Source: an uncultured Pelagibacteraceae bacterium
GTDB taxonomy: Bacteria; Pseudomonadota; Alphaproteobacteria; Pelagibacterales; Pelagibacteraceae
Reading direction: 5' to 3'
NCBI GenBank assembly: GCA_902560625.1
Contig: CACEMD010000002.1
Coordinates: 1 to 64,000, forward strand
DNA length: 64,000 nt
The notes under the pieces were generated by a model. That model saw only the letters and a program-made list of their open reading frames with translations. It made no database searches and was not told where the DNA came from. A program made the translations under genes and the position numbers. Positions 1 to 64,000 of the stretch are shown in pieces. The first letter of the stretch is position 1, and every line of letters starts with the position of its first letter.

Positions 1-339
1 GATGGTGTTGGAAAAGTAACTATGGAAAAATCTTTAGGATGTCTTAAAATGAGAGGAACGTTTGTATCTTTTGGAAATGCATCTGGAAAACTTGATCCAT
101 TAGATGTTGGAAAATTAATTGCACCGAAAGGTTTATTTTTAACTCGTCCAAGCATTGCCCATTATACTGCTACTAGAAAAGAGCTAGATGAAGCTGCAAA
201 CAAACTTTTTGATATGGTCAAAACACAAAAAGTAAAAATTAATATATTTAAAAAATATTCACTTAAAGATGTTGTAACTGCTCACCAAGATTTAGAAGGA
301 AGAAAAATTATTGGGCCAGCAATAATAGTGCCAGATTAA
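1..339 (+). CDS. Quinone oxidoreductase / zinc-type alcohol dehydrogenase family, C-terminal part (5' end outside window)
   Basis: The frame is open from base 1, so this is the last 112 residues of a longer protein. The tail has the pattern of NADPH:quinone oxidoreductases of the MDR superfamily: a strand-turn segment reading RGTFVSFGNASG that follows the Rossmann fold, then LFLTRPSIAHYTATR, and a closing segment with the xAHxDLEGRKxxGxxII pattern typical of Qor. The family reduces quinones or conjugated carbonyls with NADPH in the cytosol. The nucleotide-binding core lies upstream of the window and cannot be inspected. The last codons overlap the convergent DUF2721 gene by 4 bases. Family assignment is fairly secure; the substrate is not. 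Confidence 0.8.
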   Translation, partial: DGVGKVTMEKSLGCLKMRGTFVSFGNASGKLDPLDVGKLIAPKGLFLTRPSIAHYTATRKELDEAANKLFDMVKTQKVKINIFKKYSLKDVVTAHQDLEGRKIIGPAIIVPD

Positions 340-740
340 TCTATTTTTACATCCATATCAGACATATGAAGATTTAATGCATTAGTTGATATTTGTATTT
401 CTCTTATGAAGAATATTATCGATATAATCATTGATAAGCAACAAGACCCAAAAATTACTCTTGCTAAAAATAATTTATCTAAATACAGAGCAAATACTGT
501 CAACAAATTGAATAAAAAACCAAAAGCTCCAAACATTATTGTCCATCTCAAAATAGATATACGATTACTTAAATTTAAAAACTGTTTTTTCCACTCTGGA
601 GGGACATGCTTTTCATACACGTGCTCATCATGAAGCTCACGAATTAATTTACTTAGAGTATGAAACCTATTGCTATAGACTCCCATTAGTAGTGGAATAG
701 CAGGAAACATGAGTGCTGTTACAGTATAATCAATATTCAT
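336..740 (-). CDS. DUF2721-family membrane protein
   Basis: Protein of 134 residues. A hydrophobic N-terminal segment (about 5-22) is followed by a charged cytoplasmic stretch with a typical DUF2721 layout (LSKLIRELHDEHVYE, residues 30-44), then a NRxxILRWTI motif leading into two further membrane segments (about 64-86 and 93-112) and a short polar tail. The family is widespread in Proteobacteria and has no assigned function. It lies alone on the minus strand between an oxidoreductase gene and ubiA, with 52 bases separating its start from the ubiA start, so the two are probably transcribed divergently from that short spacer. Family call by pattern recognition. Confidence 0.65.
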   Translation of the reverse strand: MNIDYTVTALMFPAIPLLMGVYSNRFHTLSKLIRELHDEHVYEKHVPPEWKKQFLNLSNRISILRWTIMFGAFGFLFNLLTVFALYLDKLFLARVIFGSCCLSMIISIIFFIREIQISTNALNLHMSDMDVKID

Positions 741-792
741 ACGAATCAGTTTGATTATGATTCTACCCTTTGCTATTTACAAGTAAATTTTA

Positions 793-1656
793 ATGGAAAA
801 AATAAATCACTTTATTGATCTTACTAGAGCAAAAAAACCTATTGGTTTTATGCTTTTATTTTGGCCATGTCTTTGGGGGTTAACAATAGGTTTCGATTTT
901 TCAGAAGATATACGGATTTTTTTTAAATATGCATTTCTTTTTTTTTGTGGTTCTGTGTTAATGAGGTCCGCAGGTTGTATAATTAATGATATAGTAGATA
1001 AAGATATTGATGCAAAAGTAGATAGAACAAAAATAAGACCTATAGCATCGGGAAAAATTTCAGTAAAACTTGGTTTGGCATACTCAGTAATATTATGTCT
1101 AGTTGCTTTTTGTGTATTGCTTCAATTTAACTTTTTTACAATAGTATTGGCTCTGTGCTCAATGCCTCTTGCATTTTCTTATCCTTTTATGAAAAGGTTT
1201 ACTTACTGGCCGCAATTATTTCTCGGTATAACATTTAATTATGGAATTTTTCTTGGCTGGACTTCTGTAAACGAAAATCTAAATTTTGCACCTTTAATAT
1301 TGTATATTGGGGCCATATTTTGGACACTTGGATACGACACAGTATATGGATTTCAAGATATAAATGATGATGAAATTATAGGGGTAAAATCAACTTCAAT
1401 TAAATTTAAAAAAAATGCTAAACTTTTTTTATCTTTTTGTTACTCAGTCTTTACTCTATCGCTTTTAATTCTAGGTAATTACATGAATTTAAATTACTTA
1501 TTTTTTTCTTTTTTAATAATTCCGACCTTACATTTTATTATTATGCAAATTAATAAATTTGATAAATCAAATGGAACAGTTTGTTTGTCAATTTTTAAGA
1601 GTAATAACTTATTAGGTTTTTTGATTTTTATAAATTTATTATTAGGAAAATTATAA
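793..1656 (+). CDS. ubiA: 4-hydroxybenzoate polyprenyltransferase
   Basis: Integral membrane prenyltransferase of 287 residues (normal for UbiA) that attaches the polyprenyl tail to 4-hydroxybenzoate in ubiquinone synthesis. Both aspartate-rich Mg2+/diphosphate-binding motifs are visible: NDIVDKDIDAKVDRTKIRP at about 65-83 and DINDDEIIGVKST near 189-201, separated by hydrophobic helices. The N-terminus PIGFMLLFWPCLWGL is also typical. Its stop overlaps the msbA start (TAATG), so it is probably co-transcribed with the lipid A genes. This places a quinone gene at the head of an envelope operon. No unusual residues seen. Confidence 0.93.
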   Translation: MEKINHFIDLTRAKKPIGFMLLFWPCLWGLTIGFDFSEDIRIFFKYAFLFFCGSVLMRSAGCIINDIVDKDIDAKVDRTKIRPIASGKISVKLGLAYSVILCLVAFCVLLQFNFFTIVLALCSMPLAFSYPFMKRFTYWPQLFLGITFNYGIFLGWTSVNENLNFAPLILYIGAIFWTLGYDTVYGFQDINDDEIIGVKSTSIKFKKNAKLFLSFCYSVFTLSLLILGNYMNLNYLFFSFLIIPTLHFIIMQINKFDKSNGTVCLSIFKSNNLLGFLIFINLLLGKL

Positions 1657-3404
1657 TGAATTATAACGATAATATAACTGTTTTAAAAAGATTATTTAAA
1701 ACATATACAAAAAAACATCTTAAAAAAATTTTATTATCTGTTTTTTTTTCAGTGATACTAGCAGGTAGTACTGCGTCTATTGCTTGGCTTCTTGATCCTG
1801 CAGTTGAAAAAATTTTTATAAATAAAGATAAAACTTTAATTTTATTAATTCCTGTTTTTATTATATTAGCTTTCATAGCTAAAGGTGGATCTCTTTATCT
1901 GGCTAAAATCACAATGATAAAAGTTGGTAAATTAGTAAAGGAAGATCTTCAAATAGATTTGGTGAAGACTCTTATAAAATCAGATACTGAAACAATTGAT
2001 CAAAAACATAGTGGAAAATTTGTTTCTAATCTAACTTTTGATGCGGCATTAATTGAAAATTTATGTTCTGTTGGAATTTTAAATTTATTTAAAGACTTTT
2101 TAACTTTGATTGCACTTATGTCGGTAATGTTTTATCAGAATTGGAAATTATCAATATTCGCAATTATAATGATTCCACTTGCGTCTTTAGCTGCCAAAAG
2201 TCTTGGAAAAAGAATTAGTAAAGTTTCTACAGAAGCCCAAGAGAAATCTGGAGTGCTTAATTCATATTTGATAGAATTATTATCAAATCATAAATTAATT
2301 AAAGTATTTCAAAAAGAAGATTACGAAACTAAAAGATCATCAAAATTTATAAAAGACTTAGCAGATAGAATGATGAAGACTGGAATAATTTTTGTAAGAG
2401 CTTCACCTATTATGGAAACACTTACTGGTATTATGATAGCAGGAATTATTTATTATTCAGGAAGTTTAATTATTTCTGGAGAGTTAGGTATAAATAATTT
2501 TTTTTCTTTTCTTGCGGCAATGATGCTTGCTTATCAACCTGTTAGATCATTGGCAACTTTAAATATAACTATTAATACAGGCCTTGCTGCAGCAAGAAGA
2601 ATCCTTCCTATTATTGATAAAAAAAATAAAATAAAGGAGATATCAAATCCATTGAATTTGAATGTAAATAAAGCTGAAATTAAAATTATAAATTTGAAAT
2701 TTCAATACAATAAAGCCGAAGACTTGGTTTTAGACAACATTAATATAGATTTCGAAGGTGGAAAAATGACAGCATTAGTCGGTCATAGTGGGGCTGGAAA
2801 ATCTACTATTATGAATATGATACCTAGATTTTTCGACCCTGAAAAAGGTGATATTCTTATCGATGATCAGTCAATTTATAATTCTAAGCTTTACGATTTA
2901 AGATCAAATATTTCTTTAGTTAGCCAAGAAACAACTCTTTTTGACGATACAGTGAAAAATAATATTATTTATGCAAATTTGAGCGCCTCTGATGAGGAAA
3001 TAAACGAAGCAATAAAAAATTCTTTTGCAGAGGAATTTATAAACAAGTTGCCAGATAAATTAGATACTATTATTGGAGAAAATGGAGTTAGGCTGTCGGG
3101 AGGAGAGAAACAAAGATTATCAATTGCTAGAGCAATACTAAAAAAAAGTAAAATTATTTTACTTGATGAAGCTACTTCTTCCTTAGATGCTGATACTGAA
3201 AAAAAAATACAAGACGCAATTAATTTCTTAACACAAAATAAAACTACAATTGTAATAGCTCATAGATTATCGACCATACTTAATTCTAATAAAATTTATG
3301 TTATAAATAAAGGAAAAGTAATTGGATCAGGAAATCATGAGGAATTGCTAAAAAATTCCGATATATATAAAAATTTTTACTATAATCAGATAAAAAAAAG
3401 TTAA
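1656..3404 (+). CDS. msbA: Lipid A export ABC transporter, ATP-binding/permease protein
   Basis: A half-size ABC exporter of 582 residues, the usual length of MsbA. The N-terminal half has about six membrane helices. The C-terminal nucleotide-binding domain shows Walker A GHSGAGKST (about 376-384), the Q-loop, the signature LSGGEKQRLSIARA, Walker B IILLDEATSSLD and the H-loop IAHRLS. MsbA-type proteins flip lipid A-core or related lipids across the inner membrane. The assignment as lipid flippase rather than another ABC exporter rests on position: it is directly followed, with a 1-base overlap, by waaA, lpxK and lpxL. It is the largest gene of the envelope operon. Confidence 0.9.
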   Translation: MNYNDNITVLKRLFKTYTKKHLKKILLSVFFSVILAGSTASIAWLLDPAVEKIFINKDKTLILLIPVFIILAFIAKGGSLYLAKITMIKVGKLVKEDLQIDLVKTLIKSDTETIDQKHSGKFVSNLTFDAALIENLCSVGILNLFKDFLTLIALMSVMFYQNWKLSIFAIIMIPLASLAAKSLGKRISKVSTEAQEKSGVLNSYLIELLSNHKLIKVFQKEDYETKRSSKFIKDLADRMMKTGIIFVRASPIMETLTGIMIAGIIYYSGSLIISGELGINNFFSFLAAMMLAYQPVRSLATLNITINTGLAAARRILPIIDKKNKIKEISNPLNLNVNKAEIKIINLKFQYNKAEDLVLDNINIDFEGGKMTALVGHSGAGKSTIMNMIPRFFDPEKGDILIDDQSIYNSKLYDLRSNISLVSQETTLFDDTVKNNIIYANLSASDEEINEAIKNSFAEEFINKLPDKLDTIIGENGVRLSGGEKQRLSIARAILKKSKIILLDEATSSLDADTEKKIQDAINFLTQNKTTIVIAHRLSTILNSNKIYVINKGKVIGSGNHEELLKNSDIYKNFYYNQIKKS

Positions 3405-4648
3405 TGTATTTATACTTATATAGATTAATAACTTATATAGTTTTGATAGCATCTCCAATTATTTTAATTTTTAGAATAGTTAAAAAGAAAGAGGACATTA
3501 TTAGATTTAAAGAAAAATTTTCAATAATTAATTTAGAAAGAAAGAAAGGTAAACTTATTTGGTTTCACGGGGCAAGTGTAGGCGAAATTTCTAGTGTTAT
3601 GCCTTTAGTTGAAAAATTAAATAAAAGAAAAGACATTAAACAAATTTTAATTACAAGCTCAACCTTAAGTTCCTCAAAAATAATTAAAAAATTTAGATTT
3701 ACAAAAGTAGTACATCAATTTTATCCTTTAGATATTAATTTTATTACTCAAAATTTTTTAAACTATTGGACGCCAGACTTAGCTATTTTTATAGACTCTG
3801 AAGTATGGCCTAATATGTTAATAAATTTAAAAAAAAGATCTATAAAAAGTTTATTGTTAAACGCTAGAATATCAAAAAAAACTTTTTTTCGTTGGAAAAT
3901 TTTAGAAAATTTTGCAAAAGAAATTTTAGGAAACTTTTATTTAGTGTTTGTATCTAATTCTGAAACAAAAAAATATCTTAGCTATTTTGGTATCAAAAAA
4001 ATTTTTTTTTTGGGTAATATTAAATATGCAGAAACTACAAAAAAAGTTGAAAAATTAAACTATAATTTAAATAAATTTCTTAAATCTAAAGTTTATTGGT
4101 GTGCATCAAGTACACATCCCGGAGAGGAAGAAATCTGTTTAAATGTTCATTTAATTTTGAAACATAAATTTAAAAATCTTGTAACTATAATTATACCAAG
4201 ACACGTAGAGAGAAAATCAGAAATAATCGATTTAATAAATAAAAAAAAATTAAATTATCATTGTCATAGCTGGAATAAAAAAATTAAAGATAATATAAAT
4301 ATATATTTAGTAGATACTTATGGAGAAACAAAAAAATTTTTTAGGAAAGTAGATAATGTATTTCTAGGTGGCTCTTTAATAAGTCATGGAGGTCAAAACC
4401 CTTTGGAACCAGCTAGATATGGTAGTAAAATAATTCACGGGCCAAATGTAGACAATTTTAAGGAGATCTTTGGTACTTTAGAAAAACTAAATATTTCAAA
4501 AAAAGTTAACAACCAAAAACAAATGATAAGTTTTTTAAAAAACAATATTAATCATAAACCGATGTCGAAAAAATACGTTAGGAAAATAAACAAGTTAGGT
4601 AAAAGTATTTTAAACATTACGTATAAAAAGATTGAAAACTTAATTTAA
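3404..4648 (+). CDS. waaA: 3-deoxy-D-manno-octulosonic acid (Kdo) transferase
   Basis: A GT30-family glycosyltransferase of 414 residues (family usual about 420) that adds Kdo from CMP-Kdo to the lipid A precursor at the inner membrane. Seen in the sequence: an N-terminal membrane anchor (about 1-22), the WFHGASVGEI motif (about 50-59), the acceptor-domain segment with ESEVWPN-like IDSEVWPN (about 130-137), a GNIKY element, and the C-terminal donor-binding motif GGSLISHGGQNPLEPA. The start overlaps the msbA stop. The presence of waaA with lpxK and lpxL shows that this cell makes Kdo-lipid A. No defects seen. Confidence 0.93.
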   Translation: MYLYLYRLITYIVLIASPIILIFRIVKKKEDIIRFKEKFSIINLERKKGKLIWFHGASVGEISSVMPLVEKLNKRKDIKQILITSSTLSSSKIIKKFRFTKVVHQFYPLDINFITQNFLNYWTPDLAIFIDSEVWPNMLINLKKRSIKSLLLNARISKKTFFRWKILENFAKEILGNFYLVFVSNSETKKYLSYFGIKKIFFLGNIKYAETTKKVEKLNYNLNKFLKSKVYWCASSTHPGEEEICLNVHLILKHKFKNLVTIIIPRHVERKSEIIDLINKKKLNYHCHSWNKKIKDNINIYLVDTYGETKKFFRKVDNVFLGGSLISHGGQNPLEPARYGSKIIHGPNVDNFKEIFGTLEKLNISKKVNNQKQMISFLKNNINHKPMSKKYVRKINKLGKSILNITYKKIENLI

Positions 4649-4651
4649 ATA

Positions 4652-5596
4652 ATGAAGCTTTTAAAACCTAAATTTTGGGACTATTCAGGAATTTCTTTGT
4701 GGTCAATTTTACTACTTCCATTATCAATTACCTATTTATTTGTAATTTGGATAATTAGAATTTTATCAGTTCTAAAAAAATATGAAAAAAAACCATATCC
4801 TATAATATGTGTGGGCAATATTTATCTAGGAGGAACTGGAAAAACTCCACTAGCTATTGAGATATTTAATATTGTAACTTCACTAGGTAACAACCCTGTG
4901 TTTGTTAAAAAGTATTACGATTATTTAAAAGATGAAATAGAAATGTTGAAAGAAACTGGGTCAATTTTTGCAACATCAGCTAGAGAAGATGGCATAGCCC
5001 AATCTATTAAGTATAATCACGATGTTATAATCTTAGATGATGGATTTCAAGATTTCACGATCAGACCAAACTTTTCAATTTTATGTTTTAATTCGAAGCA
5101 ATTGATTGGAAATGGTTTTGTAATTCCCTCTGGACCATTAAGAGAACCTTTAAGCGCTGTATTTAGAGCAGATTGTATTTTTATTAATGGTGAAAAAAAT
5201 AAGAAAACCTTAGAATTTGAAGAAAAAATTTTAAGAAACATTAGAAAAAAAAAATTACATTTATTTTATTCAAAATATAAAATTAAAAATATTGAAAAAT
5301 TTAAAGATAAAAATATTACAGCATTTGCAGGAATTGGAAATCCAAAAAACTTCTTTGATTTATTAATAGAAAATAAATTGAAACTAAAAAAAACATATTC
5401 ATTTCCTGATCATCACAATTATTCACAAAAAGATTTCGACAAAATTTTTGGAGATAAATCTACAAAAATTGTTACAACTAAAAAAGATTACTATAGAATG
5501 AACAGTGAACAAAAAAAATATTGTGATTATATAGATGTTGATCTAGAGATTGAAAATAAAAAAGAGTTTGAGAGATTAATAAAAGAATATATATGA
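4652..5596 (+). CDS. lpxK: Tetraacyldisaccharide 4'-kinase
   Basis: Lipid A kinase of 314 residues, phosphorylating the 4' position of the tetraacyldisaccharide. After an N-terminal membrane helix (about 17-37) comes the P-loop GNIYLGGTGKTP (about 55-66), then the ILDDGFQD motif (about 129-136), and the C-terminal FPDHHNYSQKDF segment; all are hallmarks of LpxK. It follows waaA after 3 bases and overlaps lpxL by 4, so these act as one transcription unit. In the Raetz pathway LpxK acts before Kdo addition and the late acyltransferase, so three consecutive steps lie in consecutive genes. Confidence 0.94.
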   Translation: MKLLKPKFWDYSGISLWSILLLPLSITYLFVIWIIRILSVLKKYEKKPYPIICVGNIYLGGTGKTPLAIEIFNIVTSLGNNPVFVKKYYDYLKDEIEMLKETGSIFATSAREDGIAQSIKYNHDVIILDDGFQDFTIRPNFSILCFNSKQLIGNGFVIPSGPLREPLSAVFRADCIFINGEKNKKTLEFEEKILRNIRKKKLHLFYSKYKIKNIEKFKDKNITAFAGIGNPKNFFDLLIENKLKLKKTYSFPDHHNYSQKDFDKIFGDKSTKIVTTKKDYYRMNSEQKKYCDYIDVDLEIENKKEFERLIKEYI

Positions 5597-6456
5597 AGTT
5601 AATAAAATATTTTTTTGAATTCTTATTTTTTATATCTTTATTTATATTATTTAGATTTTTAGGATTAAAAATTTCATCAAGCATAAGTAGTTTTTTATTT
5701 TTTTCTTTTGGACCTCTATTTAGAAAAAAAAAGATTATAGCTGAAAATATTAAACTTGCATTTCCAGATATAGAAAATAAAAAATTAGAAAAGTTAATAG
5801 AGTCTATGTGGAACAACTATGGTAAAATATTTGCTGAATATGTATTTTTGAAAAAATTTAGAAAAAGGTTTGATCAAACGTATGTAGAGATTGAAGGTTT
5901 GAAAATTTTAAAAAAAATTAAAGAACAAGATAGACCAGTTATTTTTGTATCAGGTCACTTTAATAATTTTGAATTAATGGCAATGGAAATTGAAAAAAAT
6001 GGAGTAAAATTGGCTGCAATTTACAGACCGCTTAATAATTTTTTTTTAAATAAGATTATGGTTTATTTGAGAAAAAATTATATTTGTAGAAATCAAGTAG
6101 TAAAAGGAATTTCTGGAGTAAGAGACTCTTTTAAATTATTTAAAAAAGGTTTTTCTTTAGCGCTCATGATAGATCAAAGACTTTCAGAAGGAATTAAGGT
6201 CAATTTTTTTGGCAAAAGTGCTTCTACTACTACACTTCCTGCACAATTCGTAAAAAAATTTAATGCCGAAATTGTACCAGTACATATATTTAGAGATAAA
6301 GATTTTAAGTTTAAAATGAAAATAAGCGAACCTTTAGAATTTGATAAAAGTGAAAATATTGAGACTATTACTATTAAACTTAATAATTGGATTGAAAAAG
6401 AAATTATTAAATATCCTGAACAGTGGATATGGTCACACAATCGCTGGAAAATTTAG
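5593..6456 (+). CDS. lpxL: Lipid A biosynthesis late acyltransferase (LpxL/HtrB family)
   Basis: Member of the lysophospholipid acyltransferase-like late acyltransferases, 287 residues (family about 290-310). An N-terminal membrane anchor is followed by the catalytic H-x4-E pair in SGHFNNFELMA (about 120-130), the YRPLNN motif, and MIDQRLSEGIKVNFFG, which corresponds to the family's DQ..-F-G segment; the closing WIWSHNRWK is diagnostic. It adds a secondary acyl chain to Kdo-lipid IVA. Whether it is LpxL or another family member cannot be decided from sequence alone. It is the last gene of the msbA-waaA-lpxK-lpxL run and ends immediately beside the convergent DUF2093 gene. Confidence 0.85.
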   Translation: MKLIKYFFEFLFFISLFILFRFLGLKISSSISSFLFFSFGPLFRKKKIIAENIKLAFPDIENKKLEKLIESMWNNYGKIFAEYVFLKKFRKRFDQTYVEIEGLKILKKIKEQDRPVIFVSGHFNNFELMAMEIEKNGVKLAAIYRPLNNFFLNKIMVYLRKNYICRNQVVKGISGVRDSFKLFKKGFSLALMIDQRLSEGIKVNFFGKSASTTTLPAQFVKKFNAEIVPVHIFRDKDFKFKMKISEPLEFDKSENIETITIKLNNWIEKEIIKYPEQWIWSHNRWKI

Positions 6457-6654
6457 TTAATTTCTTATGATTTTTTCAAATTTTTCTGCAGCTTCTTTAT
6501 AAGAAAAGTATGGCTCTTGGAGATCTACATTCCAATAATTCAACTTATCTAAATTAATCTTTTTTCCAGAGACAGCACATATTACATGATCACCTGGCTC
6601 CAGAATTTCGAAATTATTAGGTAAATATTTTAGTTTTGCTAATTTATTATTCAT
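6457..6654 (-). CDS. DUF2093 family protein
   Basis: Small soluble protein of 65 residues. The pattern LKYLPNNFEILEPGDHVICAVSGKKINLDKLNYWN-x-DLQEPY matches DUF2093, a family of short proteins found essentially in Alphaproteobacteria and without known function. Key visible features are the PGDHVxCAVSGxxIxLxxLxYWxVxxQExY pattern and the alternating charged C-terminal helix. The gene is convergent with lpxL with no spacer and divergent from purD (24 bases between starts when purD begins at 6679). Confidence 0.8.
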   Translation of the reverse strand: MNNKLAKLKYLPNNFEILEPGDHVICAVSGKKINLDKLNYWNVDLQEPYFSYKEAAEKFEKIIRN

Positions 6655-6678
6655 TTATATTATATGATAGGAATATAT

Positions 6679-7944
6679 ATGATAGTTGGAATTATTGGAA
6701 GTGGAGGCAGAGAACACGCAATATGCCAAAAAATTTATCAATCTAAAAAAACTAAAAAAATTTACTGTTTCCCAGGAAATGGTGGAACTGCAAAGATAGC
6801 TCAAAATACAAATATATCATGGAATAATACTGCTAAGTTAAAAAGATATATTTTATCAAAAAAAATCGACCTGGTCATCATTGGTCCAGAACAGCCCTTA
6901 GTGAATGGTATGGTTGATGATTTGATAAAAGATAATATTAAAGTTTTTGGTCCTTCAAAAATTGCATCTCAACTTGAGGGATCAAAAATTTTTACTAAAA
7001 ATATATGTAAAAAATATAATATACCAACTGCTAATTTTGGTATCTTTATAAACAAAAATGATGCAATTGATTTTATTAAAAAAGCGAAACTCCCTATTGT
7101 AGTAAAAGCTGATGGATTAGCTGCCGGTAAAGGTGTTTATATTTGTGAAAATGTAAAAAGCGCTAAGAGCTCAATAAATGAAATATTTAATGGTAAATTT
7201 GGAAAAGCAAAAAATATTCTGATAGAAGAATTTCTTAAAGGTGAAGAGATGAGTTATTTTATTATAAGTGATGGCAAAACAATAAAGCGATTTCAAACTG
7301 CTCAAGATCATAAAAGAGTTTTTGAAGGTGATAAAGGTCCAAATACAGGTGGTATGGGTTGTTATTCACCATCAAGACTTATTAACAAAGAAATGGACAG
7401 CAAAATATTGAAAAGAATAATTAATCCTACCTTAAGGGCTTTAAAAGATTTGGGAACTGATTACAGAGGGTTTCTTTATGCTGGTTTAATGATAGTAAAA
7501 AATAACCCTTATCTTATTGAATATAATGTACGGATGGGTGATCCCGAATGCCAGACTATTTTGCCTTTGCTTGAAAATGATTTTTTAGGTTTAATTGAGT
7601 CTTGTTGTAAAAAAAAATTATCAAAAATATCTATTAAATGGAAAGAAAAAAAAAGCCTTTGTATTGTTTTATGTTCTAATGGATATCCTGGTAAGTACAA
7701 AAATAATATATTAATAAATAATACTAATGTGAATTCTACTAATAATAACGATTTTTTATTTCATGCTGGAACTAAAGTAGTTAAAAAAAAAATTTTTTCT
7801 GATGGTGGAAGGGTGCTAAATTTTGTTAATCTTTCTAGAAATTTCAAAGAATCTAGAAAAAATATATTAAACAATATTAAAAAATTAAATTGGAAGAATG
7901 GTTTTTTTAGAAAAGATATAGGTTACAAGGTAATTGACAAATGA
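6679..7944 (+). CDS. purD: Phosphoribosylamine--glycine ligase (GAR synthetase)
   Basis: ATP-grasp ligase of 421 residues that joins glycine to 5-phosphoribosylamine in purine synthesis. The start is placed at 6679 rather than the upstream in-frame ATG at 6664: the 6679 protein begins MIVGIIGSGGREHAI, exactly where PurD proteins begin, and an AGGA sequence at 6669-6672 sits six bases before it. Other motifs: GPEQPLVNG, KADGLAAGKGV, QDHKRVFEGDKGPNTGGMG and EYNVRMGDPECQ, all canonical. The stop overlaps the rsmD start by 4 bases. Normal length, no defects. Confidence 0.95.
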   Translation: MIVGIIGSGGREHAICQKIYQSKKTKKIYCFPGNGGTAKIAQNTNISWNNTAKLKRYILSKKIDLVIIGPEQPLVNGMVDDLIKDNIKVFGPSKIASQLEGSKIFTKNICKKYNIPTANFGIFINKNDAIDFIKKAKLPIVVKADGLAAGKGVYICENVKSAKSSINEIFNGKFGKAKNILIEEFLKGEEMSYFIISDGKTIKRFQTAQDHKRVFEGDKGPNTGGMGCYSPSRLINKEMDSKILKRIINPTLRALKDLGTDYRGFLYAGLMIVKNNPYLIEYNVRMGDPECQTILPLLENDFLGLIESCCKKKLSKISIKWKEKKSLCIVLCSNGYPGKYKNNILINNTNVNSTNNNDFLFHAGTKVVKKKIFSDGGRVLNFVNLSRNFKESRKNILNNIKKLNWKNGFFRKDIGYKVIDK

Positions 7945-8504
7945 GAATCGTGTCAGGTTTATATAAAGGAAGAAAAATACTACAACCATTGGATAAAGAA
8001 ACTAGACCCTTAAAAGATTTAGTTAAAGAGTCAATTTTTAATATTTTAGAGCATTCTAATTTATCAAAGAAAAAAATATTGAAATCAACTGTCCTAGATT
8101 TATTCTCTGGATGTGGTTCATTTGGACTAGAATGTATCTCGAGAGGAGCTTTAAAAGTAATATTTGTTGAAAATTATTCTAAAGTATTAACAATTTTAAA
8201 AAAAAATATTGAAAAATTAAATTGTGTTGAAAAGACCAAAATAATTAATTTGGATATTTATAAACAACAAAAGTCCTTTGCTTTAAATGAAGATTTTGAT
8301 TTTATATTTATAGATCCACCCTTTAAGGACAAAAACTTTTTAAAATTTATAATCAATTTAAAAAAAAATAATATTATAAATGAAAAAACTGTTTTAATTA
8401 TTCATAGACATAAAAATTCTTTCGATGATATCTCTAGCGAAATTAAGGTATTGAAAGAAAGTGCCTATGGAAAGTCAAAAATTATTTTTGCTTGTTTGTA
8501 TTAA
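7941..8504 (+). CDS. rsmD: 16S rRNA (guanine(966)-N2)-methyltransferase
   Basis: SAM-dependent RNA methyltransferase of 187 residues. It begins MRIVSGLYKGRKI, includes the TRPL-x-D-x-VKESIFNIL segment (about 21-35), SAM motif I VLDLFSGCGSFGLECISRG (about 50-68), and the catalytic motif IDPPF (about 130), which together identify RsmD. It methylates G966 in the small-subunit RNA. It overlaps purD by 4 bases at its start and the convergent pgi gene by 23 bases at its end, so both 3' ends share sequence on opposite strands. Confidence 0.92.
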   Translation: MRIVSGLYKGRKILQPLDKETRPLKDLVKESIFNILEHSNLSKKKILKSTVLDLFSGCGSFGLECISRGALKVIFVENYSKVLTILKKNIEKLNCVEKTKIINLDIYKQQKSFALNEDFDFIFIDPPFKDKNFLKFIINLKKNNIINEKTVLIIHRHKNSFDDISSEIKVLKESAYGKSKIIFACLY

Positions 8505-9660
8505 AAATTTTTTTTGTTTGTTTCTTTATCAACTCTACAGATGGCTGATCAAATGGATTTACATTTAAAGCTCTGCCTAAAAGTATAGTTTCCAAAATAA
8601 AAAAACTAAATAATTCTCCAAGGGTTTTTTCTGATCTATTTTTTATCTCGAAGCTTCTATATGGAATTTTTTTTATATCAAAAATATTTTCAGTTGCTCG
8701 TTTTTGGGTATAAATAACTTCGCTCAACTTTTTATTTTTTAAATAGATAAAATCCTTTAAAAGACTATAGTTTGTAATTTTATCAGACACTTTATCAAAT
8801 ACATAGAAAAACGTAAAAAAATTTATTTTTGGACCATCGAGATAATATTGCATCAAGCTATGATTATCTTTTGGCATTAAAGAAATCATTGGCAAAATTC
8901 CATTAGATTTTTTTCCAAGACTTTCTGAAATAAGCTGTTGATACCATTCGAATAACTTTATAGATCTAGAATCATAGTTTAAAATTATAGAATTAAATCT
9001 TTTATTTTTTAGTAATCTTATTGTTCTTTCGACAGAATCAACTAAAGATTTAGTAAAATTTTTTGATTTAATTAATTCGTTTATATTTTTAAATTTTTGA
9101 GTATTAAGACCCATTAGCTCTGCTGGGACCATTCCTACCTCAGATAATACAGAGTACCTACCTCCAATAAAATTTTTGTGTTCAATAATCTCTGATTTTA
9201 AATCCGCGACTATAGAGTTTAAATAATTTTTTCTATTTTCTGTAATTATTAAATTTTTATCATTTTTTTTTATAATTAAATTTATATTTGCAGCAACTTC
9301 TAATGTATTTCCAGATTTAGAAATAATTATATTACAAGTTTTTTTTTTATCTATTTTTTTAAAATTATCTAAATTATTAAAGAAATTAATCTTTTTTTTT
9401 ACTTTATGTTTTAAGAAGGAATACATTGATTCAGTTCCTAAAATTGAACCACCCATACCTATTAAGTTAAATTCTTTGAATTTTTTATATTTAAATAAAA
9501 ATTTTTTTTTATAGCTATACTTATAGTTTTTGCTTAATGTGCTTAATAAGTTTTTATTATTTTTAACTTCTTTATAAATATTTTTTTTTATAAATATACC
9601 TGTTTTGGTTTTACTATTTTTTACTTTAAAATTCGTAAAGTTGATATTTTTTGATAACAT
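8482..9660 (-). CDS. pgi: Glucose-6-phosphate isomerase, short form
   Basis: SIS-domain isomerase converting glucose 6-phosphate and fructose 6-phosphate. The protein has 392 residues, well below the about 550 of E. coli Pgi, but recognisable landmarks remain: LIGMGGSILGTESMYSFL (about 66-83), SKSGNTLEVA (about 114-123), GGRYSVLSEVGMVPA (about 166-180), and a C-terminal ILLGRALNVNPFDQPSVELIKKQTKK-type end carrying the active-site lysine region. It sits downstream of the ribF-ileS-lspA-lipoprotein run with a 1-base overlap, so it is probably co-transcribed. The shortening seems a true property of a compact family member, not a truncation, since both termini are family-like. Confidence 0.88.
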   Translation of the reverse strand: MLSKNINFTNFKVKNSKTKTGIFIKKNIYKEVKNNKNLLSTLSKNYKYSYKKKFLFKYKKFKEFNLIGMGGSILGTESMYSFLKHKVKKKINFFNNLDNFKKIDKKKTCNIIISKSGNTLEVAANINLIIKKNDKNLIITENRKNYLNSIVADLKSEIIEHKNFIGGRYSVLSEVGMVPAELMGLNTQKFKNINELIKSKNFTKSLVDSVERTIRLLKNKRFNSIILNYDSRSIKLFEWYQQLISESLGKKSNGILPMISLMPKDNHSLMQYYLDGPKINFFTFFYVFDKVSDKITNYSLLKDFIYLKNKKLSEVIYTQKRATENIFDIKKIPYRSFEIKNRSEKTLGELFSFFILETILLGRALNVNPFDQPSVELIKKQTKKIFNTNKQK

Positions 9661-9971
9661 TAATTTTTATTTATTTTTTCCAAAATTGACTGCTCTAAAC
9701 TCTCAGAAGTTTTAGATGAGTTTTTTTTTTCTTTTGAAATATTATTAAGTAGTTTTTTTACCTCTACTATCTCTTGTTTTTCAATCATATCTTCGTCTTC
9801 AGGATTAGGCAATTCATCAAAATCTGGAGGGAGTGTTAAAGGTTTTTTTTTTATTACTAAAAATTCACTTCCAGTCTTTTTTTTCTTTCCTGCGACCGCT
9901 TCTTTAAAAGAAGTGCAAGAATTTAAAAGCATAAAGACAATCAAAAAGATTGAAAAATTTTTTTTAAACAT
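9660..9971 (-). CDS. DUF3035-family lipoprotein
   Basis: Predicted lipoprotein of 103 residues. A short signal peptide ends in the lipobox LLNSC (about 15-19), so Cys19 should be lipidated and the protein carried to an envelope membrane. Next comes SEFLVIKKKPLTLPPDFDELPNP in pieces typical of DUF3035 (the F-x-V-x-K-x-PLxxPPDF core at about 38-53), followed by a charged, probably disordered tail with a C-terminal helix. Function unknown. It lies directly between lspA, the lipoprotein signal peptidase that would mature it, and pgi; the lspA neighbour order is common in Alphaproteobacteria. Confidence 0.72.
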   Translation of the reverse strand: MFKKNFSIFLIVFMLLNSCTSFKEAVAGKKKKTGSEFLVIKKKPLTLPPDFDELPNPEDEDMIEKQEIVEVKKLLNNISKEKKNSSKTSESLEQSILEKINKN

Positions 9972-10460
9972 TTATCTATTTTTTTTATTTAAAATAATTT
10001 CATCAAAAATAAGGCAAATAATACCTATTGTTATAAATATATCAGCAATATTAAACACAAACCAATGAAACCCTTTATAGTTTAAATCAATAAAGTCTGG
10101 AACAGCCGAGTAATAAAGTCTGTCAAATAGATTACCTAAGGACCCTCCTAATATTATAACTAAATAGTATGGTTTCATACCTTTATTTATAAGAATTAAG
10201 TAAATAATTAATAAATTAATCATGAAAATTAACAATGTAATAAAATTATAAATATTTGCTTGCTCAAAAGAAAAAAGGCCAAAACCAATACCGGTGTTCC
10301 AAATTAAAATTATATTTATAAAGTTATTAATAAACATGTCCACGTTACCATTTATTTCTGCAATATTAATAATGTAGATCTTTGATATCCTGTCTAATGA
10401 AAATATTACAACCGTGATTAATAAATATAATATTAATTTTTTGTTTAAAAATTGCATCAT
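9972..10460 (-). CDS. lspA: Lipoprotein signal peptidase (signal peptidase II)
   Basis: Inner-membrane aspartyl protease of 162 residues that cleaves the signal peptide of prolipoproteins. Four membrane helices are visible. The two catalytic Asp motifs are present: GGSLGNLFDRLYYSAVPDFID (GNLxDR...VxDFID, Asp near 119) and FNIADIFI (NxAD, Asp near 140). The first helix carries SLDRISKIYI, the D-R-x-x-K element of the family. It overlaps ileS by 4 bases and is followed without a gap by a lipoprotein gene, so the ribF-ileS-lspA arrangement matches that of many Proteobacteria. Confidence 0.94.
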   Translation of the reverse strand: MMQFLNKKLILYLLITVVIFSLDRISKIYIINIAEINGNVDMFINNFINIILIWNTGIGFGLFSFEQANIYNFITLLIFMINLLIIYLILINKGMKPYYLVIILGGSLGNLFDRLYYSAVPDFIDLNYKGFHWFVFNIADIFITIGIICLIFDEIILNKKNR

Positions 10461-13186
10461 TTTAAGTTACATATTGGATGTCTTTCGCAATCTCTTTCAG
10501 ATATTTTCCAGCATACTGAACATTTTTTTCCTTTTGCCTTAGAAGTTTCGACTTCAATATCACTTGTGTTACTTTTCTCAACTATTGCTGATGATGTAAT
10601 GCATAATTCTGAAAAATCTATGTCCTTTGTTAACTTGCTCATTTTTTCATCCAATTTAATTATTAAACTTGCTTCAAGACTTGAACCAATATCTTTTTTT
10701 GCTCTTTTCTCTTCAATACTTACATTGCAAACATCTCTTATTTTTTTTAACTCAGTCCATTTTTTATTTAGTTTCTCATTTGAAAAATTTTTAGGTAAAT
10801 TCATAAATCTTTCTAAATGAATGCTTTTCTTATCCTTACAAATTAATGAAAAAATTTCTTCTGTAGTAAAAGAAAGTATTGGAGCAAACCACTTGATTAA
10901 TGTTTCCAAAATAATTTTTAACACTAGTGTACAATTATTTCTTTTTTTTGAATTCTTTGGATCGCAATATAAAGTATCCTTTCTAATATCGAAGTAAAAG
11001 GCTGATAAATCGACAGTACAAAAGTTTAGAAGTTCTTTATAAAGATTGTGGAAATCATACTTTTTAAAGTAATTTTTAAAATTTTCATTTAAAGTATATA
11101 ATTTATGTAACATATATTGTTCAAGCTCTGGCAGTTCTGTAATATTTATTTTTTCAAGATTAAAAGATTGAAATTCATCATTAAGATTTCCAAGCAAGTA
11201 TCTAAATGTATTTCTTATTTTCCTATAAGACTCTGCATGTTGAGCAATAATTGATTGATCAATTCTTAAATCTTCCTCATAATTAGAAGAAGCAACCCAA
11301 ATTCTCAATATATCTGCTCCATATTTTTTAAGAATATCCTCTGGTGCTATAATATTCCCTAATGACTTAGACATTTTAAGTCCCTTGCCATCAACTACAA
11401 ACCCATGGGATAAAACAGATTCATACGGGGCTCTGCCTCTAGTTCCACATGATTCTAATAAAGATGAGTGGAACCATCCCCTGTGTTGGTCTGACCCCTC
11501 AAGATACATTGATGCTGGCCATTCAAGTTCCTCCCTTTTTTCTAATACAAATGAATGAGTAGATCCGCTGTCAAACCATACTTCAACAATATCATTTGAT
11601 TTTTCGTAATCATCAATATTATAACCATCTACCAAAAACTTTTGAGGATCGTCAGAAAACCAACAATCTGAGCCCTCTTTTTCGTATATTGAAGCAATGT
11701 TCTCAATTACTTTATCATCTATAAGTATTTCTTTAGTTTTTTTATGAATAAAAATTGGAAGTGGCACTCCCCAGACTCTTTGTCTTGAGACACACCAATC
11801 TGGCCTAGTCTCAATCATAGATCTAATTCTATCTCTTCCTTTAGCAGGATAAAATTTTGTATCATCAATGGCTTTCAAAGCTGTTTTTCTTAAACCATGG
11901 CTTTCCATTGAGATAAACCACTGTGGAGTAGCTCTATGAACTAATGGAGCTTTGGACCTCCATGAGTGAGGGTAGGAATGCAAGAGTTTTCCACTTGAAA
12001 GTAATTTTTTTTGATCTTTTAGTTTTTCAATTACGATTGGGTTTGCTTTAAATATATGAATACCTTCAAACAAATATACATTCTTTGTGTATTTTCCATC
12101 GCCATCAACTGTTTCGATAGCTTTGATTCCATTATTTAAACACAGATTAAAATCATCAGGTCCATGACTTGGAGCACAATGTACAATTCCAGTTCCCTGC
12201 TCTGTAGTAACAAATCTTGCTTCCAACATAGGAATTTCATAGTCATATCCTAATTTGAAGAAAGGATGAATACAAATAGTACCTTTTAATTCATTTCCCT
12301 TAAAACTTTTTATAAGTTTATATTTTGTTATCTCACAATCTTTAATTACGGACTCAATTAAATCTTTACAGATTACAATTTTTTTATTTTCAAAATCTCC
12401 AGCTTCCTCTATTTGAATTATACAATATTCAAGATTTTGATTAAAAGCTAACGCACGATTTGCAGGTATTGTCCACGGAGTAGTTGTCCAAATTATAGCT
12501 TCCGCCCCATTAATCTCATTCAAATTTGATTTTTTTATAGGAAATGAAGCATAAATCGTATCTGAATTATGATCTAAGTACTCTACTTCGGCATCTGCTA
12601 AAGCTGTTTTTTCTACTGTTGACCAAAGAACTGGTTTAAAACCTTTATACAAACTGCCTTCTTTTAAAAATTTACCAAGTTCTCTTACAATTTGAGCCTC
12701 GGCATCAAAGCTCATTGTTGAATAATAATTTTTCCAATCTCCAACAACACCTAATCTCATAAATTGTTTTTTATGAACATCAATCCACTTTTCAGCAAAA
12801 GCTCTACACTCTTTCCTAAATTCTGCAATTGGAACATCATTTTTATTTTTTTTATTTTTTTTGTATTGCTCTTCAATTTTCCATTCAATCGGTAGTCCAT
12901 GACAATCCCATCCAGGAACATATACGGAGTCTTCACCACTCATTTGATGGAACTTCACAATTATATCCTTAAGAATTTTATTATAAGCAGTACCCATGTG
13001 GATATTGCCGTTTGCATATGGAGGACCATCATGAAGAATAAATTTTTTATTTCCTTTATTAGATTTTCTTAATTCTTCATATAAATTAATTTTGTCCCAA
13101 TGATTTAAAATTTCAGGCTCTTTATTAGGTAAATTTGCTTTCATTGAGAAAGCAGTTTTGGGTAAATTAATATTTTCTTTGCTCAT
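10457..13186 (-). CDS. ileS: Isoleucyl-tRNA synthetase
   Basis: Class I aminoacyl-tRNA synthetase of 909 residues. Start chosen at the ATG at 13186 (MSKENINLPKT) rather than an upstream TTG at 13204. Motifs in order: HIGH-like PPYANGNIHMGTAYNKILKD (about 56-75), the WDCHGLPIEWK segment, an editing domain with TTTPWTIPANRA, GSDQHRGWFHSSLLES, and KMSKS. The C-terminus carries a compact four-Cys zinc site (CSVCW...C...C) that ends only three residues after the last Cys, shorter than in E. coli. It overlaps ribF by 20 bases and lspA by 4. It charges tRNA-Ile with editing of valine. Confidence 0.95.
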   Translation of the reverse strand: MSKENINLPKTAFSMKANLPNKEPEILNHWDKINLYEELRKSNKGNKKFILHDGPPYANGNIHMGTAYNKILKDIIVKFHQMSGEDSVYVPGWDCHGLPIEWKIEEQYKKNKKNKNDVPIAEFRKECRAFAEKWIDVHKKQFMRLGVVGDWKNYYSTMSFDAEAQIVRELGKFLKEGSLYKGFKPVLWSTVEKTALADAEVEYLDHNSDTIYASFPIKKSNLNEINGAEAIIWTTTPWTIPANRALAFNQNLEYCIIQIEEAGDFENKKIVICKDLIESVIKDCEITKYKLIKSFKGNELKGTICIHPFFKLGYDYEIPMLEARFVTTEQGTGIVHCAPSHGPDDFNLCLNNGIKAIETVDGDGKYTKNVYLFEGIHIFKANPIVIEKLKDQKKLLSSGKLLHSYPHSWRSKAPLVHRATPQWFISMESHGLRKTALKAIDDTKFYPAKGRDRIRSMIETRPDWCVSRQRVWGVPLPIFIHKKTKEILIDDKVIENIASIYEKEGSDCWFSDDPQKFLVDGYNIDDYEKSNDIVEVWFDSGSTHSFVLEKREELEWPASMYLEGSDQHRGWFHSSLLESCGTRGRAPYESVLSHGFVVDGKGLKMSKSLGNIIAPEDILKKYGADILRIWVASSNYEEDLRIDQSIIAQHAESYRKIRNTFRYLLGNLNDEFQSFNLEKINITELPELEQYMLHKLYTLNENFKNYFKKYDFHNLYKELLNFCTVDLSAFYFDIRKDTLYCDPKNSKKRNNCTLVLKIILETLIKWFAPILSFTTEEIFSLICKDKKSIHLERFMNLPKNFSNEKLNKKWTELKKIRDVCNVSIEEKRAKKDIGSSLEASLIIKLDEKMSKLTKDIDFSELCITSSAIVEKSNTSDIEVETSKAKGKKCSVCWKISERDCERHPICNLK

Positions 13187-14105
13187 TTTTGCTTTTTTTT
13201 GCAACTTTTAGATCAAATTGAATTTGCTTCCTAAGTTTGTCAACACTGCTAAATTTTTTTTCTTTTCTAATAAATTTTAAAAATTCAACAGATAAATACT
13301 TATTATATACATTTCTAGAAAAGTTAAAGAGATGAACTTCTAATAAAATTTTTTTTTGCCTAAAAGTTGGTCTATATCCTAAATTTGCAATTCCTTTTAT
13401 AAATTCTTTATTATTTTTGAATTTTACTCTGACAGCATATACTCCTGGTTTTGCAATAATATAATCTTTAATATTAATGTTGCATGTTGGAAATCCAATC
13501 CTTTTTCCTTGTTGTCTTCCTTTTTCAACAAAACCTTCAATTGACCAATTTCTTTTAAGGAGTCTGTTTACTTTTTTAATAAGCCCTTTTTTTAATAATT
13601 TTCTAATATAAGTTGATGAAATAATTCTATTATTTTTTATTAATGGTTTTGGGTTAACTATTTTATATTTAAAAAATTTTTCAAAATGTATTAATTTTTT
13701 AACATTTCCTTCTCTTTTGTTTCCAAATCTAAAATTACTACTTACAAAGATATATTTTGCATTTAATTTTTCAGAAAGTATTTTTTTTATAAATTGATAA
13801 TAATTAATTTTTGAAAAACTCTTATCAAACCTTTTCGTGATCACAAAATCAGCACCAATTTTTTTTAAAATGAAATTTTTTTGATTAAGATTAGAAATCC
13901 TAAAATTTTTTAGAGTTTTATTAAAAAACATTTTAGGAACTGGTTCAAATGTTAGAACACCAATTTTTAATTTATATTTTTTTTTATACTTTTTTGCTAG
14001 TTTAAACAGTTTTTGATGGCCAATATGAAGTCCATCAAAATTACCTATTAAAATTAATGAACCTCTATCGCTTTTTTTTAAATTAAATTTTTTATAATGT
14101 CTCAT
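13167..14105 (-). CDS. ribF: Bifunctional riboflavin kinase / FAD synthetase
   Basis: Protein of 312 residues with two domains: an N-terminal nucleotidyltransferase with IGNFDGLHIGHQKL (about 21-34) and FVSSNFRFGNKREG (about 119-132), and a C-terminal flavokinase domain beginning near 185 with GRQQGKRIGFPTCNI, the Mg-ATP-binding PTxN motif, then PGVYAVRV and the ANLGYRPTF...LEVHLF segment. It converts riboflavin to FMN and FAD. The end overlaps ileS by 20 bases. A HAD-type hydrolase gene precedes it by 4 bases. Length and motif set are normal. Confidence 0.94.
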   Translation of the reverse strand: MRHYKKFNLKKSDRGSLILIGNFDGLHIGHQKLFKLAKKYKKKYKLKIGVLTFEPVPKMFFNKTLKNFRISNLNQKNFILKKIGADFVITKRFDKSFSKINYYQFIKKILSEKLNAKYIFVSSNFRFGNKREGNVKKLIHFEKFFKYKIVNPKPLIKNNRIISSTYIRKLLKKGLIKKVNRLLKRNWSIEGFVEKGRQQGKRIGFPTCNINIKDYIIAKPGVYAVRVKFKNNKEFIKGIANLGYRPTFRQKKILLEVHLFNFSRNVYNKYLSVEFLKFIRKEKKFSSVDKLRKQIQFDLKVAKKSKNEQRKY

Positions 14106-14109
14106 TAAT

Positions 14110-14934
14110 TTACCATTCTAATTCAGATTGAGTGTAATTTAATCTTACATCATATTTTAATAATAACTTTTCCAGATTATTATTAATTTCATTTCTATGA
14201 ACTCCATTTAAGATTAGTAGAGAATCAAATTGTTGATTATTTGCTCCTCGAATATCTGTATTTAAATTATCTCCTATGCATAAAACATTTTTATTTTTTA
14301 TTTCAGCTGATTGACTGTAAACTAATGAATAAGGTTTTCCAAAATAATCAACTTTTCCACCAATTAGTTCAAACTCTTTAGCGACTGATCCAGCGCAGAA
14401 TTCTCTTTTTTCTTCTCTATCAACAATAAGATCGGGATTTGTACAGATCATTTTTTTACTTATTTCGTTTTTAAATAAATTTTTATAATAACTAAGATCT
14501 TCCTCATAGTCTTCGAATAAGCCTGTACATAATAAAAAATCTGAATCTTCTATATCTTCAACTTTTTTTTTTTCTAATGATTTAAATAAATCAAAATCTC
14601 TAGTAGGTCCTACATGAAAAAATTTAAGATCTTTGCAAGTTTTATTTAAATAACTTAGGGCAGCTTGACCTGAGGTAAATACTTTTTCGCATTTGTTATT
14701 TTCTAAACCCATATTTTTTAAAAAATTAATAACAGTTGTATTAGGTCTAGGCGCATTAGTTAGTAAAATATATTTTTTACCCAACTCATCTAGTTCATCA
14801 AGGCATTTAATAGACTTTTCGAATAGATGAACCCCGTTATGGATCACTCCCCAAATATCAATAAAAAATAGATCATATTTTTCCACTATGGATTTAAGTC
14901 CTTTATTATCTAAATTTTCAGGCATTATGGACAT
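14110..14934 (-). CDS. HAD-superfamily class IIA hydrolase (TIGR01459-like)
   Basis: Cytosolic HAD phosphatase of 274 residues. Motif I is FFIDIWGVIHNG (about 24-35), in which the second Asp of the usual DxD is replaced by Trp (D-I-W-G), as in the alphaproteobacterial class IIA subgroup I associate with TIGR01459; motif II is LLTNAPRPN; motif III/IV include KPYSLVY and CIGDNLNTDIRGANNQQFDS (split here as CIGDNLNTDIRGA). Class IIA members act on small sugar or nucleotide phosphates; the substrate here is unknown. It lies just upstream of ribF on the same strand, and divergent from groES. A second in-frame ATG three codons later (14925) could also serve as start. Confidence 0.75.
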   Translation of the reverse strand: MSIMPENLDNKGLKSIVEKYDLFFIDIWGVIHNGVHLFEKSIKCLDELDELGKKYILLTNAPRPNTTVINFLKNMGLENNKCEKVFTSGQAALSYLNKTCKDLKFFHVGPTRDFDLFKSLEKKKVEDIEDSDFLLCTGLFEDYEEDLSYYKNLFKNEISKKMICTNPDLIVDREEKREFCAGSVAKEFELIGGKVDYFGKPYSLVYSQSAEIKNKNVLCIGDNLNTDIRGANNQQFDSLLILNGVHRNEINNNLEKLLLKYDVRLNYTQSELEW

Positions 14935-14994
14935 ATAACTTAAAAAAATGCATATTTCTTTGGTTTTTTTAAGTTTATAATTTTAAACAGATAT

Positions 14995-15023
14995 CTTGAA
15001 ATAATGTCATTTGTCTCTATATG
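14995..15023 (+). promoter_or_regulatory. Heat-shock (RpoH-type) promoter of groES-groEL
   Basis: The -35 element CTTGAAA (14995-15001) is followed after 13 bases by CTCTATATG (15015-15023). Both fit the RpoH (sigma-32) consensus CTTGAAA-N13/14-CCCATNT better than a housekeeping promoter. The start of transcription would fall near 15029, leaving a leader of about 18 bases with AGGAG (15037-15041) five bases before the groES ATG at 15047. No CIRCE inverted repeat is visible, so control by HrcA is not indicated. Confidence 0.65.
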
Positions 15024-15046
15024 AATTCATATTTATAGGAGTTTAT

Positions 15047-15340
15047 ATGAAATTTAAACCATTGCACGATAGAGTGCTAATTGAAGTATTAGACAGTAGT
15101 GAAAAAACTGCTGGAGGGATAATCATACCAGATACAGCTCAAGAAAAACCTCAAGAAGGTAAGGTTGTTGCTGTTGGTGGTGGAGCAAAAACTGAAGATG
15201 GAAAAATTATTCCAATGGATGTTAAAGTCGGAGATAAAGTTCTTTTTGGAAAATGGTCTGGAACTGAAGTCAAAATTAATGGAAAAGAGTACAGCATAAT
15301 GAAAGAATCTGACATTATGGGTATCTCATCAGCTAAATAA
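15047..15340 (+). CDS. groES: Co-chaperonin GroES
   Basis: The 10-kDa lid of the GroEL chamber, 97 residues. The start at 15047 is supported by AGGAG at 15037-15041 and by the protein beginning [13 protein letters not shown], as GroES does; a longer frame beginning with TTG at 15011 would start inside the promoter. Family motifs: [16 protein letters not shown] (mobile loop and roof region), [18 protein letters not shown], and the closing MKESDIMGI. It is followed after 22 bases by groEL. Confidence 0.97.
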
Positions 15341-15350
15341 TAATTAATAA

Positions 15351-17015
<1,665 letters not shown>

Positions 17016-17041
17016 TCCCCATTAATCTCAAACAAAAATTC

Positions 17042-17073
17042 AAAAAGGGCAGTTTTAACTGCCCTTTTTTTTT
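17042..17073 (+). terminator. Intrinsic terminator of groES-groEL, possibly bidirectional
   Basis: GGGCAGTT at 17047-17054 and AACTGCCC at 17057-17064 form an 8-bp stem with a minimal loop, followed by nine T (17065-17073) and preceded by five A (17042-17046). It lies between the convergent groEL and YczE-like genes; the A run means that the minus-strand transcript also ends in a U run. The T tract runs into the stop region of the minus-strand gene. Confidence 0.9.
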
Positions 17074-17722
17074 ACTTAGAAAATGTTTTTTTAACTAAAA
17101 ATAAACCTAAGGCTACTGCTGGTCCAATTCCAAAGGCAAAAAGCAAAGTTCCTATCCCAACGGTTCCTCCAAGATACCAGCCTATTGAAACAACTGTAAT
17201 TTCTAAAAAAGCCCTCACAGCTGCTATTGGAAAATTTGTTTTTCTTTGAATGCCAGTCATTAACCCATCTCTTGGGCCTGGTCCTAAATTAGCAATTAAA
17301 TATATTCCACTTCCAAGACCGACAAGTAAGACAGCAAAAACTGCCATTGAAAGTTGTCCAATATAATTTATTGGGGTATCAATATAAAATATTGATAGAT
17401 CAATCATTAAAGCAATAATAATTATATTTAAAATAGTACCTATGCCAGGTTTTTGACTTAAAAATATCCATAAAGACAATGCAAATAAGCTTACAAAGAA
17501 TGTAACAAGGCCTATTGAGTAACCAAGATTTATCGAGATACCCTGAGCTAAAACACTCCAAGGAGAAGCGCCTGTTAATGATATAATTAGCAAACCTTCT
17601 CCCAAACCAAATATTGCGAGACCAATACACAAAAATATAAAAGTAGAAAAATTTGGTCTTAAATTATAAGGTTTTTTTGAGCTCCAAAAAACCTTCGGTA
17701 TTTTTTTTATAGTTAAAAACAT
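17072..17722 (-). CDS. YczE/YyaS/YitT-family membrane protein
   Basis: Integral membrane protein of 216 residues with about five helices. The motifs GEGLLIISLTGASPWSVLAQG (spread over about 41-61), LGSGIYLIANLGPGPRDGLMTG (about 136-157) and GGTVGIGTLLFAFGIGPAV (about 184-202) are the conserved features of the YczE group, in which a G-x-GPRDGL element is repeated as a degenerate duplicate. The function is unknown; some relatives are linked to lipopeptide production or transport. It is a single gene, convergent with groEL. Confidence 0.75.
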   Translation of the reverse strand: MFLTIKKIPKVFWSSKKPYNLRPNFSTFIFLCIGLAIFGLGEGLLIISLTGASPWSVLAQGISINLGYSIGLVTFFVSLFALSLWIFLSQKPGIGTILNIIIIALMIDLSIFYIDTPINYIGQLSMAVFAVLLVGLGSGIYLIANLGPGPRDGLMTGIQRKTNFPIAAVRAFLEITVVSIGWYLGGTVGIGTLLFAFGIGPAVALGLFLVKKTFSK

Positions 17723-17767
17723 ATTTTTTACTATTATTTATACTTTCGTGAACTAAAATCCATTAAA

Positions 17768-18448
17768 ATGAAAAAAATACTTTACTTTTTAGTTATAATT
17801 TTAACTACGTCTAATGCATTTGCTAATTTTGATAGTTTTAAAAAAATATCTAAAATTGAGATGGACGTTTTAAGAAATGGTAAAATAATTGGCCATAGTA
17901 ATTATTTTTTCGAACACAAAAAAGAAATTATGACAGTAAGGAACCACACTACTTTTAGTGTTGACTTATTAGGTGTTAAAATATTTTCAGTAATAAGCGA
18001 AGCAATAGAAAAATATAAAAATGGAAATTTAATTTTTTTTGAGTCAAATACTCTACAAAATGACAAGAAAAAATTTGTTAATTTATTTTTGGAAAATAAA
18101 ACCAAAAAATTTCAAATCAAGGGTTCATCTTATTCGGGAGAAGCAGATATTGACTGTATTATTGGAAATTGGTGGAATTCAAAAATCCTAGAAAGTGACA
18201 AACAAATTAGTCCTTTATCAGGAACTATTAAAGAACAGGTTGTCACCTTTTTAGGTACCGAGAATTTAATTATAAATAATACAAAATATACAACTGAGCA
18301 TTTTACTTTAATGTCAAAAGATAAAAATATGCCTGAAGATAAAAAATTAAATTTCGAGATTTGGTATAATAAAAAAAATAATCTAATTATGAAAGTATCA
18401 TATTCTAGAATGGGTGAATGGGAATATGTATTAAAAAAATTTGAATAA
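17768..18448 (+). CDS. Periplasmic DUF6134-like protein
   Basis: Exported protein of 226 residues: a signal peptide (KKILYFLVIILTTSNAFA, cleavage near residue 19) is followed by a beta-rich domain. The recurring features are MDVLRNGKIIGHSNYFF near 38-54, a VDLLGVKIFSV strand, an IGNWWNS turn, and a LGTENLIINNTKYTTEHFTL-like segment, with a final WYNKKNNLIMKVSY strand pair. This succession resembles DUF6134, a family of secreted proteins of unknown role. Its stop overlaps the trpF start (TAATG), so it heads the trpF-trpB-trpA-accD-folC transcription unit; the functional link, if any, is unclear. Confidence 0.6.
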   Translation: MKKILYFLVIILTTSNAFANFDSFKKISKIEMDVLRNGKIIGHSNYFFEHKKEIMTVRNHTTFSVDLLGVKIFSVISEAIEKYKNGNLIFFESNTLQNDKKKFVNLFLENKTKKFQIKGSSYSGEADIDCIIGNWWNSKILESDKQISPLSGTIKEQVVTFLGTENLIINNTKYTTEHFTLMSKDKNMPEDKKLNFEIWYNKKNNLIMKVSYSRMGEWEYVLKKFE

Positions 18449-19104
18449 TGCAAGCTAAGATTTGTGGAGTTAAATATCCTGAGACTTTAAATTTTATAAT
18501 AAAGCACAAACATCCACCCAAATTTATTGGTTTCATTTGTAATTATCCAAAATCAAAAAGATATTTAGATTTTGAAAGTTTAAAAAAACTTATAAATAAA
18601 AGAAGAAGAAAAAAAATTAAATTTGTATCCGTTTTAGTAAATCCCACTGAAATCATTTTAAAAAAAATAAAAAAACTTAATTTTGATTATTTACAACTAT
18701 ATGATGTAAGTCCTGAAAAAACTAAATTTATTAAAAAAAAATATAAAACTAAAATTATAACTGCACTCACAATAAAAAATCTAAAAGATGTTTTGAAATA
18801 TAAAAATTTTGTAAATATTTCTGAAATAATTTTATTTGATAGCAAAGGTTATGAAAAATCTTTAGGATTTAATCATCAATTACTAAAAAATGTAACTTGC
18901 TCAATAAACAAAATGCTAGCAGGAAATATTAAGTATAATGATAAACTTGATAAATATGATAAAATAACAGATATTATTGATATATCAGGAAGTTTGGAAA
19001 CCCAAGGAGAAAAAGATAATCTAAAAATCGATAAATTTTTAAAAAATATTAAAAAACTAAATGATAAAGCTAAAAAAAAAAGTTCCATTAATAGATCAGC
19101 ATGA
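18448..19104 (+). CDS. trpF: Phosphoribosylanthranilate isomerase
   Basis: TIM-barrel isomerase of the tryptophan pathway, 218 residues. Present: the AKICGV start with the catalytic Cys, the YPKSKRYL substrate loop, FDYLQLYD (family QLHG), ILFDSKG with the catalytic Asp, LAGNI, and IIDISGSLETQGEKD, matching the VDVSSGVE...G.KD phosphate loop. Several positions are unusual: QLHG reads QLYD, and the GG(T/S)G phosphate turn is replaced by KSLGF. The protein is extremely lysine-rich. It overlaps trpB by 44 bases. The assignment rests on motifs plus the trpF-trpB-trpA order. Confidence 0.85.
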   Translation: MQAKICGVKYPETLNFIIKHKHPPKFIGFICNYPKSKRYLDFESLKKLINKRRRKKIKFVSVLVNPTEIILKKIKKLNFDYLQLYDVSPEKTKFIKKKYKTKIITALTIKNLKDVLKYKNFVNISEIILFDSKGYEKSLGFNHQLLKNVTCSINKMLAGNIKYNDKLDKYDKITDIIDISGSLETQGEKDNLKIDKFLKNIKKLNDKAKKKSSINRSA

Positions 19105-20308
19105 CAAGAATGGGTTCTGGGGAGGAAAATTCGGAGGTAATTTTATTCCTGAGACTTTAAAAAAACCAATCGATGACCTTACTGAAAATTTTGAGAAACT
19201 AAGAAACGATAAAAATTTTTTAAAAAAAAGAGATTATTATTTTCAAAATTATGTTGGCTCACCAACCCGTTTTATTAAATTAGACAACTTATCAGACTAT
19301 ATAAATGGTGCACAAATCTGGGCTAAAGTCGTTTCTGATGCGAATGGAGGTGCTCATAAAATTTATAATGCTGTTGTACATGCTTTAATCTGTAAAAGTA
19401 TGGGAAAAAAATACATTGTCGGTGATACAGGGGCTGGATATGCGGGGAAAATGTTAAGTATGGCTGCAAAAAAATTTGGACTTAAATGTAAAATATTTAT
19501 GGGTGCAAAAGATATTAAACGACAGAAACCGAATTGCGATGCAATGAAAAAAAATGGAGCTCAAATTATTCCTGTATATACAGGAAGCCAAACTTTAGTA
19601 GACGCTGTAAGTGAATGCATGAGATATTGGGTTTCTAATTGTGATACTACTCATATGTGTGTGGGATCTACTGTTGGACCAAATATATTTGTAAAAATTT
19701 GTGGTTGGAGTACATCTCAAATTTCGCGAGAATTAAAATCACAGATCATTGAAGAATTTGGATTAATACCAAAAAAACTTAAACTATATAATTGTGTAGG
19801 TGGTGGATCATCAAGTTATGGTTTTTGGAGTCATTTTATGGATTTAAATAAAAAACAAGTAGAATTTATTGGAGTAGAGGCTGGTGGACCAAAAAAAAGT
19901 AAAAAACATGCAGCACCTCTAACTTATGGGTCTAGAATTGGAGTGCTTCATGGTGCAATGCAATATGTTAATCAAGATAAAATAGGTCAAATTGAAGAGA
20001 CAGAATCGATATCTGCTGGACTGGATTATCCTGGGGTATCACCTTTACATTGTTTTTTAAAAGATACAAAGAGAGCAAGATATACTGCAGCAAGTGATGA
20101 AGATGCCCTTAAAGCTTACCAGATTGTTACTAAATACGAATCTCTTCAACCGTCGCTTGAACCAAGTCATGCATTTCATGTTGCAATAAGTGAGAGTAGA
20201 AAATTAAGTAAAGATACAATTGTAGTAGTTAACAGTTGTGGAGATGCTTACAAAGATAGTGCTATTTTGAAAAAAAAATTAGGAAAAAAATATGTTAAAT
20301 CCAATTAG
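19061..20308 (+). CDS. trpB: Tryptophan synthase beta subunit, divergent active site
   Basis: PLP enzyme of 415 residues that joins indole and serine. Family landmarks: GGAHKIYNA with the Schiff-base lysine (Lys87 in Salmonella numbering), GAKDIKRQKPN, GSTVGPN, the phosphate loop VGGGSSSYG, GVEAGGPKKSKKHAAPL, SAGLDYPGVSP and LEPSHAFH. By gap-free counting from Lys87, catalytic Glu109 is Asp (GDTGAGYAG against ETGAGQHG), Gln114-His115 are Tyr-Ala, Lys167 is Val, and the pyridine-contacting Ser377 appears to be Cys. Arg141 and Asp305 are kept. It overlaps trpF by 44 bases and trpA by 17. Position in the trp operon supports TrpB despite the changes. Confidence 0.85.
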   Translation: MIKLKKKVPLIDQHDKNGFWGGKFGGNFIPETLKKPIDDLTENFEKLRNDKNFLKKRDYYFQNYVGSPTRFIKLDNLSDYINGAQIWAKVVSDANGGAHKIYNAVVHALICKSMGKKYIVGDTGAGYAGKMLSMAAKKFGLKCKIFMGAKDIKRQKPNCDAMKKNGAQIIPVYTGSQTLVDAVSECMRYWVSNCDTTHMCVGSTVGPNIFVKICGWSTSQISRELKSQIIEEFGLIPKKLKLYNCVGGGSSSYGFWSHFMDLNKKQVEFIGVEAGGPKKSKKHAAPLTYGSRIGVLHGAMQYVNQDKIGQIEETESISAGLDYPGVSPLHCFLKDTKRARYTAASDEDALKAYQIVTKYESLQPSLEPSHAFHVAISESRKLSKDTIVVVNSCGDAYKDSAILKKKLGKKYVKSN

Positions 20309-21092
20309 TCTTGCTTTTAAAAATGTTAAAAAACAAAATAGACCAGCATTATTAACTTATACTGTTGCTGGAGATAGCTCTAAAAAAAAATCATTAGATA
20401 TTCTTAAGTCAATATCTAATTATGCAGATATTTGCGAACTAGGGTTCCCACACAATACACCGATAGCAGATGGAGGTCAAATTCAAACAAGTTCTTTTAG
20501 AGCAATTAAAAATGGAATTAAAATGAACGATGTTTTTAAAATTGTTAGGGATTTTAAAAAATACAAGTTTCATAAACCATTAATTTTAATGGGATATTAC
20601 AATATGATTTACCAGTTTGGTGAAAACAATTTTATTAAAAAATGTGAAAGTTCAGGAGTAGACGGTTTAATTATAGTAGATTTACCTTATCCAGAGAATA
20701 AAAAATTTTCAAAAAAATGTAAAAAAAAAAATATATCCTTTATTCAACTAATTTCGCCAACTACTTCTTTTAAAAGAGCAAAAAAAATAATAAAAGATTC
20801 TCATAATATGATTTATTATATCAGCATGCTTTCAACTACAGGACAAAGATTAAAAGTGTCTCCAAGAAAAATAATAGAAAATTATAATAAAATTAAAAAT
20901 ATAAATCCAAAAAAAAATTGTGTTATTGGATTCGGAATAACAGAAAAAACTATTGGAAAACTCAAAAAGGCTGATGGATTAGTTGTTGGCAGTGCTATAT
21001 GCAAGAAAATTACAGAAAGTATTAAAAAAAGACAAAATACTGTCACAAATGTGAGCCATATGGTAAGAAACCTTAAAAATAAAATTTTATGA
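20292..21092 (+). CDS. trpA: Tryptophan synthase alpha subunit
   Basis: TIM-barrel subunit of 266 residues that cleaves indole-3-glycerol phosphate. Catalytic Glu49 and Asp60 are both present in ELGFPHNTPIADGGQIQ (about 48-64 here). In the canonical sequence this stretch reads ELGVPFSDPLADGPTIQ, so Asp56, which contacts Lys167 of the beta subunit, is Thr here. Other elements: VDGLIIVDLP, the active-site loop STTGQRLKVS with Thr183 kept, and the phosphate-binding GFGI and VVGSAI segments. The gene overlaps trpB by 17 bases and accD by 4. Length is normal. Confidence 0.92.
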   Translation: MLNPISLAFKNVKKQNRPALLTYTVAGDSSKKKSLDILKSISNYADICELGFPHNTPIADGGQIQTSSFRAIKNGIKMNDVFKIVRDFKKYKFHKPLILMGYYNMIYQFGENNFIKKCESSGVDGLIIVDLPYPENKKFSKKCKKKNISFIQLISPTTSFKRAKKIIKDSHNMIYYISMLSTTGQRLKVSPRKIIENYNKIKNINPKKNCVIGFGITEKTIGKLKKADGLVVGSAICKKITESIKKRQNTVTNVSHMVRNLKNKIL

Positions 21093-22018
21093 ATTGGATA
21101 ACAAAAGCTTTAATTTTTGGAGAAAAAATTAAAAAAGTATTAAAAAAAAGACCCTCAAAAGAAGATATAGAAAATTCAGATTGGACTAATTGTTGTAAGG
21201 GTCCAATTTTAAAAAAAGAACTAGAAGAAAATTTAAGTGTATGTAAATTATGCGATAAGCATCATAGAATTACTCCAATACAAAGATTTGATATTCTATT
21301 TGGTAAAAATTCTTATGAAATATTAGATACTCCTATACCAGCAGAAGATCCACTGAATTGGTCAGATACTAAATCTTATAAAGAAAGATTAAGAAGTGCT
21401 CAAAAGAAAACTAAACAAAATTGTGCGGCTTTAATTGCCAAAGGTAATCTTAATGGTATAGAGGTTACAGCTGGGGCTATTAACTTTAATTTCATTGGAG
21501 GTTCGGTAGGAGCTGCTGAGGGTGAGGCCATACTCTATGGAGCGCAACACGCAATTGATAACAAAACTCCTTATGTATTTTTTCCATGTGGAGGAGGTCA
21601 AAGAATGTTTGAAAGTCCAATTGCACTTGCAAATATGACAAGAACTACAATAGCAATAAATGAACTTAAGAAAAAAAATCTACCTTATATCGTGTGTTTT
21701 ACTGACCCAACTGCTGGCGGTATAACAGCTTCATTCGCAATGTTGGGTGATATTCATTTAGCTGAACCTGGATGTTTAATTGCTTTTGCAGGAAAAAAAG
21801 TTATACAGGCCACAGTTAAAGAAGAATTAGGTCAAGAATTTCAAACATCGGAGTTTTTAGAAAAACACGGTTTTGTAGATAAAATTATACCTCGAAAAGA
21901 ACTAAAAGAAAAAATAACAATGCTTTTATCAATATTGCTAAAGAAGAATTCTAATGTAGATTCCGATCAACCAAATGAAACTTCAGAATTTAATTTCGAA
22001 ACTAGAGAAGCATCATAA
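21089..22018 (+). CDS. accD: Acetyl-CoA carboxylase carboxyltransferase subunit beta
   Basis: Crotonase-fold subunit of 309 residues that, with AccA, transfers carboxyl from carboxybiotin to acetyl-CoA. The core is canonical: GGSVGAAEGEAI, FFPCGGGQRMFESP, DPTAGGITASFAMLGDI, and GKKVIQATVKEELGQEFQTSEFL (in pieces). The N-terminal zinc ribbon is altered: the usual C-x2-C first pair is an adjacent Cys-Cys (WTNCCKGP, about 31-38), two residues shorter, while the second pair CKLC is kept. It sits in the alphaproteobacterial trpA-accD-folC order and overlaps folC by 44 bases. Confidence 0.93.
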   Translation: MNWITKALIFGEKIKKVLKKRPSKEDIENSDWTNCCKGPILKKELEENLSVCKLCDKHHRITPIQRFDILFGKNSYEILDTPIPAEDPLNWSDTKSYKERLRSAQKKTKQNCAALIAKGNLNGIEVTAGAINFNFIGGSVGAAEGEAILYGAQHAIDNKTPYVFFPCGGGQRMFESPIALANMTRTTIAINELKKKNLPYIVCFTDPTAGGITASFAMLGDIHLAEPGCLIAFAGKKVIQATVKEELGQEFQTSEFLEKHGFVDKIIPRKELKEKITMLLSILLKKNSNVDSDQPNETSEFNFETREAS

Positions 22019-23240
22019 AAAAAAGATTGATTTAACCTTAAATAGAACTTTTAATCTTTTAAAAAAATTAGGTAATCCTCAAAATAAACTTAAAAACGTT
22101 ATAAATGTTGTTGGTACAAATTCAAAGGCTAGTATGTCATACAGCCTTAAATCTATTTTAAATCAAGCTGGTTATAAATGTAATTTATACACATCTCCTC
22201 ATCTTCAATCTTTAAGTGAAAGATTTATATTTAATGATAAAGAAATAAAAGATGATGAGCTAATTCAATTGCTAAATGACATTGAAAAAGTTTTGGGAGA
22301 AGATAATGCAAGTCTTTTTGAGATTTTAACCTGTGCATTTTTAAAATATGCTGAAAATTATAAAGATAATATTAATATAATTGAAGCAGGACTTTTTTTT
22401 CAATTTGATAGTACTAATGTTTTTAAAGATAACCTTCTAACATTATTAGGTTTAATACACACAGATCATACACAATGGCTAACTAATAAGACTATTGATG
22501 GCATAATTTATGAAAAAACTTGTAAACTTTTGAATTCCAATATTTTCATTAACAGACAGTTAACCGAAGAAATTAGAATTAAAATTGAAAAAGCTTTAGA
22601 AAATAATTCATCAAATAAATATTTTTTTGGAAAAAATTTTAATATTTTAAAGGCTGAAAATAACTTTATTCATTATAAAGACGAAATTGGAGAAATATTA
22701 CTACCAGAACCGAACCTTTTAGGTGATCATCAATTATATAATATAAGTACTTCTATAGCTGCATCAAGAAAAATGTTTAATGTCAAAGATGAAAATATAA
22801 AAAAGGGCATTGTGAATATTAAACTCAAAGGACGTTTACAGGAAATTAGTTCTGGTAAATTAAAGAAACTTGTCGGAAATAATAGATTGATTATTGATGG
22901 AGGTCACAATGAAAGTTCAAGTATATGTATTTCAAATTGGGTAAAACAACAAAGTCATGATGTTCATCTTATTTGTGGAATGCTTAAAGATAAAGAACAT
23001 AAAGAATTTATAAAACATTTTAAAAATAAAGTTAAATCAATAACCTTGATAGATATCCCAAATCAGGAGGGATCTATCAAAAATGAGGAGTTTAAAAAAA
23101 AATTAAATGATCCTGATTTAAATATTATTTTATCTGAAAGTATCGAGGATAGTATAAAATCTATTTCTCAATATAATAATTCAACTTGCTTGTGTGTGGG
23201 TAGTCTTTATTTAGCAGGTGAGGTCTTAAACCGTAACTAA
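21975..23240 (+). CDS. folC: Folylpolyglutamate synthase / dihydrofolate synthase
   Basis: Mur-ligase-type enzyme of 421 residues that adds glutamate to folates. The overall order is recognisable: VVGTNSKASMSYSLK (P-loop, about 45-59), YTSPHLQSLSERF, EAGLFFQFDSTNVF, GLIHTDHTQWL, and the C-terminal domain with IIDGGHNESSS and GSLYLAGEVL. Several normally strict positions differ: the P-loop is GTNSKAS instead of GTNGKGS, and GLGGRLDATN reads GLFFQFDSTN. It begins inside accD in another frame and ends 4 bases into the convergent thioredoxin locus. Family call secure from order and ends; activity less certain. Confidence 0.85.
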   Translation: MKLQNLISKLEKHHKKKIDLTLNRTFNLLKKLGNPQNKLKNVINVVGTNSKASMSYSLKSILNQAGYKCNLYTSPHLQSLSERFIFNDKEIKDDELIQLLNDIEKVLGEDNASLFEILTCAFLKYAENYKDNINIIEAGLFFQFDSTNVFKDNLLTLLGLIHTDHTQWLTNKTIDGIIYEKTCKLLNSNIFINRQLTEEIRIKIEKALENNSSNKYFFGKNFNILKAENNFIHYKDEIGEILLPEPNLLGDHQLYNISTSIAASRKMFNVKDENIKKGIVNIKLKGRLQEISSGKLKKLVGNNRLIIDGGHNESSSICISNWVKQQSHDVHLICGMLKDKEHKEFIKHFKNKVKSITLIDIPNQEGSIKNEEFKKKLNDPDLNIILSESIEDSIKSISQYNNSTCLCVGSLYLAGEVLNRN

Positions 23241-23608
23241 ATATTTTCCTCAATCCAAGAAACAATATTAGATTTTGTTGTTGCACCGATTTTTTGTGCT
23301 TTAAGTTCTCCATCTTTAAATAAAAGCATTGTGGGAATTCCCCGGATTCCATACTTCGTTGGGGTATTTGGCTCGTTATCGATATTATGTTTTGCAATTG
23401 TTACCTTATCAGTCATCTCATTAGAAATTTCTTCCAATACAGGTCCAATCTGTTTACACGGTCCACTTGTTTTATGCCGATAGTCCCCCTGATCATGTGA
23501 TCAAGGGGACTATCGACACCATTCAGCCCAGAAGTCTACTATGACTGGTTTCCCAGCTTTTATAACTTCTGTCTCAAAATTCTCATCTGTTACATTTATT
23601 GTTGCCAT
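23237..23608 (-). pseudogene. trxA: Thioredoxin gene interrupted in the CGPC active site by a 51-bp insert
   Basis: Reading from 23608 on the minus strand gives [15 protein letters not shown], then [12 protein letters not shown], where codon 31 is the first active-site Cys. Fifty-one foreign bases follow (23465-23515), with TAG two codons in and TGA three codons later. Directly after, the frame resumes with GPCKQIGPVLEEIS and runs through GIRGIPTMLLFKDGE to a normal stop. Without the insert the gene encodes 106 residues, the standard thioredoxin length, with a perfect WCGPCK motif, cis-Pro loop (GIPT) and no other lesion. TrxA reduces protein disulfides, including ribonucleotide reductase. 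The gene is convergent with folC. It may be a recently broken gene, an assembly artefact, or a gene whose insert is removed or skipped; see findings. Confidence 0.88.
23465..23515 (-). repeat. 51-bp hairpin-forming insert within trxA
   Basis: On the coding (minus) strand the insert starts CGATAGTCCCCTTGATCA, then CA, then TGATCAGGGGGACTATCG: two 18-base arms that pair completely except for one G-T wobble (hairpin 23478-23515). A 13-base AT-rich tail (23465-23477) completes the unit. GC is 24 of 51 bases, far above the surroundings. The bases GT occur both just before the insert and at its end, so the exact boundary can slide by 2 bases. It keeps the reading frame (17 codons) but contains TAG and TGA in frame. 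No second copy was noticed in the window. Confidence 0.85.
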
Positions 23609-23674
23609 AGAACTTTTATATTAATAAATGAATTTAATTCAACTAATAAAATTTTTTTTTTAAATTTATTAACA

Positions 23675-25105
23675 TCATATATTTTCATAATTTTTTTGTA
23701 TTGACATAACATGATCATTTAATTCATCTAAAAATTTTAACTTTACTTCATCGTTTTCATTAGTATATTTGTCTCTAAGAGTATCAATCTCAGAAAAGCA
23801 GGTTGGAATTGTCCACCATTCTTCTTTTTTCTCACTCAAAATCCTTTTAGCAATCCCTTTTTTGATAGACTTAAACATATTTTGAGGAAGTACATCGGGA
23901 GCCTCCTGATAAATTATTTTTTTTCCAAATGCTACTAACCTCTCGTCCTCAAATTTATCCAATAGTTTTAACTTTTCATCCCATGGTGCTGCATGCCAAG
24001 CAGGAAAAAGGGCTGTGTCCTTGTTTGATGTAAACTTCTTGTAAATGCTTTGTTCTGCATAAATATCCTCCTGAGATTTTGATTGTTCTTTTTCTTCGGC
24101 TATTTCTCTTAAAGCTGTAAGAATATTTTGTGAAAATTTTTCGTTCTCTCTGACTAATTTTGCCCTTTTTTTAATTAAACTTGGATCTATTGCATTATAC
24201 GGCTCAACTTTCATTCCATAATCCGCATCAAGTATAATTGGTGCTTTATTTGATCTAATTGTTCTTAAAAATTTAGGTGTTTTTTTCATCTCCATCTTTA
24301 ATTCATTAATTGACATATTTAGTAATGGCTCAACATTAACTCTAAGATCAACCGCTTGTCCCCATTGATAAACAGGATGAATACAATATTTCGGATTTAA
24401 TGGGGAACATAAATATAACCTGGATTTCCCATAAAAATATTCATTTAAAGTAATTATTTCTTCTTTTTTAAAAATTGTTTCTGCATCTAACCTGCTTGAT
24501 GTTCTTAAAAACATATCCCAAGTCTTTGGTTGTTTTTTTTTAATGATACTTAAAATCTTGGCTGTTAAAGTTGCATCTGTTAAAGCGCTATGAGCATCAC
24601 TCGAGTCTAATCCTTGCATTCTTGCTAGTGACTCTAATTTAAATACGGGATTATTTTTTTCATTTATTTCAGTTTCTAAAACAGATGTATCTATAGCATA
24701 AGCTGCTCTTGCTATATTAATCCCGTCATGACGTTTATTAGGTGAAGCATTTGTAATGTATGGATACCTTATGCCTCTAAAAAATTCTTTCCTGATCATT
24801 TCATCATCAAATCCTATATTACTCCATCCAAGAAATATGCATGGAGACCATTTTTTGAAAGTTTTTTCAACTTCGCTAAGCATTTGATAATGACTTAAAT
24901 TTCCTTGAGTTAATTGTTTAATGCTTGTTTTATTGACAATTAAGGCCATTGCTTGTGGAATTTCGCCTTCTGGCAATCTACATCTAAAATTAAATCTATC
25001 TTTTTCTTTAAAACTTTCATCAACTAATATTCCACCAATTTCAATAATGCTTCCAAAATCAGTGCTTGCGCTTGATGACTCAATATCCCAAATAGCTAAA
25101 TTCAT
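23675..25105 (-). CDS. sbcB: Exodeoxyribonuclease I-like 3'-5' exonuclease
   Basis: Protein of 476 residues, close to E. coli ExoI (475). The DEDD exonuclease motifs are present: LAIWDIESSS (Asp/Glu of motif I, about 3-12), GWSNIGFDDEMIRKEFF (motif II, about 93-109), and DAHSALTDATLTAKI (motif III, His and Asp, about 170-184). The SH3-like and C-terminal helical parts follow (HPVYQWGQAVDLRVN near 240). ExoI digests single-stranded DNA 3' to 5' in recombination and mismatch repair. It is the last of three DNA-processing genes on this strand (rmuC, PD-(D/E)XK nuclease, sbcB), which suggests a shared repair role. Confidence 0.88.
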   Translation of the reverse strand: MNLAIWDIESSSASTDFGSIIEIGGILVDESFKEKDRFNFRCRLPEGEIPQAMALIVNKTSIKQLTQGNLSHYQMLSEVEKTFKKWSPCIFLGWSNIGFDDEMIRKEFFRGIRYPYITNASPNKRHDGINIARAAYAIDTSVLETEINEKNNPVFKLESLARMQGLDSSDAHSALTDATLTAKILSIIKKKQPKTWDMFLRTSSRLDAETIFKKEEIITLNEYFYGKSRLYLCSPLNPKYCIHPVYQWGQAVDLRVNVEPLLNMSINELKMEMKKTPKFLRTIRSNKAPIILDADYGMKVEPYNAIDPSLIKKRAKLVRENEKFSQNILTALREIAEEKEQSKSQEDIYAEQSIYKKFTSNKDTALFPAWHAAPWDEKLKLLDKFEDERLVAFGKKIIYQEAPDVLPQNMFKSIKKGIAKRILSEKKEEWWTIPTCFSEIDTLRDKYTNENDEVKLKFLDELNDHVMSIQKNYENI

Positions 25106-25235
25106 ATATCAATTATCCTTTTAAAAGCTATGTTTTGATGAGTGCTTAGATTATTTTTTTTAAGACTAAACCATTTGCATCTAAACAAGTAGCTCTTAGT
25201 TAGTAATATCTCTTCTAAGATTATATCTATGAAAG

Positions 25236-25922
25236 TCAACTTAAATTATTCATTTCCCTAAATTTCTTTACTCTTCCTAGAAATAAATTTTGATACATGA
25301 GCAACTCTGCTTCTTCAATTTTAAAATCTTGAAACAAATTATCTACAGTGCATAACAATATTACTCCTGACGTAATATTCGTTTTATAAACAACATTATG
25401 AGCCAAAGTGTATGCACCTAGTTGTAAAAAATAATCTTGAATATAATCTACCTTTTTTGGTTTATTTGCTTGTTTAAAGTCTATAATAGCTTCTTTTCCT
25501 TGATAGATACCAACAAGATCTGCTGTACCAGCATATTTTTCTGGATAGTGAAGCGTTGTTTCCATTCCAAATATTTCTTCTAATTTTCCTTTAATACCCT
25601 TGTCAATTATTTCTTTAGCCATATTTTTATATTGTTCATTACTCTCAAAAAAAGTCTCATTAATTCGTCCCCTTAGAAAATCTTCAATATAAGAATGCAT
25701 TGATGTACCCCTGCTTGATGCCTCAGTTTTAATTTTATTTGCCTCTTTATAACCAACTCTTTGTTTCCAATTTTCTAATGCTGCTTTATCTTCCTCAGAT
25801 TTAGTAGCTTGCAATATAGAGGTGACACTTGGTAATTTTTCATCGCCTAATAAATATTTCCTTAAACCATCTTCTTTAGATCTTGAGAATTTTGGATAAT
25901 TAAATTTATTATTCCACTTCAT
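25236..25922 (-). CDS. PD-(D/E)XK nuclease, MGME1/phage-exonuclease-like
   Basis: Protein of 228 residues. After an N-terminal LPSVTSILQATKS element it shows EASSRGTSMHSYIEDFL (motif with the H-x2-E pair) and the catalytic core YAGTADLVGIYQGKEAIIDFK, i.e. Asp...Asp-x-Lys of PD-(D/E)XK nucleases, then a Q-L-x-AYTLA helix typical of RecB-like and mitochondrial MGME1-like exonucleases. Such proteins occur both in alphaproteobacterial chromosomes and in phages. Here its neighbours are rmuC and sbcB, so a role in processing DNA ends is the simplest reading. The 130 bases between it and sbcB show nothing recognisable. Confidence 0.7.
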   Translation of the reverse strand: MKWNNKFNYPKFSRSKEDGLRKYLLGDEKLPSVTSILQATKSEEDKAALENWKQRVGYKEANKIKTEASSRGTSMHSYIEDFLRGRINETFFESNEQYKNMAKEIIDKGIKGKLEEIFGMETTLHYPEKYAGTADLVGIYQGKEAIIDFKQANKPKKVDYIQDYFLQLGAYTLAHNVVYKTNITSGVILLCTVDNLFQDFKIEEAELLMYQNLFLGRVKKFREMNNLS

Positions 25923-25958
25923 TTTTTAACTTATAGATGTATTTAATTTAAAATAAAA

Positions 25959-27014
25959 TTAGTTTTTAAGTTGCTTTGAATGATCAACAAATTTTTCTAC
26001 ATTCTCTGTCTTGGCGGCTATTTCAACTTGCTCGGGATCTTTTATATTTTCTAAGGTTCTTGTAATTGATCTTGCATCTTTTCCAAAACTATCAACAACA
26101 CCCATAGCTTCTTCAAGTTTTTTTCTAAGAACAAGTACATTGTCAAAATGTTTAGAAAACCTCGTACTAATTGTTTTTAAGTGGTCATAAATTTCAGTGG
26201 CATGTTTTTGAACTTTAAGAGTTTGAAAACCCATGTGCAATGATTGTAAATAAGCTGATAGTGTATTAGGGCCTAATATTACTACTTTGTATTTTTTCAT
26301 TAATTCTTGGGTTAATAATTCTTTTGTGCTTGGATCTTGATATGATGTTAATTCAGAAAATAAACTTTCGGTTGGAGCATATACAATTGCAAAGTCAGTA
26401 GTTTTTGGTGGAACAATATATTTCTCATTAATATTTTTAGCTTTGTCTTTAAATGCTCTTGCTAATTTTGATCTTGCATCTGAAGCACCTTTTTTGTCAT
26501 CTGCTTGGTAAGCATCGTCAATTGCTTTGAACTTTTCTACTGGAAAATGGCTATCTACTGGAACTAAAACACCGTCTTGAAGTTTAATTGCAAATTCTAC
26601 ATTTTCAGAGGTATCTTCTTTCATCTTAACATTTGAAATAAATTGAGATGAGGGTAATAAATCTTTTAATAAAGATGCCAAACTAAACTCAGCTAAAGTT
26701 CCATATTTTTTTACACCTGCTAAAATTTTGTTAATACCCTCCTGACTTTTATTTAAATTCTCCACTTGAGTATTAAAAGCTGAAACCTTCTCGTTAACAG
26801 ATGTCAAAGTTTGCGTCATATCTCTTGTGACATCCTTGGACAAGTTATTGAATGAGGCAGACATAGTGTTAAATGAATTATTTATGCTTTCTTTTAAATT
26901 ATTAAGCTCTTGATTATTCTCTTTTGTCTCATCTTTATTTTTTCGCTGAGTGACCAATAGATAAATAACGATACCTATTAGCAGTAAAATTATATATGAT
27001 AACGAATCTTGCAT
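25959..27014 (-). CDS. rmuC: DNA recombination protein RmuC
   Basis: Protein of 351 residues: an N-terminal membrane anchor (about 4-22), a coiled coil of about 80 residues with regular Asn/Ser/Leu spacing (about 30-95), then the RmuC domain with LAEFSLASLLKDLLPSSQF, VPVDSHFPVEKF, YIVPPKTTDFAIVYAPTESL (in pieces) and the GPNTLSAYLQSLHMGFQTL helix. RmuC limits inversions at short inverted repeats and is classed as a putative nuclease-like recombination factor. It leads the rmuC, nuclease, sbcB series. Length is somewhat below E. coli RmuC (475), as in other alphaproteobacteria. Confidence 0.9.
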   Translation of the reverse strand: MQDSLSYIILLLIGIVIYLLVTQRKNKDETKENNQELNNLKESINNSFNTMSASFNNLSKDVTRDMTQTLTSVNEKVSAFNTQVENLNKSQEGINKILAGVKKYGTLAEFSLASLLKDLLPSSQFISNVKMKEDTSENVEFAIKLQDGVLVPVDSHFPVEKFKAIDDAYQADDKKGASDARSKLARAFKDKAKNINEKYIVPPKTTDFAIVYAPTESLFSELTSYQDPSTKELLTQELMKKYKVVILGPNTLSAYLQSLHMGFQTLKVQKHATEIYDHLKTISTRFSKHFDNVLVLRKKLEEAMGVVDSFGKDARSITRTLENIKDPEQVEIAAKTENVEKFVDHSKQLKN

Positions 27015-27104
27015 AGTATTTAGTGAATATTCCCCTTTTATTAAAAGTAAACAAGTAAAAAATATAAATTATGTGAAATGTGAATATTTATATATAATTA
27101 TATT

Positions 27105-27236
27105 ATGGATATATTTGTTATTATTAAAGTAACTATTATTATTGGTTTTGTGGTTTCAGCATTTTTAATTTTGAGAAATATAGATGTAATTAAAATTATT
27201 TTAAATTACTGGAAAGATAAATTACTTAGAAAATAG
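27105..27236 (+). CDS. Possible 43-residue single-pass membrane protein
   Basis: A short reading frame beginning ATG at 27105: MDIFVIIKVTIIIGFVVSAF, a hydrophobic helix of about 22 residues, followed by a basic tail ending KDKLLRK. Its end overlaps the convergent hisG stop by 15 bases. It fills the space between rmuC (starting divergently at 27014) and hisG. The membrane-helix-plus-basic-tail layout is typical of real small membrane proteins, but composition in such AT-rich DNA can produce it by chance. No clear ribosome-binding site. Confidence 0.35.
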   Translation: MDIFVIIKVTIIIGFVVSAFLILRNIDVIKIILNYWKDKLLRK

Positions 27237-27911
27237 TTTAATAAGACTTTTTAACCCTTTTTTATTTTTATTTTTTTTCGAGGTAAATATGCATGCTTGA
27301 GATTTTAAGATTAAACCATCATTTAAAACCCTTAGTTTATTTGCTTTTAGAGTTTGACCTGTTGAAGTTATATCGCTTATAAATTCAGCAGTTCCAATAA
27401 TTGGCATTAATTCTGTGGCGCCTAAAGACTTAACAATTTGAAAGTTGGTTACACCCCTAGAGTATAAAAAAGACCTAGTCAAATTTGGATATTTGGTACC
27501 AATTCTAACAAGATTTTTATTCTTTCTTCTAAATTCATCTGCAACCTCGTCTAAATCTAATGTTGTAAAAAGATCAATATTTTCCTCTCTTACAGCTAAA
27601 ACTAGATTGGCATGTCCAAAAGGAAGTTTTTTTATTAAATTGATATTTTTCTGAATATTAATTTCAGACTCTTTTAATAAATCAAAACCACTTATTCCTA
27701 TATCTAAATTTCCAATCGATAATTGTTCAATAATTTCTCTTGCATGTAAAAATAAAATCCTAATATTTGATTTGCCCTTAATTTTTCCAAACAAATCTCT
27801 TTTTCCTCTATCAACATATATTTTTAATTTCCTCTTTTTTAAAAGATTTTCAGTAAAATTTTTTAATCTTCCTTTTGAAACTATACCTATATTGATTATT
27901 TGATTATTCAT
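27222..27911 (-). CDS. hisG: ATP phosphoribosyltransferase, short form catalytic subunit
   Basis: First enzyme of histidine synthesis, 229 residues: the short HisG type that lacks the C-terminal regulatory domain and needs HisZ. Motifs: NIGIVSKGRLKN at the N-terminus, LDIGISGFDLL (about 78-88), VRIGTKYPNLTRSFL, and the PRPP-binding ATELMPIIGTAEFISDITSTG (about 167-187, in pieces). The gene overlaps hisZ by 8 bases, which agrees with the obligate HisG-HisZ pairing. It is the last gene of the tRNA-His-hisS-hisZ-hisG unit. Confidence 0.95.
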   Translation of the reverse strand: MNNQIINIGIVSKGRLKNFTENLLKKRKLKIYVDRGKRDLFGKIKGKSNIRILFLHAREIIEQLSIGNLDIGISGFDLLKESEINIQKNINLIKKLPFGHANLVLAVREENIDLFTTLDLDEVADEFRRKNKNLVRIGTKYPNLTRSFLYSRGVTNFQIVKSLGATELMPIIGTAEFISDITSTGQTLKANKLRVLNDGLILKSQACIFTSKKNKNKKGLKSLIKLFSK

Positions 27912-28962
27912 AATTTCCTAAATTGACAGCAGCTCCTACTGCTGGAATTCTTTTTAATCCCAAGTATTTAGACGTCAGTTCATTAAATCTTCCTCCAGAT
28001 ATAAGATTAAAAAATTGATTATTCTTTTTTACATCAATTGAAAATATTAATGAGCTATAAAATTCTATTTCTCTTCCACGTCCAATACTAGTCGAAAACT
28101 CAAATTTTAAACCCTTTTGATTAATTTCTTTTATTGGAAAAAAATCATCACTAACCAAAATATTTAATTCGTTTTTTTTAAAAAATTTATTTAAAACATA
28201 CGTAGCATTCTTTAATGGACATTTAATTTTTAAAAAATTTTTAATTATTTTGGCACTTATTTTTCCGGTTTCAGAACGCCTTGGATCATTAATTTTTTTC
28301 TCAAATCTTTTTATTATATCTGTGTACGTTCTCCCATTGATTACTTTATTCAGATCCTGTTTAATCATTTTAAAATACATTTTCTTATCACCTGCAACTA
28401 TCACAGGATCAATGTCTAAATTACTTTCTAATCTCTTTAAAAGCTCTGAAAAGTATTTTTCGTTCCAATAAAACTTTAAAAGTCTTTGCTTCCATCGATC
28501 TGGGATTTGTAATTTTTTTATTAATATTTCAAATATTTTAAAATTTCCTAAACTTATTCTTGAATTTTTATATTTTGAAGATTTTAAAATTTTCAAAGAA
28601 GTATTTATTATTTCTTTATCATCCAAACTCTCGTTTTTAGAAGAAAATATTTCCATACCTATTTGCCTGACGACAACATCTTTCTTATTATAAGATTTTC
28701 TAAATGCGCTTCCTGTATAAAATACTTTTTCCTTTTTATTATTTGCATTTTGTGCATACCTAATTACTGATGAGATCGTCAGATCTGGTCTTAAAGAGAG
28801 TTCTTGACCATCTGAATTATAGAATGAAAATAAATATTTTTTAAAATTTTCACCAGATCTTTGTAATATAAATTTAGACTCTATTACTGAGTCCAATTCA
28901 ATATTTTTGAAATTTTTAGCCTTTAAAATGTTGATAATTTTATTGTAATTTTGAGATTTCAT
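27904..28962 (-). CDS. hisZ: ATP phosphoribosyltransferase regulatory subunit
   Basis: HisRS-like protein of 352 residues that lacks the anticodon-binding domain. It keeps the class II core: ELSLRPDLTISSVIRYA (about 53-69; HisRS-like motif 2 region), FYTGSAFRKSYNKKDVVVRQIGMEIF, and the C-terminal ISGGRFNELTSKYLGLKRIPAVGAAV in shortened form, but not the HisRS histidine motifs, as expected for HisZ. It carries the histidine-binding feedback site for short HisG. It lies between hisS (overlap 23 bases) and hisG (overlap 8), so synthesis of His-tRNA and of histidine are physically linked here. Confidence 0.9.
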   Translation of the reverse strand: MKSQNYNKIINILKAKNFKNIELDSVIESKFILQRSGENFKKYLFSFYNSDGQELSLRPDLTISSVIRYAQNANNKKEKVFYTGSAFRKSYNKKDVVVRQIGMEIFSSKNESLDDKEIINTSLKILKSSKYKNSRISLGNFKIFEILIKKLQIPDRWKQRLLKFYWNEKYFSELLKRLESNLDIDPVIVAGDKKMYFKMIKQDLNKVINGRTYTDIIKRFEKKINDPRRSETGKISAKIIKNFLKIKCPLKNATYVLNKFFKKNELNILVSDDFFPIKEINQKGLKFEFSTSIGRGREIEFYSSLIFSIDVKKNNQFFNLISGGRFNELTSKYLGLKRIPAVGAAVNLGNYE

Positions 28963-30325
28963 TTATTAGATTTTCTTTTGAAACAGTAATTTGATTGTTT
29001 TCTTCTCTAACTTTTAAATTTTTTATAGTAATAATGTTTTTTTCTATCTCTTTCTGTCCAAAAATTACTGCTAGAGAACATCCTTTTTTATCTGCGTAAG
29101 CTAACTGTTTTTTTAAGTTTTTTGATGGATCAAGGTATATTTCTGAATTTATATTATTTTCTCTTAATAAATTAACTATTTCATAGTATTTATCTAAATA
29201 TTTTTCATCTAAAACTAAAACAAGAACATTTTTACTTTTAAAATCAATTTCATTAATTTGATTAAGTGCGAACACTAGCCTGTCAACTCCTATGGACATT
29301 CCAGTTCCCTTAAAATCTACTCCTTTAAATCTCTTTATCAGTGAATTATATCTTCCACCACTAGCACATGAACCAATATCAATCTCTTTTCCTTTGGCAT
29401 TCCTAGCTTTAAAATTTAAATTTGTTTCTACACAAAATCCTGAGTAATAAGCAAGTCCTCTAACAATATTTAGATTAATTTTTATTAAGTCAACGAATTT
29501 TCCTTTGGCTAAAACTTCAAATAAGCGACTAAGTTCATCAATTCCTTCTTTAGATAAAATGTTTTTAATTGATTTTTTTAGCTCAGAAATATCTTTTATT
29601 TGGATAAAGTTTAAAATTGTATTTGTTTGTTCGGTGGTTAAATTTGCACCCTTAATAAAAGCTCCACTTTCATCTTTTCTACCATCTTGAAGAATATTTT
29701 TTACTGCTTCTATCCCCAACCTATCTAATTTATCAATTGCTCTAATTACTTTTCCTTCTTGAGTCTTTTTAATTTTAAGTTCAGATATAATACCTTGAAT
29801 TATTTTTCTGTTAGATACATTTACAGAAAATTGATTATTATTAAGACCACAACTTTTAAAAGTGTCAGCAATTATGTTACATATTTCTCCATCAGCTTGT
29901 GCTTCACTTACATTTCCAATTATATCAGCATCAAATTGCATAAATGATCTGTATCTGGCGCTATCAGGTTTTTCTCTTCTAAATACATCTCCGCATACAT
30001 ATCTTTTGAAAGGAAATGTTAATTCACGATAATTTTGAGCTACAAACCTAGCAAGAGGGGCACTCATATCATATCTTAATGTTAGAGACTCTTTATCATC
30101 TTCAAATGTAAATACGTCTGACATTGGATTAGACTCACCATCAGCTAAAAAAGATCCTATGTTTGAAGTTATCTCAATTGGTGGTGTTTCTATTGGCAAA
30201 AAACCATATTTTATAAAATTAGCTTCTATTATTTTTATAATATTTTTCTTAAGTGCTAATTCTTTGCCCCATCTGTCTCTAAAACCTCTTGGAAGACTGG
30301 GTATTAATTTTTCTTCTTTTTTCAT
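28940..30325 (-). CDS. hisS: Histidyl-tRNA synthetase, divergent alphaproteobacterial type
   Basis: Class II synthetase of 461 residues. The start is set at 30325 (MKKEEKLIPSLPRGFRD); a longer frame would begin inside tRNA-His. Motif 2 region LRYDMSAPLARFVAQN (about 78-93) differs from the usual bacterial LRPEGTA pattern and resembles the eukaryote-like HisRS seen in many Alphaproteobacteria; RYRSFMQFDADIIG, GLAYYSGFCVE (histidine motif) and GGRYNSLI follow, then the anticodon-binding domain with VLVLVLDEKY. The start codon lies 4 bases from the 3' end of tRNA-His, and the gene overlaps hisZ by 23 bases. Confidence 0.94.
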   Translation of the reverse strand: MKKEEKLIPSLPRGFRDRWGKELALKKNIIKIIEANFIKYGFLPIETPPIEITSNIGSFLADGESNPMSDVFTFEDDKESLTLRYDMSAPLARFVAQNYRELTFPFKRYVCGDVFRREKPDSARYRSFMQFDADIIGNVSEAQADGEICNIIADTFKSCGLNNNQFSVNVSNRKIIQGIISELKIKKTQEGKVIRAIDKLDRLGIEAVKNILQDGRKDESGAFIKGANLTTEQTNTILNFIQIKDISELKKSIKNILSKEGIDELSRLFEVLAKGKFVDLIKINLNIVRGLAYYSGFCVETNLNFKARNAKGKEIDIGSCASGGRYNSLIKRFKGVDFKGTGMSIGVDRLVFALNQINEIDFKSKNVLVLVLDEKYLDKYYEIVNLLRENNINSEIYLDPSKNLKKQLAYADKKGCSLAVIFGQKEIEKNIITIKNLKVREENNQITVSKENLINEISKLQ

Positions 30326-30329
30326 TTTT

Positions 30330-30404
30330 TGGTACCGCCTCTTGGAATTGAACCAAGATTGAGAGTTCCACAAACTCCAGGATTAACCATTATCCGAAGG
30401 CGGC
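30330..30404 (-). tRNA. tRNA-His (anticodon GTG)
   Basis: A 75-base cloverleaf with encoded CCA. Acceptor GCCGCCT pairs with AGGCGGT; D stem GGAT/ATCC; anticodon stem GGAGT/ACTCT around loop TTGTGGA (anticodon GTG); T arm CTTGG-TTCAATT-CCAAG. Position 1-72 is G-T (wobble), the discriminator base 73 is A, and the base before position 1 is C, so no G-1 is encoded and no G-1:C73 pair can form. This is the unusual alphaproteobacterial His identity set. It ends 4 bases before the hisS start codon on the same strand. Confidence 0.95.
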
Positions 30405-30454
30405 GTCCTTTGTTATTTTATACTAATTATTATTAATTTTAAATTTATAAATGA

Positions 30455-30529
30455 TTAAATAGCTAGCGTGCAGCCAGCATGAAAATGGTGTCTGTGTGGG
30501 TTTACTGTGATTTTTACATTTTTAATCAT
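30455..30529 (-). CDS. 24-residue His-rich peptide, candidate his leader peptide
   Basis: A short reading frame starting at ATG 30529 encodes MIKNVKITVNP followed by HRHHFHAGCTLAI and TAA. Four of six consecutive residues are His, and the middle of the frame is much richer in G+C than the surrounding spacer, unlike random DNA here. There is no Shine-Dalgarno sequence, but a promoter-like pair (30537-30564) would start transcription at or next to the ATG. It lies directly upstream of tRNA-His-hisS-hisZ-hisG on the same strand, so a leader peptide sensing His-tRNA is the first idea; a metal-binding or precursor peptide is another. No terminator hairpin is visible between it and tRNA-His. Confidence 0.5.
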   Translation of the reverse strand: MIKNVKITVNPHRHHFHAGCTLAI

Positions 30530-30536
30530 TGCGATT

Positions 30537-30564
30537 TAAATATCATTTTTTTTCATTATTGCAA
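30537..30564 (-). promoter_or_regulatory. Possible promoter of the His-rich frame and tRNA-His-hisSZG
   Basis: On the minus strand TTGCAA (30564-30559) and TATTTA (30542-30537) are separated by 16 bases. The expected start point, about 7 bases downstream, coincides with the ATG of the 24-codon frame, compatible with a leaderless transcript. The -10 match is only moderate, and in such AT-rich DNA chance matches are common. Confidence 0.35.
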
Positions 30565-30571
30565 GCATGTA

Positions 30572-30621
30572 TTGTATAGGAATAAAAAAGCATTTTTGAT
30601 GCTTTTAAAATTCCTATACAA
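30572..30621 (-). terminator. Long hairpin downstream of csp, terminator on the minus strand
   Basis: A 12-base perfect arm pair (30572-30583 with 30610-30621) encloses a second stem AAAAGCAT/ATGCTTTT with a short loop. Read on the minus strand, the inner stem is followed by a run of T, forming an intrinsic terminator 17 bases after the csp stop codon. The outer arms may stabilise the csp mRNA 3' end. It separates csp from the His-rich frame and tRNA-His. Confidence 0.7.
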
Positions 30622-30638
30622 ATATGATTGAATTAGAA

Positions 30639-30848
30639 TTAAGAGGTTTTTTGCAGCTTTACTGCAGATGGACCTTTGTCTCCGTCTTCAACTTCAAATG
30701 TAAGTTCGTCACCTTCGTTTAAAAATCTTAAACCTGCTTCTCTTACAGCTGAAGCATGTACGAATACATCTTTTTCTTTATCTTCACGTTCAATGAAACC
30801 ATAACCTTTTTTGCCATTGAACCATTTTACTTTACCTTTTAGACTCAT
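30639..30848 (-). CDS. Cold-shock protein (CspA family)
   Basis: A single cold-shock domain of 69 residues. RNP1 is KGYGFIER (about 14-21) and RNP2 is VFVHASAV (about 28-35), the two nucleic-acid-binding motifs of the OB fold; the start [17 protein letters not shown] is typical. These proteins bind single-stranded RNA and DNA and melt mRNA structure. The gene has a leader of about 100 bases with two hairpins and its own terminator, so it is probably expressed as a single-gene unit. Which paralogue it is (cspA, cspE and so on) cannot be told. Confidence 0.95.
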
Positions 30849-30875
30849 GTTACTCTTTCTTTTGTTATTTAACTA

Positions 30876-30936
30876 AAGCTATTAATTAGCTTGACGCTTT
30901 GTTATTAGATTTTGAAATTTAATTCAAGTCTAATAG
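30876..30936 (-). promoter_or_regulatory. Two hairpins in the csp 5' leader
   Basis: In the 109 bases between csp and tRNA-Phe, two inverted repeats are visible: AAGCTA/TAGCTT (30876-30892, loop of 5) and a longer imperfect pair TATTAGATTTTGAA / TTCAAGTCTAATA (about 30903-30935) with one bulge. Cold-shock mRNAs often carry structured leaders that change with temperature; these are candidates for such control. The larger one could instead mark the end of the infA-tRNA-Phe transcript, though no T run follows. Confidence 0.4.
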
Positions 30937-30957
30937 TAACTTTTTTTTAGTGATTGA

Positions 30958-31032
30958 TGGTGCCTCGGGAAGGATTCGCACCTCCGACACAAGCCTTTTC
31001 AGGGCTCTGCTCTACTCCTGAGCTACCGAGGC
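30958..31032 (-). tRNA. tRNA-Phe (anticodon GAA)
   Basis: A 75-base cloverleaf with encoded CCA: acceptor GCCTCGG/CCGAGGC fully paired, D stem GCTC/GAGC, anticodon stem GAGCC/GGCTT around CTGAAAA (anticodon GAA), T arm ending in the usual TGCGAAT loop region, discriminator A. It begins 5 bases after the infA stop codon, so it is probably processed from an infA read-through transcript. Confidence 0.96.
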
Positions 31033-31037
31033 AAAAT

Positions 31038-31253
31038 TTATGATCTAAATATTATTCTGCCCTTTGTTAGATCATAAGGTGTTACTTCTACTGTTACATT
31101 ATCACCTTGTAAAACTCGAATTCTATTCTTCCTTAATTTGCCAGCAGTATGGGCAGTAATTATATGATCATTTTCAAGCTTTACTCTAAACATCGCATTT
31201 GGAAGAAGGTCTATTACTGTGCCTCTAAATTCAAGTGTATCTTGTTTTGCCAA
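31038..31253 (-). CDS. infA: Translation initiation factor IF-1
   Basis: S1/OB-fold protein of 71 residues (E. coli 72). It reads [20 protein letters not shown], then [29 protein letters not shown] and the C-terminal [17 protein letters not shown], the standard IF-1 pattern. It occupies the A site of the 30S subunit during initiation. It lies 5 bases after hisD and 5 before tRNA-Phe, in a unit that runs from dcd and murA. No unusual features. Confidence 0.97.
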
Positions 31254-31258
31254 ATGTA

Positions 31259-32521
31259 TTATCTCCTTATTCTAGATTTTATACTTTGAGCATGGCCTAT
31301 TAATTGTTCATACTCGGCAAGAGTTATAGCTTTCTTACCAATAACTTCAACGCCTTTTTTTGATAGATTAATGTAGCTAATTTTTTTATAAAATTCATTC
31401 AAATTTAAACCTGAAGAAAACTTTGCTGATCCTAGAGTTGGTAATACATGGTTTGTCCCTACATTATAGTCGGTAGCTGCCATTGGTGAGAATTTTCCAA
31501 GGCAAACACTTCCTACATTTTTAATTTTGTCCAAATATTTTTTATAATTCTTAACATTGATTTCTAAATGTTCAGGAGCAATCTCATTAATTATTTCCGT
31601 TATATCTTTATCATTTTTAACAATAATAATTAATCCATTATTCCTTAAACTTCTTAACGCAATTTCTTTTCTTGGCAAATTTTTTAGATAAATGAATATT
31701 TTTTTATTTACCTCTGTGGCAAGTTTTTTACTTTTTGTGACCAAAATACATTGGGATCTAATGTCATGTTCAGCTTGAGCTATGAGTGATGTCAAAACAT
31801 GTTCAATATTTGAATTATAATCTGCAAGTACAGTAATTTCGGAAGGACCTGCTATCATACCTTCAAGACCTACTTTACCAAATAACTCTTTTTTTGCATT
31901 TGCTACAAAAATATTTCCAGGTCCAACTATTTTATTTACTTTTTGAATATAAGCTAGACACCCAATTGCCTGAGCTCCGCCAATAGATAATATTTCGCTG
32001 ACTCCAACTTTTTTTGCAGCATATAATACAGCCGGGTCTAATTTTCCGCTCGTCTTCGGACTTGCTAAAACAATTTTTTTTACTCCTGCAATTTTTGCTG
32101 GGATTGCGTTCATTAAGACTGATGAAGGTAAATTCGATGGTACATATATTCCGACTGATTCTATTGGAATATATTTATACTCTAATACATTTCCAAGTGT
32201 ATCCCGATAGGATATATTTTTAATTTTTTGAGCTGAATGAAATTTATAAATTCTTTTGTATGCGTAATCAATTGCATTCTTTATTTTACTGTCTAGTGAT
32301 TTTATAGATAAATTAATTTTTTTTATACTTGGTTTTAATTCATTATTTTTTGAATATCTTTTTTCATATTTCAAAACTGCTTTTGATCCATTAAGTTTTA
32401 TATCCTGAAGAATTAACCTAGAAATTTTTGACTCGTTTTTATTTCCTAATCTTCTTTTACTTAAAAAAATATTTAATTTTTTTTTGTATTTACTACTTTT
32501 TAAATTAAAAACTTTAATCAT
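31259..32521 (-). CDS. hisD: Histidinol dehydrogenase
   Basis: Zinc enzyme of 420 residues catalysing the last two oxidations to histidine. Motifs: [17 protein letters not shown] (about 125-141), [22 protein letters not shown] (about 181-202, in part), the zinc-site [13 protein letters not shown] (about 253-265), EHLEI with the catalytic Glu-His, and [16 protein letters not shown]. Notably the usual MPAGPSEV segment is MIAGPSEIT. It is one of four his-related loci in the window (hisG, hisZ, hisS, hisD), separated from hisS by infA, csp and the two tRNAs. It overlaps the DUF2948 gene by 8 bases. Confidence 0.95.
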
Positions 32522-32912
32522 TTAATATTTTCAAATCCTCTAAGGTAACTTCTATAATTTCAGCAATCAAACTTATAAATCTATTATTTGAAAATAATAG
32601 TGTTATTTCATAATTGTCTTGTTTTTTAAAAAGATCTATTGCCAATAGCTTCATTTTTAAATTCTCATCGCCAAGAAGTATATTTTTGGATTTTGATGAC
32701 TCAATATAATCAAATCTAATTATGCTATTAACTTTTAAATTCTTGCTATTTATTTCTTTACTTAGACGCTTAATAAATAAAAGAAATATTTTATTTTTTG
32801 GTAAGTACTTGACTTCATTGATATTTACTATTCCATCTGAACAGCAGGCAGATATAAATTGTAAATCTTTCTCAGATTGAGCAATTACTTTTTTCAAAAA
32901 TTTTTTTTTCAT
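32514..32912 (-). CDS. DUF2948 family protein
   Basis: Protein of 132 residues. It shows the pattern KDLQFISACCSDGIVNINEVKYLP (about 15-38, in part), IFLLFIKRLSKE, RFDYIESSKSKNIL and LLAIDLF, which matches the DUF2948 family found in Alphaproteobacteria, usually between murA and hisD as here. Length is close to the family (about 140). No function is known. It overlaps hisD by 8 bases and abuts murA, so it must be translated from the murA-hisD mRNA. Confidence 0.72.
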   Translation of the reverse strand: MKKKFLKKVIAQSEKDLQFISACCSDGIVNINEVKYLPKNKIFLLFIKRLSKEINSKNLKVNSIIRFDYIESSKSKNILLGDENLKMKLLAIDLFKKQDNYEITLLFSNNRFISLIAEIIEVTLEDLKILND

Positions 32913-34181
32913 TTAATTTTTTGAAATTATTTTTATACCTAATTTTTTTAGTTTTGACTCAAGGTTATAGTAGCCTCTCAAACCATGATAAATTCTTAAA
33001 ATTTTAGATGTACCATGAGCAGCAATTGCACCGAGAATAATTGAAAAAGTAGTCCTTAAGTCTGAGGAAATACAATCTGCAGAATTAAGCTTCTTTTGTC
33101 CAATTACTACAGCCTTATTTTTTTTAATAATTATTTTTGCACCCATTCTATTTAATTCAGGAGCTGCCATGAAACGATTTGAAAATATTGTTTCTTCTAT
33201 TTTACTTTTCCCTTTTATTTTTGTTAATAACGCTAATATAATGGGCATGTTGTCAGTTGCAAAATTTGGAAACGGGCCTGTTTTTAAACTAACTGGTTTT
33301 AAATTTCTAGTTGAAAATAATTTAATTGAATTATTTTTTGTTTCAATTTTATATCCAATTTTTTTTAGTAATCCAATTTCAGATTTTAGATGATTTGGAT
33401 TAATTTTATTTATTTTGATTTTGCCATTAGTGATTGCCCCAACACATAGATAGCTGAAACCTTCAATTCTATCTCCTATAATAGTATGATTTCCATCATT
33501 AAATTCATCTATGCCTTTTATTCTAATCGATCTTTTCCCAAAAAATTTAATATCAGCTCCTGAATTATTTAAAAAGTTTATTAAATCTAAAACCTCAGGT
33601 TCAATTGAAATATTTTTTACATAATGAACTCCTTTTGCTAAAACTGAAGCCATAATTAAATTTGAAGTACCTGTAACAGTAACTTTTGGAAATACGTAAT
33701 TGCTACCTTTCAAACCGTTTTTAGAAGAAATATTAACATAACCTTTATGTAAGGCATTATCTGCACCCAAACTTTTAAAACCAGCAAGATGCCATGAAGT
33801 ATCTCTTATACCTAGCGCGCAACCTCCACCCAAAGCTACTTTGATTTTTTTTTTTGGATATCGACCCAGTAATGATCCCATTGTTAAAACACCCGCTCTC
33901 ATTGTTGATACTAATCTGTATGGAACAACTAATTTATGATTTTTATTATTAATTATGGTAATCTTTTTCTTAATTTCTGACAATTCTACTTTTGAGCCTA
34001 ATGAAACCAATAAATCTTTCATAGTCAAAACGTCTTTAACAAATGGAACATTTTTTAAAATTACTTTATTTTTAAATAAAATGGATGCTGCCATTAATGG
34101 AAGACAAGAATTTTTGGCACCACTAATATCTACCTCGCCCTTAATAGCTTTATTAGGGCCTTTTATAATAAATCTCTTCAT
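32913..34181 (-). CDS. murA: UDP-N-acetylglucosamine 1-carboxyvinyltransferase
   Basis: First committed enzyme of peptidoglycan synthesis, 422 residues, transferring enolpyruvate from PEP to UDP-GlcNAc. The N-terminus has the KNSCLPLMAASIL motif with catalytic Lys (about 22-34), STMRAGVLTMGSLLGR (about 88-103), and the loop GGGCALGIRD containing the catalytic Cys that is the target of fosfomycin in other bacteria. The inverted alpha-beta repeats are complete and the C-terminus LRIYHGLRGYYNLESKL is standard. Follows dcd by 4 bases. Confidence 0.95.
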   Translation of the reverse strand: MKRFIIKGPNKAIKGEVDISGAKNSCLPLMAASILFKNKVILKNVPFVKDVLTMKDLLVSLGSKVELSEIKKKITIINNKNHKLVVPYRLVSTMRAGVLTMGSLLGRYPKKKIKVALGGGCALGIRDTSWHLAGFKSLGADNALHKGYVNISSKNGLKGSNYVFPKVTVTGTSNLIMASVLAKGVHYVKNISIEPEVLDLINFLNNSGADIKFFGKRSIRIKGIDEFNDGNHTIIGDRIEGFSYLCVGAITNGKIKINKINPNHLKSEIGLLKKIGYKIETKNNSIKLFSTRNLKPVSLKTGPFPNFATDNMPIILALLTKIKGKSKIEETIFSNRFMAAPELNRMGAKIIIKKNKAVVIGQKKLNSADCISSDLRTTFSIILGAIAAHGTSKILRIYHGLRGYYNLESKLKKLGIKIISKN

Positions 34182-34185
34182 GGTT

Positions 34186-34737
34186 TTATTTAGATTTTGC
34201 TAAAGTAATCCCTGTTTGACCTTGATATTTTCCTTCTCTATCCGCGTATGATATTTCAGGCTGTTCACCTTGAAAAAACAAAATTTGTGCAGCTCCACTA
34301 TTTGCATACAATCTTATAGAATTACTAGTATGATTTGAAAATTCTAATACTAGATTTCCATGCCAACCTGCCTCTAAAACAGTTGGTGGAGTTCCTAACC
34401 CGCATCTAGCATATGTAGATTTTGCAGTAACAAGTCCGGTAATATTTCTTGGCATTTTAAAATATTCTAAACTACTTGCCAAAGCGAATGAGTTTGGTGG
34501 AATTAAAATAGAATCTTCCCCTGTTATTGTTATAAAATTGTCTTCACTAAAGTTTTTTGGGTCTGCTGTTGCACCCTTTATATTGGTAAAAATTTTAAAT
34601 TCTGAACCACATCTAAGATCATAACCAAATGAATTAAGTCCATGACTTATTCCTTTTGAAACACTTTTACTTACAAAAGGATTTATCATTTCCATCTCTG
34701 ATGCTAATTTTTTTATTTGCTTATCACTTAGAATCAT
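34186..34737 (-). CDS. dcd: dCTP deaminase
   Basis: Trimeric nucleotidohydrolase-fold enzyme of 183 residues that turns dCTP into dUTP for dTTP synthesis. Motifs: GLNSFGYDLRCG (about 32-43), ILIPPNSFALASSLEYF, TAKSTYARCGLG (about 107-118), EAGWHGNLVLEFSN with the catalytic Glu, and AQILFFQGE. The start ATG at 34737 overlaps the end of a possible 37-codon gene by 14 bases. It leads the murA-DUF2948-hisD-infA series. Confidence 0.95.
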   Translation of the reverse strand: MILSDKQIKKLASEMEMINPFVSKSVSKGISHGLNSFGYDLRCGSEFKIFTNIKGATADPKNFSEDNFITITGEDSILIPPNSFALASSLEYFKMPRNITGLVTAKSTYARCGLGTPPTVLEAGWHGNLVLEFSNHTSNSIRLYANSGAAQILFFQGEQPEISYADREGKYQGQTGITLAKSK

Positions 34738-34837
34738 TTTTTTTTATAATTTTTTTTTGTAAAATTTTTCTTTTTCTTAAATTTTTTCTAAGTGCATTTT
34801 CAAGATCAAGCTTTGAAGGCTTTCTTTTTTTACTCAT
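34724..34837 (-). CDS. Possible 37-residue basic protein overlapping dcd
   Basis: A frame beginning ATG at 34837, 5 bases after the stop of the upstream 64-residue gene, encodes MSKKRKPSKLDLENALRKNL followed by RKRKILQKKIIKKNDSK and stops 14 bases inside dcd. Nearly half of the residues are Lys or Arg, in a pattern compatible with one long amphipathic helix, as in small RNA- or DNA-associated proteins. Tight spacing on both sides supports translation. Its function is unknown and chance cannot be excluded. Confidence 0.45.
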   Translation of the reverse strand: MSKKRKPSKLDLENALRKNLRKRKILQKKIIKKNDSK

Positions 34838-34842
34838 TTTAA

Positions 34843-35037
34843 CTATTTTTTGTTGGGATTAGTCAAATGATCCAGAGTTATTACTTGATCAATGGGAATA
34901 GTTTTATCATCTTGTATTTTTACTCCTGACTTAGCTTGTTTCTTTGCTCTTTTTTCAGCGAGTTTTTTTTCACGTTTTGCTTGTTTTTCCATGGCTTTTG
35001 CGCCACGTGTAGATTTATAATCGTAGTGAATTCCCAT
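34843..35037 (-). CDS. Small highly charged protein of unknown function
   Basis: Protein of 64 residues beginning MGIHYDYKSTRGAKAMEKQA, then an uninterrupted charged helix (KREKKLAEKRAKKQAKSG) and an acidic/hydrophobic end with IPIDQVITLDHLTNPNKK. I do not recognise the family with certainty; similar short proteins occur in Alphaproteobacteria. It leads a possible operon with the 37-residue frame and dcd. The helix could be a coiled coil or an RNA-binding segment. Confidence 0.6.
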   Translation of the reverse strand: MGIHYDYKSTRGAKAMEKQAKREKKLAEKRAKKQAKSGVKIQDDKTIPIDQVITLDHLTNPNKK

Positions 35038-35135
35038 AACATTATTTTATTAAATATATAAACTATTTTAATAAAAAATTAAGGCAATAATTTGAATATG
35101 TTATATTTATACATTATCTTAATTTATATTAAATT

Positions 35136-35209
35136 GCCCTTATAGTTAAATGGTATAACACATCCATGGTAAGGATGAATTTCCAGTTCAATTCTGGGTG
35201 AGGGCACCA
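35136..35209 (+). tRNA. tRNA-Thr (anticodon GGT)
   Basis: A 74-base cloverleaf with encoded CCA: acceptor GCCCTTA/TGAGGGC (one T-G wobble), D arm GTT/AAC, anticodon stem CATCC/GGATG around ATGGTAA (anticodon GGT), T arm CCAG-TTCAATT-CTGG region, discriminator A. It stands alone between the divergent 64-residue gene and the convergent TVP38 gene, whose stop codon begins 3 bases after the CCA. Confidence 0.93.
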
Positions 35210-35211
35210 AA

Positions 35212-35928
35212 TTATTTGATAAATCTTTTTTTTATAAAAATACCAATAATTATTAAAAAAATAAAACCAATAATAGGAATATAAATTTCTTGCGAGAAAA
35301 TTATTGATGAAAAAGATGGAGTGTCTATATTTTTATTTATAATCTCTTCAAAACCGCTACCTAAAGCTACATATACAAATAATTGTGGCAACATTCCCAG
35401 AATTGAACCGAAAAAAAAATTTTTTACTTTTACATTAAATAATACAGGAATAATGTTACTTATAAAAAATGGAATACCGCCGATAAATCTATAAATTAAA
35501 AAAAATATGAATTCATTTTTTTTAAATTTTTCATTTAAATATTTAAACTTTTCAAAAAATTTTTTTTCAATTATATCTTTAAGAAAATATTTAGAAAATA
35601 AATATAAAAATGTTGCTCCTATAGATAAACTTATTGCAACAACTAAAGTTCCTATCCACTTGCCAAAAATAAATCCTCCTAGAAGAGCAATTGGTGTTCC
35701 AAAACCTAACAGTAATACCCAAAAAATTGTAAAAATAGTAAAGATTGTAATTAAAAAAAAATAGTTACTTGTTTTAAATTGAATTAAATAGTTTCTGTTA
35801 TCTTTTATAAAATCATAGCTGGTCAATTCATTTATGGAAAAGTGATTAAAAAAAGCCCATAAAAATAAAGAAATTATAATTATATAAGATATGGCTAAAG
35901 CTATTTTAATTTTATTTTCTTTTACCAT
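35212..35928 (-). CDS. TVP38/TMEM64-family (DedA-superfamily) membrane protein
   Basis: Integral membrane protein of 238 residues. The diagnostic segment is the re-entrant GFGTPIALLGGFIFGKWIGTLVV (about 75-97, in part), then FLYLFSKYFLKDIIEKKF, the YRFIGGIPFFISNIIPVLFNV element (R-x-x-GG-x-PF, about 146-168) and a final helix pair. Proteins of this group belong to the VTT domain superfamily with DedA and TMEM41B, linked to lipid scrambling or undecaprenyl-phosphate handling; the substrate here is unknown. It is a single gene, divergent from rpmH. Confidence 0.8.
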   Translation of the reverse strand: MVKENKIKIALAISYIIIISLFLWAFFNHFSINELTSYDFIKDNRNYLIQFKTSNYFFLITIFTIFTIFWVLLLGFGTPIALLGGFIFGKWIGTLVVAISLSIGATFLYLFSKYFLKDIIEKKFFEKFKYLNEKFKKNEFIFFLIYRFIGGIPFFISNIIPVLFNVKVKNFFFGSILGMLPQLFVYVALGSGFEEIINKNIDTPSFSSIIFSQEIYIPIIGFIFLIIIGIFIKKRFIK

Positions 35929-36011
35929 AATTATATAATACTAATTATTTCTGTAGACTAATATACATTTATTAAATAAAAGAACAAAAATTTATATATT
36001 AAATAATTTCT

Positions 36012-36146
36012 ATGAAAAGAACTTGGCAACCAAAAGTTGGTAAAAGATTAAAAAAGCACGGATGGCGAAGCAGAATGTCTAATAAAAAAAGACAGAAGGT
36101 TTTAAAAGCAAGACGTAAAAAAGGGCGAAAAAGATTAACAGTTTGA
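36012..36146 (+). CDS. rpmH: 50S ribosomal protein L34
   Basis: A basic 44-residue protein beginning [18 protein letters not shown] and ending [13 protein letters not shown], the L34 signature at both ends. The usual third-position aromatic is Trp (MKRTW rather than MKRTF/Y), and the middle is unusually lysine-rich. Its stop codon shares a base with the rnpA start (TGATG), in the standard rpmH-rnpA-yidD-yidC arrangement. Confidence 0.96.
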
Positions 36147-36487
36147 TGAAGTGTAAAATCGCTAGTCTATCGAAAAGTGATGATTTTAAATCTTTAGTAA
36201 AAGGTAAAAGAATAAATAATAAATATTTAACAATTTTCTTTAAAAAACTTTCTGGTAAAAATAATACGAATTTAAATATAAGTTTTGTCGCTAAGAGAAA
36301 AATTGGAAAAGCTGTAATAAGAAATAAAATAAAGAGAAGATTGAGAAATTTGATGAATGATGCTGCTAAAAAATTAAATTTAAACCTCAATTATTCTTAT
36401 TTATTTATTGCAAAAAAGAATATTATTGAAGATCAATATGGGCTAATAAAGCAAAATTTGTTTAAAGATTTAAAAAAAATAAAATAA
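36146..36487 (+). CDS. rnpA: Ribonuclease P protein component
   Basis: Small basic protein of 113 residues that, with the RNase P RNA, trims tRNA 5' ends. The start is set at ATG 36146, overlapping the rpmH stop by one base; a TTG one codon earlier is possible. The RNR motif GKAVIRNKIKRRLRNLM (about 61-77) and the FVAKRKIGKAV strand are clear, and the start SLSKSDDFKSLVKGKRINN fits the F-x-x-V-x-x-G-x-R pattern. Co-transcribed with rpmH, yidD and yidC. Confidence 0.93.
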   Translation: MKCKIASLSKSDDFKSLVKGKRINNKYLTIFFKKLSGKNNTNLNISFVAKRKIGKAVIRNKIKRRLRNLMNDAAKKLNLNLNYSYLFIAKKNIIEDQYGLIKQNLFKDLKKIK

Positions 36488-36490
36488 ACA

Positions 36491-36724
36491 ATGTACATAA
36501 TAAATAAAATATTAATAATTTTTATAAAGTTCTATAGAATTTTAATAAGTCCTCTTTTTCAAAATTCTTGCAGATTTGAGCCGTCATGTAGTGTTTACTG
36601 TATCGAATGTTTAGAAAATTATAATTTGTTTAAAGCTTTATCTAAATCTGCAATAAGAATAATTAAATGTAATCCTTGGTTTGGCAAGGGCGGTTTTGAT
36701 CCAGTGAAAGAAGAAAAAAAATAA
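36491..36724 (+). CDS. yidD: Membrane protein insertion efficiency factor YidD
   Basis: Protein of 77 residues with an N-terminal amphipathic or membrane segment and the family motif IKFYRILISPLFQNSCRFEPSCS (about 12-34, in part), with conserved Cys residues and YCIE; then RIIKCNPWFGKGGFDPV, the standard end. YidD helps insertion of membrane proteins and always sits between rnpA and yidC, as here (3 and 5 bases from its neighbours). Confidence 0.95.
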   Translation: MYIINKILIIFIKFYRILISPLFQNSCRFEPSCSVYCIECLENYNLFKALSKSAIRIIKCNPWFGKGGFDPVKEEKK

Positions 36725-36729
36725 ACAAC

Positions 36730-38415
36730 ATGGATACAAAAAATATCATTGCAGCTATATCCCTAAGTGCAGCGGTAATAATAATTTATGGATTATTCTT
36801 TGCACCAAGTACCCAAGATGTAAAAAAAATAAAAGATAATAAAAATATTCTCACTCAGAATTCTGAGGCTCCAAAACTCGAAGTTGAAGAAAATATAATT
36901 GATTTATCTAGAGCAGATGTGATTGACAAAACTAAAAGAGTTGAATTTGAAAACGATAATATAAAAGGATCAATTTCATTAGTTGGTGGAGTTATTGATG
37001 ATTTAATATTTAAGAAATATACTAAAAGTTTAGAAAGCAATGAAAAAGTAATATTTTTGAACCCAAGAAGTCTCAAAAATGGTTTTTTTGTTGAAACTGG
37101 TTGGGTGACAAACAATAAAGATATTAATTTGCCAAATTCAAAAACTCTTTGGAAGTTAGAAAATAGTAACAAACTTTCAGTTAACAATCCTATAAAACTT
37201 TTATGGACAAATAATCAAGGAATATTTTTTGAAAAAAAAATTAGTATCGACAACAATTATTTATTTACGATAGAACAAACAATAGTAAATCAATCAAATA
37301 ATTCATATAATTTTTATCCTTATGGTCAAATTATAAGAAATGAGACTCCAGAGGTTACTGGTTTTTATATTCTTCATGAAGGTTTAATAGGAGTATTTAA
37401 TGATCAATTAATTGAAGAAGACTATAAAGACGTTATAAAGAAAAATTCATCCTTTAATTCTACTAACGGATGGCTTGGAATTACAGATAAATATTTTGCA
37501 GCTACTATAATACCTGAAGCTAACAGTGAATTTAGGTCAGATTTTGATTTTAAAGATAGATTTAGAGCAAGTTTTATTTATAACAAATCCACACAAGTTG
37601 GTGCAAACGAGTCCAAAACTAATAAGATTAAAGTTGTCATACCGGCAAAAGAAGTGGAGATAATTGATGGCTATGCTGCCACTGAAAATATAAATAAATA
37701 CGATCTAGTAATAGATTTTGGTTGGTTCTATTTTATTGTTAAGCCTTTATTTTTTGCAATCCAGTATTTCTTTGAACTTACAGGTAACTTTGGCCTAGCT
37801 ATTATTTTAATCACAGTTTGTATTAGATTAGCTTTTTTTCCACTAGCAAATATGTCTTTTAGATCAATGGCCAAAATGAAAGTTTTGCAGCCTGAAATGA
37901 AAAGATTAAAGGAATTGCATAAAGATGATAAGATGAAACTTCAACAGGCGATGATGGCTCTTTATAAAAAAGAAAAAGTAAATCCATTGTCAGGATGTTT
38001 GCCAATATTATTACAAATTCCATTTTTTTTTGCTATCTATAAAATGTTGTATATAAGTATTGAAATGAGGCACCAGCCTTTCTATGGCTGGATTAAAGAT
38101 TTAAGTGATAGAGATCCGACCACAATTTTTAATTTATTTGGTTTAATTCCATGGGATCCTCCATCTTTTTTGATGATTGGTGCGTTACCTTGTTTAATGG
38201 GAATCACTATGTATTTGCAACAAAAGTTGAACCCTACTCCACCAGATCCCGTTCAAGCAAAGATATTTATGTTCTTCCCATTGTTTTTAACAGTAATTTT
38301 AGCACCTTTTGCCTCTGGCTTGGTTCTTTACTGGACAGCTAACAATATTCTCACAATGGCTCAACAAGTTGTGATCATGAGAAGAACAACTGTTAGAACT
38401 GTACAAAAAAATTAA
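36730..38415 (+). CDS. yidC: Membrane protein insertase YidC
   Basis: Inner-membrane insertase of 561 residues. It has the gram-negative layout: an N-terminal helix (about 5-22), a large periplasmic beta domain (about 50-340), and the conserved five-helix core starting with YFFELTGNFGLAIILITVCIRLAFFPLANMSFRSMAKM in pieces, including the hydrophilic-groove Arg, then MALYKKEKVNPLSGCLPILLQIPFFFAIYKML and the final W-TANNILTMAQQ. It inserts membrane proteins alone or with SecYEG. It overlaps argB by one base. The GTPase gene engB, often found between yidC and argB in alphaproteobacteria, is absent here. Confidence 0.96.
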   Translation: MDTKNIIAAISLSAAVIIIYGLFFAPSTQDVKKIKDNKNILTQNSEAPKLEVEENIIDLSRADVIDKTKRVEFENDNIKGSISLVGGVIDDLIFKKYTKSLESNEKVIFLNPRSLKNGFFVETGWVTNNKDINLPNSKTLWKLENSNKLSVNNPIKLLWTNNQGIFFEKKISIDNNYLFTIEQTIVNQSNNSYNFYPYGQIIRNETPEVTGFYILHEGLIGVFNDQLIEEDYKDVIKKNSSFNSTNGWLGITDKYFAATIIPEANSEFRSDFDFKDRFRASFIYNKSTQVGANESKTNKIKVVIPAKEVEIIDGYAATENINKYDLVIDFGWFYFIVKPLFFAIQYFFELTGNFGLAIILITVCIRLAFFPLANMSFRSMAKMKVLQPEMKRLKELHKDDKMKLQQAMMALYKKEKVNPLSGCLPILLQIPFFFAIYKMLYISIEMRHQPFYGWIKDLSDRDPTTIFNLFGLIPWDPPSFLMIGALPCLMGITMYLQQKLNPTPPDPVQAKIFMFFPLFLTVILAPFASGLVLYWTANNILTMAQQVVIMRRTTVRTVQKN

Positions 38416-39263
38416 TGAATTTAGATACAATTTTACCAAAAGATGGTCCTGCCATTGAAGAGGTTAAAAAATATATTAATAAATACAATGATGAGTTAAT
38501 AGTCATTAAGTATGGTGGAAATGTTTTTATAGACAGACAAATTTTTGATAATTTTATAACAGACCTAACTATACTTAATAAATTAGGACTATCGATTGTC
38601 GTTGTTCATGGTGGGGGACCAAGAATTAAAAGGGAGTTAGATAAATCTAATATAGAGTCCAAATTTATAAGAGGTTTAAGAGTAACGGATGAAAAAATTA
38701 TCAATATAGTTGAGTCAGTCTTAATTGAATTTAATGAAGATATTGTTTCTTCATTAAAAAAAAGGGGATTCAATGGAATATCTTTAAATACAAAAGAAAA
38801 TAATGTAATTGAAGTTAAACCTGAGTCTAAAGAATTAGGATTTGTTGGAATACCAAATAAAATTAATGTTGATATAATTAAAGACAAAATTAGTAAAAAT
38901 TTAATTCCTATAATATCGCCACTAGGTTTAGGATATAATAATCGGACTTATAATATTAATGGAGATAATGCTGCTGGAGCTATAGCTAAATCTCTAAAAT
39001 CTAGAAGACTACTTTTAATGACTAATGTCGAAGGAGTATTGGATAAAAATAATAAATTGATAGAAGAGGTTTCATCATCAGAAATATTAAAGATGATTAA
39101 AGATGGAACTATTACTGAAGGAATGATACCTAAAATTAATACATGTTTGGATGCAATTAATAATAATGTTACTGCAGTTGCTATAATTGATGGAAGAAAA
39201 AAACACTCTGTATTATTTGAGATTTTTTCAGATAAAGGTTCTGGCACTTTAATAAGAAAATGA
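38415..39263 (+). CDS. argB: Acetylglutamate kinase
   Basis: Amino-acid kinase of 282 residues, second enzyme of arginine synthesis. Motifs: VIKYGGNVFID (about 31-41), VVVHGGGPRIKREL (about 62-75), GLRVTDEKIINIVESVL, NINGDNAAGAIAKSLKSRRLLLMTNVEGVLD in parts (about 178-210), and GGMIPK-like EGMIPKINTCLDA. The usual YGGNAM reads YGGNVF. It starts inside the yidC stop and overlaps the downstream HAD gene by 4 bases. Confidence 0.95.
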   Translation: MNLDTILPKDGPAIEEVKKYINKYNDELIVIKYGGNVFIDRQIFDNFITDLTILNKLGLSIVVVHGGGPRIKRELDKSNIESKFIRGLRVTDEKIINIVESVLIEFNEDIVSSLKKRGFNGISLNTKENNVIEVKPESKELGFVGIPNKINVDIIKDKISKNLIPIISPLGLGYNNRTYNINGDNAAGAIAKSLKSRRLLLMTNVEGVLDKNNKLIEEVSSSEILKMIKDGTITEGMIPKINTCLDAINNNVTAVAIIDGRKKHSVLFEIFSDKGSGTLIRK

Positions 39264-39949
39264 ATTTAAGTGAAAAAAAATATCTTTTACTAGATCTCGA
39301 TGGAGTTTGTTATGGATCTCATAATGGGTATCCATTAGAAAAAGTCTTTGGAATGGTCTCTAAACGTATGACAAAATTTATACAAGAAAAACTTAATTTA
39401 GATGAAAAAAAAGCAAAGGAACTTCAAACAGATTACTTTTATAAATATAATACTAGTTTAAATGGTCTAATGTTGCACCATAATGTAGTTGGTGAAGAGT
39501 TTCTAAAATATGTACACGATATAGATATTTCTTTTATGAAAGAGGATAAAATAATGAGAAATGAAATTGAACAATTAGATATGGAAAAATTTATTTTTAC
39601 TAATGGTAGCGCTGAACATGCTAAAAATATTTTAACCCACCTTGGAATATATGATTTATTTGGAAGAGATAAAGTTTTTGATATTCAAGATGCTGGGTAT
39701 GTACCTAAACCTGAAGCATCAACTTTTGACTTAATGACTAAAAAATTTGGTATTAATCCGAAAGAGACAATCTATATTGAGGATATCGCCAAAAACCTAA
39801 GTATTGGTCATGAGAGAGGATGTACAACTGTTTGGTTAATTAATAATGAACATTTTGGTAAGATGGACTCTGATAAATATTATATTTCACATAAAATTGA
39901 AAATCTGTCTTTATTTCTAAAAGAAATAAGGTTATTAAAAAGTAAATAA
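39260..39949 (+). CDS. HAD hydrolase, pyrimidine 5'-nucleotidase-like
   Basis: HAD-superfamily phosphatase of 229 residues. Motif I LLLDLDGVCYG (about 9-19), motif II FIFTNGSAEHAKNIL (about 110-124), motif III KPEASTFDLM and motif IV IYIEDIAKNLSIGHERG. The TNGSxxHAxxxLxxLGI and P-K-P pattern fits the SDT1-like pyrimidine 5'-nucleotidase group (TIGR01993), which acts on UMP or CMP, often found in this argB-dapD context in Alphaproteobacteria. Substrate inferred, not shown. It is flanked by 4-base overlap with argB and 3 bases before dapD. Confidence 0.75.
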   Translation: MNLSEKKYLLLDLDGVCYGSHNGYPLEKVFGMVSKRMTKFIQEKLNLDEKKAKELQTDYFYKYNTSLNGLMLHHNVVGEEFLKYVHDIDISFMKEDKIMRNEIEQLDMEKFIFTNGSAEHAKNILTHLGIYDLFGRDKVFDIQDAGYVPKPEASTFDLMTKKFGINPKETIYIEDIAKNLSIGHERGCTTVWLINNEHFGKMDSDKYYISHKIENLSLFLKEIRLLKSK

Positions 39950-39952
39950 ATT

Positions 39953-40780
39953 ATGTCTTTAGAAAAAATTATAAATGATGCATGGGAAAAAAAGGATCAA
40001 GTTAGTCCTAATTCAGAACAAAGCTTAAAAGATACAATTAATCAAGTTATAAATGATTTAGACAGTGGTAAAGTTAGAGTAGCTGAAAAAATTAAAGGTC
40101 AATGGATAACTCACCAACACATTAAAAAAGCAATAATGTTAAGTTTTAGGATTTATCCAATGGAAAATCTAAGTGGTCCCTATAGTAGTTGGTATGATAA
40201 ATCTCATTTACTTAAAGGTAAAACTGCTAATTGGACAAAATCGGATCACGAAAAAGCTGGCTTTAGAATGGTGCCTAATTCTCCTGTGAGAAAAGGATCA
40301 TATGTAGGAAAAAATGCAGTTTTAATGCCATGTTATGTAAATATTGGTGCATATATTGATGAGGGTACCATGATAGATACATTTGCTAGAGCAGGAAGTT
40401 GTAGTCAAATAGGAAAAAATTGTCATATCTCTGCAGGATCAGGCGTTGGGGGAGTTTTAGAACCGGCTCAGGCACTTCCAACAATTATAGAAGATAATGT
40501 ATTTTTAGGAGCAATGTCTGAAGTTGTGGAAGGTGTGATTGTTGGAGAAGGATCAGTATTAAGTATGGGAATGTACATAGGACAATCAACAAAAATTGTT
40601 GATAGAAAAACTGGTGAAATACATTATGGAAAAATACCCCCATATTCTGTTGTTGTACCAGGCACACTGCCTGATAAAAATAATCCCTCTGGACCATCTT
40701 TGTATTGTGCTGTAATTATTAAACAGGTCGATGAAAAAACAAGATCAAAAACTTCAATTAACGATCTGTTAAGAGATTAA
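39953..40780 (+). CDS. dapD: 2,3,4,5-tetrahydropyridine-2,6-dicarboxylate N-succinyltransferase
   Basis: Left-handed beta-helix acyltransferase of 275 residues (E. coli 274). The hexapeptide-repeat domain runs from about 105 to 210 and includes VRKGSYVGKNAVLMPCYVNIGAYIDEGTMIDTFA in pieces, GSCSQIGKNCHISAGSGVGGVLEP, and EDNVFLGAMSEVVEGVIVGEGSVLSMG. It succinylates tetrahydrodipicolinate in the lysine/diaminopimelate pathway. It lies one base before dapE, so two steps of the succinylase branch are adjacent. Confidence 0.96.
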   Translation: MSLEKIINDAWEKKDQVSPNSEQSLKDTINQVINDLDSGKVRVAEKIKGQWITHQHIKKAIMLSFRIYPMENLSGPYSSWYDKSHLLKGKTANWTKSDHEKAGFRMVPNSPVRKGSYVGKNAVLMPCYVNIGAYIDEGTMIDTFARAGSCSQIGKNCHISAGSGVGGVLEPAQALPTIIEDNVFLGAMSEVVEGVIVGEGSVLSMGMYIGQSTKIVDRKTGEIHYGKIPPYSVVVPGTLPDKNNPSGPSLYCAVIIKQVDEKTRSKTSINDLLRD

Positions 40781-40781
40781 A

Positions 40782-41939
40782 ATGAAAACTTTTAATGAAA
40801 TTGAATTAGCTAAAGAGCTAATCAAATTTCCGTCTATAACACCAGTTGATGCAGGTGTAATGAAATTTTTGGAAAAAAATTTAAAAAAATTAGGTTTCGA
40901 AACAAAAATAATTGAATTTAAAGAGAAGAATTTTAAACCTGTTAAAAATTTATATGCTAGAATAGGAAAGATAGAGCCAAATTTTTGTTATGCAGGACAC
41001 TTAGATGTAGTGCCACCTGGGAATATAAATGATTGGACAACTAATCCTTTTAAACCATCTATAAAAAAAGGTCATTTAATTGGTAGAGGTGCTAATGATA
41101 TGAAAAGTTCAATTGCAGCTTTTGTTTCAGCTGCAAGCACTTTTTTAAATAGAAATAAAAAATTTAAAGGATCAATTAGTTTTTTAATTACTGGAGATGA
41201 AGAAGGTGATGCAATTAATGGTACTAAAAAAGTTGTGGATTATTTAAGAAAAAAAAAAGAGAAAATTAATTTCTGCCTAGTTGGTGAACCCACAAATCCC
41301 AATAAGTTAGGAGAAATGATTAAAATAGGACGAAGAGGAAGTTTAACCGGTAAGCTAATAATAAATGGCATTCAAGGCCATGTTGCTTATCCAGATAGAG
41401 CAAATAATCCAGCAACAATAATTATAAAAATTTTAAAAGAGCTTAAGGATATCACGTTTGATAAAGGTACGAAAGATTTTCAGGCAACAAACCTGGAAGT
41501 CACTAAGATAAATATAATTAATAATGCAGATAATGTTATTCCAAAATCTGCAGAAGCTACATTTAACATAAGATTTAATAATAAACATACGTCAATATCA
41601 CTTAAAAAAAAACTTAATAAAATTTTTAGAAAAATAAGTAAAAAAAGTAAATCAAACTATAAAATAGAATATAGAGTCTCTGGAGAAGCTTTTTTAACTA
41701 AGCCAAACGCTACGACTTTTATGATACAAAATATTATAAAGAAAGTTACAAAAATTAAACCAAAGCTATCTACTACAGGTGGAACTTCGGATTTAAGATT
41801 TATACGAAAATTATCACCTGGCTTAGAGTTTGGGCTGGTAGGGAAAACTATGCATAAAGTGGACGAAGCGGTTTCTTTAAATGACTTAAAAAATTTAACT
41901 AAAATATATAATATTATTTTGGAAAATTATTTTAAATGA
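40782..41939 (+). CDS. dapE: Succinyl-diaminopimelate desuccinylase
   Basis: Zinc aminoacylase of the M20 family, 385 residues. Seen: LIKFPSITPVDAG, the metal-site motif YAGHLDVVPPGN (about 69-80), GRGANDMKSSIAAF with the bridging Asp, ITGDEEGDAINGT with the catalytic Glu pair, GEPTNPNKLGEMIKIGRRGSLTG, a dimerisation domain with GIQGHVAYPDRANNP, and STTGGTSDLRFI and HKVDEAV at the end. It removes succinate to give LL-DAP. Overlaps the deacetylase gene by 4 bases. Confidence 0.95.
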   Translation: MKTFNEIELAKELIKFPSITPVDAGVMKFLEKNLKKLGFETKIIEFKEKNFKPVKNLYARIGKIEPNFCYAGHLDVVPPGNINDWTTNPFKPSIKKGHLIGRGANDMKSSIAAFVSAASTFLNRNKKFKGSISFLITGDEEGDAINGTKKVVDYLRKKKEKINFCLVGEPTNPNKLGEMIKIGRRGSLTGKLIINGIQGHVAYPDRANNPATIIIKILKELKDITFDKGTKDFQATNLEVTKINIINNADNVIPKSAEATFNIRFNNKHTSISLKKKLNKIFRKISKKSKSNYKIEYRVSGEAFLTKPNATTFMIQNIIKKVTKIKPKLSTTGGTSDLRFIRKLSPGLEFGLVGKTMHKVDEAVSLNDLKNLTKIYNIILENYFK

Positions 41940-42859
41940 AAACTGCAATTATTACCTCTGAAACGTCATTGAACCATAATACGGGATCTGGACACCCAGA
42001 AAGCATATCTAGGGTTACATCAATAATTAAAAAGTTGAAAAGAAATAAAAAGTTAATTTGGAAAAATCCAACAACTTATAATAGAGAGATAATAAAAAAT
42101 ACTCACTCTGATGCTTATGTGGACGATATTGAAAACTCATTTCCTTTAAAAGGGCTAAAATTTTTAGATGGCGATACCGTTGTTTCACCAGGTAGTAAAA
42201 ATGCCACTTTTGATGCAGTAGGTTCAATAATTTCTGCAATTGACGGAGTTGAAAATAAAGAATTTAGTGCTGCACATTGTGTAACACGTCCCCCTGGTCA
42301 TCATGCTGAAAAAAATAAAGCTATGGGTTTCTGTGTAATAAATAACATTAGTGTTGCTGCAAATTATTTGGTTTCTAAATATAATTATAAAAAAGTTGCA
42401 GTATTAGACTGGGATTGCCACTTTGGAAACGGTAGTTATGATATTTTAAAATCAAATAAGAATATTTTTTTTTCAAGTCTTCATCAATATCCATATTATC
42501 CTGGTGGTGGAACGAAAGATCAAAAAGGAGACTATAATAATGCTTTAAATGTTCCTTTGCCGGCTGGAACAAATTCTAGAGAATATTTTGATGCTTACGA
42601 ACATGTGCTTAAAAGATTAAAGGAATTCAAACCAGAATTTATTTTAATGTCTGCAGGTTTTGATGCTCATAAATTAGATCCTTTATGCCAATTAAATTTA
42701 GAGTCTAGAGATTATTATGAAATAACTAGAAGAGCTCTGGAAACTACAAAAGACTTTTGTAATGGAAAAGTTGTTTCTATACTTGAGGGTGGATATGATT
42801 TGAATGCTCTGGCAGAAAGTGCAAATGAACATGTTAACGCACTTTTAGAATTTAATTGA
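41936..42859 (+). CDS. Histone deacetylase-family amidohydrolase
   Basis: Arginase-deacetylase fold zinc hydrolase of 307 residues. Motifs: SGHPESISRV (about 18-27), VTRPPGHHAEKNKAMGFCVINN (catalytic His pair, about 117-138, in part), VLDWDCHFGNGS with the zinc-binding Asp and His (family DWDVHHGNGT; the second His is Phe here), LHQYPYYPGGG, SAGFDAHKLDPL with the second zinc Asp, and LEGGYD. Bacterial members deacetylate acetylpolyamines, acetoin-related or protein lysines. It overlaps dapE by 4 bases and precedes a SET-domain gene by 30 bases. Substrate unknown. Confidence 0.88.
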   Translation: MKTAIITSETSLNHNTGSGHPESISRVTSIIKKLKRNKKLIWKNPTTYNREIIKNTHSDAYVDDIENSFPLKGLKFLDGDTVVSPGSKNATFDAVGSIISAIDGVENKEFSAAHCVTRPPGHHAEKNKAMGFCVINNISVAANYLVSKYNYKKVAVLDWDCHFGNGSYDILKSNKNIFFSSLHQYPYYPGGGTKDQKGDYNNALNVPLPAGTNSREYFDAYEHVLKRLKEFKPEFILMSAGFDAHKLDPLCQLNLESRDYYEITRRALETTKDFCNGKVVSILEGGYDLNALAESANEHVNALLEFN

Positions 42860-42889
42860 TAGTTTTTTTATTCCTTGTAAACAAAACTA

Positions 42890-43381
42890 ATGAAATTATA
42901 TAGAATTAAAAAATCAAAAATTGATAATCAAGGGCGTGGTCTTTATGCAACAAAAAATATTAGATCTGGTACAAAAATTATAAATTATAAGGGAAAAATA
43001 ATTACTAATAAACAGCTTGATCGTTCTGATAAATATGACAACGGTAAGCCAATATACTTATTTACTTTAAATAATAGATATACACTAGATGGTGACTTTT
43101 CGTGGAATATAGCAGGTTTAGTAAATCATAGTTGTAACCCTAACTCTAAATACGAAGGTAAAGGTTTCAAAGTTTGGATTACTGCAACAAAAGATATTAA
43201 AAAAGGTGATGAAATTACATGTGATTACGGTTTTACCTTTGATAAAGATTACAAACAATTTCCATGCAATTGTAATTCAACAAACTGTTGTGGTTATATA
43301 GTGCAAGAAGTGTCTAGATGGCGAATAAATAAAAAATTTGCTATGAGTAATAAAAAAAATCTAATAAATAACTCTCAATAA
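42890..43381 (+). CDS. SET-domain protein lysine methyltransferase
   Basis: Protein of 163 residues. The SET domain is recognisable from the N-terminal GRGLYATKNIRSGTKIINYKG (about 18-38, in part), the central GLVNHSCNPNSKY (the NHSCxPN knot, about 82-94), and DIKKGDEITCDYGF (ELTYDY-type motif, about 104-117). A post-SET zinc motif follows: FPCNCNSTNCCGYI. Such domains transfer methyl groups from SAM to protein lysines and are much commoner in eukaryotes. It follows the HDAC-like gene and its 3' end overlaps convergent truA by 21 bases. The target protein is unknown. Confidence 0.85.
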   Translation: MKLYRIKKSKIDNQGRGLYATKNIRSGTKIINYKGKIITNKQLDRSDKYDNGKPIYLFTLNNRYTLDGDFSWNIAGLVNHSCNPNSKYEGKGFKVWITATKDIKKGDEITCDYGFTFDKDYKQFPCNCNSTNCCGYIVQEVSRWRINKKFAMSNKKNLINNSQ

Positions 43382-44101
43382 ATAAAGACCTTCTGGAGGT
43401 GCTGGGGGTGCACATAAACTTCTTTTTTTTGACTTCAAAATATTTTCAAATTTATTTAATGACCATTTTTTCTCACCAAGATACTTTAAACACCCAACCA
43501 TTGAACGAACTTGTTGCTGTAAAAAGGATTGAGATCTAAACTCAATTTCAATTTTATTCTTTAAAGATTTTATTTTAATCAATTTTATAGTTCTAACAGG
43601 ACTTTTTGCTTTACAGCTTTTTTTCCTAAATGTAGAAAAATCCATTGTTCCTATTAACTTTTTAGCTCCTCTTTTCATTAAAACTAGATCTAATTCTTTA
43701 ATAATATGCCAACTTCTATTTTTTTCTAAAACTGGTCCACTTAGTCTATTAATAATAATATATTTGTATATTCTCATTTTAGCTGAAAATCTTGCGTGAA
43801 AATTACTATTTTTTTTTTTTATTTTAAGAATTGTAACAGCATCTTTATTCAGGAAATAATTGACCGATTTTAGAAATCTATTTAGTTCTTTAATTTTATT
43901 TTTACAATCGAAATGAGCAGATTGTTCAATTGCATGAACTCCTGTATCGGTTCTACCTGATCCTATTAATATTATTTTTTCCTTTAGCAACATTGAAATT
44001 CTTTTTTGTATAAGTCCTTGAACACTTTTGCTTTTTTTTTGAATTTGCCAACCTTTGAAACCTGTTCCATCATACTCAACTAATATTTGATATCTAAACA
44101 T
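43361..44101 (-). CDS. truA: tRNA pseudouridine(38-40) synthase
   Basis: Pseudouridine synthase of 246 residues that modifies the anticodon stem-loop. YDGTGFKGWQIQKKSKSVQG (about 9-28), the catalytic GSGRTDTGVHAIEQSAHF motif with its Asp (about 47-64), FHARFSAKMRIYKY, and FLQQQVRSMVGCL are present, all canonical for TruA. It overlaps fmt by 8 bases upstream and the convergent SET gene by 21 bases at its end. Confidence 0.95.
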   Translation of the reverse strand: MFRYQILVEYDGTGFKGWQIQKKSKSVQGLIQKRISMLLKEKIILIGSGRTDTGVHAIEQSAHFDCKNKIKELNRFLKSVNYFLNKDAVTILKIKKKNSNFHARFSAKMRIYKYIIINRLSGPVLEKNRSWHIIKELDLVLMKRGAKKLIGTMDFSTFRKKSCKAKSPVRTIKLIKIKSLKNKIEIEFRSQSFLQQQVRSMVGCLKYLGEKKWSLNKFENILKSKKRSLCAPPAPPEGLYLLRVIY

Positions 44102-45023
44102 TAGATATTACTGAGCCTTTTTTGATTTTAGATCCAAGTAAAAACTCAGTAATTTTCTGGGGTTTTTTTCCTTGTCTCTGTATTTCAAGAATTTTGATTG
44201 ATTGATTGCTACAAGCAATTTCTAATTTATCAGTTATTACTTCTCCAACTTTACCTTCACCACTTCCAATTTCAGCTCTAAGGATTTTATACCTTTCTCC
44301 ATTATAATTAAAGAATGCACCAGGTGTGGGAAATAAACCATTTATCTTTCCAAGAATATTAATAGCTTTATCACTCCAATTAATTTTACCCTCCGCTTTA
44401 TCTATTTTTTTGGCGTATGTTGCGATTGAATGATCCTGATCAATAAATTTTACTTTATCCTCCAATACATCATCGATAATATCCAAAATTTTTTCAGCAG
44501 CTAATAAGGATAATTTTTCTGAAATTTCTTGTGCATTATTATTATAATCTATATTTATTTTAAAAGTATTGCTAACGGGTCCACTGTCTAATTCCTCATT
44601 AATTTTCATTATACTTATACCCGTTTCATTATCCAATTCCATAATAGATCTTTGAATTGGGGCAGCTCCTCTCCATCTAGGAAGTATAGATCCATGAATA
44701 TTTATAAAACCTTTTTTAGTTAAATTTAAAAAATTTTTAGGTATGATTTGGCCATATGCAACTACTACTGCCAAATCTGCATTCAAATTTTTTATAAAAT
44801 TATATTCTTCATCATTATCTTTTAAAGTTTTTGGATATCTAAAATCTATATTTAAAGTTTCTGAAATACCTTGAACAGGTGATTTATTTATTTTTTGACC
44901 ACGTTGTGATTTTTGAGGTGGTTGAGTATATACAACTGATATTGGATATCCATTTTGATAGAGTGATTTCAAAATTGGTACAGCAAACATAGGCGTACCC
45001 ATAAAAATTATTTTTTTAGCCAT
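44094..45023 (-). CDS. fmt: Methionyl-tRNA formyltransferase
   Basis: Enzyme of 309 residues that formylates initiator Met-tRNA. It starts with IIFMGTPMFAVPIL (about 4-17), has the catalytic VVVAYGQIIPK and NIHGSILPRWRGAAPIQRSI (Asn, His and later Asp residues of the active site), and a C-terminal OB-like domain with LFPTPGAFF. It lies between def and truA on the same strand. With def it forms the standard formylation/deformylation pair. Confidence 0.96.
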   Translation of the reverse strand: MAKKIIFMGTPMFAVPILKSLYQNGYPISVVYTQPPQKSQRGQKINKSPVQGISETLNIDFRYPKTLKDNDEEYNFIKNLNADLAVVVAYGQIIPKNFLNLTKKGFINIHGSILPRWRGAAPIQRSIMELDNETGISIMKINEELDSGPVSNTFKINIDYNNNAQEISEKLSLLAAEKILDIIDDVLEDKVKFIDQDHSIATYAKKIDKAEGKINWSDKAINILGKINGLFPTPGAFFNYNGERYKILRAEIGSGEGKVGEVITDKLEIACSNQSIKILEIQRQGKKPQKITEFLLGSKIKKGSVISNV

Positions 45024-45026
45024 TTA

Positions 45027-45542
45027 TCAAACTACTATCCTTGTAGATTTGCTTTTAGATAGTTTTTTGATAATCATAGATTTCTTTAACTTGGATAGAT
45101 AGTCTATAAAAAGTATTCCCTCTAAATGATCCATTTCATGTTGAATGCACGTTGCTAATAAACCTTCTGCCTTTAATATTTTTTTTTCACCATTATAATC
45201 TAGATATTCCACATCACATTTTTTTGGTCGATCTATTTCTGCAAATTGATTGGGAACAGATAAGCATCCTTCTTCATAAGTAGATTTTAAATTATCTTTA
45301 TTTTTAATTATTGGATTAACAAAATATAACGGATTTTTTTTATTTTCAATTTTTAAATCTATAACAATTATTCTTTTGGGAATTCCAATTTGAATTGCTG
45401 CTAAACCTATACCATTTGCGCTGTACATTGTCTCAAGCATATCATCCATTATTTTTCTTTCATTATTTCCAACCTTTTCAACTGGACTTGAGATTTTTCT
45501 CAAAATTTTATCCGGCTCAGTAATAATATTTCTAATTGTCAT
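45027..45542 (-). CDS. def: Peptide deformylase
   Basis: Metalloprotease of 171 residues that removes the N-formyl group from new proteins. All three motifs are present: motif 1 GIGLAAIQIG (about 44-53), motif 2 EEGCLSVP (about 91-98), and motif 3 CIQHEMDHLEGILF (about 132-145; HExxH with flanking Cys). It is the first gene of the def-fmt-truA series, with only 3 bases before fmt. Normal length. Confidence 0.96.
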   Translation of the reverse strand: MTIRNIITEPDKILRKISSPVEKVGNNERKIMDDMLETMYSANGIGLAAIQIGIPKRIIVIDLKIENKKNPLYFVNPIIKNKDNLKSTYEEGCLSVPNQFAEIDRPKKCDVEYLDYNGEKKILKAEGLLATCIQHEMDHLEGILFIDYLSKLKKSMIIKKLSKSKSTRIVV

Positions 45543-45574
45543 AAAACTATATTAAGATTATTTTATTATATTTT

Positions 45575-47323
45575 TTAAACTTTTAAAGGAAGAACTTCTA
45601 ACAAAATTTTATTTCTTACAGTATCAATGTCCAACTGATTTAATGTATAGACAATAAAGTTAAGTGTTTCTGAACCTAATACATTAAGTTTATCTTCACC
45701 AATTATTTCAACAATTCTTAAAAGTGCCATTCCTGACTCATCATTGCTTACCATTGCTATAATATCAGATGGAACGCTGGGTTTAAACTCATAAAGATTT
45801 TTATACTTATTTGAAATTTCTACCCCATCCGACTTTAAGGATTCTAATAAAATTATATCTTTTATAGTAAAAATATATTTTTTATTCTTCTTAACTTTTT
45901 TTAAAAGATCATTAGTATCTTTTTCTATTTTATCAGAAGTAGTTTCATCCATAAAGTATTTAAGCAATTTAGACTGGTGAATAATTTTATTATTTATTTT
46001 AATATCTTTTTTTTCATCTTTAGAACTTAAATTATCAATATAGAACGTTGTATAGTTTGATGAAACACTTTCAAAACTAATATCATTTAATATCTCAGCT
46101 AATTTTTCATCAAATGCATTTTGCAAATTTTCAGATACTAATGATTTTTTTATTTTAAAAGATAGATCTAAAATTTCATTTACATCTGAAGATAAAAGTA
46201 TTTTTTGATATAAAAGAGCCCTTCCTTCGTAAGATGGAAGGCTTTTGTATACTTCTTTAGCATTTATTAATTGGTTTATATTAAATTGAAATCTTTTATA
46301 TAAATTAAATAAATCATCTTCTGAATAATTTTTTTCATGGGTTGCTTTTTCAAGTATTTTAATTTTCTCAATATCCTCTAGATTTACATTCTCAATATCA
46401 TCTAATAAACTAGCAGAAGATAAATATTTCCATATAATTTTTTTTGTTTTATCGGTGGGTATATAATCAAAATCATTATCGGTGACATGAGAAATATGGA
46501 AATTTAAAATAGTTTTTTCAGAGAATAAGTTATCTTCATTTTGTTCATAACCCATCATAATATTAAACTTTTGTTCAAAAAAACTATCTTTAAATCCAAG
46601 TTCTTTTTTTAAATCAAATAATAGTTGAGCTTCTTCTCTTTTTTTTGCATTAATCAAACAGTATATTTTAAATTTTGATAAATAATCATTTTCAATTTTA
46701 TAGATTTCGTCAAATATTTGGCATGCAGAACTTAAGTCTGAATTTGACAAATATTCATTAACATAAAATGTAATCAATCTATCATTATTTATTTCATCAT
46801 TATTTTTAATAAATTCCTTGATTAATTGAAGGTTTTTTTTTTTAATAAGGTAATCAAACTTAAAATTTAAAAACTCATCACTTTTAATGTTTTCTTTTGG
46901 AAAATATGAATTTGTTAATAAAACAATCTCTAAAATCTCATTTGCGTCTTTTGATAAATTTAAATTGTTAATTTTATTTATTAGAAATCTTATTTTATCT
47001 CCATCTGAATTTGTCCACATATCTATATCTAAATTATTTTCTTGAGGATCAAAAAGTCCAGCTAAAAGTACATCATTTTCAGTCGGGTCATTTTTGAAAA
47101 CTGATAATTCAATATTATCGTTATTTTTAACTTTATCGTATAAACTTTTTTTCAAATTTTCATTCTCATCGATAGAATTTTGTACAATACCCTTTTCATC
47201 TTCATTTTTTTCTAAATTCCATATATCTATTGTTTCTGTTGAGTAAAGTTTATTATAAGTAAATACTAAAACTATAACGAAAAAAATAAAAAAATTTTTA
47301 CTTGATAATTTTAAATTTTTCAT
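45575..47323 (-). CDS. Exported protein of unknown function, mainly helical
   Basis: I do not recognise the family. The start is set at 47323 (MKNLKLSSKNFFIFFVIVL), giving 582 residues with an N-terminal signal peptide or anchor (about 10-25) ending near LYSTETIDIW. The rest is acidic and Asn/Asp/Lys-rich and appears built of alternating helices, like an alpha-solenoid (recurring LLxxS, ILxLSxKIKK and LLYQKIL segments), with DLFNLYKRFQFNINQL near the middle. The C-terminal 60 residues are more hydrophobic. It overlaps the preceding 61-residue membrane gene by 26 bases, and precedes def. A periplasmic scaffold or TPR-like role is possible but not shown. Confidence 0.55.
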   Translation of the reverse strand: MKNLKLSSKNFFIFFVIVLVFTYNKLYSTETIDIWNLEKNEDEKGIVQNSIDENENLKKSLYDKVKNNDNIELSVFKNDPTENDVLLAGLFDPQENNLDIDMWTNSDGDKIRFLINKINNLNLSKDANEILEIVLLTNSYFPKENIKSDEFLNFKFDYLIKKKNLQLIKEFIKNNDEINNDRLITFYVNEYLSNSDLSSACQIFDEIYKIENDYLSKFKIYCLINAKKREEAQLLFDLKKELGFKDSFFEQKFNIMMGYEQNEDNLFSEKTILNFHISHVTDNDFDYIPTDKTKKIIWKYLSSASLLDDIENVNLEDIEKIKILEKATHEKNYSEDDLFNLYKRFQFNINQLINAKEVYKSLPSYEGRALLYQKILLSSDVNEILDLSFKIKKSLVSENLQNAFDEKLAEILNDISFESVSSNYTTFYIDNLSSKDEKKDIKINNKIIHQSKLLKYFMDETTSDKIEKDTNDLLKKVKKNKKYIFTIKDIILLESLKSDGVEISNKYKNLYEFKPSVPSDIIAMVSNDESGMALLRIVEIIGEDKLNVLGSETLNFIVYTLNQLDIDTVRNKILLEVLPLKV

Positions 47324-47483
47324 TTGGAACCAATTTTTCAATATTTTTTTCTGGTTTTGGGAATTCAATTTTATCTATAAGAATTATTATGGTAATTAGC
47401 AAAAAAAAAATTACAGCTAATTTAATTAAAAATTTTCCGATAGAACTAAAAGTACTGGCTCTTGTTTTTCTTTCAAATTGCAT
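47298..47483 (-). CDS. Small single-pass membrane protein of unknown function
   Basis: Protein of 61 residues: a basic N-terminus (MQFERKTRASTFSSIGKFL), one strong membrane helix (about 20-40, FLIKLAVIFFLLITIIILI), and a Pro/Lys tail ending PNEKFKIIK. This type-II-like layout is common in small envelope proteins. It overlaps the long exported protein by 26 bases in another frame, which suggests translational coupling. It is divergent from aroK (57 bases between starts). Family not recognised. Confidence 0.55.
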   Translation of the reverse strand: MQFERKTRASTFSSIGKFLIKLAVIFFLLITIIILIDKIEFPKPEKNIEKLVPNEKFKIIK

Positions 47484-47540
47484 ATATCGTTTAATAATTT
47501 CAAATTAAGACATATTTGTGATTTTTCAAAGTAGAAACTC

Positions 47541-48056
47541 ATGAAAATAAATAAAAATCTTGTATTAATCGGTATGATGGGATCTGGGAAGTCAACATTA
47601 GGATACTTGTTAGCACAAAAACTTAAATTAGTTTTTATAGATATAGATCATGAAATTGAGGAACTAGAGAAAATGCCAGTTTCAAAAATCTTTAAAAAAA
47701 ACGGAGAAATGTACTTTAGAGCTATTGAGGAAAAAATTACATTGGAAATTCTTAAAGAAAACTCTAAAAGTGTAGTTTCTTTAGGAGGTGGTGCATTTTT
47801 AAATAAAAAAATTCAAGATTTAGTTTTAAAAAAAAACATATCTTTTTGGCTTAAATGGAAAAATATAAGTATAATAAAAAGACTTAAAAACTTTAGCAAA
47901 AGACCAGTATTGAAAAATATGAATAACGAACAAGTAGATAATTTGATCAACGACAGATCCAAGATTTACTCTAAGGCGGATTATATAATAGAATGTGATA
48001 ATTTAGAGAAATCTGAAATTATAAGTAAAATTATTAAAATATATGAAAATCAATAA
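47541..48056 (+). CDS. aroK: Shikimate kinase
   Basis: P-loop kinase of 171 residues that phosphorylates shikimate. Walker A is GMMGSGKSTLG (about 11-21), the shikimate-binding DIDHEIEE (DxD motif) and FRAIEEK (Arg contact) follow, then VVSLGGGAFLN (GGG motif), and RPVLKNM in the lid region. It overlaps aroB by 14 bases; aroK-aroB is the standard pair. It starts 57 bases from the divergent small membrane protein gene. Confidence 0.94.
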   Translation: MKINKNLVLIGMMGSGKSTLGYLLAQKLKLVFIDIDHEIEELEKMPVSKIFKKNGEMYFRAIEEKITLEILKENSKSVVSLGGGAFLNKKIQDLVLKKNISFWLKWKNISIIKRLKNFSKRPVLKNMNNEQVDNLINDRSKIYSKADYIIECDNLEKSEIISKIIKIYENQ

Positions 48057-49143
48057 GCTATTGGTAAAAACTAAAAATAAAAATTATTCAATTTTTGTTG
48101 GAAAAGATATCGCAAACAATCTTCATGGAATATTTAAAAGAGAAAATATAAACTTGAACAAGTGTTTAATTGTTGTAGATAAAGAATTACCAAAAAATCC
48201 TTGTTACAAAATAATTAATTCTATTCACTCTAAACAGAAAAAAATAATTTTTTTTCGTTCAAGTGAAAAAAATAAAAATTTTAGTAGTGTAAATAAAATT
48301 TTAGATTCCCTTTTTAGAGAAAATTTCAGCCGCGAGGATTGTGTCATTGCAATTGGCGGCGGAATTACTGGTGATGTCGTTGGTTTTGCTGCAAGCATTT
48401 ATAAAAGAGGTATTAAATTTATAAATATCCCTACAACTTTATTGGCACAAGTTGACTCTTCGGTTGGAGGAAAAACAGGAGTAAATAATAAATACGGAAA
48501 AAATTTAATAGGAACTTTTAATCAACCAGATTTAGTTATATCTGAAATTAATTTTTTAAAGTCTTTACCGAAAAGAGAGCTAATATGTGGATACGCTGAA
48601 ATTCTTAAGCATACAATAATTGCTAATAGAAGAAAATTTTCATTTCTTGAAAAAAATAAAAATAAAATATTAAAACTAAATAGTGATATTATTCAAAAAG
48701 CTATTGTCGATAGCTGTATTATTAAAAAAAAAGTTATAGAAAAAGATGAAAGAGAGAGAAATTTAAGAAAAGTTTTAAACTTTGGTCATACTTTTGCGCA
48801 TTCATTTGAAGCATCACTTAAATATACAAAAAAACTAAATCATGGTGAAGCAGTGCTTATGGGAATGAAGTGTGCAATAAAATTTAGTCAACAAATTAAA
48901 TGTATCAGCAAAAACGATGCAACAAGATTAATCAAACATATAGATAGTTTAAAAACAAAAAATTTGAAAAATTTTTTTAAATTAAAGAATATAGAAACTC
49001 TTATCAAATTTATGAAAAATGATAAGAAAAATAAATCAAACAAAATAAATCTAATTTTACTTAAAAGAATTGGAAAGCCAGAAATAAATTCAAATTATAG
49101 TGTTAGTCTAATTAAGAAATTTTTATATAATGAGTTAAATTAA
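48043..49143 (+). CDS. aroB: 3-dehydroquinate synthase
   Basis: NAD- and metal-dependent lyase of 366 residues, second step of the shikimate pathway. Motifs: REDCVIAIGGGITGDVVGFAASIYKRGI (NAD site, about 98-125, in part), NIPTTLLAQVDSSVGGKTGVN (about 128-148), GYAEILKHTII and NFGHTFAHSFE (metal-binding His). Overlaps aroK by 14 bases and, at its end, the convergent bolA gene by 9. Confidence 0.95.
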   Translation: MKINKLLVKTKNKNYSIFVGKDIANNLHGIFKRENINLNKCLIVVDKELPKNPCYKIINSIHSKQKKIIFFRSSEKNKNFSSVNKILDSLFRENFSREDCVIAIGGGITGDVVGFAASIYKRGIKFINIPTTLLAQVDSSVGGKTGVNNKYGKNLIGTFNQPDLVISEINFLKSLPKRELICGYAEILKHTIIANRRKFSFLEKNKNKILKLNSDIIQKAIVDSCIIKKKVIEKDERERNLRKVLNFGHTFAHSFEASLKYTKKLNHGEAVLMGMKCAIKFSQQIKCISKNDATRLIKHIDSLKTKNLKNFFKLKNIETLIKFMKNDKKNKSNKINLILLKRIGKPEINSNYSVSLIKKFLYNELN

Positions 49144-49395
49144 TTTAATTTGCAATGAGTGAATAGATTCATTTATTTCTTTTTGAAGAATCTTATGAAT
49201 GTTTCGTGAGACATCTATTCTATTTTTGATCTTTAGTTCCTCAGATTTTATTATTATTTCTAGATGGAATTTTCCGTGCTTGTGAGAATTGTGTTTTAAA
49301 TGTAAAAAGGTTTTATCTAATATTTTTAATTCATCTACCTTAATTTTGGAATTAATTTTTTTTTTTACAATCTCTTTAAGTTGGTTTATATCCAT
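49135..49395 (-). CDS. BolA-family protein
   Basis: Small protein of 86 residues with the class II KH-like fold of BolA. Recognisable: IKVDELKILDKTFLHLKHNSHKHGKFHLEIIIKSEEL in pieces (about 18-54; the family has xHxxH...HFxVxIVSxxF), NRIDVSRNIHKILQKEI and SIHSLQIKL. BolA proteins act with monothiol glutaredoxins in iron-sulfur trafficking and stress response. The pattern is closer to the bolA gene of the bolA-dnaJ-like-cobS-cobT cluster of Alphaproteobacteria than to IbaG/YrbA. It is convergent with aroB and divergent from the J-domain gene. Confidence 0.75.
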   Translation of the reverse strand: MDINQLKEIVKKKINSKIKVDELKILDKTFLHLKHNSHKHGKFHLEIIIKSEELKIKNRIDVSRNIHKILQKEINESIHSLQIKLI

Positions 49396-49416
49396 AATTA
49401 AAATTTTTATTATATC

Positions 49417-49938
49417 ATGAAAAATATCTGTGAGTGGAATAAATGTAATAATATTGGCGAGTATAAAGCTCCCATTGAAAAAGATAATAGTAAAAAATAT
49501 AGATTACTGTGTTTAGAGCATGTTAAAGAATTTAATAAAAACTGGAATTATTTTAAGGATATGGATGATGAGCAGGTTTATGAGTTTTTAAAATCTGATA
49601 TAACCTGGCACAAACCGACGCAGAGCTTTAGTTCATCTGATAATTTTTTTAAAATATTGTGGAAAAATGCACTCAAAGGAGAATACCATTCACCAAATTC
49701 AAAGTTTAGAGACTTTGAAGTAAACAAATTTAAATTTAATCAAAATGATTTAAAAGCATTTAGTATTCTTGGTATAAGAGTAGGTCAAGATTGGAAAAAA
49801 ATACAACAAAAGTTTAAATTACTTGTGAAAAAATTTCACCCTGATATGAATTCAGGAAATAAAAAATTTGAAGATAAGCTTAAAGTAATAACTTTAGCTT
49901 ATACTCAATTAAAAAAAACTTATAAAAATAAAATATGA
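49417..49938 (+). CDS. J-domain (DnaJ-like) protein
   Basis: Protein of 173 residues with a C-terminal J domain. The first 60 residues are unusual: MKNICEWNKCNNIGEYKAPI with two Cys and a later CLEH, which could form a small zinc site, then an acidic DMDDEQVYEFLKSD segment. The J domain (about 120-173) reads FSILGIRVGQDWKKIQQKFK, then VKKFHPDMNSGN with the HPD tripeptide needed to stimulate DnaK. It overlaps cobS by 4 bases, as in many Alphaproteobacteria. Confidence 0.85.
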   Translation: MKNICEWNKCNNIGEYKAPIEKDNSKKYRLLCLEHVKEFNKNWNYFKDMDDEQVYEFLKSDITWHKPTQSFSSSDNFFKILWKNALKGEYHSPNSKFRDFEVNKFKFNQNDLKAFSILGIRVGQDWKKIQQKFKLLVKKFHPDMNSGNKKFEDKLKVITLAYTQLKKTYKNKI

Positions 49939-50909
49939 TTAATAATTTAAATATTCAACCTGATATAAAACTGTCTGTAAAGCAATCATTTGGAATTGAG
50001 ACAGATATGGAAGTGAATGCTTTCTCTAAAAAAAATGATTTCGTACCAGAGATAGATAAGGATTATAAATTTGATCGAGATACAACTTTAGCAATTTTAA
50101 GTGGTTTTAATTTTAATAAAAGAGTTATAATACACGGATACCATGGTACTGGAAAATCGACCCATATAACTCAAGTTGCTGCAAGGTTAAATTGGCCTTG
50201 TATTAGAGTTAATCTTGACTCTCATATAAGCAGAATAGATCTTATTGGGAAGGATGCTATTGTTGTGAAAGACGGAAAACAAATTACTGAATTTCAGGAA
50301 GGTATTCTTCCATGGTCTATTCAAAATCCTGTAGCGCTTATTTTTGACGAATATGATGCTATGAGGCCTGATGTTGCATTCTTGATGACAAAAGTTTTAG
50401 AGGCTGAAGGAGGTTTAACACTGCTAGAAAAGAATAAAATTATAAAACCTAATGAGTACTTTAGATTATTTGCAACAGCAAATACAGTAGGCTTGGGTGA
50501 TACTACTGGCCTATATACAGGTACACAGCAAATTAACCAAGCCCAAATGGATAGATGGAACATAGTAACTACCTTAAATTATTTGGCACTAGATAAAGAA
50601 ATGGAAATTATTTTATCTAAAAATAAAATTTTAAACACTACTAAGGGTAAGGAGATAGTTTCAAATATGATTAAAGTTGCTTCTTTAACAAGGAAGGGTT
50701 TCATAGCTGGAGACATATCAACTGTAATGAGTCCTCGTACAGTTTTACATTGGGCTGAAAACTACGAAATTTTTAAAGATATTGGATACGCATTTCGAGT
50801 TACATTTTTAAATAAATGTGATGAAACCGAAAAAAATACTATTTCTGAATACTATCAGAGATGTTTTGGTGAAGATTTACCAGAGTCCATGATCAATATA
50901 CAAATGTAA
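49935..50909 (+). CDS. cobS: Cobaltochelatase-type AAA+ ATPase CobS
   Basis: MoxR-group AAA+ protein of 324 residues. Walker A GYHGTGKSTH (about 75-84), Walker B ALIFDEYD (about 133-140), and ATANTVGLGDTTGLYTGTQ, sensor-1 type, are clear; the N-terminus with EVNAFSKKNDFVPEID is as in CobS. With CobT it forms the ATPase ring of the aerobic cobaltochelatase that loads cobalt into the corrin ring. No cobN or other cobalamin gene is in the window, so its partner is uncertain. It abuts cobT directly. Confidence 0.92.
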   Translation: MINNLNIQPDIKLSVKQSFGIETDMEVNAFSKKNDFVPEIDKDYKFDRDTTLAILSGFNFNKRVIIHGYHGTGKSTHITQVAARLNWPCIRVNLDSHISRIDLIGKDAIVVKDGKQITEFQEGILPWSIQNPVALIFDEYDAMRPDVAFLMTKVLEAEGGLTLLEKNKIIKPNEYFRLFATANTVGLGDTTGLYTGTQQINQAQMDRWNIVTTLNYLALDKEMEIILSKNKILNTTKGKEIVSNMIKVASLTRKGFIAGDISTVMSPRTVLHWAENYEIFKDIGYAFRVTFLNKCDETEKNTISEYYQRCFGEDLPESMINIQM

Positions 50910-52703
50910 ATGGATAAGGAAAAAAATCTTAAAGAAAAGTTCAAGCAGGCTTTAATATCTACAATAAAAGTAATTTCTGAAGATTTTGAGATAAAAAACC
51001 ATACAAAAAAAAACATAAATTCAAAAAATTTTGATTTTTTTGATTTAGATAATTTAAAAAGTAAAGATGATTTTATTAAATTGAGAGCTGAAACCGACTC
51101 AGAGGCATTAAAAAGAAAGTTTTCTGATATTGAAGTATATAATAAGAGTCTCCCAAAAAAAAATTCATTTAGATTTTTGTATGAAATTTCCGAAAAAATT
51201 AGGTATGAGCTTATTGGTACTAGAATGCTCAAAGGTATTGAAAAAAATATTTTACAAAGTTATTTATTTAAAATTAGTAGTAAGAAAAAAGATCTCCTAA
51301 AGTCTAAAGAGGATGTGAATATTGCTGAAGCTTTTGAACTTTATATGCTAAAAAACTTTTTTAATATAAAATTAAATGATTTTGCTGAAAAAAAGCTAAG
51401 TTTCTGGGAGCCTGAATTTGAAACAACGTTGGGAAAACACAAAGACTTTTTAAATAAAAACTTAGAAAATCAAGAATTATATAACTCGAAATTTTCCGAG
51501 CTTCTGCAAAAAATGGAAATTTTTGAAAGTGATGAAGACGAAAAACATCAAAAAAATCAAGAAAATGAAGACGAAAATAATCAATCAAATGACTCTAGCC
51601 AAAATAGTGATGAGGAGGAGAAAAGTGCGCAAGATCAAGATCAAAATGGGATAGATGCTGACTATGATGTTAATGAATTTAGGATGGATGAACAACTTTC
51701 AGATACAGATCCTGATCATCAAAGTTCTGAACAAATTGTGCAAAAGTTTAATACAAAAAATAGTGATAAGCCATACAAAATATTTACAAATAAATTTGAC
51801 GAAATAGCAAAAGCTGAGACTTTAGAAACTGCTGAAGAGATATCAAAATTAAGAAGAAATTTAGATCAGCAGCTTACAAGTTTTCAAGATCTAATAACTA
51901 AATTAGCGAATAAACTTCAAAGACAGCTACTTGCAAAACAAAATAGATCTTGGGAGTTCGATTTGGAAGAAGGATTATTAGACAGTTCAAAATTACAAAG
52001 AATAATTATTGATCCCTATAACTCACTTTCTTTTAAAAGAGAAAAAGATTTAGATTTTAAGGATACAGTTGTTACTTTATTAATAGATAATTCGGGGTCT
52101 ATGAGAGGCAGGCCAATTACTATTGCAGCTATTTGTGCAGATATATTATCTAGAACATTGGAGAGATGTTCTGTTAAAGTTGAAATTCTAGGTTTTACAA
52201 CAAAAAATTGGAAAGGTGGTGAAAGTAGAGAATACTGGAATAAAAATGGCAAAATAAAAAATCCAGGAAGATTAAATGATCTAAGGCATATTATCTATAA
52301 ATCTGCTGATACACATTGGAGACAATCAAAAAAAAATCTAGGATTAATGCTTAAAGAAGGAATCTTAAAAGAAAACATTGATGGAGAAGCCATTGCCTGG
52401 GCGTATAGCCGTCTAAAAAAAAGGAAAGAAGAAAGAAAAATACTAATGGTAATATCTGACGGCGCTCCTGTAGATGACTCGACTCTTTCAGTAAATTCTG
52501 GAGATTTTCTTGAAAAGCACTTAAAGAAAATTGTAAAATTTATTGAAAGTAAAAATGATATAGAAATACTTGCAATTGGAATCGGACATGATGTATCTAG
52601 ATATTATCAGAAAGCAATTAAAATTTCCGATGTTCAAGAACTTGGTGATGTGATGATTTCTGAATTGAGTGAATTATTTAGTAATAAAAAAACAATTAAT
52701 TAA
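50910..52703 (+). CDS. cobT: Cobaltochelatase-type VWA protein CobT
   Basis: Protein of 597 residues. An N-terminal helical region (about 1-200) is followed by a highly acidic, Asn/Gln-rich linker (about 205-265) and a C-terminal von Willebrand A domain (about 390-597) with the MIDAS motif [13 protein letters not shown], then [23 protein letters not shown] and the characteristic RRLxxxRHIIYK-like [13 protein letters not shown] segment. CobT pairs with CobS. The gene ends 4 bases inside the convergent regB gene. The linker is composition-biased but has no frameshift. Confidence 0.92.
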
Positions 52704-53977
52704 ATTCTAGCTAAGTCTTTATTTTTCCAAATTATATTAATTTCAGCGCCACCTCTTGTTTCAGAATTTCTACAGCTTAGTTTTGCAAAATTTTTTTCTA
52801 GCAAAGTTTTACCAATAAAAATACCTAAACCTAAACCTGTTTCTGAAATTTCTTTTTTTTTTAATGATCTTATATATGGTTCCCCAATTTTATTTAAAAT
52901 ATCTTTAGGAAAACCAGGACCATCATCCTCTATTATGATTTCAGAGATTTCACTATCGCTTTTAATTGTTATAAATATTTTTTTTTCAGCAAATTTATTT
53001 GCATTTCCAATAAAGTTTCTAATTCCATAAACTAATTCAATTGATTTTTTTAAATTAAATGAATTCGTATTTTGTTTATCAATCAAAATAAATTTTTTAT
53101 CTGAAATTTCCTCAAAAGATTTAGTTATTTCGTTGACATAATCATACAAACTTAAATCTTTATCCAAGAATTCATCATCAATAGTAGGATTTAAAGTAAG
53201 TTTTTTTAATATATCGTTACATCTATTTACTTGGCTTGCTAGAAGCTCAATATCCTTTTTAAATTCCTTACTATTTTTTAATTCTTTTAATAAATCTTGT
53301 GAAATAATTTTAATTGTTGACAAGGGTGTACCTAGCGAATGAGCAGCAGCTGCAACCTGCCCACCAAGAGAAACTAGTTCATGCTCTTTTGCAATTACTT
53401 CTTGAATTTTATCTAAAGCTTCTTTTCTTAAGTTAGACTCTTTTCCAAAAATAAGTGCAAAGTAATTTAAAAAAATTAATGCAATAATAAGAGCTGTTGG
53501 GATAGCATAGAAATAGTAATCATTATATTCATATTTATTTAGTGGATAAGGTAATTCTTGATAATAAAAAGTTAATATTATAATGCAGAAAATTGTGAAG
53601 CCTACTAAGGTTAAATTAGTTTTAATATCAAGTCTTAATGATCCAAATACACTTGGTATCAATAAAAAAACAGAAAAAGGGTTGAGAACACCACCTGTCA
53701 AAAATAAAAGAAATGCCAATTGTATAATATCAATTGTTAAAAAGACCAATGCTGCTTTGCTATTTAGTAAATTATTTTTAAAAAAATATATTAAATATAA
53801 GTTAGTTAAAACTCCTAATGAAATAACTAAATTAGATAATAAAAAATTAAACTCAAAATTAAAGATAAACTTAACAGAATTAATTGTTAAGAATTGACCA
53901 ATGATTGCAATCCATCTAAGATTTATATAGATTAATTTATTTAGTGAGTAATATTTCGAGGATTGTTCAAAATCCAT
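52700..53977 (-). CDS. regB: RegB/PrrB-type redox sensor histidine kinase
   Basis: Membrane kinase of 425 residues. Six membrane helices (about 15-180) contain the ubiquinone-binding motif [12 protein letters not shown] (about 96-107; GGxxNPF). The H-box [15 protein letters not shown] (about 209-223) has the phospho-accepting His, but the following residue, Glu in canonical RegB, is Ser. [10 protein letters not shown] carries the Cys at the position of the redox Cys of RegB. ATPase motifs: IGNANKFA (N), EDDGPGFP (G1), GLGLGIFI (G2). In other Alphaproteobacteria RegB senses the quinone pool and signals to RegA; no regA is nearby. It overlaps cobT by 4 bases. Confidence 0.85.
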
Positions 53978-53983
53978 ATTATT

Positions 53984-56041
<2,058 letters not shown>

Positions 56042-56378
56042 TTATTTTTTTTGGAAAAAATTAATTCTACCATTTTTTTTGTATTTAATAAAATTCATAT
56101 TTTTAATGGTTTCAAAAAAGTATTGAAAAACAATGTTAATTTAAAGTTTTTATAATTTTTTTTTTATTAATTTAAAAAATCCTATTTTTTGATTTTTTTT
56201 TGGCGTATAGAGTGGGATCCGAGCCCATGTGCCTGCAAGAGCATATACACTTTCCAACCATATGTCTTAAACCGCTCGGCAATTTCGTGTATTTTAAGAG
56301 AATATTAAAAAATATTACATTGTAAGATATATGTAAAGATATATGCTTTAGAAATTTATTTGTATAAGTACAAAAAAA
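56042..56378. other. Spacer of 337 bases between gyrB and the glycan cassette
   Basis: Apart from the decayed tRNA-Ser copy at 56201-56289 nothing recognisable is present. The first 150 bases hold long T runs and probably the gyrB promoter region; no clear -35/-10 pair stands out. A short direct repeat, AGATATATG, occurs twice near 56325-56345. Confidence 0.5.
56201..56289 (-). pseudogene. Decayed tRNA-Ser(GGA) copy
   Basis: This stretch aligns along its whole length with the intact tRNA-Ser at 57954-58043. The 3' end matches in 24 of 29 bases including CCA, and the D-arm/anticodon half in 25 of 32, with TTGGAAA as anticodon loop. But the acceptor halves (CACGAAA and TCTATAC) cannot pair, the anticodon stem has mismatches, and the T loop reads CTCGGAT instead of TTCGAAT. 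It is best read as a non-functional duplicate, probably the far junction of an old insertion at this tRNA gene. Confidence 0.7.
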
Positions 56379-57185
56379 ATGAAAATATTTTGTCTATCTA
56401 TTTACAACGAAAATTATGAATTATTTAAAAAATTTGGTTTGGATCCAGTTGGTTTAGGAAGTCAAAATTTTGATAATAAATGGTTAAAAGATAAAGGATT
56501 AAACAATATATCTGATAAAAATAAAAATTTCGGTGAATATACATTTCATTACTATTTATGGAAAAACAAAATAAATAAGGAAATTTATAATGATTGGATT
56601 GGTTTCTGTACCTATAGAAGATTTTGGATTAAAAAGAATTTTTTGGAACCAAAAAATATTGATAATTTAGAAGAAGCTATAATCAGAAAACCAGATAGCA
56701 GTTGGGAAGGTTATGACGTAATTTTAGTTGAACCTTTGGTTATTAATAAAGTAAAAAATATTAAATTAATTAAAAGAAATCTTATTGAAGTTTTAAAGAA
56801 ACCTTCAGTTCTATTTTCGAAAACTTCTTTGAGAGATCAATTTAATATATTCCATGGATCTTATTATTTAAAAGAAGCTATTAAACTTTTAAAAGAAAAC
56901 GATAGATCCCCATTTTCTGATTTTTTAGATGGATATAGTTATAATGCCTTTAATATGTTCATATGCAAAAATTCAAGTATTCTAAATAAGTTTTATGAAG
57001 AAATATTTCAGTGGTTATTTAAGTGTGAAGAAATATTTCAAAAAGAAGAATTAAAAGGATACGACAAGATAAGAATATATGGGTTTCTTGCAGAAAGATA
57101 TATGCCCTATTGGTTTAAAAAAAACTTTAAAACTTTAGCATGGCCCATCGCGTTCTTTGATACTCATAAATTATTTTCTAGATGA
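56379..57185 (+). CDS. DUF4422-type glycosyltransferase
   Basis: Protein of 268 residues. The features KIFCLSIYNENYELF at the start, GFCTYRRFWIKK (about 72-83; the DUF4422 hallmark is xGxCxYRR), NIFHGSYYLKEAI, GYSYNAFNMFICKNSSIL (about 185-202) and the closing FLAERYMPYWF fit DUF4422, a family of putative glycosyltransferases in surface polysaccharide clusters. It overlaps the FkbM gene by 4 bases and lies with it between the decayed and the intact tRNA-Ser. Very AT-rich. No membrane segment; probably works at the cytosolic face. Substrate unknown. Confidence 0.7.
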   Translation: MKIFCLSIYNENYELFKKFGLDPVGLGSQNFDNKWLKDKGLNNISDKNKNFGEYTFHYYLWKNKINKEIYNDWIGFCTYRRFWIKKNFLEPKNIDNLEEAIIRKPDSSWEGYDVILVEPLVINKVKNIKLIKRNLIEVLKKPSVLFSKTSLRDQFNIFHGSYYLKEAIKLLKENDRSPFSDFLDGYSYNAFNMFICKNSSILNKFYEEIFQWLFKCEEIFQKEELKGYDKIRIYGFLAERYMPYWFKKNFKTLAWPIAFFDTHKLFSR

Positions 57186-57934
57186 AAAACAAAATTTTGA
57201 ACAAAATAGTAAATCTTTTTGGCTATAAGCTAATAGAAAAGAACTATGTCAGAAATGACAAAATTTTGTCAAATAGAACTGTATTAAATATAAATACCGT
57301 TTTAAAAAATATTTTTAATAAAAAAGATATAAAAACAATAATACAAATTGGGGCAAATGATGGATTGTCTTTTGATGAACTAAACTATTTTATAAAAAAA
57401 TATCAATCAAAAAGTATTTTAGTCGAACCAATATTTGAAATTTTCACAAAACTAAAACAAAATTATAAAAATTATCAAAACGTTTTTTTTGAAAATTCTG
57501 CAATTTCAGTTGATGAAAATATTAAGTATCTATTTAAAGTAAATAAGAAATTCTTAAATAAATATGGTAGTCATATTCCTGCTATTTCATCATTTGACAA
57601 AAATCATTTAATGAAACATGGGGTTAGCAAATCTCATATAGTTGAGGAAAAAGTAAAAACATTATCAATTTCGAGTTTAATTGAAAAATATCAAATAAAA
57701 AATTTAGATTTATTTTTTGTTGATGCAGAGGGTTATGATGGAAAGATAGTTTACGATTTTTTAAGTAAGTCTAATTTTAGACCAATAATTATTTTAGAAT
57801 ATATACATATTGATAATATTTTTTTTCAAAAACTTTTAAATCTCTTTAAAGATAAAAATTTCTCATATTTCAAAGTTTCAGAATGTCTTATCGCTTTTCC
57901 AGAGGAAGAAAAGATAGAAATTTTTTTAAATTAG
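57182..57934 (+). CDS. FkbM-family SAM-dependent methyltransferase
   Basis: Protein of 250 residues. The FkbM fold is seen in [16 protein letters not shown] (SAM motif I, about 53-68), [13 protein letters not shown] (motif II with Glu, about 80-92), [19 protein letters not shown] (about 176-194, with the VDxEGxD motif), and a final strand pair with FPEEEK. Members O-methylate sugars in polysaccharides, glycolipids and antibiotics. Overlap with the DUF4422 gene by 4 bases indicates a joint task, probably glycan methylation. It ends 20 bases from tRNA-Ser on the other strand. Confidence 0.82.
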
Positions 57935-57953
57935 AAGATAATTTTAAAAATTC

Positions 57954-58043
57954 TGGCGGAGAGAATGGGATTCGAACCCATGATAGAGTTTCCCCTATAC
58001 ACGCTTTCCAAGCGTGCGCCTTCAACCGCTCGGCCACCTCTCC
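57954..58043 (-). tRNA. tRNA-Ser (anticodon GGA)
   Basis: A 90-base class II tRNA with encoded CCA: acceptor GGAGAGG/TCTCTCC, D arm GGCCGAGCGGTTGAAGGC, anticodon stem CACGC/GCGTG around TTGGAAA (anticodon GGA), a long variable arm (ATAG...CTAT type pairing), T arm ATGGG-TTCGAAT-CCCAT, discriminator G. It sits inside the glycan cassette, between the FkbM gene and the oxygenase gene, as an integration-prone tRNA locus. Confidence 0.96.
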
Positions 58044-58045
58044 TT

Positions 58046-58912
58046 TTAATTAGCACTTTTTTTTTTTGATTTTCCAGTCCTTAAATATTTCTTTTCAAAA
58101 TTTTTTAGATTTTGAATAAATTTTAAATTTCTTAGATAAGATCTTATATTATTATCATTAGTTAAAACGTCATGTTTAAATCCATTTCTATTTTTAAACA
58201 TTGTAGTATTTTTTATTATTATATTTGAAACCTCGCTACTTGGTCTTCCTTTAGAAAAATAGTATATAGCTAATGATTTTCTTGAGATGTTTTCTGGGCA
58301 ATTTAAAGGATTTGGGTGTCCATGATTTGTGAAATCATTTGTTGAAAATATAACCATTGTATTAAATTTTGGTTGTATTGCTTTTGAGCACTTTTTCATA
58401 CTTTTATCCCAAAACTCAAGATTACCTCCATATTTTTTTTTCCAATTTTTATTCAAGTATATTAAAATATTTATTCTCCTATCAAGATTTTTTGTTGGGT
58501 GCTTATTAAAATCTGTATGTACTTTAAGAACACCTCCCTTTTTAATTTCATGTAATCCACCACCATTAAGTTTAAAGTCTGGCAATATTTTTTCATTAAT
58601 TGATGTTAATATTTGGATAAAATTTATAAATCTTTTTGAATTTAAAAATTTAAAAATTGATTTTGTATTTTTTTTAAAATTTTTTTTGTCATTATTTGCA
58701 AACTTAATTTCATTTTTATTATTATAATTATTTGATGTATTTAATCTTTTTAAATCTGGAAATTCTTCTAAAATACTATTTAAAAATTTATTTTCAAAAA
58801 AACCATTTATAACTAAATGTGGAAAGGGTTTAGACTTTTGGTATTTATATCTATTTTTATATGCAAAAGAATTTAAGTTATTAAATTTATTAGAAACAAT
58901 TTTTTTATTCAT
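58046..58912 (-). CDS. 2-oxoglutarate/Fe(II)-dependent oxygenase (prolyl 4-hydroxylase-like)
   Basis: Protein of 288 residues with a double-stranded beta-helix domain. The iron ligands are seen in [10 protein letters not shown] (His-x-Asp, about 136-145) and [10 protein letters not shown] (distal His, about 194-203); the 2-oxoglutarate-binding basic residue is in [11 protein letters not shown]. Also [16 protein letters not shown] at the N-terminus, typical of 2OG oxygenases of the P4H group. Such genes are frequent in polysaccharide loci and hydroxylate sugars or proteins. It starts one base into the GT17 gene end (overlap of 8) and ends 3 bases from tRNA-Ser. Confidence 0.8.
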
Positions 58913-59726
58913 TTATAATCCATTTTGAATACTTGTTCTTATTATTTTTTATATAATCAGGATAACTCTCATCAATGACAATTTGTTCGAATTTATGGCC
59001 TCTATTAAATAAATCTTCTTTATTTTTAATTTTAGCTTCTATAATTTTTTCATCATAAAATTCTTCCTTATCCCAACTAGTCTCAGCTAGGCTTTTAAAT
59101 TTTTTAGAAATGTCTTTTGGTTCTAAGAGATAATTAAAATGCCAACCTCCATTATCTATAATTTCAATATTTTTTTCCTTATCAATCCTCCAAAAACCTT
59201 TTTTAAGGTTTTTAGAAACAACTTGTTGTCTTAACCAGTCAAAGGATTTTAGGTGTTTCTTTTTACAAATTCTAGTTCCTTCCCAGGGTGTTTCGTATTT
59301 ATTAAATAAATTTAGTTTAAAAGTGAACATTTTTTGAAAGAATATTCCATATTTTTTTTTCAATTTTAAATTTTTAAGAATTTTGGGATTAGGGATTTCA
59401 TCAGGGTCAGAAAACATTATATAATCATTGTCATCAACAAAGTTAAGATTTTTTAATATAAATTCTCTCTGAACTGCTTGATTATTCCACGAATTATTAT
59501 TTTTCGGAAAAGGTTCTTCAAGTACCAAATACTTTATTTTTTCTGTATTATAGTTTTTTTTAAAATCAAAATTTAATTTTTTAAAATTACCTCTATGATC
59601 GTATTTAGACTCACAGACAACCATTAAATCTACATAATCCTTTAAGATATTGTATCTTAAATCAAAAATGAAGTTTTCTTGAAAAAAGGTAATACAATCT
59701 ATTAATTTTGGCATTTTAATTTTCAA
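58905..59726 (-). CDS. Glycosyltransferase family 17 protein
   Basis: Protein of 273 residues with GT17 features: LIDCITFFQENFIFDLRYN (about 7-25), VVCESKYDHRG (family E-S-x-x-T/D-H-x-G), NNQAVQREFI, MFSDPDEIPNP (the metal-binding D-x-D, about 102-112), TPWEGTR, and DNGGWHFNYL. GT17 was named for beta-1,4-N-acetylglucosaminyltransferase III; bacterial members are found in capsule and LPS loci. An alternative ATG lies at 59714. It overlaps the Gfo/Idh gene by 11 bases and the oxygenase gene by 8. Confidence 0.85.
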   Translation of the reverse strand: MKIKMPKLIDCITFFQENFIFDLRYNILKDYVDLMVVCESKYDHRGNFKKLNFDFKKNYNTEKIKYLVLEEPFPKNNNSWNNQAVQREFILKNLNFVDDNDYIMFSDPDEIPNPKILKNLKLKKKYGIFFQKMFTFKLNLFNKYETPWEGTRICKKKHLKSFDWLRQQVVSKNLKKGFWRIDKEKNIEIIDNGGWHFNYLLEPKDISKKFKSLAETSWDKEEFYDEKIIEAKIKNKEDLFNRGHKFEQIVIDESYPDYIKNNKNKYSKWIINE

Positions 59727-60735
59727 TCCATCTATTTAAGATTGTCATATTTTGTTCAGTATCATATCTATTCATTGCTGGATAAATAGGATCTTTTCTA
59801 TTTTCAATTATGCACATACTAATTTTATCAATTTCATAAGAATATAAATTTTTTATTTCTGCATTTAAATTATCATAATTAGTACCATTAATTATTAATT
59901 TTGAAGGGTTACATGACCATGAGTTTTCTATAAATATTTCCCCTTTAGAGCCAATAATCTTAGTAGATTGCCCTATGTTCTTTTTAAAAGAAGATATTAT
60001 CTTAGAAGTAAAATTATTATCAAATTTAAGTACTGCATGTGCTTCAAGATCAACATCAGAAGAACCATAATCCTTTTTAATATTTTCAATTTTTAATTTG
60101 TCTAATACTATATCTGATTTTAATTTAGCAATTATAATACTTAACGAGCTTGGATAACATCCTATATCGAGAATAGATCCACCACCTAAATATTTATTAA
60201 ATAATCTTTTTTTTTTATTTATTTTATTCCATTTAAATCCAAGAAATTTTTTTTGAACAACATTGAAGCCAAATTTTGACTCCATTGATTCCAATTCACC
60301 TATTGTATTTTTTTTTATAATATCGATTATTTTGTGTGTTTGTGGATGATATAAATACATAAAAGCTTCAGCAAAAAATAGATTAGAGTTTCTCAATTTT
60401 TCATTTACTTTTTTAATTTCATCTAAATTTATAGTGGCTGGTTTTTCTACTAATATATTTTTATTAGATTCTATACACTTCATAATCCATTCAAAATGGA
60501 AACTATGTGGAAGAGCAATATAAATTATATCAATTTCATCACATTTAATAAGATCTTCATAATTTTGAAAACAATATTTATCAGAAATGTTATATCTTCC
60601 TTTAAATAATTCTATACTCTTAAAACTTTTACTTGAAATACCTAAAAGTTGAGAATTTTCAACACCATCAAAAGCATTAGCAAATGTATTTGCAATATTT
60701 CCTAAACCAATTATCCCCCATTTTATTTTTTTCAT
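59716..60735 (-). CDS. Gfo/Idh/MocA-family oxidoreductase
   Basis: NAD(P)-dependent oxidoreductase of 339 residues. The Rossmann start KWGIIGLGNIANTFANAF (about 5-22) and the family motif LVEKPATINLDE (catalytic Lys, about 95-106) are clear, then GGGSILDIGCYPSSL and an all-beta C-terminal domain. The family reduces or oxidises sugars, sugar nucleotides or inositols. Coupled translation with the GT17 gene suggests that it makes a modified sugar for the glycan. It starts one base after lepA ends. Confidence 0.87.
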   Translation of the reverse strand: MKKIKWGIIGLGNIANTFANAFDGVENSQLLGISSKSFKSIELFKGRYNISDKYCFQNYEDLIKCDEIDIIYIALPHSFHFEWIMKCIESNKNILVEKPATINLDEIKKVNEKLRNSNLFFAEAFMYLYHPQTHKIIDIIKKNTIGELESMESKFGFNVVQKKFLGFKWNKINKKKRLFNKYLGGGSILDIGCYPSSLSIIIAKLKSDIVLDKLKIENIKKDYGSSDVDLEAHAVLKFDNNFTSKIISSFKKNIGQSTKIIGSKGEIFIENSWSCNPSKLIINGTNYDNLNAEIKNLYSYEIDKISMCIIENRKDPIYPAMNRYDTEQNMTILNRWIEN

Positions 60736-60736
60736 A

Positions 60737-62545
60737 CTAGTTTTTATTTATCTTTAGAACTCCTATAAATGCCTCTTGCGGAATCTCAACTTTTCCAAAT
60801 TGCTTTGCTTTAGCCTTACCTTTTTTTTGTTTTTCTAATAATTTTCTTTTTCTATCAAGAGCACCTCCTCCATGAATCTTAGTTAAAACATCTTTTTTGT
60901 AACCTTTGATAGTTTCTCTAGCAATTACTTTGCCTCCAATAGCTGCCTGGATAGGTATCATGAAGTTGTGCCTAGGAATTAAATCTTTAAGTTTTTCGCA
61001 TACCTCTCTACCGATCGATTGAGCAAAATTTTTATGTACCATCATTGCTAGAGCATCTACTGGTTCAGAATTTACTAGTATTCCTAATTTGACTAAATCA
61101 CCTTCCTTATGTCCAATTATTTCGTAGTCGAAACTTGCGTATCCACTTGTCATTGATTTTAATCTATCATTAAAGTCGAAAACAACTTCATTTAGAGGTA
61201 TTTCATAGTTTATTACAGCTCTATTTCCAGAATAACTTAAATTTGTTTGAATTCCTCTTTTATCTTGGCAAATTTTCATAATTGATCCTAAATATTGGTC
61301 AGGCGTGATAATTGTAGCCTTTATCCAAGGCTCTTCTATAAATTTAATAAAAGTTGGATCAGGTAAATTTGATGGATTCTGTAATTCAAAAATTTTACCA
61401 TCATTTAAATGCACCTTATAAACTACACCTGGGGTAGTTGTAAGAAGATTTATATCAAACTCCCTTTCTAGTCTTTCTGTTATGATTTCAAGGTGAAGTA
61501 ATCCCAAAAAGCCACATCTAAATCCTAAGCCAAGCGCTGAGGATGATTCAGCCTCATAAGAAAAGCTTGCGTCATTTAATTGAAGTTTTGCTAAACCATC
61601 TTTCAATTTTTGATACTCAGAGCTATCTACTGGAAATAATCCACAGAAAACTACTGGTTTACTTGGTTTGAATCCAGGCAAAGCCTCTTTTACTGGATTT
61701 TGATAATCACAAATTGTATCTCCTACTTTAGTTTCTGATAAATTTTTAATTCCTGTAATTATGAAGCCTATCTCTCCTGAGTCAAGCTCATCAACATCAT
61801 GAGGTTTTGGTGTGAAGACACCTACTTTTTCCACAATATACATTTCATTCGATGACATCATTTTTATTTCCATATTTTTTTTTATTTTTCCATCTATTAC
61901 TCTTACTAAAATTACAACTCCCAAATAGGAGTCATACCAACTATCTACTAATAAACACTTTAGATTATTATTTTTTTGACCTATTGGAGCAGGAAGTTTT
62001 TTTATAATTTGTTCCAAGATCTCATCTATACCTTCACCGGTTTTGCCTGAGCATGGCACAGATTCGGAAGTGTCGATGCCAATAACATCCTCAATTTGTT
62101 TTTTTGTTTTATCAATTTCAGAAGCTGGTAAATCTATTTTATTTAAAACTGGTATAATTTCATGATTTATATCTAAAGCTTGGTAGACATTTGCTAATGT
62201 TTGAGCTTCAACCCCTTGGGTACTATCTACGATCAAAATAGAACCTTCACAAGCGTAAAGAGATCTACTTACTTCATAGCTAAAGTCTACATGCCCAGGA
62301 GTATCAATAATATTTAAGATATATTTTTTTCCGTTTTTTGCAGTATAATTCAGTTTAACAGTTTGTGCTTTTATTGTAATTCCTCTCTCTCTTTCAATGT
62401 CCATAGAGTCAAGAACTTGAGCCTTCATCTCTCTTTCTGTAAGACCTCCACATTTATGAATTATCCTATCAGCTATAGTTGATTTACCATGGTCAATATG
62501 TGCAATTATTGCAAAATTTCTTATATTATTAATTTTTGAACTCAT
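60737..62545 (-). CDS. lepA: Elongation factor 4 (LepA)
   Basis: Translational GTPase of 602 residues that acts on stalled or back-translocating ribosomes. G1 [14 protein letters not shown] (about 15-28), G2 [13 protein letters not shown]3 [13 protein letters not shown]4 NKIDLPAS, G5 SGKTGEG. The LepA-specific C-terminal domain ends [20 protein letters not shown] and [11 protein letters not shown], as in other LepA. It is preceded by pheT with 4 bases between them. Confidence 0.97.
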
Positions 62546-62549
62546 TTAA

Positions 62550-64000
62550 TTAGGACCTGATTTTCGCCCCAGATTTTATTTCAACAGTTGAAATTATTAG
62601 ATTATTTATTTTTTCTAAATCATTTTCATTTAAAGTTTTATCTGAGGATTGAATAGTTACATTTAAAGCAATAGATTTTTTATTATCTGGAATATTTTCA
62701 CCTTCATAAATATCAAATATTTTAACCGATCTAATTAATTCTTTATCAACAGAAGAAATTATTTCTATCAAATCTTGAGCTTTGAAATTTTTATCAACAA
62801 CAAAAGCAAAGTCTCTTTCAGATTTTTGATAATCTGAATACTTAAAGTTTGATTTTTGGTCTTTAAGTTTAGTTTTGTTGTTTTTTAAATGATCTAGATA
62901 AATCTCAAAACTAACTATAGCTTCTGTTTTGATATCAAGCTTTTTAACTATGTTAGGATGTATCTCTCCAAAGTAAGCCACCGGATCAATATCATCTTTG
63001 TCTAAATATAATGATCCTGACTTTCCTGGATGATAATAATTTGGAGATTTTTCTCTTATAAAAAAGCTGCTCTTGTCATAACCAGACTCCATCAAGGTTT
63101 GCAAAACATCTTTTTTTGCATCAAAAATATCAACATTTCTCTCTTTTTCATTCCAGTTATGTCTAAAGTTTTTTCCTGATTTTATTGCACCAATTACAGT
63201 TAATTGATTACCAGGTTGGTTATTTTTAAAAATTGGGCCAATTTCAAACAATGAGATATCTTTAAAACCTCTATCTAAATTTTTTTTCAGGTAAAACATC
63301 AAATTAGGAAATATAGAGTTTCTTAAAACATTTAAATCTGAGCTAATTGGATTGACTATTTTTATTTCTTTATAATCTTGTCTAAAAAGTTCGTTTATTT
63401 TTGAATCTGTAAACGACCAAGTAACAGTTTCATAATATCCTTTTGATGCTACAGATCGCTGAAGAAAATGAAAGAGTTTTTGTTGCTTATTTAAAGTATC
63501 TTTAATTCTATTTTTTTCTGGTTCTAAAGTTTGAATATTATTGTAACCTTTTATTCTTACTATTTCTTCTACAATATCAATTGGCTGAGTTATATCAGGT
63601 CTCCAAGAAGGAATTTTTAATTCAAGTTCTAATTTTTTCTTTGATATTTCAAAACCTAAATCTTTTAAAATTTTTATTATATCTTTTTCACTTACTTTAA
63701 AACCTGCTACTTTCTCAAACATCGAAATTTTAAATTTTATTTTATTATTTTTGTATTTTTGAGTTTTTTGAATGTCAAATTTACTAATTTTTCCTCCACA
63801 AATTTCAGTTATCAAGTTTGCAGCTTCTGTAAGTCCTAATTCAATAGAATTTGGATCTATTCCTCTCTCAAATCTAAATTTAGCATCAGTATCGATATTT
63901 AATTGTTTTGAAGTTTTTCTAATAGATTTTGGTAAAAAAAATGCAGACTCTAATAAAATATTTTTAGTATTAAATTCAGTTCCTGATCGTGTTCCTCCAA
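62550..64000 (-). CDS. pheT: Phenylalanyl-tRNA synthetase beta subunit, C-terminal part (5' end outside window)
   Basis: The frame stays open to the window edge, so this is the C-terminal 483 residues of PheT. It includes [37 protein letters not shown] (B3/B4 domain end), the B5 domain with [27 protein letters not shown] in pieces, the class II-like B6/B7 core with TVTWSFTD and LFEIGPIF, and the C-terminal ferredoxin-like anticodon-binding domain from [10 protein letters not shown] to the end. An internal TTG around 63815 is not a real start. It charges tRNA-Phe together with PheS. Confidence 0.95.

Follow-up and report, generated by a model that had tools for sequence, protein, structure and literature searches.

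A putative His-codon leader peptide with a stop-codon hairpin precedes hisS in SAR11 bacteria

Upstream of the tRNA-His-hisS-hisZ-hisG genes of an uncultured Pelagibacteraceae bacterium lies a short His-rich reading frame, which we think probably encodes a leader peptide that is translated from a leaderless transcript and acts in cis as a ribosome-read histidine sensor, its His codons reporting the level of charged tRNA-His. Comparison of related loci demonstrated that the frame is conserved, that its His core is under constraint, that the core adjoins a hairpin and that, in each of the order's two families, the whole is linked to hisS; we infer the transcript start, the translation of the frame, ribosome stalling and the direction of the response. 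SAR11 bacteria are among the most abundant marine cells and have few classical regulators. A codon-reading sensor in both families would show how, in a minimal genome, the charging of a tRNA governs the operon to which that tRNA belongs. It would also be a type of attenuator with no conserved terminator, whose leader outlasts changes in the HisRS sequence and in the tRNA-His backbone.

The window (the whole 64,000-nt stretch of DNA that was analysed) carries the leader ORF, MIKNVKITVNPHRHHFHAGCTLAI, at 30455..30529 (minus strand), where it is flanked by tRNA-His and the end of a cold-shock-like (cspA-like) gene. It has 24 codons plus TAA, and its frame is conserved. Read from 30529 to 30455, codons 12-17 are His-Arg-His-His-Phe-His, then Ala-Gly-Cys, just as the initial annotation had given them; this core, HRHHFH (30479..30496, minus strand), holds the presumed sensing codons. 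The ORF had also been described as less AT-rich than its flanks, and indeed its G+C content of 36.0% exceeds that of the 50 nt downstream (12.0%), of the 51 nt upstream (25.5%) and of the window as a whole (27.1%). The G+C excess sits C-terminally (48.7% at 30458-30496, 24.2% at 30497-30529), in the part that contains the His core and the hairpin. In a six-frame scan of the window, HxHHxH occurred once and at least four His in six codons at three places. The stop-codon hairpin, GCTGGC-TGCAC-GCTAGC (30462..30478, minus strand), begins directly after the last His codon, and the stop codon of the window's leader lies a few bases 3' of it. Further along the same strand are tRNA-His(GTG) (30330..30404), hisS for histidine-tRNA ligase (28940..30325), a hisZ-like gene for the ATP phosphoribosyltransferase regulatory subunit (27904..28962) and hisG for ATP phosphoribosyltransferase (27222..27911). 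hisS and hisG (TIGR00070) pass the NCBIfam cut-offs; the hisZ-like gene matches hisZ models strongly (NF008953, E 1.8e-73), yet stays below the curated cut-offs. This tRNA-His is the sole one found in the incomplete assembly (87.6% complete), among 26 tRNA hits of which ARAGORN does not call one.

We found the same arrangement throughout the genus. A HisS query matched 121 of 151 genomes, leaving 30 with no hisS match, and we read 119 upstream regions (65 loci from HisS and peptide searches and 54 stretches fetched for their upstream DNA); two genomes without a hisS start (G080, G172) were left out, and a region with a weak peptide match and no hisS match (G089) was dropped from an initial 120. 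At all 119 hisS loci there is a short ATG frame, 19-38 codons long, with a His codon next to a hairpin of five or more pairs; the two lie within 1 nt of each other or overlap by up to 3 nt in every leader. The stop codon is held by the hairpin or closely follows it in 119/119 loci: in 66 it begins inside the hairpin, and in the other 53 no more than 8 nt after it. Since our script picks ATG frames by their His content and hairpin, significance is measured not by the 119/119 but by shuffles: ten dinucleotide-shuffled sets gave 0-1 of 119, whether or not a promoter motif was required. The frame thus persists upstream of tRNA-His/hisS in 119/119 genus loci, and it does so in 78 of 79 loci of a named set that partly overlaps the 119 (the best 80 of 264 loci, 79 of them with enough upstream DNA). 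A single frameshift was seen among these 79 relatives, a one-base deletion in the His core of L363.

The leaders can be sorted into three types, for which the labels are our own and which two scripts assigned differently for one sequence: type A, ..THRHHFHAGC.LAI and stop (about 59-60 leaders, the window among them), type B, ..STLRKTLRGTNRGVHSHFHAG and stop (about 24-25), and type C, MNINITYRKTFRSTHRNCFHSQ and stop (35). The first His codon begins 12-21 nt 5' of the hairpin in 113 of the 119. There are four His codons in 46 leaders, three in 39 and just two in 34, and these 34 of 119 speak against the sensor model. At the codon level, where the initial annotation had proposed to test conservation, constraint is present and confined to the His core. 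Calculated as Nei-Gojobori-like proportions over distinct sequences, without tree correction, for leaders of modal length (55/59, 20/25 and 34/35 of types A, B and C), pN/pS was 0.44, 0.43 and 0.35 over the six codons that end with the anchoring His, and 1.0, 1.13 and 0.88 over the codons preceding the core. At the four His columns (-5, -3, -2 and 0) CAC or CAT occurred 323 times, CAA twice and CAG never. The low pN/pS of the core together with this CAY bias shows that selection maintains the His end as coding sequence, the remainder being free except for frame and length. Differing His-rich solutions occupy the same place, such as HRHHFHA, RGVHSHFHA, THRNCFHS, SHSHRMHA, THTHSVHA, HTHHHTHA and KHHHYHI.

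The peptide is also tied to the histidine genes. A search of the 151 genomes with the peptide gave 54 matches, of which 51 are immediately upstream of hisS, as read from the fetched DNA in 30 cases and judged from coordinates in 21. The three matches away from hisS (a second match in G063 and those in G089 and G096) have E values of 0.1-0.5 and were taken as chance, as was a match to the His pattern in a phage contig (L032), which is antisense within a 292-codon frame with no hisS in 13.4 kb. Frame persistence, core constraint and hisS linkage together lend good comparative support to the His-codon leader proposed in the initial annotation. hisZ is found 3' of hisS on the same strand in 80/80 loci of the named set (the best 80 of 264), in 23/23 loci of the second family of the order and in 21/21 of a further set described below; hisG was seen in 73/80, 5/23 and 14/21 of these, counts that are limited by the length of the flanks. 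In the genus genomes searched, full-length HisS proteins are 44 to 74% identical to that of the window. At the locus, the backbones of 99 ARAGORN-called tRNA-His genes form 11 clusters at 75% identity, and 20 of the 119 upstream regions gave no tRNA-His call. These sequences suggest repeated replacement of tRNA-His alongside diverse HisRS. That the leader is retained while HisS and the tRNA-His backbone change suggests selection on operon control. No recent local origin of the window's tRNA-His was seen in comparison with the assembly's 22 other tRNA types, the best of which was tRNA-Gln with a score of just 0.55.

Outside the genus, 23 of the 24 second-family genomes gave a hisS match, and all 23 loci have leader frames directly before hisS, e.g. 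MFKFKHHHYHI, MIVFTHHHIHI and MLIIKHHHSHI, each followed by a stop and then a hairpin of 9-10 pairs. ARAGORN calls no tRNA between leader and hisS at these 23 loci, which suggests that the leader tracks hisS rather than tRNA-His. The further set, from 24 genomes of which three without a full hisS were left out (G045, G264 and G301), comprises 21 hisS loci, 17 from other genera of the first family and 4 from the second. A crude rule (at least three His in eight codons) is passed by 18 of the 21; of the remainder, L226 and L239 have leaders by eye, and the upstream DNA of L237 is cut off. Elsewhere in the class, 2 of 50 sampled hisS loci trip the crude rule, and neither is leader-like. Thirty of these 50 were the top-scoring loci among 143 genomes, and their HisS is of a different type (1/30 passes; two have just 267 and 404 nt upstream), and the other 20 come from 58 genomes (one with just 129 nt upstream).

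The initial annotation had seen no terminator before tRNA-His. A terminator-like site is in fact called at the hairpin (30478-30462, tail TATTTAATCA), one of two in the window, one per strand, against 0.1 expected; its tail, however, is not conserved. At least five T in the eight nucleotides after the stem were found in 33/59 type A, 5/25 type B and 35/35 type C leaders, in 0/23 loci of the second family and in 2/19 of the further set (16 other-genus first-family and 3 second-family loci). An intrinsic terminator as the conserved output was rejected as a general feature on the counts for the second family, type B and the further set. The only candidate for a mutually exclusive antiterminator pairing was a possible closing helix, P1, which has backing in type A but not in type B. 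With no conserved U-tract and no antiterminator found, classic attenuation does not fit neatly, as had been anticipated. P1, which is tentative and supported in type A only, would pair the start codon region (AUGAUUAAA, 30521..30529, minus strand) with bases after the hairpin (UUUAAUCAU, 30451..30459, minus strand), and it is seen in the fold of the window. Against swapped partners, 0/300 swaps were as good in type A, 19/300 in type C (weak) and 281/300 in type B, where the helix fails; when the types were pooled, one control region also gave just 2/300. The RNA of the window has an unremarkable folding energy (z = -0.96 for a 90-nt fold, +0.34 for a 130-nt fold). The hairpin arms form 21 distinct pairs with four to six pair types at each of five loop-proximal positions, although pairing is partly by construction of the finder script; arms swapped between leaders pair 54% on average and 72% at most (1000 swaps). 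In an Rfam covariance scan of the window only tRNAs reached the gathering score, with no T-box and no His leader. Below that score (30300-30900, E up to 5) a cspA thermoregulator matched at the cspA-like gene, and the other matches were at chance level, one of them with E 4.8 over the leader on the opposite strand.

A leaderless start is predicted from the positions of promoter-like motifs: a -35-like TTGCAA (30559..30564, minus strand) and a -10-like TATTTA (30537..30542, minus strand) lie at -35 and -13 from the A of the ATG, which would place the window's transcript start at about the ATG. A start at the ATG is what the initial annotation had suggested. A generic sigma-70 scan did not report this promoter and instead gave a weak one before the tRNA (two overlapping hits versus 1.3 expected). 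Throughout the genus the TTG at -35 nevertheless holds its position, and the motif TTG[AC][AT] occurs 22-42 nt upstream of 109 of the 119 genus leaders. The weak site of the scan overlaps a -10-like TAGTAT (30420..30425, minus strand), 15 nt before the tRNA and at a similar position in most relatives, so that tRNA-His may also have its own promoter. A permissive -10-like pattern, TA[AGT][AGT]AT[AC]A, for which there was no shuffle control, is present between hairpin and hisS at 118 of 119 loci, 33-43 nt after the hairpin in 108 of the 118. From such a pattern before the tRNA, tRNA-hisS could be transcribed without the leader, and this counts against the sensor model.

In the mechanism that we propose, the promoter directly upstream would produce an RNA with the ATG as its 5' end, on which a ribosome would trail the polymerase through the variable codons to the His-codon cluster that ends at the start of the hairpin. 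Were His-tRNA scarce, the ribosome would stall at the first His codon and the hairpin could form; were it ample, the ribosome would reach the stop codon in or near the hairpin and hold it open. Given the usual ribosome footprint, a ribosome halted on the first His codon would not reach the hairpin, and one at the stop codon would open it. The position of the ribosome would thus set the state of the hairpin during synthesis of the RNA towards tRNA-His-hisS-hisZ-hisG, and that state would adjust both the capacity for tRNA charging and the entry into histidine synthesis, through candidate outputs that include termination, Rho access, RNA processing and decay. A more specific version is conceivable but doubtful: a SAR11-specific, terminator-free, one-hairpin sensor in which the pioneer ribosome on a leaderless mRNA toggles the stop-codon hairpin, and in which, in part of the genus, a second helix then captures the start codon so that each transcript is read once, setting tRNA-His, the synthetase and the first histidine-synthesis enzyme together via an output other than intrinsic termination.

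One alternative keeps the leader, with the hairpin itself serving as a weak intrinsic terminator whose 5' arm is covered by a ribosome stalled on the last His codon, so that starvation gives read-through. The terminator-like call in the window agrees with this, as do the tight His codon-hairpin junction in all 119 leaders and the type C tails, 31/35 of which have at least six T of eight. Nonetheless we judge it unlikely, because T-rich tails are lacking or infrequent in the second family, type B and the further set despite the conserved leader and hairpin, and because a stall at the first His codon would, by the computed distances and the usual ribosome footprint, leave the hairpin uncovered. 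A nascent arrest peptide, sensing a ligand such as free histidine in the tunnel rather than charging through codons, would account for the residues that recur next to the His codons (THR..FH and, in types B and C, runs rich in Arg), but pN/pS is close to 1 over the pre-core codons, whose residues would occupy the tunnel, and the second-family peptides (~11 residues) share just the His run; such a peptide is very unlikely.

We give still less credence to two further readings. The metal-binding or precursor peptide that the initial annotation had offered as its alternative would be a functional small peptide lying next to hisS by chance; the frame is conserved and HxHHxH could bind metal, yet the constraint is at the hairpin-abutting end only, the N-terminal part being unconstrained, the number and spacing of His vary, and 51 of 54 matches are beside hisS, all of which makes this option highly improbable. 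The same applies to a structured RNA, either an sRNA or a factor-bound cis element, in which the reading frame would be incidental. The hairpin arms diverge widely and still pair, in part by construction of the finder, and the possible P1 of type A outdoes its swapped partners; against these stand the core pN/pS, the CAY/CAR bias, an ATG in 119/119, the position of the stop codon, the unrelated hairpin sequences and the lack of any Rfam family at gathering score, the match over the leader being at chance level and on the other strand.

Amino-acid leader peptides are a known kind of element, of which the leaderless form with a stop-codon hairpin and no conserved terminator would be a variant. 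The enterobacterial hisL has seven consecutive His codons and a multi-hairpin terminator/antiterminator; it resembles the element described here in placing ribosome-read His codons upstream of histidine genes, whereas the window has no Rfam His leader match. In E. coli pheM-pheST, a leader peptide likewise controls an aminoacyl-tRNA synthetase, but with Phe codons and a classic terminator. According to Naville and Gautheret 2010 (PMC2965389), Bacillus has His leader peptides upstream of hisS* and hisZ, short ORFs with a stretch of His codons before hisS-family genes as in SAR11, but these were found via a search for Rho-independent terminators; the SAR11 leader differs in having no conserved terminator, a predicted leaderless start and a hairpin at the stop codon, and in belonging to another phylum. 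An alphaproteobacterial precedent for a leaderless amino-acid leader ORF is trpL of Sinorhizobium meliloti, an attenuator ORF whose ATG is the 5' end of the RNA; unlike the SAR11 leader it has Trp codons and a transcription terminator, and its sRNA and peptide also act in trans (PMC7298713).

In SAR11 strain HIMB5, 11 uORFs have been predicted, each with a proposed role in controlling the gene that follows it (Stav et al. 2019, PMC6429828); the main text of that paper contains neither 'hisS' nor 'histidine', with the uORF details placed in its supplement, and the hisS leader may be among the 11. We therefore make no claim that the element is unpublished. Neither hisS nor 'histid' occurs in the main text of a paper on structured RNAs of P. 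ubique (PMC2704228) or in the portion of PMC8632094 covered here, and among the literature matches listed there was no report of the element by name. The leader is a compact target for a reporter, and thus directly testable.

Several further sequence features were observed around the leader. At the 23 loci of the second family (L147-L169) an ACCCC stretch lies a few bases after the hairpin in 23/23, in a region that is otherwise A+T-rich, and TCCAC occurs in a number of first-family loci; these C-rich stretches raised the idea of Rho loading, but the window has nothing like them after its hairpin. Upstream of the window's leader, between it and the cspA-like gene, is a long A+T-rich inverted repeat (30574-30619, GTATAGGAAT..ATTCCTATAC), whose TATAGG/CCTATA ends recur in the type A relatives inspected; in its place, several type B and C loci carry another repeat that has ACGTCC at its end. 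An extra inverted repeat, CTTTAAGA..TCTTAAAG, is found inside the reading frame of type B leaders such as G128, G157 and G109, where, in the sequences inspected, it lies a short way 5' of the first His codon.
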